NCBI GenBank assembly: GCA_003576845.1
Contig: QEVJ01000058.1
Location: 1-34,117, forward strand
From: Planctomycetota bacterium
GTDB lineage: Bacteria; Planctomycetota; Planctomycetia; Pirellulales; PLA5
Length of the DNA stretch: 34,117 bases
Direction: 5' to 3'
Shown here: positions 1 to 34,117 of the stretch, one piece after another
Numbering within the stretch: position 1 is the first letter of the stretch
How the letters are laid out: each line of letters begins with the position of its first letter
Notes under the pieces: model-generated
What the model was told of the DNA's origin: nothing
The model's database searches: none
What the model saw: the letters and a program-made list of their open reading frames with translations, nothing else
Program-made: the position numbers and the translations under genes

Positions 1-63
1 AACGAGCGCGCGGAACTCGTCGACCGTGACGAGGTCTGCGGCTAGGTTCGGTGAGCGGATCAT
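1..63 (-). CDS. N-terminal fragment of an unidentified protein, cut by the left edge
   Basis: An ATG at 63 opens a minus-strand frame that runs off the window after 21 codons (MIRSPNLAADLVTVDEFRAL and one more residue). Third positions are mostly G or C, as in the real genes here. A perfect TATAAT lies on the same strand at 114-109, giving a leader of about 40 bases, and a weak GGGA ribosome site precedes the start. The piece LVTVDEF loosely recalls the start of Uma2-type nucleases, which are abundant in planctomycetes, but 21 residues cannot settle a family. A competing plus-strand frame (1-45, ending in TAG) also has acceptable codon use, so the fragment is only moderately supported. Confidence 0.4.
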   Translation of the reverse strand, partial: MIRSPNLAADLVTVDEFRALV

Positions 64-108
64 ACTGCAAATCCCGGTGAAGGCCGCGTCGTTCAGGACG
101 CCTCATTC

Positions 109-114
109 ATTATA
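109..114 (-). promoter_or_regulatory. possible -10 box (TATAAT) for the left-edge gene
   Basis: A perfect TATAAT lies on the minus strand, about 46 bases before the ATG at 63. No convincing -35 hexamer lies 16-18 bases further upstream, so this is a half-promoter at best. Confidence 0.3.
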
Positions 115-175
115 GCGTCCGTGCGAAGTTTCTGCCCCGCGGGAATGCCCGCACGTTGGCCGTAACTCGAAGGCG

Positions 176-215
176 TCGTCATGCGACCAACGGATTTGCG
201 TCGGTCGCATGACGA
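176..215 (-). terminator. 13-bp perfect inverted repeat, possible terminator of the ThuA gene
   Basis: The arms 176-188 and 203-215 are perfectly complementary (TCGTCATGCGACC and its reverse complement) around a 14-base loop. The hairpin lies 57 bases past the stop codon of the minus-strand ThuA gene. There is no T-run after it on either strand, so it is not a classical intrinsic terminator. It could equally protect the mRNA end or be a protein-binding dyad. Confidence 0.4.
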
Positions 216-271
216 ACGTGCCTTCATTTAGTTATTCGACAGAAGCGATGACGGCGTTCGGATGCACGACA

Positions 272-1159
272 TCATAACCTCTTCGCGTCCGCTTTGCTCT
301 TCTCGTTCCACTTCTCGGAAACGTCCGGATTCGGCGTGGCGTCGCCGTCTTCTTTGCGGAGAATCCACTTGATGCCCCCGAGGACCGACTCCATGTACTT
401 CTCGTTCGTCCAGATGTCTTCCTGGTGGCCGAGGCTGATGTAAAACACGCGGCCATTACCCCAGTCTTTGACCCACGCGATCGGCACGTGGTACGGCGCC
501 TTTTGTTTGGTCTTTTCCATGTTCATGCTCATCAGCACGCGGACGTTCTTCGGCTCGAAGTTCTTGAACTGGTAGATTTCGTCCTTGATCGTGAACTCTT
601 CGCCCCACGGCTTCGCGGCCGGGTGCTTGGTGTCGTGAACCGTGACGGTGATCTGCGAACCGGCATTCCACGGGTGGCCGTTGAACGTGCCGCCGATCAT
701 CTCGTAGTAAATCTTGTCGTTGTTGTACGTGTCGGTCGCCGAGTGGCTGCCGATGAAGCCATGGCCCTTCTGCTTCAGCCAGTCGTTGATGAAGTAGTCG
801 AGCGTTTCCTCGTCGATGGGCAGCTTGCCGGTCGTGTAGAAGTAGACGATGTCGTAACCGGCGAGTTTTTCCTTCGTGAAATCCTTCTTCACGTCTTGCG
901 TGCAGTCGACGCGGAACAGGCCGCTCTTGATGCCCAAGTCGGTGATCGCCCGCTCGGATGGCGAAAGTTGATTTTCCTTCCGCGTGACGCTGCCGTGCTT
1001 GAAGCCGGCGCTCTGCGTGACCATCAAGATGCGAGCGCCCTGCTTGGCGGCGTCATCCTTGGCGGCATCATCCTTGGCGGCGGCGGGTTCGTCGGCCCGA
1101 GCCAAGGCGGGTGCAAATAGCGAAACGAGGGCAACGGCGAGGAAAGTGCGGCGAATCAC
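272..1159 (-). CDS. secreted ThuA-domain protein
   Basis: A 295-residue protein of the ThuA (trehalose-utilisation) fold, which is related to class I glutamine amidotransferases. Such proteins are very common in planctomycetes, often linked to carbohydrate metabolism, with mostly unproven activity. The GTG at 1159 is chosen because an AGGA ribosome site (1167-1170) lies 7 bases upstream and the product then begins with a clean signal peptide (MIRRTFLAVALVSLFAPALA, cleavage near residue 22). A longer frame to 1204 would put charged residues before the signal. The ThuA core runs from about 43 (ARILMVTQSAGF) to 267, with the typical GFIGSHSATDTY at 134-145 and VFYISLGH at 238-245. Residues 26-39 are an AAKDD repeat encoded by a 15-bp tandem repeat (1043-1080). 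No neighbour suggests a substrate. Confidence 0.88.
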   Translation of the reverse strand: MIRRTFLAVALVSLFAPALARADEPAAAKDDAAKDDAAKQGARILMVTQSAGFKHGSVTRKENQLSPSERAITDLGIKSGLFRVDCTQDVKKDFTKEKLAGYDIVYFYTTGKLPIDEETLDYFINDWLKQKGHGFIGSHSATDTYNNDKIYYEMIGGTFNGHPWNAGSQITVTVHDTKHPAAKPWGEEFTIKDEIYQFKNFEPKNVRVLMSMNMEKTKQKAPYHVPIAWVKDWGNGRVFYISLGHQEDIWTNEKYMESVLGGIKWILRKEDGDATPNPDVSEKWNEKSKADAKRL

Positions 1160-1292
1160 GGCGGGGTCCTTTCGTGAAAGGTGGGAGCGAAGGGCGGGAA
1201 GCAAAGCCCCAGGCCGCGTGCATTCCGCCGCCGGGACTCACACCATTGAACCACGCGTCGGGGCGGTTTTCAACTTCGCAAAGGCGGACCGC

Positions 1293-1323
1293 TTGACTCT
1301 CCCGTAACGGGAGGCGGTAAGCT
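1293..1323 (+). promoter_or_regulatory. MerR-type promoter and operator
   Basis: TTGACT (1293-1298) and TAAGCT (1318-1323) are separated by 19 bp instead of 17. The spacer contains the perfect dyad CTCCCG-TAA-CGGGAG (1299-1313). An over-long spacer with a central dyad is the hallmark of promoters activated by MerR-family proteins, which untwist the DNA between the boxes. It points at the MerR gene whose GTG lies 35 bases downstream, so autoregulation is inferred. Confidence 0.75.
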
Positions 1324-1358
1324 GTCCAAAAACACCGTCACCCCAGCCGAGTCCTACC

Positions 1359-2168
1359 GTGTTCACCATCGGCGAGTTCTCCCGGATCACCGGACTGACC
1401 GTAAAGGCCTTGCGGTTCTACCACGACGAGGGCCTGCTCCTGCCAACGTGCGTGGACGAGCAGACGGGCTACCGCTATTACGCCGAAAGCAAGGTCGAGC
1501 TGGCCCTGGCAATCGTCGAGCTCCGCCGCCTTGAGTTTTCGGTCCAACAGATCGCCGACCTGCTCGCCCGCATCGACGACGATGCCGACCTGCTCGACGA
1601 GCTCGAACGCCACAAGCAAACCATCGACGCCGAGGCCCGCCGGTTTCGCCGGATCGGCAGGGATCTGGATCGTTTCATTTCCCATCAACGCGAGGTCCGC
1701 ACCGCCATGCAAACCGCAACGCTCGAGTTCGCCGACAAATCGCTCCCCCCGCTGCTCGTCGCCGGCATCCGCACCCGCGGTCGGTACCGCGACTGCGGCC
1801 CGCTGTTCGGCCAACTTTGTCGCAAGGTAGGCCGCCACGCCGCCGGTCCGCCGATGATGCTCTGCTACGACACCGAGTTCCGCGAAGACGACGCCGACTT
1901 CGAGGTCGCCGTGCCGATTCGCAAACCGCTCGTGCTCGACGGCGCGGCCGTCCACGAACTCCCCGCCGCAACGTGCCTGACGCTCGTTCATCGCGGCCCC
2001 TACGAAGACCTCGGCAATTCCTATGCGAAGGCCCTCGCCGAAGTCCACCGCCGCGGTGTCGAAATCGACCGTCCCACGCGCGAAATCTACCTCAAAGGCC
2101 CCGGCATATTCTTTCGCGGCAATCCGAAGAAGTACCTCACCGAGCTGCAATTCCCGCTGAAGTCGTGA
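1359..2168 (+). CDS. MerR-family transcriptional regulator with GyrI-like effector domain
   Basis: A 269-residue DNA-binding regulator. Residues 1-70 are the winged helix-turn-helix of the MerR family (FTIGEFSRITGLTVKALRFY, then GLLLP and TGYRYY). Residues 75-115 form the dimerisation helix, and about 120-269 match the GyrI-like/AraC effector-binding domain that binds hydrophobic small molecules in BmrR-like regulators (note HRGPYEDLG at 211-219 and REIYLKGPG at 241-249). There is no C-terminal metal-binding cysteine cluster, so an organic ligand is more likely than a metal. Translation starts at GTG 1359. The promoter directly upstream has the 19-bp spacer and dyad expected for such a protein. 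No efflux pump or enzyme gene is adjacent on this strand, so its only visible target is itself. Confidence 0.9.
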   Translation: MFTIGEFSRITGLTVKALRFYHDEGLLLPTCVDEQTGYRYYAESKVELALAIVELRRLEFSVQQIADLLARIDDDADLLDELERHKQTIDAEARRFRRIGRDLDRFISHQREVRTAMQTATLEFADKSLPPLLVAGIRTRGRYRDCGPLFGQLCRKVGRHAAGPPMMLCYDTEFREDDADFEVAVPIRKPLVLDGAAVHELPAATCLTLVHRGPYEDLGNSYAKALAEVHRRGVEIDRPTREIYLKGPGIFFRGNPKKYLTELQFPLKS

Positions 2169-2514
2169 TCCGAGAGTGCGACTCGCGGCGAGCGCCAAAA
2201 TGCAAAACGCCCCAAAAAAACGCGGGAAACCGCGCCCCCCCGACGTTCCGGCCGAAGGCGGCTTGGTGTTCGTCTATACTTTCCGGTTGTCGCGGCCCTA
2301 TAATCCAATAACCGCTCGCGCAGGGCAGCACTTGTTGTCCTTGCCGGGCGGCCCCGCCGTTTTTTTTGGCCGCGATGGGGTTCGTTCGCCGTGCGAGGTC
2401 CTTTTCGCGGCGAACCGTTCGCGAGCCGCGCTTCGTGGGGCAACGTCGCCTTCGCGCATGCCTGCCGGTTTCTGGGCCTGTCGTTCGCCGCTCGCGTAAG
2501 ATTCACGAGGGATC
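2169..2514. other. intergenic region, 346 bases, no gene seen
   Basis: This stretch separates the MerR gene from the lipoprotein gene. Short frames cross it on both strands but none has protein-like composition. A perfect TATAAT at 2299-2304 on the plus strand could be a -10 box for the gene at 2515, with a leader of about 200 bases, but no good -35 precedes it. A GC stem with an eight-T run lies at 2347-2367. Confidence 0.6.
2347..2367 (+). terminator. weak terminator-like stem with T-run
   Basis: GGCG (2347-2350) can pair with CGCC (2355-2358), and eight T residues follow at 2360-2367. The stem is short. The site lies 180 bases past the MerR stop, and also downstream of the TATAAT at 2299, so it could end the MerR transcript or sit in the leader of the next gene. 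Confidence 0.3.
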
Positions 2515-3714
2515 ATGCCACGTTCGCTTCGTTTCTTGGGGGTGCTCTCGCTTGCGGCGGCGACGGTTCTCGCGGGTTGCTCGCGGCAGGAAGGCGTGGC
2601 TCGCTATACGGTTCCTAAGCCGAAGCCGGTGCATTCCGCGGCGGCGGTCCAACCTGGCGGCCCGCCGATGACGGGGATGCCGCAGGTCGCCGGCGACCGG
2701 ATGTTCGCAGCGATCGTACTCCGCGGCGACAAGGCCTGGTTCTTTAAAGCCGTCGGTGCGCGAGACGCCATCGCGCCCCATGCCGAAAAACTGCTCGACT
2801 TCGTCAAATCGGTCCGATTCGAGGCCGACGGCACGCCCAAGTGGACCTTGCCCGAGGGCTGGCAAGAGCAACCGGGAAGCGCCTTGCGGTTCGCCACGAT
2901 CGTGCTCGGCGGCTCAACCCCCGTGGAGATGTCCGTAACGGTGCTTCCCAAGACTGAGGCCGACGAGCCGTACATCCTGGCGAACGTCAATCGCTGGCGC
3001 GGACAGTTGAGCCTGGGGCCGATCGACGCGGCCCAACTCGCCAAACAGTCGATTCAAGTTCCGATTGCCGACGGCCAGACTGCGACGGTCGTTGTGCTCG
3101 CGGCCGAGTCCCACGCCGCCGCTGCGTCGTCAACGCCGCCGAGCGAAGCGCCCTCGAACCACGCCCGGGCGATGGCGCTCAACTATGAAGCGCCGAAAAG
3201 CTGGACCGAGCAGGGCTCGCGTAGCGAGCGCAAAGCGTCATTCTCCGTAACGGACGGCGATCGGAGTCTCGACATTTCCGTGACGAGCTTCCCCGCGGCG
3301 GCCGCGCAGATCGCCGATCCGATTTCCAACATCAATCGGTGGCGCGGGCAGATCGGGCTGGCCGCCGCGACGCCGGAACAAATCGCCGGCGATGCGAAGG
3401 AAGTCCGCATTTCCGGTTATCGCGGGGCGTACGTCGAAATGTTCGCCCCGAGCGCCGAGAAGGCGGAGCGCGCGACGCTGGCGGCCATGTTCCGCGCCGG
3501 CGACGACGTGTGGTTCGTCAAGCTGACGGGTGACGCCGCGCTTGCCCAGCGCGAGCGCGACGCCTTCCGAAGGTTCCTCGATTCGCTTCGCCTGGATACC
3601 GCGGACGCGAAGCCGACGCCACCGAGCGCGACGCAACCCAATGCCGAGAAAGCCGATCCGGCGAAGCCCGACTCCGCCAAAACCCCGTCGCCAGGAGCGA
3701 CCGATGGCAAGTGA
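2515..3714 (+). CDS. lipoprotein with duplicated modules, first gene of the cytochrome c maturation pair
   Basis: A 399-residue lipoprotein with signal peptide and lipobox LAGC (Cys22), predicted to be membrane-anchored outside the cytoplasm. Two related halves are visible. Residues 110-197 and 223-311 both contain WxxxxSxxxxxxF-type strands and the near-identical NVNRWRGQL (157-165) and NINRWRGQI (272-280). Residues 62-102 (FAAIVLRGDKAWFFKAVG) and 320-360 (LAAMFRAGDDVWFVKLTG) are also similar to each other. The order is therefore C-N-N-C. The C-terminal 40 residues are a Pro/Ala/Lys-rich tail. The fold may be PsbP/DcrB-like; this is a guess from the pattern. Its stop overlaps the ccsBA start by 11 bp, so the two are translationally coupled and probably work together in haem or cytochrome assembly. 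Confidence 0.85.
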   Translation: MPRSLRFLGVLSLAAATVLAGCSRQEGVARYTVPKPKPVHSAAAVQPGGPPMTGMPQVAGDRMFAAIVLRGDKAWFFKAVGARDAIAPHAEKLLDFVKSVRFEADGTPKWTLPEGWQEQPGSALRFATIVLGGSTPVEMSVTVLPKTEADEPYILANVNRWRGQLSLGPIDAAQLAKQSIQVPIADGQTATVVVLAAESHAAAASSTPPSEAPSNHARAMALNYEAPKSWTEQGSRSERKASFSVTDGDRSLDISVTSFPAAAAQIADPISNINRWRGQIGLAAATPEQIAGDAKEVRISGYRGAYVEMFAPSAEKAERATLAAMFRAGDDVWFVKLTGDAALAQRERDAFRRFLDSLRLDTADAKPTPPSATQPNAEKADPAKPDSAKTPSPGATDGK

Positions 3715-6700
3715 CCTTTCCGAGCATAAACCGCACACGAACGACGTCTGGGAATCGGTCCGCGCGGCCCTTGGGCCGCTGGCGTCGCTCAAGTTCACCG
3801 TCGTGTTGTTTGCGATGGCGATCTTCATCGTGCTGGCGGGCACGCTCGGCCAGACGGACCTGAGCATCAACCAGACGATCGAGCACTATTTCCGCATGCC
3901 GCGACATCTCGAACGGTACACGCAGGACCCCTGGGGCCTGTTCGACGCAATGTTCGCGCGGATTCAGTTCAAGATTTTCTTTCCGGAGTCGTTCTTTCCG
4001 GAAATGCCGAAATACGCCTGGATGGAAAACCACTTCTATTTCCCCAAAGGCTGGACGATCGGGGCGTTGATGTTCGTGAATCTGCTCGCCGCCCATCTCG
4101 TGCGGTTTCGGATTCAGGCGAAATCGACACGGCTGTGGACCGGCTGCGCGACTTTGGTCTTGGGTTGCGTTTTGACGTATGCCGTCATTCACAGCGGGGC
4201 AATCGGCGACGACGCGGGCGTGCAGGACGCGGCGGCGCTGAGTTGGGAGACCATCTGGCTGCTGCTCAAGATCGCGCTGGCCGCGCTATGGCTCGTCGTC
4301 GCCGTTGCGATCGCGAAGATGGACCCCGAAAGGCGAAAAACGCGGATCGCGTTGGGCGTCGGGGACGCGGTGTTTGGCGCGGCGCTCGCCTGGGCGTTCA
4401 TCGGCGGCGCCGGATGGTCGCCCGATCCTTCGTCGATGCGAATTCTCTGGCAGTTGGTCAAAGCCACGGTAGCCGGGCTGGTGCTGCTCGCCGGGTGCTA
4501 TCAGGTGTTCGAACAGCGGGCCGGGATCGTGCTGTTGCACGCCGGCGTCGGCCTGATGATGTTCAGCGAGTTGCTCGTCGGCGTGTCGGCCGTCGAATCG
4601 CACCTGACCGCGCAGGAAGGTCAGGCCAAGAACTACTCGGAAGTCGGCGACGAATTCGAGATTGCCGTCGTCGACCCGTCGGCCGGCGACCGCGACGACG
4701 TGGTCGTCGTTCCGCTGCACCTGCTCGAAGGCGGTGAAACGGTCGAGAACGACGAATTACCGTTTTCGGTTCGGCTCGTGCAGCACATTCCCAACGCGCC
4801 GCGAATTCGGGCCGCGCGGGCGGAAGACGACAATCCCGCGACCGTGGGCGTGGGCCTCAAGGAATTTCCCATATCGCAGCGGCCCGCGGCGGCGACGGAC
4901 GCGAACCAGCAATTCAATTCGCCCGCCGTGTACGTCGAGTTGACCGACAAGGACGGGAAGTCGCTGGGTGTGTACATGCTTTCGGTCGCGTACATGCGCG
5001 ACTGGGTCGAATCGCGCCAGACACCGGAGAAGATCACGGTAGGCGACAAGACCTACGAAGTTTCGCTTCGCTACCGCCGCATCTACCGGCCGTTCTGGAT
5101 CGAAGTAATCGACGCCGAGCAGAAGAATTACACCGGCTCCGCGATGGCCCGCAGCTACTCGTCCGACGTGCGCGTGATTGGCGCCGACGGCCGCGAGCTG
5201 CTCAAGACGAAAATCTGGATGAACAACCCGCTGCGTTACGCGGGCGAGACGTACTATCAATCGGGCTTTATTCCCAAGGAGTCGGCGGGCGCCGACACGA
5301 CGACGCTGCAAGTCGTGACCAACAAGGGTTGGATGATTCCCTACGTCTCGTGCATGATCGTGGGCGTGGGAATGCTGTTTCATTTCAGCACGACGCTGGT
5401 GCGATTCATCCGGCGCCGCGCTCGCGACGGAACGTTGATCGCGACGGCGACGGATTGGGCGGTTGGCTTGCCGATCAGCGCGTTTGCATCGAAGGAGAAG
5501 CACCGCCGCCAGCGCCACGAAAACCGCGCGGAAGATCAATTGCCGTGGCTGCGCTATTTGCCCGTTGGCGTGGCGGCGATTGCCGTGTTGTGGGCGGCGT
5601 CGAATGCGATCAAGCCGAGCAAGAAACTCGAAGGCATGGACCTGGAAGCGGCCGGACAATTGCCGGTGATGGACCATGCCCGCTGCAAGCCGCTCGATTC
5701 CCTCGCCCGGTCGACGTTGCGGGTCCTCTCGAAACAGGAGACGTTCGTCGACTCGAACGGCGTGCGGCAACCGGCGATTCGCTGGCTGTTGGACACGATC
5801 TCGGGCAGTCCGGACGCGGCCGGGCATCGCGTGCTCAAGATCGAGAACTTCGACGTCCAGGAGATTTTCGGTCTGTCGCCGCGGAAGGGATACTTATACT
5901 CGCTCGACGAGGTGTCCAAGGGCGAGAAGCGATTCTTGGAGGAATATGAACGGGCGCAGTTCGCGGCCCGCGACGCCGGCGAGCACGGAACGAAGCTCTC
6001 GCTGCGCGACGCCAAGATTCTTGAGTTCGCCAACCGCTATCAGGTGGTACGCGAGCTGCTGTTCGCGTTCCAGTCGCGGAACCACGTTCCGGACGCCTCG
6101 GCATTCGAGGGCGATGAGGAAAAGGCCCGGCAGAAGTTCTCCGAAAACCTCAATGAGATCATCGCGGAACTCGAATATCAGCGGGCGTCGATGGACGTCA
6201 AGCAGCCGCCGCCGCTGGCCGTGCCGACGAAGGACGCCAAGGGCGAGCCGGTGTGGGTCACGCTGGTAAGCGCCAACGTCGACGAGATCCTCACGAAGCT
6301 GGCGAATCCCGAGGCGGCCGCGCGGATGGGCATTACGCTCACCGAGCCCAGCGACGCGCGGAAGCATTGGAGCGACGTGCTCGCGGCCTACAAGGCCAAG
6401 GACGCCGACCGCTTCAACGACGCCGTGGCGGCGTATCGCGCGTATCTCGACGAGGAGTTGCCGATCGCCTACTCGCGAAGCCACGTCCAGTTCGAGGCGT
6501 TCTTCAATCGCGTCGAGCCGTTCTTTGTCGCGTCGGTGCTCTACTTGTTCGTGTTCGTACTCGCGGCGCTGGCCTGGCTCGGCTGGAGCGGTCCGCTCAA
6601 TCGCTCGGCGTTTTGGCTGGCGGCGACGACGTTGGTGTTGCACACGCTGGCGATCGCGGCGCGCGTGTACATCTCGGGCCGGCCGCCGGTGACGACGCTG

Positions 6701-7462
6701 TATTCTTCGGCCGTGTTCATCGGCTGGGGCTGCGTGTTGCTGGCCCTGGTGATGGAGTCCATCTTCCGGATAGGTTTGGGCAACGTCGTCGCCGGCATCA
6801 CCGGCAGCGCGACGCTGCTCATCGCCCATTTCCTCGCGCTCGACGGCGATACGTTCGAAGTGCTCCAGCCCGTGCTCGACACGCAGTTCTGGTTGGCCAC
6901 GCACGTGGTGACCGTTACGCTGGGTTATGCGACGACGTTCATGGCGGGCAAACTCGGCTTGATCTACGTGTTCCTGGGCATGTGCACGCCGGCGCTCGAC
7001 AAGAGCGTCTCCAAAGTTCTCGCGCGGATGATTTACGGCTCGTTGTGCTTCGCGATCTTCTTCAGCTTCGTCGGCACCGTGCTGGGCGGATTGTGGGCGG
7101 ACGATTCGTGGGGCCGCTTCTGGGGCTGGGACCCGAAGGAAAACGGCGCGCTCATCATCGTGCTCTGGAACGCGCTGTTGTTGCACGCCCGCTGGGACGG
7201 CTGGATCAAAGACCGCGGCATGGCCGTCATGGCGATGGTCGGCAACGCGGTCACGGCGTGGAGTTGGTTCGGCGTGAACAACCTCGGCGTCGGCTTGCAC
7301 TCCTACGGCAAGTCGGAAGCGGCAATCAACGCACTATTGGTGTTTTGGGTCGTGCAGGTTGCGATCGTCGGCGTCGGGATGTTGCCGCGGTCGTGCTGGT
7401 GGAGCTTCCGCGCCGAAGACCAGCGCTCGCTGGCCGCGAAAACGGCTCGCGGCGCCGGCTGA
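3704..7462 (+). CDS. ccsBA: fused ResB-CcsA (System II) cytochrome c biogenesis protein
   Basis: A 1252-residue integral membrane protein that should carry haem across the membrane and attach it to apocytochromes c. ATG 3704 is chosen because AGGAG (3693-3697) lies 6 bases upstream and the first membrane helix (30-48) follows; the frame is open further back. The N-terminal ResB/CcsB part (about 1-565) has a set of helices and a large extracytoplasmic loop (about 300-535). A helix near 615-635 is followed by a soluble region of about 300 residues (636-935). The C-terminal CcsA part (about 937-1240) carries the haem-binding WWD region (W1136, then WGWDPKE at 1140-1146) flanked by H1067 and H1199, matching the paired periplasmic histidines of CcsA. 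Fused CcsBA proteins are known from several phyla; the soluble insert recalls planctomycete and Bacteroidetes versions. Confidence 0.93.
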   Translation: MASDLSEHKPHTNDVWESVRAALGPLASLKFTVVLFAMAIFIVLAGTLGQTDLSINQTIEHYFRMPRHLERYTQDPWGLFDAMFARIQFKIFFPESFFPEMPKYAWMENHFYFPKGWTIGALMFVNLLAAHLVRFRIQAKSTRLWTGCATLVLGCVLTYAVIHSGAIGDDAGVQDAAALSWETIWLLLKIALAALWLVVAVAIAKMDPERRKTRIALGVGDAVFGAALAWAFIGGAGWSPDPSSMRILWQLVKATVAGLVLLAGCYQVFEQRAGIVLLHAGVGLMMFSELLVGVSAVESHLTAQEGQAKNYSEVGDEFEIAVVDPSAGDRDDVVVVPLHLLEGGETVENDELPFSVRLVQHIPNAPRIRAARAEDDNPATVGVGLKEFPISQRPAAATDANQQFNSPAVYVELTDKDGKSLGVYMLSVAYMRDWVESRQTPEKITVGDKTYEVSLRYRRIYRPFWIEVIDAEQKNYTGSAMARSYSSDVRVIGADGRELLKTKIWMNNPLRYAGETYYQSGFIPKESAGADTTTLQVVTNKGWMIPYVSCMIVGVGMLFHFSTTLVRFIRRRARDGTLIATATDWAVGLPISAFASKEKHRRQRHENRAEDQLPWLRYLPVGVAAIAVLWAASNAIKPSKKLEGMDLEAAGQLPVMDHARCKPLDSLARSTLRVLSKQETFVDSNGVRQPAIRWLLDTISGSPDAAGHRVLKIENFDVQEIFGLSPRKGYLYSLDEVSKGEKRFLEEYERAQFAARDAGEHGTKLSLRDAKILEFANRYQVVRELLFAFQSRNHVPDASAFEGDEEKARQKFSENLNEIIAELEYQRASMDVKQPPPLAVPTKDAKGEPVWVTLVSANVDEILTKLANPEAAARMGITLTEPSDARKHWSDVLAAYKAKDADRFNDAVAAYRAYLDEELPIAYSRSHVQFEAFFNRVEPFFVASVLYLFVFVLAALAWLGWSGPLNRSAFWLAATTLVLHTLAIAARVYISGRPPVTTLYSSAVFIGWGCVLLALVMESIFRIGLGNVVAGITGSATLLIAHFLALDGDTFEVLQPVLDTQFWLATHVVTVTLGYATTFMAGKLGLIYVFLGMCTPALDKSVSKVLARMIYGSLCFAIFFSFVGTVLGGLWADDSWGRFWGWDPKENGALIIVLWNALLLHARWDGWIKDRGMAVMAMVGNAVTAWSWFGVNNLGVGLHSYGKSEAAINALLVFWVVQVAIVGVGMLPRSCWWSFRAEDQRSLAAKTARGAG

Positions 7463-7568
7463 CCGCCGCCGACCGCCAATACGGTCCCCTCGGGCATGGC
7501 GACGGGATTTCGGGTATCCTAGAAAGGGGTGTGTTCCCTCACGGGCGAATCGATCGGAAACCGCCGCG

Positions 7569-9530
7569 ATGACCCACAAGTTCGACGCTTACTACAAATG
7601 GTTCGGCATCCGGCCCGAGGAACAGCCGCCGGACCATTATCGGTTGCTCGGCATTCGGCCGTTCGAGCAGGACGCGGACGTCATCTCGAACGCGGCCGAT
7701 CAGCGGATGAGCCATCTGCGGTCGCTGCAAACCGGTCCCCACGCGGTCGAGTCGCAGCGAATCCTGAACGAGGTCTCGAAAGCCCGCGTAACGCTGCTCG
7801 ATGCCGAAAGAAAGCTGGCCTACGACGTCGCGTTGCGCAAAAAGATCGCGGCCGCGGCGGCTGCGGATAGACCCGGAGCGCGTCGAGCTGCCGATACAAG
7901 CACCTCGGGCCTCGAACCGCTCGGATCGCTCGCCGACGAGGGCGAGTTGGACTTCGGCGACGCCCCTTTCGAGAGCCGCGCATCGAGTGCCGCCGCGTTT
8001 CCCTCGACCGCGACGATGGTTCGCTCGGGGCAGCGCCGCGGTCGATCGTCGCCCCTGGCGAAGCTGGCGAGCGTCGCGTTCGGCCTCGCGCTTGGGTCGG
8101 TCGTCGTGTACGCGGCGCTCGGAAACTTTGCGGGGATCGACCCGCTGGGAATCTTTCCCCGTCGCGACGGTGGAGCGGAAACAACCCGCGACGCGGCCGA
8201 CGGGAACGGCGAATCCGCAGTTGCATCCAAGGCCACACGAAGCGGAGGCCCGTCGGAGAGCGTGCAAGGCGGCTCCGACGATCGTAGTTCGGAAGCCGCA
8301 GATTCGCCCGGCGTGGGGAATTCGCGCATCCCGCCGCGCGACCCGCGCGGAACGGCCGCGAACCGGGCGCCTCCGAACGGAATCGAACGGCCTTCCGCCG
8401 CCAAACCCGCCGGACAGCACGAGTCCCCCAGCGCCGATCCATTCGCCGGCATTCCGCCGCACGTCGCGCTACCCGCCGTATCCGATACATCGCCGCACGT
8501 GCTCGCCCGCATCGGAGGAGCATCCGAGCGAATGCAGGAATTGTCATTGCTTGCCGACGCCGCGGCGCTCGAAGACGGCCATACGCTTGAACTCGTCGCG
8601 GCAAGCACGACCGACGCGCGGCGCTGGGAGGTTCGCTTGCGCAATGCCGAGACTGCACCGAGTGCTGCTGCGGCGGAGGATTTGGCGGAGACATTAGCGG
8701 AGTTCACCCTCGATGGAACTGCGCTGACGTTTCGCTGGCAGGATTCGGCCGCCGGCATTCCCGTTGCGGCGCAAGTGCAGAATTGCTTGCTCAAGCTTCG
8801 CGTGGCGGAAATCGAAACGGTGTTGCGACTGCGCCGATCCGAGGTCCGGCCGGCGCATGTGCTCGACTTCGCGACGGCGGCGAGCCTCGTCGAAATCCCG
8901 CTCGACGCGGCGCCGAAGGCCGAGTCGCTGATGTTGGAGATCGGACCGGCCGAGGCGCTTCCGTGGGGATCGGAATTCGAAGACGAGCGGAGCCGCGTTC
9001 GCTTCGTAACCCCGACGAAGGAAAAGGTAGTGGTCCTGCTCACTGCGATCACCGACGCGGACCGGCCCGAATTGCCAATCGAACCGCAGGCGACGCGCAA
9101 GGGGCTGCAACTGCGGATCGCGCCGCGGCTGGTGAGTCCCAAGGGCGAGAGTTCCCTGTCGCTCTCGGCGATCACCGATACGCGCAAGAGGTACTCCGTG
9201 CTGAAAATCAAGACCGACAAGCTTTGGAGCGAACTGAAAGAGCAACAAACGGCCCTCGAGAAGCGTGAGAAAGACCTCGAACGCCGCGTGCGCGGCGGGG
9301 CGAGCGCGGCGGCAAGACGCGAGCTTTCCCTCGCGACCGCACAATTGAGCCAAGTAAATGCCGCGTTCAAGAAAGTCGACGCCGACAGGATGGAAGTCGA
9401 CAGCGTCCTTGCCGCGCTCGCGCCGGCGGAGGAACTGATCGGCGAATTGCACAAAAAGGGAAAGATACCTTACCGCGTCTATGCGACGGTCGCCGAGACG
9501 GAAATCGACCTCGTGCGGGCGCTGGAATAG
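7569..9530 (+). CDS. membrane protein with J-like N-terminal domain and C-terminal coiled coil
   Basis: A 653-residue protein of unknown function. Residues 20-95 resemble a J domain (DHYRLLGI, then LNEVSKARVTLLDAERKLAYD) but lack the HPD tripeptide needed to stimulate DnaK, so a DnaK co-chaperone role is unlikely. Such J-like modules are frequent at the start of planctomycete membrane proteins. A low-complexity linker leads to one membrane helix (about 165-189), then a disordered Ser/Pro/Ala-rich stretch (200-300), a probably folded beta-rich region (305-545) and a charged coiled coil (550-625). The topology suggests a cytoplasmic J-like head with the rest outside. ATG 7569 is chosen because the J-like region begins there; the frame is open upstream. 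It lies 106 bases after ccsBA, with a separate promoter possible. Confidence 0.85.
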   Translation: MTHKFDAYYKWFGIRPEEQPPDHYRLLGIRPFEQDADVISNAADQRMSHLRSLQTGPHAVESQRILNEVSKARVTLLDAERKLAYDVALRKKIAAAAAADRPGARRAADTSTSGLEPLGSLADEGELDFGDAPFESRASSAAAFPSTATMVRSGQRRGRSSPLAKLASVAFGLALGSVVVYAALGNFAGIDPLGIFPRRDGGAETTRDAADGNGESAVASKATRSGGPSESVQGGSDDRSSEAADSPGVGNSRIPPRDPRGTAANRAPPNGIERPSAAKPAGQHESPSADPFAGIPPHVALPAVSDTSPHVLARIGGASERMQELSLLADAAALEDGHTLELVAASTTDARRWEVRLRNAETAPSAAAAEDLAETLAEFTLDGTALTFRWQDSAAGIPVAAQVQNCLLKLRVAEIETVLRLRRSEVRPAHVLDFATAASLVEIPLDAAPKAESLMLEIGPAEALPWGSEFEDERSRVRFVTPTKEKVVVLLTAITDADRPELPIEPQATRKGLQLRIAPRLVSPKGESSLSLSAITDTRKRYSVLKIKTDKLWSELKEQQTALEKREKDLERRVRGGASAAARRELSLATAQLSQVNAAFKKVDADRMEVDSVLAALAPAEELIGELHKKGKIPYRVYATVAETEIDLVRALE

Positions 9531-9557
9531 CGACCAACGGCAATCGACGCCGCGGAA

Positions 9558-10754
9558 TCAATGATCGCGCACCCGGCGAGCAAGGATGGCCACGGTTTTG
9601 CCCGCATGTGGCGCGGCGATCAGCGTCAGGGCCTCGTCGCCATGCAGGGCAAGCCGGCGGCGGAGCGTTTCCGGATCGATCGGCACGCCGCGTTTCTTGA
9701 TTTCGACCCGGCCGACGCGCCGCGTTCGCAGCGCGGCTTTTACCCGCTTGATTTCGAGCGGCAGGACTTCGAGCACCTCGAACGACGCGAGCAACGGGTC
9801 GTCGACCGCTGCGTCGCCGGTGAGATACGGAATCCGCGCCGCGACGGGCGACAATCCGCGCCGCGCGGCGAGATCGCCCCAGATGCCCGCGGCGAGCACC
9901 GCGGCGTGCGGTTCGTAAAGGAATCGTCCGATGCGGATCGCCGTCTCGACGTGCACGTCGCGGTTGCCGACGAACGAACGCGCGGTTCCGCCGTCAAGTG
10001 AAGTAACCGTTCGCTGGCCGGGTTGCGACGCCAGCGCGCCGAACCACGCGACGAGCTGCTGACATTGCCGGTCGTGACCGATCCATTCGAGTTCGGCCTC
10101 GGCTGCCCAATGCGGCGGCAACTCCGCGGCGGGCGCGAGCTTGACCGCCGCGTTCGCGTTCGCCCCACGGAGCGCGTCGATGGCCGCGTCGCTCGGCTCG
10201 TGCAGCGCGACGCGGGTCGTGCGATTCCCCTCGGGCCGGCGGTCGGGATCGATGTGCCACGCGGAGAACCGCGATACGTCGAACTCGCCGGCGTCTGTGG
10301 ATTGCACTTCCGCACGCATGCGATCAGATTCGCCGCACACCACTTCGAGGTTGGCTCGCGCGACGTGGGCGACAATCGTGTCGCAATCGACGCCGACCGT
10401 CGGCCCGCGAGTTGCCAGCGCCATCAGGTCGCCGCCGATGCCGCAACACAGATCGGCGGCCGGTTCGTCGACTGCAAAACGGCTCGCTTTATACCGAGCG
10501 ATCGTTTCGTCGGTCGCCTGTTCCAGTCCGCGAACCGTGAAGAACATGCGAGGCGCCGCCGAGAACTTGCGAACCGCACGGCGGCGGAGCTCGGCTTGTT
10601 CCTGCACGAGCGCGGCCCGCATGGCAGAAAGTTCCTGGCGCAGTCTAGTGGCGCATTCGAGCGGCGAATCGCTTAACGATCCGGCCAATGCGAGCCAGGG
10701 CGCGGCATCGCCACTAGTTAGCCAGCGAAAGTCGTCGATCGAGGCGGCAATCAT
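9558..10754 (-). CDS. class I SAM-dependent methyltransferase with THUMP-like C-terminal domain
   Basis: A 398-residue cytoplasmic protein. Residues 98-125 hold the SAM-binding glycine motif (DLCCGIGGDLMALA at 101-114) followed by an acidic strand end (VGVDCD, 120-125). HIDPDRR at 167-173 fits the motif IV position, where the DPxR form is common. The C-terminal 60 residues (RVGRVEIKKRGVPIDPETLR, then LHGDEALTLIA) match the small THUMP-like domain found at the end of this methyltransferase family, which suggests an RNA substrate; the exact target is unknown. It converges on the J-like protein gene with only 27 bases between the stops and has the downstream BBP7 gene on the same strand behind it. 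Nothing in the neighbourhood explains its role. Confidence 0.85.
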   Translation of the reverse strand: MIAASIDDFRWLTSGDAAPWLALAGSLSDSPLECATRLRQELSAMRAALVQEQAELRRRAVRKFSAAPRMFFTVRGLEQATDETIARYKASRFAVDEPAADLCCGIGGDLMALATRGPTVGVDCDTIVAHVARANLEVVCGESDRMRAEVQSTDAGEFDVSRFSAWHIDPDRRPEGNRTTRVALHEPSDAAIDALRGANANAAVKLAPAAELPPHWAAEAELEWIGHDRQCQQLVAWFGALASQPGQRTVTSLDGGTARSFVGNRDVHVETAIRIGRFLYEPHAAVLAAGIWGDLAARRGLSPVAARIPYLTGDAAVDDPLLASFEVLEVLPLEIKRVKAALRTRRVGRVEIKKRGVPIDPETLRRRLALHGDEALTLIAAPHAGKTVAILARRVRDH

Positions 10755-10823
10755 GGCCGCCTCATTCTACCGATGCATAGAGACGCTCAAAGGTCGCCGC
10801 GTCGTGCAAACCGCAGGCGTACG

Positions 10824-12341
10824 CTACCAGCGGACTTCCACGCCCGCGTTGAAACCGTAGAGCAACAGATACGTTTGATCGAACTTCGAGGCCGGCGCGG
10901 GATCGCCCGTCGGGTTGTTGGCCGGCGGGAAGAACGTCGGGTTGAGGTTGCGGTCGATCTGATTGCCCGGCCGGGCGACCCGGTTAACGTATACGGCGTT
11001 GGCCCCGAGTTTCAGGCTGATGTAGTCGTTTACCTGAAACGCGACGGCCATTTCCGCTTCCGGCATAAGCGTGAACGCATTGCGGACCTGGCTGCCGATG
11101 TTCAGCCCGGGCTGAGCAAGGAAGCCGCCGAGGCCAGGACTTTCGACGAAGCCCAACACGCCGCCGGGGTTGACCGCCGTATTGCCGCGGACGTTCACGC
11201 TTTGCTCCGTGTTGCCGATGCCGAGCTTGCCGAGCATGTTGAGCGACCAGCGACCGCGATGAATCTCGCCGGACAGGCCGACCTCGCCGCCGTGAAAATC
11301 GTTCGTGGCGTCGAACTCGTCGACGCGGCGGATCAGCGTGCCGGGGGCCACAAGGCCGCCGGACGGATTGTTGAGCGTCACCACGTCGGTGATGTTGATG
11401 CCTTCGTCGAGCCGGAAGTAACGATAGCCGAGCAGCCAGTCCGTGCGGATGTTTCGCTCGAAATCGGTCCACAGCACGTGCCGCCGGGTGAGGGCGAACG
11501 AGTGGATGTCGCTCGATGCCGACACGTTGATCGTGCCGTCGACGTCGTAAGTAAACGGACCCTGGCCGAGGTCGATCGTCAGGGCCGGGCCGGAGATGAG
11601 CGAAGCGTCTTCGGCGCCGACCGCCGTGTTGAAGAACGGGCGCGCCAAGAGCGGACCGGCGGCGGTGCTCGATGCCGTGAAGTTCGCTTCCTGGCCGTTG
11701 AGGCCGAAGTATTCCGCCTGATAGCCGACGAACTGGCCATCGACGGCCCACCACCCGAGGCGCGCCCGGCCGCCGTCGCGCCAATCGCCCGCCAGCGATC
11801 CGTCGCCGAACAGGATCTCCGCGCCGGGCAATCGGCCGGCGACCGCGGGAGCGGTTCCGACCGGGCTTTGAGTGACCAGCGCCGGTACGTCGTAACCACG
11901 GGCGCGCCAACGAAGATAATCGACTTCCGCCCACCAGCGGTCGTTCACGCCCGTGAGTTCTTCGTGCAAATCGCCGGTCATGCCCGCGGTCGGCGAGAAA
12001 TCGCGCGTGTCGCCGGGACCGCAATCGGGTTCGAAGGTCGTCACGACGTTTTGCCATTTGCCGTCGATCGGCAGCGGCTGAGCGCCGGCACGGGAAACGC
12101 GTTCAGAGGCCACGGGCATGGCGCCGATCGTCTTCGAGCGACCCGCGAGCGACTCGGTGTGGCTCGCGGCTGACGCAGCCCCTTGGTTCAGGTCCACGGC
12201 CGGCTGCTGCACGGTCGCACGCGGCGTGGGCGCCGGGGCGTCGTAGGCTGAGGGCGTCTCGCCCATCGCCCCCGAAATGCTCGCCAGCCAGGCAAGGCAA
12301 GCCAGCAGGATTCGCTCACGGGTTCGTCGTGCAATCATCAT
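10824..12341 (-). CDS. BBP7-family outer-membrane beta-barrel protein
   Basis: A 505-residue secreted protein. The start at ATG 12341 gives a signal peptide (residues 1-27, ending SISGAMG); the frame is open further upstream but without signal-like sequence. Residues 130-505 have the layout of the planctomycete BBP7 family: NDRWWAEVDYLRWR (133-146), LLGYRYFRLDEGI (303-315), then alternating amphipathic strands such as RWSLNMLGKLGIGN. The last residue is Trp in a terminal strand (YGFNAGVEVRW), as expected for recognition by the BAM complex. Residues 28-125 are a Pro/Ala-rich linker. It presumably sits in the outer membrane; whether it is a pore or a structural protein is not known. Confidence 0.88.
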   Translation of the reverse strand: MMIARRTRERILLACLAWLASISGAMGETPSAYDAPAPTPRATVQQPAVDLNQGAASAASHTESLAGRSKTIGAMPVASERVSRAGAQPLPIDGKWQNVVTTFEPDCGPGDTRDFSPTAGMTGDLHEELTGVNDRWWAEVDYLRWRARGYDVPALVTQSPVGTAPAVAGRLPGAEILFGDGSLAGDWRDGGRARLGWWAVDGQFVGYQAEYFGLNGQEANFTASSTAAGPLLARPFFNTAVGAEDASLISGPALTIDLGQGPFTYDVDGTINVSASSDIHSFALTRRHVLWTDFERNIRTDWLLGYRYFRLDEGINITDVVTLNNPSGGLVAPGTLIRRVDEFDATNDFHGGEVGLSGEIHRGRWSLNMLGKLGIGNTEQSVNVRGNTAVNPGGVLGFVESPGLGGFLAQPGLNIGSQVRNAFTLMPEAEMAVAFQVNDYISLKLGANAVYVNRVARPGNQIDRNLNPTFFPPANNPTGDPAPASKFDQTYLLLYGFNAGVEVRW

Positions 12342-12783
12342 GTCGCGGGCCCACCCTGACGGTTGCGGAAGCGCAGTGGGAACGTCTGCGCGTTGTATGG
12401 ATCGTGTCCACCATATCGTTTCGGCAGACTGGGAAAAGAATTCCAATCTTTCGGATGATTCCGATAAAACGGGCACGCCGGCGGTGCTAGCGATCGCCGC
12501 GATGGGAAGCGATTCCGGGGCGAAGGACGACGGCGCCGTTGTGCGGTGACGCGGCGGAAGTCGCCAAGCCTCCCTAGAATCCATCGTTTGCCGATTACTG
12601 CTTATCGCCGACGCTCGGAAGTCTGGGTAGCTTCCGATACGGCTTGCAAGAGAACCTGGTCAAGCTGGGAAGACTTGCATCGCGACTCGTACCGAGACAA
12701 AACGACCGGGGAGCCCCGTATCCGGGCGTCCCGGTCGCGAGTCGCAAAGGCAAGATTTCGCTCGGGGCGGTGCGGCGCGTTGG
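12342..12783. other. intergenic region, 442 bases, no gene seen
   Basis: This stretch lies between the BBP7 and PEP-CTERM genes, both on the minus strand, and should contain the BBP7 promoter. I could not find a convincing pair of boxes. It is relatively AT-rich around 12430-12470, where a small palindrome TCGGATGATTCCGA (12451-12464) lies about 110 bases before the BBP7 start. A larger nested inverted repeat occupies 12682-12745. Confidence 0.6.
12682..12745. repeat. nested three-stem inverted repeat
   Basis: The outer arms GCGACTCG (12682-12689) and CGAGTCGC (12738-12745) enclose CGACCGGG (12703-12710) and CCCGGTCG (12730-12737). These in turn enclose CCCG/CGGG (12715-12718 and 12723-12726). 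All three stems are perfect. The right arms of the outer and middle stems abut, leaving only a 13-base bulge on the left. It lies 38 bases past the stop of the PEP-CTERM gene and may terminate or stabilise that transcript, but no T-run follows. Confidence 0.6.
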
Positions 12784-13638
12784 TCAGGCCGCGCGTCGCC
12801 GTCGCCGGCGATATGCCGCATACGGGCAGACCACGCCGGCGACCGCCAGCATTGCCAGCGAACTGGGCTCGGCGACCACGGCGCTCTGCGAAAACCGCTC
12901 CGAGCCGATCAGCGTCATGTCGTGCATGGACTGCATGACCATCGAGGTGCCGCTGGCGCCGTTGGCATCGGTCCCATAAAGATTGTTCACGAGGCCGTAT
13001 TCGAAAAACCGCACCGGCGTCATGGCGAACTCGGTGGGAACGCCGCCGAGCGCATCCTTGTAGACGACCGACACCAGGCCGTTGTCGTCGCGGTTGCCGA
13101 TCATCGAAAAGTCCTTCTGCCAGAGCGAATTCTCGTAGTCGGCCAGTTGCCCCGTCGCCGTGTTCGCAATCCGCACCTGGAACGTGAACGAATCGCCCGG
13201 GTTGAGTCCCTGCGGAAACTCGACCTGCAAGAACGGTTTCATGTCGCCCATGAAGGCCATATCGCTGTGCGAGGTAATCGTGGCCACGCCGTCGTCGGGC
13301 TGCTCGAAAAACGCGAACGAGTCGAACATGAATCGCGGGTCGCCGAAGTCGATCCGCACACTGTGCATCTGCATCGCGCTCGTCGCATCGTTCGTAATCC
13401 GGATGAACGGCGCGCTACGCAGCGACGCGTACTGAATCGGCGTCTTCCACATGGCATAATGTTGGGCCACCGGATCGTTCGGGTTCAGCATCAAGTTGAG
13501 ATCCTGACCGAAGTCGATGTGGTAGGCGACCGTCGGGTTGGAAGGCCCTTGGGCGCGGGAGACATCGCCGACGAATGCCCAAGCAGCGGCGACCGCCAGG
13601 GCGAGCGCGATTCTGGTCTTGCCGTTCACGTTGTTCAT
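12784..13638 (-). CDS. PEP-CTERM-sorted secreted protein
   Basis: A 284-residue exported protein. ATG 13638 gives a signal peptide of about 29 residues (NGKTRIALALAVAAAWAFVG, ending VSRAQG); an ATG ten codons upstream is in frame but would precede it with polar sequence. The C-terminal 31 residues are a PEP-CTERM sorting tag: AEPSS (E257-P258), a hydrophobic helix (LAMLAVAGVV) and a run of six arginines. Such tags are processed by an exosortase and usually accompany surface or extracellular polysaccharide. No exosortase is in the window. The body (30-250) has no motif I recognise; it is beta-rich, with phrases such as TFQVRIANTATG. It is followed by the nested inverted repeat. Confidence 0.88.
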   Translation of the reverse strand: MNNVNGKTRIALALAVAAAWAFVGDVSRAQGPSNPTVAYHIDFGQDLNLMLNPNDPVAQHYAMWKTPIQYASLRSAPFIRITNDATSAMQMHSVRIDFGDPRFMFDSFAFFEQPDDGVATITSHSDMAFMGDMKPFLQVEFPQGLNPGDSFTFQVRIANTATGQLADYENSLWQKDFSMIGNRDDNGLVSVVYKDALGGVPTEFAMTPVRFFEYGLVNNLYGTDANGASGTSMVMQSMHDMTLIGSERFSQSAVVAEPSSLAMLAVAGVVCPYAAYRRRRRRAA

Positions 13639-14219
13639 GGTGTTGTCCGTTCGCGTTGCAATTACCATCGCCGGTCGATCGTCCGCGGCGAAGCATGGAT
13701 TGGCTGGTGATTACGTCCGAGTGGCAGTGCGGCCGTCGATGCGCAGCGTAAGCGCGCACGATGGGCCAATTCGTTGTCCAAAGGGCGAAGAAACGCCGGC
13801 GCAAAGCGGGCGAACATGCAGACGCACCCCAGCGCAGCGCGCACCCCGATCGCTGCGACGGCCCAACGGGTCGCGCCGCGATACGGACGAGGCAATGCAG
13901 CGAGAAGGGTTCGCCGACGACTCGAAAGCCGATGGGCGATGGTCGCATCGCATCCACGCGAAGCGGAAGCAGCACCGCCATCGCCGGCCGCGACCTAGAG
14001 CAATTCAAGCCGAACCACGCGCATCCGAATGCGCAGCGTCATCCGCCAGGGGAAGACGGTCCGGCAAAGCCAAGTCTACGGACAGCGAGTCACAGTAGCT
14101 GCGCCGCGAAACACGCGTGCGGCGCCGACTTGGTCTTCATGAGAACGAACTCTCGAAAAGTCGAGGTTTCCGCCGGGAAATCCGCAAAAAACGGCTACAG
14201 CTTCCCGACGACTCAACTT

Positions 14220-14248
14220 ATCCTAATCGGCAAACTTTACCACGTCAA
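14220..14248 (-). promoter_or_regulatory. candidate sigma-70-type promoter
   Basis: On the minus strand TTGACG (14248-14243) and TAGGAT (14225-14220) are exactly 17 bases apart, matching 5/6 and 4/6 of the vegetative consensus. The site lies in one of the few AT-rich patches here, directly after the stem-loops at the end of the secretion operon. The next gene on this strand starts 575 bases on, so the product would be a long leader or a separate RNA. Confidence 0.4.
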
Positions 14249-14249
14249 G

Positions 14250-14301
14250 CATTGGGCCGAATTTTCCTGGGGAAATCCCCCCAATGCGCCGCCCGGCGGC
14301 G
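14250..14301 (-). terminator. structured 3' end of the secretion operon, possible terminator
   Basis: CGCCGCC (14287-14293) and GGCGGCG (14295-14301) form a near-continuous palindrome 13 bases past the gspF stop. Next to it CATTGGG (14250-14256) pairs with CCCAATG (14280-14286), enclosing GGGG-AAAT-CCCC (14269-14280; one base is shared). No clear T-run follows, so termination is inferred only from position and density of structure. Confidence 0.4.
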
Positions 14302-14314
14302 TTTCAAAGACGCG

Positions 14315-15511
14315 CTAACCCGCCCGGCGGCTGAGCGAGAAGATCGGGAGCAGCAGCGACAGCCCGATCGTGCCGACGACGACGCCCATGATGCCGATCA
14401 TGATCGGCTCGATCAGGCTCGTGGCCGTTTTGAGCGACGTTTCGACCTCCCGGTCGTAGAACGTGCTGACCCGCTTGAGCACGTCGTCGAGCCGGCCGGA
14501 CTGCTCGCCCGACGCGATCATCTGCACGAGCGTCGGCGGAACGAGCGGGTGGTTGGCGAGCGCCTCACAAATCTGTTCGCCTCCGGTGACGCGCTGCCGG
14601 ACCTCCTCCCACAGGTCGCGGTAGAGGTAATTCCCGGCCGACTCGCCGCAGAGCCGCAGCGAATCGAGCGTCGACACGCCCGCGCCGATCATCGTGCCGA
14701 GCGTGCTGATCGAGCGGCTCAAGATGATTTTGCGAAAGAGCGGCCCGAGCATCGGCAGGTTCAACAGCGCGCGGTCCCATGCGCGTTTGCCGGACTCCGT
14801 TCGCTTCCACATGACCAGCCCGACGATCGAACCGACGACGACGATGAGCCAAGCGTACCAATACTCTACCAGCACGTGAGACGCCGCCATCATGAACTCG
14901 GTGATTTGCGGAAGCTTCACGCCCTTGCGCGAAAACAGCGGCGTGAACTTCGGCATGATGAACGTCAAGAGAAAGATCGTCACGGCCAGCGCGAGCCCGG
15001 CAATGACGCACGGATAGGTCATCGCGGCGCGGATTTTCGCCCGGGCTTCCATCCGGGCGCGGAGATAATCGGCGACCCGATCGAGCATTTCGCCGAGCGT
15101 GCCGGAGGCTTCGCTGGCGCGGACGAGCGCGACGTAGGTGGCGTCGAAATACGCGGGGTGGTTTTGCAGGGCGCTCGAGAAATCGCTGCCGCCCTCGACC
15201 GACGTTTGCAGCGACATCAGCAACTGCTTCAGCTTCGCGTTCTGCTCTTGCGAGATCAGGCCCTGCAGGGCCGACGAAAGCGTGATGCCCGTGTCGACCA
15301 TCACGGCCAACTGCGTGGTGATGTTGGCGATGTCGCGGCGCGACACCCGCCCGCCGAGCAGCGGAGCCGCGTCGTCGGCCTCGTCCCCAACGTCGAGCAC
15401 CGTATAGCCGTCGCGGCGAAGCTGCTGCGTGGCGTCCGCGGCGTCGAGCGCCGAGATCTTGCCTTCGATGATCTTACCGAGCGCGTTGCGGGCTTTGTAG
15501 ACGTAAGCCAT
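14315..15511 (-). CDS. gspF: type II secretion / type IV pilus inner-membrane platform protein GspF (PilC)
   Basis: A 398-residue polytopic membrane protein of normal length for the family. It begins with the conserved YVYKARNALGKIIEG. Two T2SSF domains follow: about 58-180 (TTQLAVMVDTGITLSSAL, then SGTLGEMLDRVADYL) and about 265-390 (TLGTMIGAGVSTLDSLR, then SGEQSGRLDDVLKRV). Membrane helices lie near 167-187, 219-236 and 367-392. GspF is the rotor-like platform that the ATPase GspE acts on to add or remove pilin subunits. AGGAG precedes the ATG at a good distance. It is the last gene of the operon, 57 bases after gspE, and structured DNA follows its stop. Confidence 0.95.
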   Translation of the reverse strand: MAYVYKARNALGKIIEGKISALDAADATQQLRRDGYTVLDVGDEADDAAPLLGGRVSRRDIANITTQLAVMVDTGITLSSALQGLISQEQNAKLKQLLMSLQTSVEGGSDFSSALQNHPAYFDATYVALVRASEASGTLGEMLDRVADYLRARMEARAKIRAAMTYPCVIAGLALAVTIFLLTFIMPKFTPLFSRKGVKLPQITEFMMAASHVLVEYWYAWLIVVVGSIVGLVMWKRTESGKRAWDRALLNLPMLGPLFRKIILSRSISTLGTMIGAGVSTLDSLRLCGESAGNYLYRDLWEEVRQRVTGGEQICEALANHPLVPPTLVQMIASGEQSGRLDDVLKRVSTFYDREVETSLKTATSLIEPIMIGIMGVVVGTIGLSLLLPIFSLSRRAG

Positions 15512-15568
15512 GCTCTCATCTCCTCGTGAACTCGCCTGCGGTCGCCTTCATCGAAGGACCCGATCGGG

Positions 15569-17338
15569 CTATGCCTCAAGCGACGCCAGGTTGTGGGCAT
15601 CCGCGGACTCGCGCCCCGGAGCCGCGCAGGCCGTGCCGACGATGTGGAACACCTCTTCGACCGTGGTAATTCCTTCGCGAACCTTGCGGAATCCGTCGGT
15701 CCGCAGCGTCAACATGCCGTGCTCGAGCGCGATCGTGCGCATCCCGCTGATCGTCGGGTTGGTCAAGATCACGTCTCGAAGTGCGTCGCTGATGACGAGC
15801 AACTCGTGGACGCCGATGCGGCCGCGATAGCCCGTGTTGCGGCATGCGCGGCAACCGACGCCGCGGAAGAACTGCGGAACCTCGCAGCCCATCCGCTCGA
15901 CGGCCTTGCGCACGTTGCGCGTCGGCTCGTAGGGCTGGCGGCATTTTGGGCAAATCCGCCGCACCAGCCGCTGCGCCAGCACCATGTTGAGCGCGGCGCC
16001 GATCAGATACGGCTCGACGCCCATGTTCACGAGCCGAGTGATCGCCGAACAGGCGTCGTTCGTGTGCAGCGTGCTCAGCACGAGGTGGCCGGTGAGCGCT
16101 GCCTGGATCGCCGTGCGGGCCGTTTCCTCGTCGCGGATTTCGCCGACCATGATGATGTCGGGGTCCTGCCGCAAGATCGTCCGCAAGGCTTTCGAGAACG
16201 TCAGTCCAACCCGCTCCTGGACCTGAAATTGGTTGATCAGCGGCAGGTTGTATTCGATCGGGTCCTCGACCGTGCAGATGTTGTTTTCCATCGAGCTGAT
16301 GGCGTTGAGCGCGGCGTAGAGTGTCGTCGATTTGCCGCTGCCGGTCGGACCGGTGACGAGCACGATGCCGTTCGGCGACTCGATCTGCTCGCGCAGGCCC
16401 GACAGGATGTCTTCGGCGAAACCCAGGTCTTCGAGATTCAGCGATACGCTGCGGGTATCGAGCACGCGAATCACGGTCTTTTCGCCGCGGTTGGTCGGGA
16501 ACGTGCTTACGCGGAGGTCGATCCTGCGCCCATCGAGCAGCACGTTGACGCGGCCGTCCTGGGGCAGCCGGCGCTCGCTGATATCGAGCGCTGCCATGAC
16601 CTTGATGCGGCTCGTTACGGCGTTGAGCAAGTGCAGGGGCACTTCGAGCGCTTTGTACAATCGCCCGTCGACGCGATTGCGAACGCGCATACACCGCTCG
16701 GCCGGCTCGATGTGAATGTCGCTCGCGCCTTCCTTCACCGCGTTGAAAATGATGAAGTTGACGAGGCGAATCACCGGATTTTGCCCGGCGATTTCCTCGA
16801 TATCGCCGATGTCTTCGATCGCGTCTTCGATCAGGGTGACTTCGGCGGCGTCCGAATCTTCGATGATGTCGTCGATGACGAACACCTTCGAGTTCGGCAG
16901 CGTCGTAATCATCCGCCGGATGTCTTTGCCGCTCGACGCGACGATCTGCACTTCGAGCTTCGTGAGCGACGACAATTCCTCGATGAGGAATAAGTTCGTT
17001 GGCTCGCTCACCGCGACGGTCAGAATGCCGCGGACGACGAACAGCGGCAGCACCAGGTTCTTCTCGATATACTCGCGCGGGATGACGTCGAGCGCGCCCG
17101 GGTCGAACAGCCGCTGGTCGAGCTTCGCATAGGGCACGCGGTACACGACCGCAAGGCACTCGATGATCTGATCTTCCGTGCACAGATCCAAATCCGTGAG
17201 GATTTCGCCGAGCAGTCGTCCCGGGCTGCTCTGCCGCTGGTATTCGAGCGCCGTCTCGAGCTGTTCGAGCGTCAGGTGGCCTTTTTCGACCAGGACGTTG
17301 CCCAGTCGCGGCGCGGAGGTCGTGTGCGTGAGCGCCAT
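15569..17338 (-). CDS. gspE: type II secretion / pilus assembly ATPase GspE (PilB) with MshEN-like N-terminus
   Basis: A 589-residue cytoplasmic ATPase that powers pseudopilus assembly. The ATPase core is complete: GPTGSGKST (Walker A, 330-338), DPDIIMVGEIRD (Walker B, 392-403), the Asp and His boxes (NICTVEDPIEY, LVLSTLHTND) and four zinc-binding cysteines (C463, C466, C496, C499). Residues 11-34 (RLGNVLVEKGHLTLEQLE and on to Q34) follow the c-di-GMP-binding MshEN motif exactly: RLG, then L-V-x-x-G, and a closing A-L-x-x-Q. The second motif copy (LGEILTDLDL, 43-52) has Asp where Gly is usual. The intact Walker boxes and its neighbour GspF argue for an assembly rather than a retraction motor. 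It lies 72 bases after the STAS gene. Confidence 0.95.
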   Translation of the reverse strand: MALTHTTSAPRLGNVLVEKGHLTLEQLETALEYQRQSSPGRLLGEILTDLDLCTEDQIIECLAVVYRVPYAKLDQRLFDPGALDVIPREYIEKNLVLPLFVVRGILTVAVSEPTNLFLIEELSSLTKLEVQIVASSGKDIRRMITTLPNSKVFVIDDIIEDSDAAEVTLIEDAIEDIGDIEEIAGQNPVIRLVNFIIFNAVKEGASDIHIEPAERCMRVRNRVDGRLYKALEVPLHLLNAVTSRIKVMAALDISERRLPQDGRVNVLLDGRRIDLRVSTFPTNRGEKTVIRVLDTRSVSLNLEDLGFAEDILSGLREQIESPNGIVLVTGPTGSGKSTTLYAALNAISSMENNICTVEDPIEYNLPLINQFQVQERVGLTFSKALRTILRQDPDIIMVGEIRDEETARTAIQAALTGHLVLSTLHTNDACSAITRLVNMGVEPYLIGAALNMVLAQRLVRRICPKCRQPYEPTRNVRKAVERMGCEVPQFFRGVGCRACRNTGYRGRIGVHELLVISDALRDVILTNPTISGMRTIALEHGMLTLRTDGFRKVREGITTVEEVFHIVGTACAAPGRESADAHNLASLEA

Positions 17339-17410
17339 GGTGCAAGTCTGTGAGTGCGGCAGGTCGGCGGTTTATGCAGGGGGCATACGCGGCCTCCGTG
17401 CGGCGCTTGG

Positions 17411-17737
17411 CTAGCAATAACTCTTCACGGCGTCGATGACGCTGCCGAAGACTTCGAGTTGCTGGTCGAGGCGGGTCATTTCCAGAATTTTTCGGTTGTA
17501 TCGGTTGGCGGTGGCGATCTTCACGTCGCCGCCCAGTTCGCGCAGGCGGTCCTGTGCGTCGAGAATCGCTTCGAGCCCTTGGCTGGCGATCAATTCGGCT
17601 CCGTCGAGGTCGAACACGACCTGGTTCCGTTCGAGGCTCGCTAAGTACCCGGCCAACGTGTCTGCCGCGTCGCCGGAGAGCTCGTCCGGAGCGTGGACGA
17701 CGACGACGTCGCCGAAGATTTCGATGGGAAGGCTCAT
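17411..17737 (-). CDS. STAS-domain protein (anti-sigma-factor-antagonist type)
   Basis: A 108-residue single-domain protein with the STAS fold: a beta-rich N-terminus (IEIFGDVVVVHAPDELSG), the central strand VVFDLDGAELIASQGLEAIL and the helix LDAQDRLRELGGDVKIA. Ser52 in ASQG is at the place of the serine that is phosphorylated in SpoIIAA/RsbV (usually DSSG). The usual partner, an RsbW/SpoIIAB-type kinase, is not in the window. ATG 17737 is preferred to an in-frame TTG at 17755. It lies between a receiver-only regulator and gspE, all on one strand, so it probably takes part in regulating the secretion machine by protein-protein contact. This role is inferred from position only. Confidence 0.85.
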   Translation of the reverse strand: MSLPIEIFGDVVVVHAPDELSGDAADTLAGYLASLERNQVVFDLDGAELIASQGLEAILDAQDRLRELGGDVKIATANRYNRKILEMTRLDQQLEVFGSVIDAVKSYC

Positions 17738-17788
17738 GCGGCGGATGCTCGACAAGGGGTGGGTGCGTGGATCGCGGACCGTGAGCGG

Positions 17789-18280
17789 TTAAACGGGCGC
17801 CGCGCGGCACGAAGTTTGACAGGCGCCCGTTGCCAGTACGTCTTGAGCCATCCGCAGCAGTTCGCGCGGGCTGAAGGGCTTGCTCACCACCGCGGCTACG
17901 CCCGAATCGGCGTGCAACGTTTCGTGAGACAACTCGAATCCTTTGGCCGTGAGCATGATTACGGCGAGGTTCTTGACGGCAGGCGTGGCGCGGATTCGCT
18001 CGACCAGCTCGATGCCGCTCATGTTCGGCATTTGGCAATCGGTGACGACGAGGTCGGGACAGCGGCGTTCGATTTCCTGCCAGGCTTCGAGTCCGTCGGT
18101 CGCGGAGCGGACGTCGAATCCGGCTCGCGAGAACTTGATCTCCGCGGCCCGTAGGATGTGCACGTCGTCGTCGCACAGCAGAACGGAAGGCCGCGGCGGT
18201 GGCGGCGCCGCCGAGCCGCCTCCGGACGACGCTTTCGCCGCGAGAGAAGACAGCCGTTCGGTATCGGATTTGCGCGTCAT
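17789..18280 (-). CDS. receiver-only response regulator
   Basis: A 163-residue protein. After a Ser/Ala/Pro-rich leader of about 31 residues, residues 32-155 form one CheY-like receiver domain: acidic pocket D37-D39 (VLLCDDDV), phospho-acceptor D81 (VVTDCQMPNMSG), T111 (VIMLTAKG) and K134 (VSKPFSP). There is no DNA-binding or enzymatic output domain, so the signal must leave by protein contact. ATG 18280 is chosen over an upstream in-frame start because the upstream part overlaps the kinase gene and is not conserved-looking; AGGTTCC precedes it. It lies 25 bases after the histidine kinase gene, its likely phosphate donor, and 51 bases before the STAS gene. Confidence 0.93.
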   Translation of the reverse strand: MTRKSDTERLSSLAAKASSGGGSAAPPPPRPSVLLCDDDVHILRAAEIKFSRAGFDVRSATDGLEAWQEIERRCPDLVVTDCQMPNMSGIELVERIRATPAVKNLAVIMLTAKGFELSHETLHADSGVAAVVSKPFSPRELLRMAQDVLATGACQTSCRAAPV

Positions 18281-18305
18281 GGAAGGAACCTGGTTATTGA
18301 GGCTG

Positions 18306-19829
18306 TCACTCGGCGGTTTGCGCCAATGCGGGTTGAAGCGCGTCGCGATCCGCGGCAATCGGCGTATGCGCCGACCGGGCGAGCATAAAGTGGAACGTGC
18401 TGCCTTTGCCGAGCGTGCTCTCGACGGCGAGCGTGCCGCCGTGCACGTCTTCGACGATGTGTTTCGCCAGGGCCAATCCCAGCCCCGTGCCGGCGGCCAT
18501 CTTCTGATCCTTCTTCACGCGGTAGAACTTCTCGAATACGCGCTGGCAATCTTCCGGCGACAGGCCGACGCCCGTGTCGGCGACGTCGACTTGAACCTGG
18601 TGGCCGTGCAATCGGCTGCGGACCGTTACCGTGCCGCCCTCCGGCGTGTACTTCACCGCGTTCGAAAGCAGATTGATCGCCGCTTGCAGGATCATGTCGC
18701 GGTCGGCAAACACGCCGAGATACAGTTCGCTGAGGTCGGAGACGAGCGTAATGCGGCGTTGTTCGGCCGCCGGTGTGACGACGTGCATCGCCTCTTCGAG
18801 CAGCTCGTTGAGCGATAGCGTCGTTTTGTGCACCTCGACCACGCCGGCTTCGATCCGCGCCAAGTTGAGCAGGTTATCGACCAGCCGCTGCAAGCGGTCG
18901 GCCTGGCTGTTGATGACCTGAAGGTACTCCTCCCGGGCCGCGTCGTCGTCGACTTCGTTGTCCGCCAGCAATTCGACGTAGGCCATGATGCCGGCCAGCG
19001 GCGTCTTGATCTCGTGGCTTACGGACGAAACGAACTCCGCATTGCGGCGCTGCAGGTCCTTGAGGCTGTCGATCTCGCGGAGCACGGCGACGGCGCCGTG
19101 CGGCGCCGACTCGGAGGTTCCAATGGCAAAACCGCGCGCCGTTGCCGAGTACCAGTGCGTGCAGCCGCCGGCGTCGCAGAGTTCGACCTCGCACGACCGG
19201 CCGGTGAGCGATTTACGCCGCCGGGTTTCGCGGAGCAGCTCGACTAACTGCTCGCACTTGACCAGTTCGTCGAGCGGCCGGTAGTCGGCGGGATCGCCGG
19301 TGAAGCCGAAAAGCTGCGTCGCGTGGGCGTTGCTGATCAGGACGTCGTCGAATTCGTTGACGGCGACGATCGGTTGCGGCATCTCGGACAGGATGTGTTC
19401 GAGATACTCGGCCCGCTGCGCGTTTCGCTGGGCCCGCATTTCGGCCGTGGCGCGGGCCAGCTCCGCTTCCTGGGCTTTGGCTGCATAATCGGCCAAAGTC
19501 AGATGGACCTGCTCGAAGACCTCGCGCCAGGCGTCGCTGGCGTCGAGCGTCGGCACAGCGCCCGAGGCATTGTCGGCAAGCGTTCGCGGATCGATGTGGC
19601 AGAGAACTTCAAGTTGCCGCTGAATCGACCGGCGGGCATTCTGCTGATTGCGCCACACCACCGCGGCGACGGCGATCGCGATCGTCACGCTGCCGCCCAA
19701 TAGCGCGGCACGAAACGACGACGCATGGCCCCCCGCCGCCGCAGCCTCGGTCAACCACGCCAGCGCAAGCGCCGACCAGGCGACGCAAGCAGCGAGCGGC
19801 AGCGCGAGACTGAGCTTGGAGCGGAACAT
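18306..19829 (-). CDS. membrane-bound PAS sensor histidine kinase
   Basis: A 507-residue sensor kinase. Two membrane helices (about 9-28 and 42-60) bracket only a short external segment, so sensing is probably in the membrane or cytoplasm. A coiled coil (105-145) leads to a PAS domain (about 143-255) and then to the HisKA dimerisation helix with SHEIKTP (phospho-acceptor H272). The ATP-binding domain is complete: NLLSNAVKYTP (386-396), DTGVGL (418-423), FEKFYRV (432-438) and GTGLGLAL (447-454). It should phosphorylate the receiver protein encoded 25 bases downstream. It begins 36 bases after the TPR lipoprotein gene, inside the secretion operon, which makes a regulatory role in secretion or pilus assembly likely though unproven. 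Confidence 0.95.
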   Translation of the reverse strand: MFRSKLSLALPLAACVAWSALALAWLTEAAAAGGHASSFRAALLGGSVTIAIAVAAVVWRNQQNARRSIQRQLEVLCHIDPRTLADNASGAVPTLDASDAWREVFEQVHLTLADYAAKAQEAELARATAEMRAQRNAQRAEYLEHILSEMPQPIVAVNEFDDVLISNAHATQLFGFTGDPADYRPLDELVKCEQLVELLRETRRRKSLTGRSCEVELCDAGGCTHWYSATARGFAIGTSESAPHGAVAVLREIDSLKDLQRRNAEFVSSVSHEIKTPLAGIMAYVELLADNEVDDDAAREEYLQVINSQADRLQRLVDNLLNLARIEAGVVEVHKTTLSLNELLEEAMHVVTPAAEQRRITLVSDLSELYLGVFADRDMILQAAINLLSNAVKYTPEGGTVTVRSRLHGHQVQVDVADTGVGLSPEDCQRVFEKFYRVKKDQKMAAGTGLGLALAKHIVEDVHGGTLAVESTLGKGSTFHFMLARSAHTPIAADRDALQPALAQTAE

Positions 19830-19865
19830 CGATCGGCCGGAAGCGGGCGCGTGGCTATAAAACCA

Positions 19866-20783
19866 TCACCGCCACGTTGCATACCGGGGATCGAGCTCGG
19901 CCGCCTTGGCAAAGTGCCGTTCGGCGTCTGCGGTCTGTCCCAGCCGGCGCAACGTAGCGCCTAACAAAAAATAGGACAGAGGATCGCTAGCGTCCAAAGA
20001 AACCGCTTTCGCCAAAACAACTTGCGCTTCGCCGCACGCGCCCCTTCTATAGTGGCAAACTCCCAAGGCGCGCAGCAGCCGAATGTCTTCGGGCGCCTGT
20101 GCTAACGCGGCCGAGAGGAGTTGCACCGATTCTTCCGTGTCGTTGCGTTGTAACGCAGCCGTAGCCGCCGCGAGCGTGCCTTCCACGTCGCGTGGCGACG
20201 GTCGTTCCGTCCATTCCGCCTGCCGCACCGCGGCGTCCGTCGGGACGATCGTTTGCGCCGCCGTCTGAAAGCTGAGGCGATAGACCTCGTTTTCCGGCTC
20301 GCCGTCGAGGGCAAGCTGAAAGCTCGCCAGGGCCTCGTCCGAACGCCCGAGGGCTTCGAGTATCAAGCCTTCGACGTGCCGGGCCGCCGGATCGTTCGGC
20401 GCTCGCTCGAGGACGAATCGTGCCTGGTCGAGCGCTTGTGCCGGTTCGTTCGCATCGAGCAATAACTCCGCCAACGACAGCCGCGCCGGGAGGAACGCCG
20501 GATTGCGGGCGAGAATCGTATCGAGCGTCTTGCGGGCTTCGGCGACATCTCCGCATTGGAGCCGCCCAATCGCCGCCTGATGTTGGGCCGCGTCGCGACG
20601 GGCCTCGAAGTCGCGCAAGACCTGCGCTTCGCGAGCCTTGCGATTGGCATGCACGTCTTCACTGGTGCCGGCGCGTTCCGTGACGCTCGCGCAACCGCTC
20701 AGTAGCAGCAAAGCAAACAACCATGCCGCGGACCGCGCCATTTTGCGCTGTCGGTGCCACCGCGCGATAGATGTCGCGTTCAT
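19866..20783 (-). CDS. TPR-repeat lipoprotein, possible pilotin-like factor
   Basis: A 305-residue lipoprotein. The ATG at 20783 overlaps the secretin stop as ATGA, which fixes the start and implies translational coupling. An in-frame ATG at codon 15 would give a more typical signal (MARSAAWLFALLLLSGC). The lipobox cysteine is C31. The rest consists of tetratricopeptide-like helix pairs: about 66-145 (AAIGRLQCGDVAEARKTLD, LARNPAFLPARLSLAELLLD), 146-180, and 205-305 (LGVCHYRRGACGEAQVVLAK, LGATLRRLGQTADAERHFAK). TPR lipoproteins such as PilF/PilW act as pilotins that bring the secretin to the outer membrane. Its place directly after the secretin suggests such a job; that is inference. Confidence 0.9.
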   Translation of the reverse strand: MNATSIARWHRQRKMARSAAWLFALLLLSGCASVTERAGTSEDVHANRKAREAQVLRDFEARRDAAQHQAAIGRLQCGDVAEARKTLDTILARNPAFLPARLSLAELLLDANEPAQALDQARFVLERAPNDPAARHVEGLILEALGRSDEALASFQLALDGEPENEVYRLSFQTAAQTIVPTDAAVRQAEWTERPSPRDVEGTLAAATAALQRNDTEESVQLLSAALAQAPEDIRLLRALGVCHYRRGACGEAQVVLAKAVSLDASDPLSYFLLGATLRRLGQTADAERHFAKAAELDPRYATWR

Positions 20784-22963
20784 CGTGCGGCTCCCTGCCC
20801 GGCTTGCGGCGGCATGAGCGGGCGCATCGCCCCGGTCGTTCCGGCGTCGACGGGATGCTTGAGCGGAAATGGCGGCTGCCCCAATTCGTCGACCAACCAC
20901 GGCGCGAGCAGTTCGCCGTCGAGGGGGTGCAGATTCGGCGCCACGCGCGGCGGATGCACGTCGGTATGATCGCCCCGAGCGTTGTTCGACGTGATATCCG
21001 ACCGCAAGTCGATCGCGGCGCGGTTGAGCGGATCGAAGTGAATCGACAAGTTGATGAGCCACAACGCCTTGTCCTGGTCGCCCTGGCTCCAGGCGCGCTG
21101 CGCCTGATGGAAGTAACGCCGGCCGAGATGCCGCTTGCCGAGCGGACTGAGCTTGTCGGCATAGACCATGTGGCGATGGTGAAACTCGCGGGCCGCCTTG
21201 TCGCCCTGGATGCCGATTTCCGGTTCGTAAACGATGTGCGGCGTAATGAGCACGATGATCTCGCGGCGTTCCAGCGATTGCGTCGAACGGCGAAATGCCG
21301 GCCCAATCCAGGGCAGGCTGCCGAACAGCGGCACTTGCGTCATCGAGTTGGTCATTTCGTCGCGGATCAAGCCACCGATGACGATCGTCGAACCGTCGCG
21401 GACCATCACGTTCGACGTCACCTTGGTGACGTCCTTGTCCGGCAGCGTCAGGCCTTGCTCCACGCGGACCGTGCCGGTCGAGAGCTCGGGATGGACTTCG
21501 AGACGGACGGTGCCGTCTTCCGAAATGTAAGGGCGAATCCGCAAGAACGTGCCCACGTCGAGGAACTTGACGCTCTGGGTTGACGCCGTTTCCGTTTGCG
21601 TCGTGTCGACGTAGCCGAGCTGCGCGCCGATGTGAATTTCGGCCCGCTGGCGATTCAAGCACAATACCCGCGGCGTGGCGATCACGTTCGCGTCGCCGAT
21701 CGTTTCGACGGCTTCGAGGAACATGGCCAGATTCGTATCGAGATAGCCGAACTTCAGGCCGCCGTCCTCGAAGCTGATTTGGCCCAACGTGTTGAGCGGC
21801 GATCCCGTCGCCAGACGGACGTGGTCGTTGTTGCGGAGGAACTCGAAGTCGACGCCGAAGCGATGCTCGTCGTCGAGCTTCACGCTGAGAGTCATCGCCT
21901 CGATGGCGACTTGCGTGGGACGGCGGTCGATGCGGGCGACGACCTGATCGATCATTGCCAGCACGTTCTCATAGTCGGTGACGATGACGGTTTCCGCTCC
22001 CGCGTAGTCGTCTCCGCCGGCGGCGGTGTCGTCGGTCGCGATACCGGCCTTGGGGGGCGAGTTTGCCTTGACCTTGCCCACGGAGGCTGTAAGTAGAGGC
22101 GTGATCAGCAGTTCGAGTTCGCGGGCGCTAGCGTAGTTGGGATGGTAGACCCGCGTGTTGACGCGGTCGCTGGCCTGGTCCATCGCCCGGAAATCGTCGC
22201 GCGTGCCGACATAGATGAACTTGCCCTCGCGCCGCCAAAGGTAACCGGCGCTTTTGACGATCACGTCGAGGGCCTCTTCGATGCCGACGTTCGGCAGCGA
22301 AGCCGTGACCTCGCCGGTCACGCTCTTGGCGGGAATGATATTCAGATCGCCCTGGCGGCTAAGGACTTCGAGCACGTTGCGCAAATCGCTCCCTTGGCAG
22401 CGAAGCGTGATGCGGCCGTCGCCTTCCTCGGCAAGTTGGGGCGTGGTCGCCGCAGTGGTCGCTTTGTCGGCCGTAGTCGTAGCAGCGGATTTCGTGGCAG
22501 CGGCATCGCTCGGGACCGGCGAGACTTCTTCGGCGCTTTCGTCGTCCTCCGCGGCCAGGCGACCGCCGGGCTGTGCCGTCGAATCGGCCTGCGTGGCCGA
22601 GGCGACGAGCGCCGCTGGCGGCGTCTGGCTGGCCTTAGTCAGGTTGCCGATGATCTCGACCAGCGGCTTGAGGAGTGCATCGTCTGGCTTGGGCGCCGTG
22701 GCGGGAACGGCCGGTGCCGGTCCGACAACTTGTTGCGTAACGGCGGGCTGCACCGGCGTTTCCAGCGGCGCACCGTTGCGCAATGGGTTCGCGTTTTGAC
22801 TTGGCGCACCCGGCGTCGCAGTCGCCGGCGTGGCCATCTCGTCGTCGCCCGGAATTTCCGCCACGGCGGCAAGGTCCGGTTCGATCGCAACGAGCGCGAG
22901 TGCAACGCCCGCGCCCGCCGCGGCGAAGAGAAAGATCAGAATCGAACGAGCGGTCGTGCTCAT
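20780..22963 (-). CDS. gspD: type II secretion / type IV pilus secretin (GspD/PilQ) with C-terminal TPR-like extension
   Basis: A 727-residue outer-membrane pore protein. Residues 7-27 are a signal or membrane anchor, and 30-180 an Ala/Pro/Thr-rich linker. Residues 184-255 form the STN/N0 domain (ITLRCQGSDLRNVLEVLSRQ). Residues 270-345 form an N1-like domain ending VIVTDYENVLAMIDQVVARI. The secretin core is about 350-580, with ANVIATPRVLCLNRQRAEI, VRDGSTIVIGGLIRD and VPLFGSLPWIG. Unusually, 604-727 continue past the core with a TPR-like helix pair (FHQAQRAWSQGDQDKALWLI, 618-637) and a Pro-rich tail. AAGGATGG precedes the ATG. It follows the PilP/GspC-like gene by 46 bases and overlaps the TPR lipoprotein gene. 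Confidence 0.95.
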   Translation of the reverse strand: MSTTARSILIFLFAAAGAGVALALVAIEPDLAAVAEIPGDDEMATPATATPGAPSQNANPLRNGAPLETPVQPAVTQQVVGPAPAVPATAPKPDDALLKPLVEIIGNLTKASQTPPAALVASATQADSTAQPGGRLAAEDDESAEEVSPVPSDAAATKSAATTTADKATTAATTPQLAEEGDGRITLRCQGSDLRNVLEVLSRQGDLNIIPAKSVTGEVTASLPNVGIEEALDVIVKSAGYLWRREGKFIYVGTRDDFRAMDQASDRVNTRVYHPNYASARELELLITPLLTASVGKVKANSPPKAGIATDDTAAGGDDYAGAETVIVTDYENVLAMIDQVVARIDRRPTQVAIEAMTLSVKLDDEHRFGVDFEFLRNNDHVRLATGSPLNTLGQISFEDGGLKFGYLDTNLAMFLEAVETIGDANVIATPRVLCLNRQRAEIHIGAQLGYVDTTQTETASTQSVKFLDVGTFLRIRPYISEDGTVRLEVHPELSTGTVRVEQGLTLPDKDVTKVTSNVMVRDGSTIVIGGLIRDEMTNSMTQVPLFGSLPWIGPAFRRSTQSLERREIIVLITPHIVYEPEIGIQGDKAAREFHHRHMVYADKLSPLGKRHLGRRYFHQAQRAWSQGDQDKALWLINLSIHFDPLNRAAIDLRSDITSNNARGDHTDVHPPRVAPNLHPLDGELLAPWLVDELGQPPFPLKHPVDAGTTGAMRPLMPPQAGQGAAR

Positions 22964-23009
22964 CGGCCATCCTTGGCTCGCCGCGCGTGGCGGTTGCGAC
23001 TGCGTTTGG

Positions 23010-23762
23010 TTAGTACACTCCGGGCGGTATCACTTCGAGTTCGATGCCGTCGGCCGTCGGGGTTTCGATCGAGAGCGTGTATTTTTTTTGATTGCGTTCG
23101 AGGGCGATCGACCTGTCGTCGACTTTGACCAGGCGAAACGCGATTTTTGCGGCGTCGGTCTTTGTGCTGCTCGATTTACCGTCGGCGGCCGCGGGCAAAA
23201 CCAAGCCGCCCTCCGGAACGATCTTGCCGTCGATGACCGCCGCTCGCTGCCTCGGTCCAATCACCGTGCCGGTGAGTTTCATCCCGAGACTCTTGGGCGT
23301 GACTTCGACGGCCGCGGCCGGGTTCGCCGTTGGCGGTCGCTTCGCCGTCGCCGTGCCTTCGGCGCTGGGATTCCCTTGGTTCGATTCCTCGGTTTCTTCG
23401 TTGGTTTCCGGCGGCGCAGGAAACGGTCGAAATGGGTCCGCGGCGGCTAATAGTGCCGTCGCCGGTTTGGTTCGTTTGTCGTCCTGAATCGCCGCCCAAA
23501 GCTGCGTCCAGGGAGTCGCGTTCGTCGTTTTCGAGGGTTGGGCTGTCGTTGCACCGGCCGGCGTCGCGCCCGCTGGCGTCGGCGCCCTGCTGGCAATTTG
23601 CTTCACCGGCGCCGTCGCGGCTTGTTCCGGCATGACCCAACCGGCCACGAGCGGCGCCCAGAAGTAAATCCCCACCGCCGTCAGCCCTGCCAGCAAGGCC
23701 GCGCGCTTCGGATTGGTTTTTATTTCACGCTTCAACTGCCGCACGAGGCGCTGGGCGTTCAT
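23010..23762 (-). CDS. PilP/GspC-like inner-membrane linker protein
   Basis: A 250-residue bitopic protein. A short basic cytoplasmic N-terminus is followed by one membrane helix (about 21-41), a long Pro/Ala/Thr-rich periplasmic linker (45-150) and a small beta-rich domain (about 158-245: GMKLTGTVIGPRQRAAVIDG, then FRLVKVDDRSIALE, then YTLSIE). That C-terminal pattern of short strands around a turn is typical of the HR domain of GspC and of PilP/GspB-like proteins, which bind the secretin N0 domain. The gene sits between the PilO-like protein and the secretin, exactly where pilP is found in pilMNOPQ operons. GGAGGGT precedes the ATG. Confidence 0.75.
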   Translation of the reverse strand: MNAQRLVRQLKREIKTNPKRAALLAGLTAVGIYFWAPLVAGWVMPEQAATAPVKQIASRAPTPAGATPAGATTAQPSKTTNATPWTQLWAAIQDDKRTKPATALLAAADPFRPFPAPPETNEETEESNQGNPSAEGTATAKRPPTANPAAAVEVTPKSLGMKLTGTVIGPRQRAAVIDGKIVPEGGLVLPAAADGKSSSTKTDAAKIAFRLVKVDDRSIALERNQKKYTLSIETPTADGIELEVIPPGVY

Positions 23763-23807
23763 GCCTACCCTCCGGCTGAATCTCTATCGGCAAACGTCCG
23801 GGTTTAG

Positions 23808-24365
23808 TTAATCGGAGTTGGCTGCTTTATCGGCAAACACGACCAATTTCGACTCAAACCGCACATGTCCCGCAGGTTCCCGCGCCGGGGTTATCACCAC
23901 GTCTTTTACCCAAATTGTCGCGGGCAACTTTTCGATATTCACCAGCGCCGCCGCGACGTCGGCATGAGTTCCTTCGAGGACGAGCGCTATCGGCCGCTGT
24001 TCGATGGTCGAAAGCCCGACGGGAGACTGCGGCTCGAAGCGGGTAACCGAGACTCCGACCTGCCGAACGGCCTGATGGACTTCGCCGAAAAACGCGCCGG
24101 CGTCGGCCGAATCGGGCGTAGCCGTCCGCCAGGCGTTGACGTAGTCCACCGTCGCGCGGCCTTGGGCGTTGAGTCGCTCGGTTTCGGCGACGAGCCGCGC
24201 GGCGTCGGCGATGAACGCCCGCCGCTCGGCCGTTTCGCGGCGAAGCTGAGCCGTTTCTTTGCCGTAGGGAATGTCGATGAAAACGCAATAGGCGACCGCT
24301 GCGGCGACCAATCCGGCCGTCGCCCCCCAGCGATCGAAAACGTCGATCAAACCAGTGAATCTCAT
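23808..24365 (-). CDS. PilO-like (GspM-like) pilus/secretion assembly protein
   Basis: A 185-residue bitopic protein: a membrane helix at about 16-34, a coiled coil (36-75: QLRRETAERRAFIADAARLV) and a ferredoxin-like domain (about 85-180, with VGVSVTRFEPQSPVG and VNIEKLPATIWVKDVVI). This is the layout of PilO and GspM, which pair with PilN/GspL in the inner-membrane alignment complex. The ATG at 24365 overlaps the stop of the PilN-like gene as ATGA. Sequence similarity to characterised PilO proteins is weak to the eye; the call rests on architecture and position between pilN and pilP equivalents. Confidence 0.8.
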   Translation of the reverse strand: MRFTGLIDVFDRWGATAGLVAAAVAYCVFIDIPYGKETAQLRRETAERRAFIADAARLVAETERLNAQGRATVDYVNAWRTATPDSADAGAFFGEVHQAVRQVGVSVTRFEPQSPVGLSTIEQRPIALVLEGTHADVAAALVNIEKLPATIWVKDVVITPAREPAGHVRFESKLVVFADKAANSD

Positions 24366-25171
24366 CGGATGCTCATCGCGGTTCGATTTGCTGGCGCTTC
24401 GGTCGAAGCGTCCACTCGTGCGCGCGCCAGTTGCGGCTTGGGCGCCGCTTCCGATGCGCCCGGTTGGCCGATGCCCGGACGGACCACGGCGCGGGCCTGA
24501 AATTGCGACAGCGGCGTCGATTTGCGCGCGGCAGACGTTTCGCGCTGCAGCGACGTCACTTCCGCTTGGACGAACACGTCGCTTGCGGCCAGCCGGCGGA
24601 TGTAGTCGTAAGGCGCCGCGCCGTCGAGCGCCTCGCCGCTCAGCAGCACCACCACCCGCTGGTTGTCGTACTCCTCGCGGAGCCGCGCCAAATCGCGCTG
24701 CGGGTCGGGCGTTTGAGATTCGGCCTTGTCGGGCGGAGCGGCCGGATTGCGCACCTGTGGCGCTGCGCTATCGCGGTTACGCGCCGTTTCGCGGACGATC
24801 TTCAGTTCCGTCAGCCGCATTGTGTCCGGCATCGGGCCGGCGATTGCCGAGAGCGTTTGCGAGGTCGTCCACGGATGCCGCAAGTAGGTAATCAGATCCG
24901 CTTCGAGGTTCGCCCGCCGGAGCCGCTCCTTGGCGGCTTGCCAGGCTTTTTCGTTGAGCACGGCCGTCTGATGCGGCGCGGACAGAATATCGAAATTGTG
25001 TTGCGCGGCGCGACGATCCAGGACGCGATAGATCCACGCGCCCGACAAGAGCAGCACGCCGCCGACGAAGATCACTGCCCGCCACCGGCGATCGCGGCGG
25101 CGCGCGGTCTGCTGCCGGTAGCTGGCCGGCAGGAAATCGAGTTGGACGACGGTCAGCGGCTGCATGGCCAT
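24362..25171 (-). CDS. PilN-like (GspL periplasmic-half-like) assembly protein
   Basis: A 269-residue bitopic protein. The cytoplasmic N-terminus contains LDFLPASYRQ (11-20), which matches the INLLPxxYR-type motif by which PilN binds PilM. A membrane helix follows (about 31-50), then a coiled coil and a periplasmic ferredoxin-like domain (about 125-230, including VVVLLSGEALDGAAPYDYIR). The C-terminal 40 residues are Ala/Pro-rich. The start could be ATG 25171 or ATG 25165. It follows pilM by 30 bases and overlaps the PilO-like gene by 4, as in pilMNO operons. The 30-base gap before it contains part of a tandem 14-bp repeat. Confidence 0.82.
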   Translation of the reverse strand: MAMQPLTVVQLDFLPASYRQQTARRRDRRWRAVIFVGGVLLLSGAWIYRVLDRRAAQHNFDILSAPHQTAVLNEKAWQAAKERLRRANLEADLITYLRHPWTTSQTLSAIAGPMPDTMRLTELKIVRETARNRDSAAPQVRNPAAPPDKAESQTPDPQRDLARLREEYDNQRVVVLLSGEALDGAAPYDYIRRLAASDVFVQAEVTSLQRETSAARKSTPLSQFQARAVVRPGIGQPGASEAAPKPQLARARVDASTEAPANRTAMSIR

Positions 25172-25213
25172 GTTCGATTCGCAAAGTTCAATTCATGGAG
25201 TTCAATTCATGGA
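25172..25213. repeat. tandem 14-bp repeat across the pilM stop
   Basis: GTTCAATTCATGGA occurs perfectly twice in tandem (25186-25199 and 25200-25213). A third, diverged copy (GTTCGATTCGCAAA, 25172-25185) abuts the PilN-like start. The last four codons and the stop of pilM lie in one copy. A duplication by slippage is the simplest explanation; it changes the spacing between pilM and the next ribosome site. Confidence 0.85.
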
Positions 25214-26374
25214 GCGAAGGGCTAACCCCGCCGCCACGTCCCATTGCGAGCGGTGCACGAGCGGGAGCGATGTTTGCAGCGTTCGTAGCGGGTCGCCGAC
25301 TTCGCATCGCACGTCGAGCCGCGCCGTTATCGTCTCGGCCAGCGATTCGTGGGCCTCGCCGCCGCCGAGGACGATGCCCGATAGCGGTTGCCCGCGGAAC
25401 GTCACGCTGTGGTAGCGAACGCACTTGCCGAGTTCGCCCAAGAACCGTTCGACGACGGGCCGGGCCGCTTCGTCGATGCTCTCGGACACTTCCGGATCGC
25501 GCTGGTCCGCGCGGCGTTCGCCGTTGTACCGCCGCAGCGAAATTGCATCCGCCAGCGACATGTCCAGATGCTGGGCGACGCTTTCGTCGAAGTGCTTGCC
25601 GCCGATGTCGAGCAGGCGGGCGAACAGCACGTCGGCGCCCTGAGCAATCACGACGAACGTATTGCTCATCCCAATGTGGACGAACATCGCGCGGCGCCGG
25701 CAATCTTCCTCGCGGCGATACTGACTTACATAGGAGCGCAAGATCGCCGTCGGCGCCACGTCGATCGCTACCGGCCGCAAGCCGGCCGCTTCCGCCAGGC
25801 GAATCTTGCGGTAGATCGCCGGACGATGGCACGAGAGCAGCGTAATCTCGCGCAATACCGCGTCGCCCTGGCGGACGTCCGCCCCGTCGAGATAGCGAAT
25901 CTCGGCCTCGTGAATCGCGTAGGGAATGCGGGCGGCGGCTTCCTGTTGCACGAGCCGATCCATATCCGCGCCGACTTGCTTCGCGAGCCGGACGTTCGCC
26001 AGCAACAGGTCGTGCGCGTCGAGGCACAGCACGGCGTCGCGGCCGCAAAACCGCCGTCCTTCGAGTGCTTGCGTAAGCGCGGCCACGATCTGCCTGTCTT
26101 CCGCCGATTCGGCGGTTTCGCCGCCCGCCGGTCCTTTCTCCGGTCGCGGGGGCTTCGACGTGCGGTCGGACGCCTCGCGCTCCTTGGCGGAGTGGCCGGA
26201 CAACGAGGATTCGGTTTTTGCCACGAAGGCCTTATCCGCCGGCGACGGAACGTCCCAGCGCACTGCGTCGATGACCGTCGACCGCCGGTCGTCGAGTTGA
26301 ATCAGCTTCACCGAACGCGGACTGATGTCCACGCCGATCGGTCCGGCCGCACGTCGGGGAAGCAAGCGAACCAT
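25202..26374 (-). CDS. pilM: type IV pilus assembly protein PilM (actin-like ATPase)
   Basis: A 390-residue cytoplasmic protein of the PilM/FtsA actin-like fold. Residues 12-27 (PIGVDISPRSVKLIQL) are the N-terminal phosphate-1 strand pair. About 106-215 hold the conserved EAAARIPYAI (145-154) and the DVAPTAILR strand. VHIGMSNTFVVIAQG (232-246) is the phosphate-2 region, and GIVLGGGEA (333-341) the adenosine-binding loop. Residues 50-95 are a charged insert not typical of PilM. ATG 26374 is chosen because the fold begins there; the open frame upstream is compositionally non-coding and no strong ribosome site is visible. PilM recruits PilN and the assembly ATPase. It starts 119 bases after the GspH/PilE-like gene. 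Confidence 0.9.
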   Translation of the reverse strand: MVRLLPRRAAGPIGVDISPRSVKLIQLDDRRSTVIDAVRWDVPSPADKAFVAKTESSLSGHSAKEREASDRTSKPPRPEKGPAGGETAESAEDRQIVAALTQALEGRRFCGRDAVLCLDAHDLLLANVRLAKQVGADMDRLVQQEAAARIPYAIHEAEIRYLDGADVRQGDAVLREITLLSCHRPAIYRKIRLAEAAGLRPVAIDVAPTAILRSYVSQYRREEDCRRRAMFVHIGMSNTFVVIAQGADVLFARLLDIGGKHFDESVAQHLDMSLADAISLRRYNGERRADQRDPEVSESIDEAARPVVERFLGELGKCVRYHSVTFRGQPLSGIVLGGGEAHESLAETITARLDVRCEVGDPLRTLQTSLPLVHRSQWDVAAGLALRSMN

Positions 26375-26493
26375 GATGCGAGTTACGCCGAACGGAAAAA
26401 ATGCAAAATGCGATATGAAGAATGCAGAACGGCCCTGCCGCGGTTGAACGTGCGCGCCGTCCGACACGATCGCATTGCCATTTGGCTTCGACT

Positions 26494-27102
26494 TTAAATC
26501 GCGGCTACATCCGCGGGCAGCGCCAGTCCGGCCGGCGGCGTCCCTTGCACGTCGCCGATCGTCGTCAGGCCGCTTACCGGATCGACGGTGACGCTGATAT
26601 AGCGTAGCCCGTCGCCGCGTCCGATCAGCAGCCAAACGACCGTTGCGTTGCTTTCCGTGGTTTGACCCAACGGGCCGAATTCGAGGGTCGTGACGGTGGT
26701 CGGCGTTGTGCCGGCCGTGCGCACGCCCATCAGTCGCACGTTGCCCGAGAGCGAAGGCATGTCGTCGAGGCCGAAAACGAGTTCCGCGGCGTTGGTGGAA
26801 TACTTGACCCGAGCGCCGACCGGCAAAACGTTGAGCGCGACGTCCGTGCCCGAGTGCCTGAGGACGTAGCGGTTGCCGGCCGTGTCGAACGTCAGCGTGT
26901 ACTTACTGTTGTACGTGACTGCCAGGCTGCGGGCGTAGGCGATGTCCTCGGCCGCGATCTCGGCGGCGGCGCGAAGCTGGCTGTTGGCCGCGGGCGTTCC
27001 GCCGACGATCGCCGCGGCGGCGAGGATGCCGATGATCGCCACGACGATCAACAGTTCGAGCAGCGAATAACCGGCGCGGCGAGACATGTTGCGGCGACCC
27101 AT
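26494..27102 (-). CDS. GspH/PilE-like prepilin
   Basis: A 202-residue prepilin. The leader MGRRNMSRRAG ends at G11 and is followed by YSLLELLIVVAIIGILAAAA, a class III signal with Glu at mature position 5, so a prepilin peptidase should cut after G11 and methylate the new N-terminus. The body (about 45-190) resembles GspH more than GspG: it is long, starts LRAAAEIAAEDIAYARSLAV and lacks the calcium-site tail of GspG. It could nevertheless be the main subunit, as no better candidate lies in the operon. The start is ATG 27102 or ATG 27087. The gap to the preceding small gene is 4 bases, so they are coupled. Confidence 0.85.
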   Translation of the reverse strand: MGRRNMSRRAGYSLLELLIVVAIIGILAAAAIVGGTPAANSQLRAAAEIAAEDIAYARSLAVTYNSKYTLTFDTAGNRYVLRHSGTDVALNVLPVGARVKYSTNAAELVFGLDDMPSLSGNVRLMGVRTAGTTPTTVTTLEFGPLGQTTESNATVVWLLIGRGDGLRYISVTVDPVSGLTTIGDVQGTPPAGLALPADVAAI

Positions 27103-27106
27103 GCGG

Positions 27107-27364
27107 CTACTGACCGGCGGCCGATTTGTCCTTGCTCGGCGTCGCGACCACTTGCAGTTTGCCCGAAGCGAGCAGCTCGTTTTGCTCTTTGAGTTGGGCC
27201 CGAATCTCTTTGAGCAGTTCGATCATTTCCGCCCGTTGGCCGGTGGCGTTCGCGAACGGTTCCGGCGTGGCGGCCTGCCCCGGCCGATAAAAACATAGCA
27301 CACAGCCGAACAGGACATTCAGGACGACGAGCACGGTCCAGCGGGGATTGAGCGAGCGCGGCAT
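27107..27364 (-). CDS. 85-residue single-pass membrane protein of unknown function
   Basis: A small gene between two pilin genes. AAGGA lies 7 bases before the ATG at 27364. Residues 10-25 (TVLVVLNVLFGCVLCF) are a membrane helix. Residues 45-66 (AEMIELLKEIRAQLKEQNEL) form a strongly charged amphipathic helix, likely a coiled coil outside the cytoplasm, followed by the short strand LQVVAT. There is no prepilin cleavage site. Its stop lies 4 bases before the next prepilin gene, so it is translated with the machine. I do not recognise a named family; position suggests an assembly or stability factor for the pseudopilus. Confidence 0.78.
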   Translation of the reverse strand: MPRSLNPRWTVLVVLNVLFGCVLCFYRPGQAATPEPFANATGQRAEMIELLKEIRAQLKEQNELLASGKLQVVATPSKDKSAAGQ

Positions 27365-27407
27365 GGGGAGGTCCTTGCGATGGTTGGGGAGACGTTGGTT
27401 TTCGTAG

Positions 27408-27456
27408 GGTGGGCAGTGGACGGCGGACAGTGGGCAGACAAGAATCCCTGCCCACC
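27408..27456. repeat. direct and inverted GGTGGGCAG repeats in an intergenic gap
   Basis: GGTGGGCAG (27408-27416) and GTGGGCAG (27430-27437) are direct repeats. Both are complementary to CTGCCCACC (27448-27456), giving two alternative hairpins, one with a 10-base loop. They fill the 109-base gap between the PilX-like gene and the small membrane protein gene and could act as an RNA stability or partial termination element. Confidence 0.6.
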
Positions 27457-27473
27457 GCTCACTTTCCACTAAC

Positions 27474-29087
27474 TCAGAGGTTATCTTTCCAGCTAATGAC
27501 GTTCCAACGCAAGCCCGATCCGGCCGATTGCTCCTGGTACAGCGGCTCGTTGCGGAGAATCGCGCCGTGCCAGTGGTTGGTAACGGCGGTGGGAATCGTA
27601 TACGGTTGGAAAATAATTCGCGGGTCGTAGTCGGCGTTGTAGTGCGTCTTGCCGCCCGGAGGGAGACTCGAATCTTGCAGCAGACCGGCTGAACGGAGCA
27701 AGCCCAGCGGGTCGAGCAGGTTGAGCAGGTTACCCCAGCTTGCGTTCGTCCATTCCGTGCGGTCACGAATGCGAATGTCCTTGGCAACCAACCTGCCGGT
27801 GAGATCGAACGCCGTGGTTTGCGATCCGCTTTCGATGCGAAAGTCGCTATCGACAAATACGAGCCCCTTCAATACGGCGCTGCGGCCGCCGTTGTGGTGA
27901 ACGTTGCTCGCCACGATCGAAGGCAGTTCGAGGGTCGTGGTCTGGCCGGCCAATTTCGGGATCGGCGCCGGTTCGATGCGGATGTTCGTGCCGTCGAGCG
28001 TCAGGCCGCTCGTGCCGCCAACCACGAGCGTGCCTTGCAAGCTAACGTTGTTTCCCAAACGAACGTCGTTGCTGCGGTACATGACCCGCAGCGGGTTCTT
28101 TAGCGGCGCGGCAATTGGCGTTGCCCCCGCGGCGACGTCGTTGGCGATCTCCACCGCCGAGTACACTTCGCCGCCGGGATAAAGTTGGTACGTCGGCGTT
28201 GTCGGGATATCCAGCACCGCCGGGACGATTTCGTCGTTGAGGTCCGTTCGCGAGAGACTGAGCTTGTTGGCGATCCAGTTAATGATTCCGGCCGACTGCC
28301 GCGATTCCTTCCAATACAGCCGACCCGTGAACGGCCGATCGTCGTTGGCCGGGTCGCTGTTACGCATGTCGCGCAAGCCTTCCAGATAATCGCTCCCGAT
28401 ACTGGTCCAACTGTTGTAGTCGCCGTTCAGTGCGACTGACCCGTGAATTCTTGCGTTGCCGCGGACCTGGAACGGCATGTTCACGTCGAAATCGTCGTTG
28501 TCCCGCTGATAGACGGCGACGTTCCGCGTCGTGTCGGTGATCTTTCCCCAGTTCGTCGGCTGCGTCGCGAGCTTCTGCGGCGCGAGTTCGACGACCGCGC
28601 GGGCCGAATGCGTCGCCTCGATGCCCGTGCCCGGGTCGCGCGAATAGCCCTTCGCTGTGATGGTCACGCGGAAGGGATAGTAGAGCAACTCGGGCCGGGT
28701 AGCGATGTCCGCGTCGGTGACGGCGCCGGGATTGCTCGTGAGGTCTGGATCGCCAGTGGCATAGGTCACGACGTAACGATCGGTCGCGTTAAGCGCCGCC
28801 GAGACGGTCTGCGCGATCGTCCAGCCCGTTTCGTGCATCTTGCGCAGGCCGACGGACAAGCCCGTCATCGCCGCCTGCCGTGCGTCGCCGCGGCGAATGC
28901 TGTTGGATTGCACCTGCTCGGCCGTCGATTGCACCCGCATCAAGCCGTAGGCCATCACAAGACTAATGCCGAGCACGACGAGTACCAGGAGCACCGCCAT
29001 CCCGCGGCGCGAAGGGCGGCGACCAAGAGTCGCGCTTCTCGAAGTGCCATCAAACGCGCGGCGAAATCGGCGAGTGTATTCGTTCAT
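27474..29087 (-). CDS. large PilX-like minor pilin with probable beta-helix body
   Basis: A 537-residue protein. After a basic leader, G29 precedes MAVLLVLVVLGISLVMAYGL, a pilin-like helix without Glu at position 5, as in the tip pseudopilin GspK and in PilX-type pilins. Residues 60-170 resemble the PilX/GspK neck (RRGDARQAAMTGLSVGLRKM). From about 195 to 450 there are repeated short strands such as FQVRGNARIHGSVALNGDY, NDVRLGNNVSLQGTLVVGG and GLVFVDSDFRIESGS, the look of a right-handed beta-helix. GspK itself has a different alpha-helical insert, so PilX-like is the better name. Its ATG overlaps the GspJ-like stop (ATGA). It probably caps the pilus or carries a surface function. Confidence 0.82.
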   Translation of the reverse strand: MNEYTRRFRRAFDGTSRSATLGRRPSRRGMAVLLVLVVLGISLVMAYGLMRVQSTAEQVQSNSIRRGDARQAAMTGLSVGLRKMHETGWTIAQTVSAALNATDRYVVTYATGDPDLTSNPGAVTDADIATRPELLYYPFRVTITAKGYSRDPGTGIEATHSARAVVELAPQKLATQPTNWGKITDTTRNVAVYQRDNDDFDVNMPFQVRGNARIHGSVALNGDYNSWTSIGSDYLEGLRDMRNSDPANDDRPFTGRLYWKESRQSAGIINWIANKLSLSRTDLNDEIVPAVLDIPTTPTYQLYPGGEVYSAVEIANDVAAGATPIAAPLKNPLRVMYRSNDVRLGNNVSLQGTLVVGGTSGLTLDGTNIRIEPAPIPKLAGQTTTLELPSIVASNVHHNGGRSAVLKGLVFVDSDFRIESGSQTTAFDLTGRLVAKDIRIRDRTEWTNASWGNLLNLLDPLGLLRSAGLLQDSSLPPGGKTHYNADYDPRIIFQPYTIPTAVTNHWHGAILRNEPLYQEQSAGSGLRWNVISWKDNL

Positions 29088-29911
29088 TGCGGCAACTCGT
29101 AGTACATCGCGGCGGAACCCAAAAACGGCACGGCAGACGTCTCCGGCGAAGCGACGCCGTCATCGTCGTCGTCGGGAATGATCTGCAGTTCGCACGTCAC
29201 GCGGACCTGGCGGAGGCCGCGCTTCGTTCCATAGATGCCCTGCGCCCACGACAGGTCCGACCAGGCGAGCGTCGACGCTTGGTACTGGCTCCATTCCGTC
29301 GCCGACGGCCGCATCGTGAGCGTGAAACGCACGGCGGGCTTCGGCGGACCGAGATCGTGAGACGTACACGACCGCAGCAGCGTCGTGAGCACGGTCTTGC
29401 GAGTCGCTCCGCTCGACTTCATCGCCGAAACGAGTGCCGCAAGCGCCGTCGTGTCGATCATCGACACCGTTTGCGTGTCGCCGGGATTCGTGAGTTCCCA
29501 AAGTTCCGTGGGGTTGCTCGGATTGGCGCAGAACACGACGAGCTCGCTCGCCTGCGGAACGTCGTCGCCGTTGTCGGTCTTCCAAGCGACCAGCGTTTCG
29601 GGAAACGTGTACGCGCCGGAAACGTCCGCGAGCACGGCGGCGGGCGGATTCGTCGACGAAGACGCCGCGCCTTGCACGGCGCTTTGGATCCGCTCCAGTG
29701 CCACGCGGCCGTGTTGATGGGCCTCTTCCAGGGCGAACGTGTAACGCGCCGTCTGCTCGACGCCGGTCGCCATCACCGCCATCGCCCCCGCGATCATCAC
29801 GGTAATGCCCGAGGCCACGAGAACTTCGGCCAAGGTGAACCCGCCGCGACCGGCGCGCATCGAGCACCGCCGCGTGCGCGTTTTCGGGTTACTTCGGCGG
29901 CGGTAGTTCAT
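29084..29911 (-). CDS. GspJ-like prepilin
   Basis: A 275-residue prepilin. The leader of 24 residues ends GRGG, then FTLAEVLVASGITVMIAGAM: cleavage after G24 leaves Glu at mature position 5. Its body (about 55-265) begins with EQTARYTFALEEAHQHGRVA and is long, as usual for GspJ. It has an acidic stretch IPDDDDDG near the end. AGGAG lies 7 bases before ATG 29911, which fixes the start within a longer open frame. It lies 35 bases after the GspI-like gene, and its stop overlaps the PilX-like start. GspI, GspJ and the K/X protein form the pseudopilus tip in type II systems, matching this gene order. Confidence 0.85.
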   Translation of the reverse strand: MNYRRRSNPKTRTRRCSMRAGRGGFTLAEVLVASGITVMIAGAMAVMATGVEQTARYTFALEEAHQHGRVALERIQSAVQGAASSSTNPPAAVLADVSGAYTFPETLVAWKTDNGDDVPQASELVVFCANPSNPTELWELTNPGDTQTVSMIDTTALAALVSAMKSSGATRKTVLTTLLRSCTSHDLGPPKPAVRFTLTMRPSATEWSQYQASTLAWSDLSWAQGIYGTKRGLRQVRVTCELQIIPDDDDDGVASPETSAVPFLGSAAMYYELPQ

Positions 29912-29946
29912 CTCAACGCTCCTATCCCCAGTTCCCAGCCCCTGCT

Positions 29947-30543
29947 TCACGGCGTCGGCACGTAAGCAAACACGCGACTCAATCGCGCCAGTTCGACGGC
30001 GCCCTCCCGCGGATCCGTGTAGGAAATGACGACTTCGACTTCCTTGTGATAGCTCGGCGTGCCCGCGGGCAAACGCACCGCAGGATTCGCGTCGCTCACG
30101 AAATACACGGCGACCGACTGCCGCCAATTGGCAAAGGCCGAGGCCGGCGCTTGGTGCTTTGGATGCCGCGTCGTGCCCGCGGCGTCTTCGGCGCCCAGCG
30201 GAACGCCGTAGCGGTCGACCGGCGGGCTCTTCGAGTAGCCGTGATAGTCGTCGATGTCGTCGTAGCGTTCGCGACCCGCGCCCGCCGCTTCGTAGGCACT
30301 CGGACCGAACGAAGCGGTCGAATTCGGAATCTGGCCGTACCCCACGAATCGGCACCCCGCGATTTCGTCCATCAGTTGCAGGGCCATCCCTTCGGCCACC
30401 GTCTCGTCGAGCGAGTCGGCGACGAACCGGCCCTGATCGCCGAACCGCGCCAACAGCGCCGCACCTGCGATCGTCACGATGGTGAGCGCGACGAGCGCCT
30501 CGATGAGCGTGAATCCGCGGCGGCAAGTGCGGCGACACGACAT
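29947..30543 (-). CDS. GspI-like prepilin, first gene of the secretion operon
   Basis: A 198-residue prepilin with a 10-residue leader MSCRRTCRRG followed by FTLIEALVALTIVTIAGAAL, so cleavage after G10 and Glu at mature position 5. The next part (GDQGRFVADSLDETVAEGMA, then LMDEI) resembles the GspI helix that ends in a conserved acidic turn. The remainder (about 60-195) is less conserved and includes an Arg/Asp/Tyr-rich loop. ATG 30543 is chosen because the prepilin leader must be short; the frame is open upstream and no strong ribosome site is visible. A strong terminator for nadC lies about 70 bases upstream, so the operon promoter should lie within or beyond that region. Confidence 0.82.
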   Translation of the reverse strand: MSCRRTCRRGFTLIEALVALTIVTIAGAALLARFGDQGRFVADSLDETVAEGMALQLMDEIAGCRFVGYGQIPNSTASFGPSAYEAAGAGRERYDDIDDYHGYSKSPPVDRYGVPLGAEDAAGTTRHPKHQAPASAFANWRQSVAVYFVSDANPAVRLPAGTPSYHKEVEVVISYTDPREGAVELARLSRVFAYVPTP

Positions 30544-30862
30544 GACGTTGCCCGGCGGTGGCGACCGACGGGATCGCGATGGGCGATAACGATGAGCGAA
30601 TGCAATGAGCGAAAAAAGGGCCGCGGCAGGAATCCCCTCAAGCGTCTGGCTGTTCCTGCCGCGGCACGGACCAACGCCCCTCCCCAAAGGCGCAGGAACA
30701 ATTCAAACCTATCTCGAATCGGCCCGGCGGGCGCGACTGCGAAGCGGATTTGGGCCGAATTGTCTCGCCCGAGGGAAGCGGTGTGTTGTCAATCGTCATC
30801 GCCGCCAAAGCGAAGCGGTCGCAGAACCGCTACCGACGGCAGAAAGCGACGCCGCCGAACGA
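30544..30862. other. intergenic region, 319 bases, between nadC and the secretion operon
   Basis: Both flanking genes are on the minus strand. The region holds a strong terminator (30612-30665) and further dyads, among them TCGGCCC/GGGCCGA and ACAATTC/GAATTGT around 30695-30765. A perfect TTGACA on the minus strand (30792-30787) has no -10 at the right distance. The 70 bases between the terminator and the first secretion gene show no clear promoter, so the operon's start of transcription remains unknown. Confidence 0.6.
30612..30665 (-). terminator. strong intrinsic terminator after nadC
   Basis: On the minus strand a perfect 13-bp GC-rich stem (30653-30665 with 30620-30632) encloses a 20-base loop and is followed at once by CC and six T residues (A6 at 30612-30617 on the plus strand). 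The arms read GCCGCGGCAGGAA and its complement. It lies 198 bases past the nadC stop and would also stop any transcript entering the secretion operon from upstream. Confidence 0.85.
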
Positions 30863-31804
30863 TTAGAGCCAATCGAGTCCGACGTCGCAGGAGACGGCCG
30901 CATGGGTCAGCCGCCCGACGCTGATGCGGTCGACGCCCGATTCGGCGATGCGGCGCACGGTGTCGAGATTCACGCCGCCGGACGCTTCTAGTTCTGCCCG
31001 CGAACCGGCGCGATCGCGCATTGCCACCGCTTCCGCGAGCATCGCAGGCGTCATGTTATCGAGCAGCACGATGTCGGGGTCGGCCGCGAGCACGTCGCAG
31101 AGTTGTTCGAGCGTGTCGACCTCGACTTCGACGATCATCCGTTCGAGCGGCAATTCGCCACGCGGCGACGCTAATGCCATATCGGCCAGAAACGCCCGTG
31201 CCTTGCGCACCGCTTCCGCCGGTGTGAACCGCGCCGCGGGATCGCCCTCCTGCCCGAAAGCGAGGTGGTTGTCTTTGATAAGCACCGCGTCGAACAAGCC
31301 CGTGCGATGGTTGTGCCCGCCGCCTTGGCGAACCGCGTACTTTTCCAACCGCCGCCAGCCAGGCGTCGTCTTACGCGTGTCGTAGATGCGAGCCTTTGTG
31401 CCGGCCACGGCATCGACGTACCGGCGCGTCAGCGTCGCCACACCGCAAAGCCGACCGAGCAGGTTCAATGCGATCCGTTCCGAGGTTAGCAGGCTGCGGG
31501 CCGGGCCCTCGACCACCGCCAGCGTCGTGCCCTTGGCCACGCTCGCGCCGTCGGCGACTTCCGCTTGCCAATGGATACGAACGTCCATCTCCGCCAGAGC
31601 CAACTCCGCGGCCTTCATCCCGGCGACGATCAGCGGCTCGCGACAAACGACCGCCGCCCGCCCCACCGCATCCGGCGGCACTAGCGAAACCGTCGTCCAG
31701 TCGTGGTAGCGGTCCAAGTCCTCGCGCACCGCCAGCCGGACAAGCTGCCGGCAGTCGTCGGCAATGGCGTCGTTCCAATCGAGTTGGGTAAAGTCGCGGT
31801 CCAT
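30863..31804 (-). CDS. nadC: nicotinate-nucleotide diphosphorylase (carboxylating)
   Basis: A 313-residue enzyme of de novo NAD synthesis that converts quinolinate and PRPP to nicotinate mononucleotide, CO2 and pyrophosphate. All signature segments are present: TSERIALNLLGRLCGVAT (107-124), DTRKTTPGWRRLEKYAV (142-158), GGGHNHRTGL (161-170), LIKDNH (175-180), VEVEVD (225-230), LLDNM (247-251), EASGGVN (273-279) and SVGRLTH (295-301). The segment between 181 and 222 is slightly longer than in many homologues. Length and motifs indicate an active cytoplasmic enzyme. No other NAD gene is nearby. It diverges from the ComEA-like gene over 103 bases and is closed by the strong terminator downstream. 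Confidence 0.96.
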   Translation of the reverse strand: MDRDFTQLDWNDAIADDCRQLVRLAVREDLDRYHDWTTVSLVPPDAVGRAAVVCREPLIVAGMKAAELALAEMDVRIHWQAEVADGASVAKGTTLAVVEGPARSLLTSERIALNLLGRLCGVATLTRRYVDAVAGTKARIYDTRKTTPGWRRLEKYAVRQGGGHNHRTGLFDAVLIKDNHLAFGQEGDPAARFTPAEAVRKARAFLADMALASPRGELPLERMIVEVEVDTLEQLCDVLAADPDIVLLDNMTPAMLAEAVAMRDRAGSRAELEASGGVNLDTVRRIAESGVDRISVGRLTHAAVSCDVGLDWL

Positions 31805-31907
31805 GGCGTCGCGACAATTGGCAATCCCCGACCGTGCTGGCCAACGCCTCCACTTTGGGCTACCGTGGTGGAGTTTTCCACCCCGGCACGTTCACGGCGT
31901 CGACACG

Positions 31908-32465
31908 ATGTTATCAGGCAGCGAACCGACCGTACACACGCCGGACGACGCCGCGGCAAGCGCCGAGACCGCAACGGCGCGCGCCGCGGCCGAAAAAGTC
32001 CGGAATCTCCCGCCGCCCGAAACAACTCGAAAACCGCGGGCGAAGGGCCGCGTGCCACTCTTGCGACGCGCGGATCAGGCCGTGGTGGCAGCCGTCGTCG
32101 CGGCTTCGCTCGTCGCCGTAGCCACGTACTGGTACATGCGCGGCGGAACATCCGGCCGGTTGGTCGAGATCGAGGTTGACGGCGTGGACCTGCCGCGCGC
32201 GCCGCTCGTGGCCGACTTTACCGTCGACCTGAACTCGGCCGACTGGATGGAACTCGACGCGCTGCCCAACGTCGGCGAGCGGCTCGCGCGGCGAATCGTC
32301 GAATCGCGCAAAACCGACGGTCCGTTCCGCAGCGTCGACGATCTCGATCGCGTTCCCGGAATCGGCGCGCGGACGGTGGAACGTTTGCGACCCTACTTAC
32401 GCGTGTCGAAGGTCACGGAGGAGCCGCCAGGGCGCGGCGGGCCACAATCCGCTGGAGGCGAGTGA
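31908..32465 (+). CDS. ComEA-like helix-hairpin-helix membrane protein
   Basis: A 185-residue protein. A disordered, charged N-terminus (1-50) precedes a membrane helix (about 56-76, QAVVAAVVAASLVAVATYWY). A short segment follows, and then the ComEA-type double helix-hairpin-helix domain (104-166): VDLNSADWMELDALPNVGER, RIVESRKTDGPF and VPGIGARTVERLRPYL. In competence systems ComEA binds incoming DNA outside the inner membrane; ComEC and the other uptake genes are not in the window, although a pilus-like operon is close by. ATG 31908 lacks a strong ribosome site. A 6-bp hairpin (GGTGGA/TCCACC, 31867-31882) lies in its leader. Confidence 0.85.
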   Translation: MLSGSEPTVHTPDDAAASAETATARAAAEKVRNLPPPETTRKPRAKGRVPLLRRADQAVVAAVVAASLVAVATYWYMRGGTSGRLVEIEVDGVDLPRAPLVADFTVDLNSADWMELDALPNVGERLARRIVESRKTDGPFRSVDDLDRVPGIGARTVERLRPYLRVSKVTEEPPGRGGPQSAGGE

Positions 32466-32487
32466 CGGACGTTCGCGCGCCGGTTGG

Positions 32488-32736
32488 CTAAGGGTAGTAG
32501 CTGTCGGCTGGCTCTTCGATGATCGCCGATCCCGAATCGTCGACGACGGCGGACGCGGCGGTGTGCGAATGGATCGAACCGGCCCGACCCGAAGCATGCA
32601 CCCAATCGCCGGTGCGGCCGCCGTAGTAAGAACCGCAATAGTCGTCGCAGCTTTGGCAGGTCGTACAGCCCGTCGATGCGGCGACGGCCAGGAGCGAAGC
32701 GGCAACGAGTGCGAACGACCAGCGGCGGCGATCCAT
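32488..32736 (-). CDS. small cysteine-containing lipoprotein
   Basis: An 82-residue protein. GGGAGG lies 7 bases before ATG 32736, which fixes the start in a longer open frame. The signal (WSFALVAASLLAVAASTGC) ends in a lipoprotein-like STGC with C24 as the likely lipidated residue. Right after it come TTCQSCDDYCGSYYGG, with three more cysteines (C27, C30, C34) that could bind metal or form disulfides, and a polar, Ser/Asp-rich tail ending in DSYYP. No family is recognised. A TTGACA at 32832-32827 on the same strand lacks a matching -10. It converges on the ComEA-like gene with 22 bases between stops. Confidence 0.78.
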   Translation of the reverse strand: MDRRRWSFALVAASLLAVAASTGCTTCQSCDDYCGSYYGGRTGDWVHASGRAGSIHSHTAASAVVDDSGSAIIEEPADSYYP

Positions 32737-32878
32737 GGCTCGAACCTCCCGATGCAATCGGCGGCGCGGCCTGCCGGCCGCATAGTCTTCGTTATCGTCG
32801 CAATCGGTCGCGATCGTGACGCGAAGTGTCAAGATTTGACGGTTGCGACGGTTGAGCCTCCGCGATTCGCAATCGATC

Positions 32879-33598
32879 TTAGCCCGCGATCCGCGCAGGC
32901 TGGCGATGGTCGATAATGCTGGCAAGCTGGTGAAAGTTTTCGAGATAGACGTCGGCCGCGGTGCTCGGGTCGTAGTTAATGGCGATCGTCGAGAGGCCCG
33001 CGGCGGCGGCGCCGGCCAGTTCGTTGGAATCGTGTCCTACGAACGCGACTTGCCGCGGCGCGAGGCCCATGGCTTCGACCGCCGCGAGATATGCCGCTTT
33101 TTGCGGCAGCGCGATGCCCAGGTCGACGCTCGAAAAGATCCAGCGGAACCGGCCGCCCAGGCCGAGGTCCGTCAATTGCCGCTCGACGTCGACGCTCGGC
33201 CCCGCCGCGTTCGCGAGTACGCCCAGGGCAAGCTGGCCAAACTCGCGGCGGGCAAGCGTCTCGCGAACCCCGGGCAAAAGCCGCTCGGGTTCTTCGAGCG
33301 TTCGCCGCTGGACGGCCGTCGCCAGTACGATCTCCTCGATCGGCGCGCCCGTAAAGCCGAACGAATGCAGCAGTTCTCGAAACGCGTCGAGATAGGTCTT
33401 CCGCCCGCAATAGACTTCGCGGAGGAAATTCCGCTCCCAGATGCGGAAAAAGTACGTGTATTGGGTGTGCAGGCCCATTTGGGCAAGCACCCGCAGCAAC
33501 CGCCGCCGGCCAGGTGTGGCGTCGAACAACACGTCGCCGGCGTCGAACAACAGACCGGCAATCGAGCCGTCCAACAGGTTTCGGTGCGAAAGCGCCAT
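32879..33598 (-). CDS. HAD-superfamily hydrolase-like protein with altered motifs
   Basis: A 239-residue cytoplasmic protein of the haloacid dehalogenase fold with a helical cap (about 35-105). The nucleophile is D19 in LLFDAGDVLFD, but the residue two places on, normally Asp in phosphatases, is G21. Motif II, normally Ser or Thr, is Ala129 (LGVLANAAG). Motif III Lys (K167 in LPQKAAY) and motif IV acids (VGHDSNELAGA, D190 and E193) are present. The enzyme may thus not be a standard phosphatase. GGAG upstream of ATG 33598 supports the start and removes 11 residues of the open frame. It lies 142 bases before the small lipoprotein gene on the same strand. Confidence 0.88.
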   Translation of the reverse strand: MALSHRNLLDGSIAGLLFDAGDVLFDATPGRRRLLRVLAQMGLHTQYTYFFRIWERNFLREVYCGRKTYLDAFRELLHSFGFTGAPIEEIVLATAVQRRTLEEPERLLPGVRETLARREFGQLALGVLANAAGPSVDVERQLTDLGLGGRFRWIFSSVDLGIALPQKAAYLAAVEAMGLAPRQVAFVGHDSNELAGAAAAGLSTIAINYDPSTAADVYLENFHQLASIIDHRQPARIAG

Positions 33599-33777
33599 CC
33601 TTCGGACTCCTTCCGGATAACACGGCCGCATTCGGTCGCTCGAAAATCTCGCCGGGGTCGCAACGCAGCACGCCCGCGAGCCGAGTTCTCCCTTTTATCG
33701 GCAAGCGAACGCAAGTCCCGCCACGGGCGCCGATATTTTTCGCACTGCGGCAGAGATCGGTCGCTTTGAAACGCCGG

Positions 33778-34117
33778 TCACCGCACGCCGAGCGTGCGGT
33801 TGAGCGTTTGCATCCGCTTGCGTAGCGCCGGCTGCTGGTCGAGCAGGCCGGCGATGCGTTGCCAATCGACATCCGGCCCAAGGGCATCGAAGATGTCTTG
33901 CGTATGTTCCCAATCTTCCTCGCCGTCGACCGCCAGGCGCACGTCGTCGCGGTCCAACTGGTGCGGGGCGGGAATCAACCGCACGCAATAATCCTCCGGG
34001 TGCGAGTACAGATACCGCGTCACCGATTCGCGATCGGCGGTGTTGCTTGCCCGCCGGGCAGCCTGACGAAGCGATTTCGCCCGAATCCACTCGCCGTGCA
34101 CCCCAATCGGTGAAAAA
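33778..34117 (-). CDS. C-terminal part of a probable SpsF-type cytidylyltransferase, cut by the right edge
   Basis: The frame is open to the window end, so the visible 112 residues or so are the C-terminus of a longer protein; a GTG at 34101 could start a short protein but looks internal. The order ADRESVTRYLYSHPEDYCVR, then DDVRLAVDGEEDWEHTQDIF, then DALGPDVDW follows the end of SpsF/CMP-sugar-synthetase-like nucleotidyltransferases, where a HVTxYIYxHPE-like segment and a RLTVDTPED-like segment end the catalytic domain. Here the second reads RLAVDGEED. Such enzymes activate sugars for surface polysaccharide. The catalytic N-terminus is outside the window, so the call is by resemblance only. 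Confidence 0.6.
   Translation of the reverse strand, partial: FSPIGVHGEWIRAKSLRQAARRASNTADRESVTRYLYSHPEDYCVRLIPAPHQLDRDDVRLAVDGEEDWEHTQDIFDALGPDVDWQRIAGLLDQQPALRKRMQTLNRTLGVR

Follow-up and report, generated by a model that had tools for sequence, protein, structure and literature searches.

The N-terminal domain of the secretion motor ATPase GspE of a Pirellulales bacterium is predicted, from sequence comparison and a structural model, to be a c-di-GMP receptor with the MshEN fold and a one-sided pocket, and we put the probability of this reading at roughly 0.7. The motor itself is probably switched by c-di-GMP, because the predicted pocket is present and related genomes encode c-di-GMP enzymes beside gspE. 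The gene lies in what we call the window, that is, the whole stretch of DNA analysed, 34,117 nucleotides of contig QEVJ01000058.1. A previous sequence-only reading had already proposed that the motor is under second-messenger control. That proposal gains from motif I contacts that are invariant in the clade, from the MshEN fold and from the cassette enzymes of relatives, whereas its argument from Asp51 did not survive and the poor second motif weighs against it.

GspE is a motor ATPase with a predicted MshEN domain

GspE is a GspE/PilB-type motor ATPase of 589 residues (P0001, 15569..17338, minus strand) made of an MshEN region and a T2SSE ATPase domain, the latter matching PF00437 with E 1.5e-138 in a Pfam profile search. 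Both equivalog profiles scored it below their cut-off, at 598.9 for type_II_gspE (cut-off 630.25) and 592.9 for type_IV_pilB (cut-off 675.65). The MshEN profile PF05157, which is found in five proteins of the whole genome, covered residues 66-145, i.e., the C-terminal subdomain of the MshEN domain (16904..17143, minus strand), with 56.5 bits against a curated cut-off of 23.1. Over residues 11-63, the MshE-related NCBIfam profile NF053729 ("c-di-GMP_motif") reached 55.4 bits (E 3.8e-15). As its cut-off is 38, the motif of GspE is far above chance. Searching the whole genome with this profile returned four matches, of which GspE was the best (60 bits; the others had 40, 37.3 and 36.3).

Residues 1-165 were modelled with AlphaFold2 using 84 related sequences (alignment A1, which took 84 of the 103 available, namely the 66 orthologs and 18 of 37 distant relatives), with a pLDDT of 89 and a pTM of 0.78. 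This model, a check that the sequence-only reading had itself proposed, supports the MshEN assignment, since it displays the four-helix N-subdomain and the alpha/beta C-subdomain of that fold. Its best match among solved structures was c-di-GMP-bound MshE (5htl_A, Z 17.6, 2.3 A over 140 residues). Next came c-di-GMP-bound crystal forms of PilF GSPII-B, including the Q218E and Q190E mutants (Z 15.7-16.2), and two non-binding domains scored lower, XpsE with Z 14.2 and GSPII-A, for which the structure is an NMR model, with Z 13.3. The AlphaFold model being ligand-free, this ranking informs on fold and not on binding. By profile and by predicted fold, the GspE N-domain is a member of the MshEN family that falls outside the strict two-motif definition.

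Orthologs and the clade of cassette-type GspE

Within the order, 26 of 57 genomes carry a GspE ortholog with an identity of at least 69%, below which the best remaining match is at 46%. Scanning the named genomes gave 76 orthologs, or 66 once near-identical ones were removed. One sequence (L086), whose N-terminus is missing, was excluded from the N-domain analyses, and evolutionary rates were computed on 64 of the 66, two being left out for coverage.

The whole phylum was searched with a Phycisphaera relative (L088) as query, and 56 of 392 genomes gave strong matches. Flanking genes were examined for 32 of these 56, taking the strongest sister-group matches first, and L088 and L089 were added. 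In the resulting tree, the 98 cassette-type GspE rows formed one clade (support 1.0) comprising Pirellulales, a sister family from the window's class (f21) and Phycisphaerae. Pirellulales and f21 were grouped together (support 0.999), and the Phycisphaerae-type and f21 groups were separate. Monophyly was read from this 98-row tree, a FastTree support of 0.072 obtained after re-rooting being set aside. The 98 rows include near-duplicates (for example, L186 resembles L063, and L180 and L182-L185 belong to one genus), and the comparison group beside them consisted of 16 other sequences, 14 of them hand-chosen from the 37 distant ones. Two loci devoid of an HK/REC/STAS cassette, L177 and L189, both fell outside the clade.

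Motif I is nearly complete and motif II is degenerate

The MshEN consensus, RLGxx(LVI)(LVI)xxG(LVI)(LVI)xxxxLxxxLxxQ, occurs in two copies separated by a five-residue spacer (PMC5013675, cited throughout from excerpts, as are PMC11731258 and PMC4624772). Residues 11-34 of GspE, RLGNVLVEKGHLTLEQLETALEYQ, match 10 of the 11 consensus positions, and we count the first 24-residue motif as complete on that basis. The interval 17237..17308 (minus strand), given for it by the sequence-only reading, corresponds exactly to residues 34 to 11. The accompanying description of a position-by-position fit, borne out by the 10 matches and by the NF053729 score, was slightly overstated, because motif position 11, a hydrophobic core position, is His21. 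Orthologs have Tyr (56/66) or Phe (8/66) at this sole departure.

Conservation in motif I was strong. Among the 66 orthologs, G13, L31 and Q34 were invariant and R11 was R or K in 64. The codon of Gln34, the final Gln of the motif (17237..17239, minus strand), underwent ten codon changes and no amino-acid change on the 64-sequence tree; it was the slowest-evolving site of residues 11-150, and its neighbours 32 and 33 were among the fastest. Of the 37 more distant relatives sharing the fold, 4 kept R11, 7 kept L31 and 15 kept Q34. As these residues are mostly lost there, the MshEN fold does not require them. Across the 98-row clade G13, L31, Q34, L42, G44 and E112 were invariant (98/98), and positions 27 and 62 were L, I or V throughout.

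Motif II (residues 42-65, 17144..17215, minus strand) keeps L42, L43, G44, E45, L47 and L62, of which L42, G44 and E45 were invariant across the 66 orthologs. Its strict identity is 5/11, the departures being Leu42 (for Arg), Thr48, Asp51, Cys53, Ile58 (for Leu) and Val65 (for Gln), and it becomes 6/11 with Leu allowed at position 1, as the extended consensus does (PMC11731258). The spacer between the motifs is of seven residues (35-41) versus five in the consensus. The final Gln of a canonical second motif is replaced by Val65 (17144..17146, minus strand) and is absent from position 65 in all 98 clade members. Among the 66 orthologs this position was mostly E (51 sequences), with V in 7, G and A in 3 each, and D and S once each, and its rate was at the 65th percentile of the N-domain. 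An example of a Glu65 ortholog is that of Blastopirellula marina DSM 3645 (L105).

Asp51 (17186..17188, minus strand) does sit at the Gly position of the second copy, the one substitution that the sequence-only reading had picked out. The same reading missed Leu42, Thr48, Cys53, Ile58 and Val65, and its choice of Asp51 as the key deviation is ruled out: no more than 20 of the 66 orthologs have Gly here, against 26 with E, 8 with D and 12 with other residues, and on the 64-sequence tree the site ranks at the 94th percentile of the domain for evolutionary rate, so that this fast-evolving substitution is probably of no consequence. Judged from the alignments, the telling deviation of motif II is the loss of its final Gln at Val65, a change that is systematic.

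Comparison with binding and non-binding MshEN domains

In MshEN, both Gln residues bind the ribose and phosphate of c-di-GMP rather than the base, selectivity for guanine comes from the backbone amides of the Gly-x pair, and cGAMP is bound weakly (PMC5013675). MshE of Vibrio cholerae (5htl) belongs to the same motor family as GspE and shares its fold, and GspE has a nearly complete motif I and both Gly-x contacts. MshE differs in that both of its motifs are full, each having its Arg and its Gln, and lie at the canonical spacing, whereas GspE has Leu42 and Val65 in motif II and the longer spacer.

Thermus thermophilus PilF offers a closer view of what losing one Gln does. Aligning the two proteins placed PilF Q190 on Q34, L196 on L42, Q218 on Val65 and D266 on Glu112 (17003..17005, minus strand). 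Like GspE, PilF GSPII-B (8pdk) thus has Leu at motif II position 1; unlike GspE, it has Lys at motif I position 1 and Gln in motif II. Its KD for c-di-GMP was 6 nM for the wild type, 460 nM for Q218E and 950 nM for Q190E, and the double mutant did not bind (PMC11731258). The Q218E protein, which was crystallised with ligand according to the title of 9glg, is a laboratory version of the natural Glu65 of most GspE orthologs, the window having Val. In the C-domain, PilF Asp266, which contacts guanine-2 in the structure (PMC11731258), acts with Arg268, where GspE has Glu112 and Thr114.

Binding by a secretion ATPase has a precedent in Pseudomonas aeruginosa PA14_29490 (HxrA), a T2SS-type ATPase whose N-domain binds c-di-GMP at 480 nM (PMC4624772). 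Of the T2SSE ATPases of V. cholerae and P. aeruginosa that were assayed, the excerpts name MshE and PA14_29490 as the only ones that bound. The excerpts of PMC4624772 describe no STAS/REC/cyclase cassette for PA14_29490.

Other MshEN domains do not bind, and GspE might be one of them: a degenerate fold with a structural role, for example in docking on PilM/GspL-like partners, its motif I helices serving as the partner surface. The N-domain of Xanthomonas XpsE (2d28) and PilF GSPII-A (9g1w) have the same fold and degenerate motifs as GspE, and both are non-binding. GSPII-A, whose motif I ends in His and whose motif II has 45% of the key positions according to the published excerpts, equals GspE in its strict motif II count. 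XpsE is reported to have lost binding and to have eight changes that include G11V, L29R, G40L, L54H, L58C and Q61V (PMC5013675), the last being the same change as Val65 of GspE, and it is non-binding in spite of retaining R9 and Q32. The average rate at position 65 is a further point for a structural role. Against c-di-GMP reception there also count the small number of T2SSE ATPases that bound and, in the window's own lineage, a cassette with no c-di-GMP enzyme and the rarity of GGDEF genes near the ortholog loci. Yet XpsE and GSPII-A lost further Gly and Leu contacts (GSPII-A lacks both Gln and the motif II Gly in the alignment), which GspE keeps or swaps for Ile or Val; it still has one Gln, the Gly-x pair of each motif and every cap, as Leu or as Ile/Val. 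We took loss of the motif Gly and Leu contacts as the mark of a non-binding MshEN domain, and G13, L31 and G44 are all present throughout the clade. From the alignments, motif II of GspE is no better than that of GSPII-A by plain count and is better by the contacts kept. A purely structural role would, moreover, leave unexplained both the clade-wide invariance of Q34 beside fast neighbours and the cyclase or phosphodiesterase of the cassette in relatives. We consider it unlikely, at odds of somewhat more than one in five.

It is much less probable still that the one-sided pocket is adapted to some other ligand, or to an asymmetric one, such as 3',3'-cGAMP or linear pGpG. The asymmetry itself is conserved, with Q34 kept and Gln missing from position 65 in every clade member, and HD-GYP enzymes that cut cGAMP are known. 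The weak binding of cGAMP by MshEN (PMC5013675) may be read in the same direction. However, the Gly-x pair that selects guanine is present in both GspE motifs (G13, G44), the missing Gln is one that contacts ribose and phosphate and not the base, and PilF Q218E retains c-di-GMP binding (PMC11731258). We thus keep c-di-GMP as the predicted ligand.

GspE belongs to a conserved HK-REC-STAS-GspE cassette

All genes of the secretion operon are on the minus strand. Downstream of GspE lies the inner-membrane platform protein GspF (14315..15511, PF00482). Directly upstream are a STAS-domain protein (17411..17755, PF01740, E 3.9e-10), a stand-alone response regulator receiver (REC; 17789..18280, PF00072, E 1.9e-23) and a sensor histidine kinase (HK) with a PAS-like region (18306..19829, PF00512 and PF02518). 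They are followed by a TPR protein (19866..20753), a secretin of the GspD/PilQ type (20780..22963, PF00263, E 1.6e-40) and PilO-, PilN- and PilM-like assembly platform genes (23808..26635). Prepilin-like genes are also found upstream of GspE on the same strand. Near the operon, we noticed a BBP7 beta-barrel porin family protein (10824-12584, PF07585) and a protein with no Pfam match (12784-13668) whose C-terminus resembles what we take to be a PEP-CTERM-type sorting signal.

The arrangement was scored in 51 ortholog loci with flanks, each gene being counted where the flank reached far enough. STAS adjoined GspE in 46 of 46 eligible loci, REC was present in 44 of 44 and HK in 41 of 41, the order HK-REC-STAS-GspE held in all 41, and GspF was downstream of GspE in 43 of 43. 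Ser58 of the STAS protein, which we take to correspond to the phosphorylated Ser of SpoIIAA-type antagonists, was kept in 49 of 50. This serine is in a DSxGL-type motif (ASQGL in the window), and a partner-switch adaptor on a secretion motor would be unusual. A search of the open-licence literature found no description of an HK-REC-STAS-GspE cassette or of a linkage between HD-GYP, STAS and type II secretion.

Relatives carry c-di-GMP enzymes between REC and STAS

In 20 of 22 Phycisphaerae-type loci, an HD-GYP protein with an intact HHExxDGxGYP signature is encoded between REC and STAS and in the same orientation as these (L088:8063-9604, and L158-L173, L175 and L188). All 12 of those scanned with Pfam matched HD_5. 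HDxGK and HPxxG were intact in all 19 motif-bearing proteins examined, and DxFDA matched in 18 of the 19, L164 having only a looser match. At locus L176 the signature of the HD domain was the variant HHERWSGGGYP and neither HK nor REC was matched, and locus L174 was without a slot gene. In the latter, a 278-residue ORF (L174:4297-5130) covers the tblastn matches to both REC and STAS, and Pfam finds only STAS in it; it is possibly a degenerate fusion.

In family f21, the same slot was occupied by a GGDEF cyclase with RYGGEEF at 6 of 8 loci, from two genera, and was empty at the remaining two, from another genus. These cyclases are of the GAF-GGDEF type (L180:5194-6693, L181:5098-6678, L183:5129-6649, and L182, L184 and L185); three were scanned with Pfam and the signatures of all six were read. 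As the Phycisphaerae-type and f21 groups are separate in the tree, the two slot enzymes would most simply represent two separate gains. Comparing the N-termini of the slot cyclase and of the slot HD-GYP protein gave no support for a shared origin (hhalign probability 10; best blastp E 0.012), both N-termini being no more than GAF-like. Cyclases and phosphodiesterases act oppositely on the same messenger.

Pirellulales loci, including the window, had no gene in the REC-STAS slot. GGDEF genes were near only 2 of the 51 ortholog loci of this order (L072 and L076, both confirmed as GGDEF), which by a rough estimate is about the chance level and no enrichment. At one of these, an HD-PAS-GGDEF protein lies upstream of the histidine kinase (L076:4828-7233). 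A single minus-strand EAL-like regex match was seen near another locus (L062). The window's genome contains nine GGDEF matches, six with an intact signature by pattern search, two EAL and four PilZ; to judge from the GGDEF matches, the host can make c-di-GMP. Matches to GGDEF were present in all 26 ortholog-bearing genomes, and the only one of the 57 genomes without any (G003) also lacks a close GspE ortholog.

A proposed mechanism and its meaning

We propose that motif I (R11, L12, G13, L27, L31 and Q34), together with L43 of motif II, would make up one entire half-site, which takes a guanine along with its ribose-phosphate. Motif II would retain the backbone contact to the second guanine (G44-E45) and the hydrophobic cap (L42, L12, I58 and L62) and would be without the Gln holding the other ribose and phosphate. 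The one-sided GspE domain would then act as an MshEN domain with half of its polar contacts, and we would expect specific c-di-GMP binding with an affinity in the sub-micromolar to micromolar range. With the ligand bound, the N-domain may sit differently on the motor hexamer, and in this way c-di-GMP would control whether the secretion pseudopilus is assembled.

The HK, REC and STAS proteins may form one control module with GspE, and in relatives this module would additionally include the diguanylate cyclase or the HD-GYP phosphodiesterase. The lineage of the window, having no slot gene, would read a c-di-GMP pool made elsewhere in the genome. Beyond this, we tentatively entertain, at about one chance in three, a closed local module, in which HK, REC, a STAS adaptor and an interchangeable c-di-GMP enzyme feed an MshEN sensor on the motor whose one-sidedness and lower affinity are deliberate. 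If this were true, some lineages would set the motor by making the messenger and others by destroying it, and Pirellulales would rely on the general pool of the cell.

To our knowledge, c-di-GMP binding has been demonstrated for few ATPases of type II secretion. The motors of the clade described here, which extends across the phylum, combine a consistently half-intact predicted pocket with an operon in which enzymes of opposite action have come to occupy a spare slot. This clade offers a direct way to test whether c-di-GMP signals locally to a secretion machine, and it could show what minimum of the two-motif MshEN site is required.
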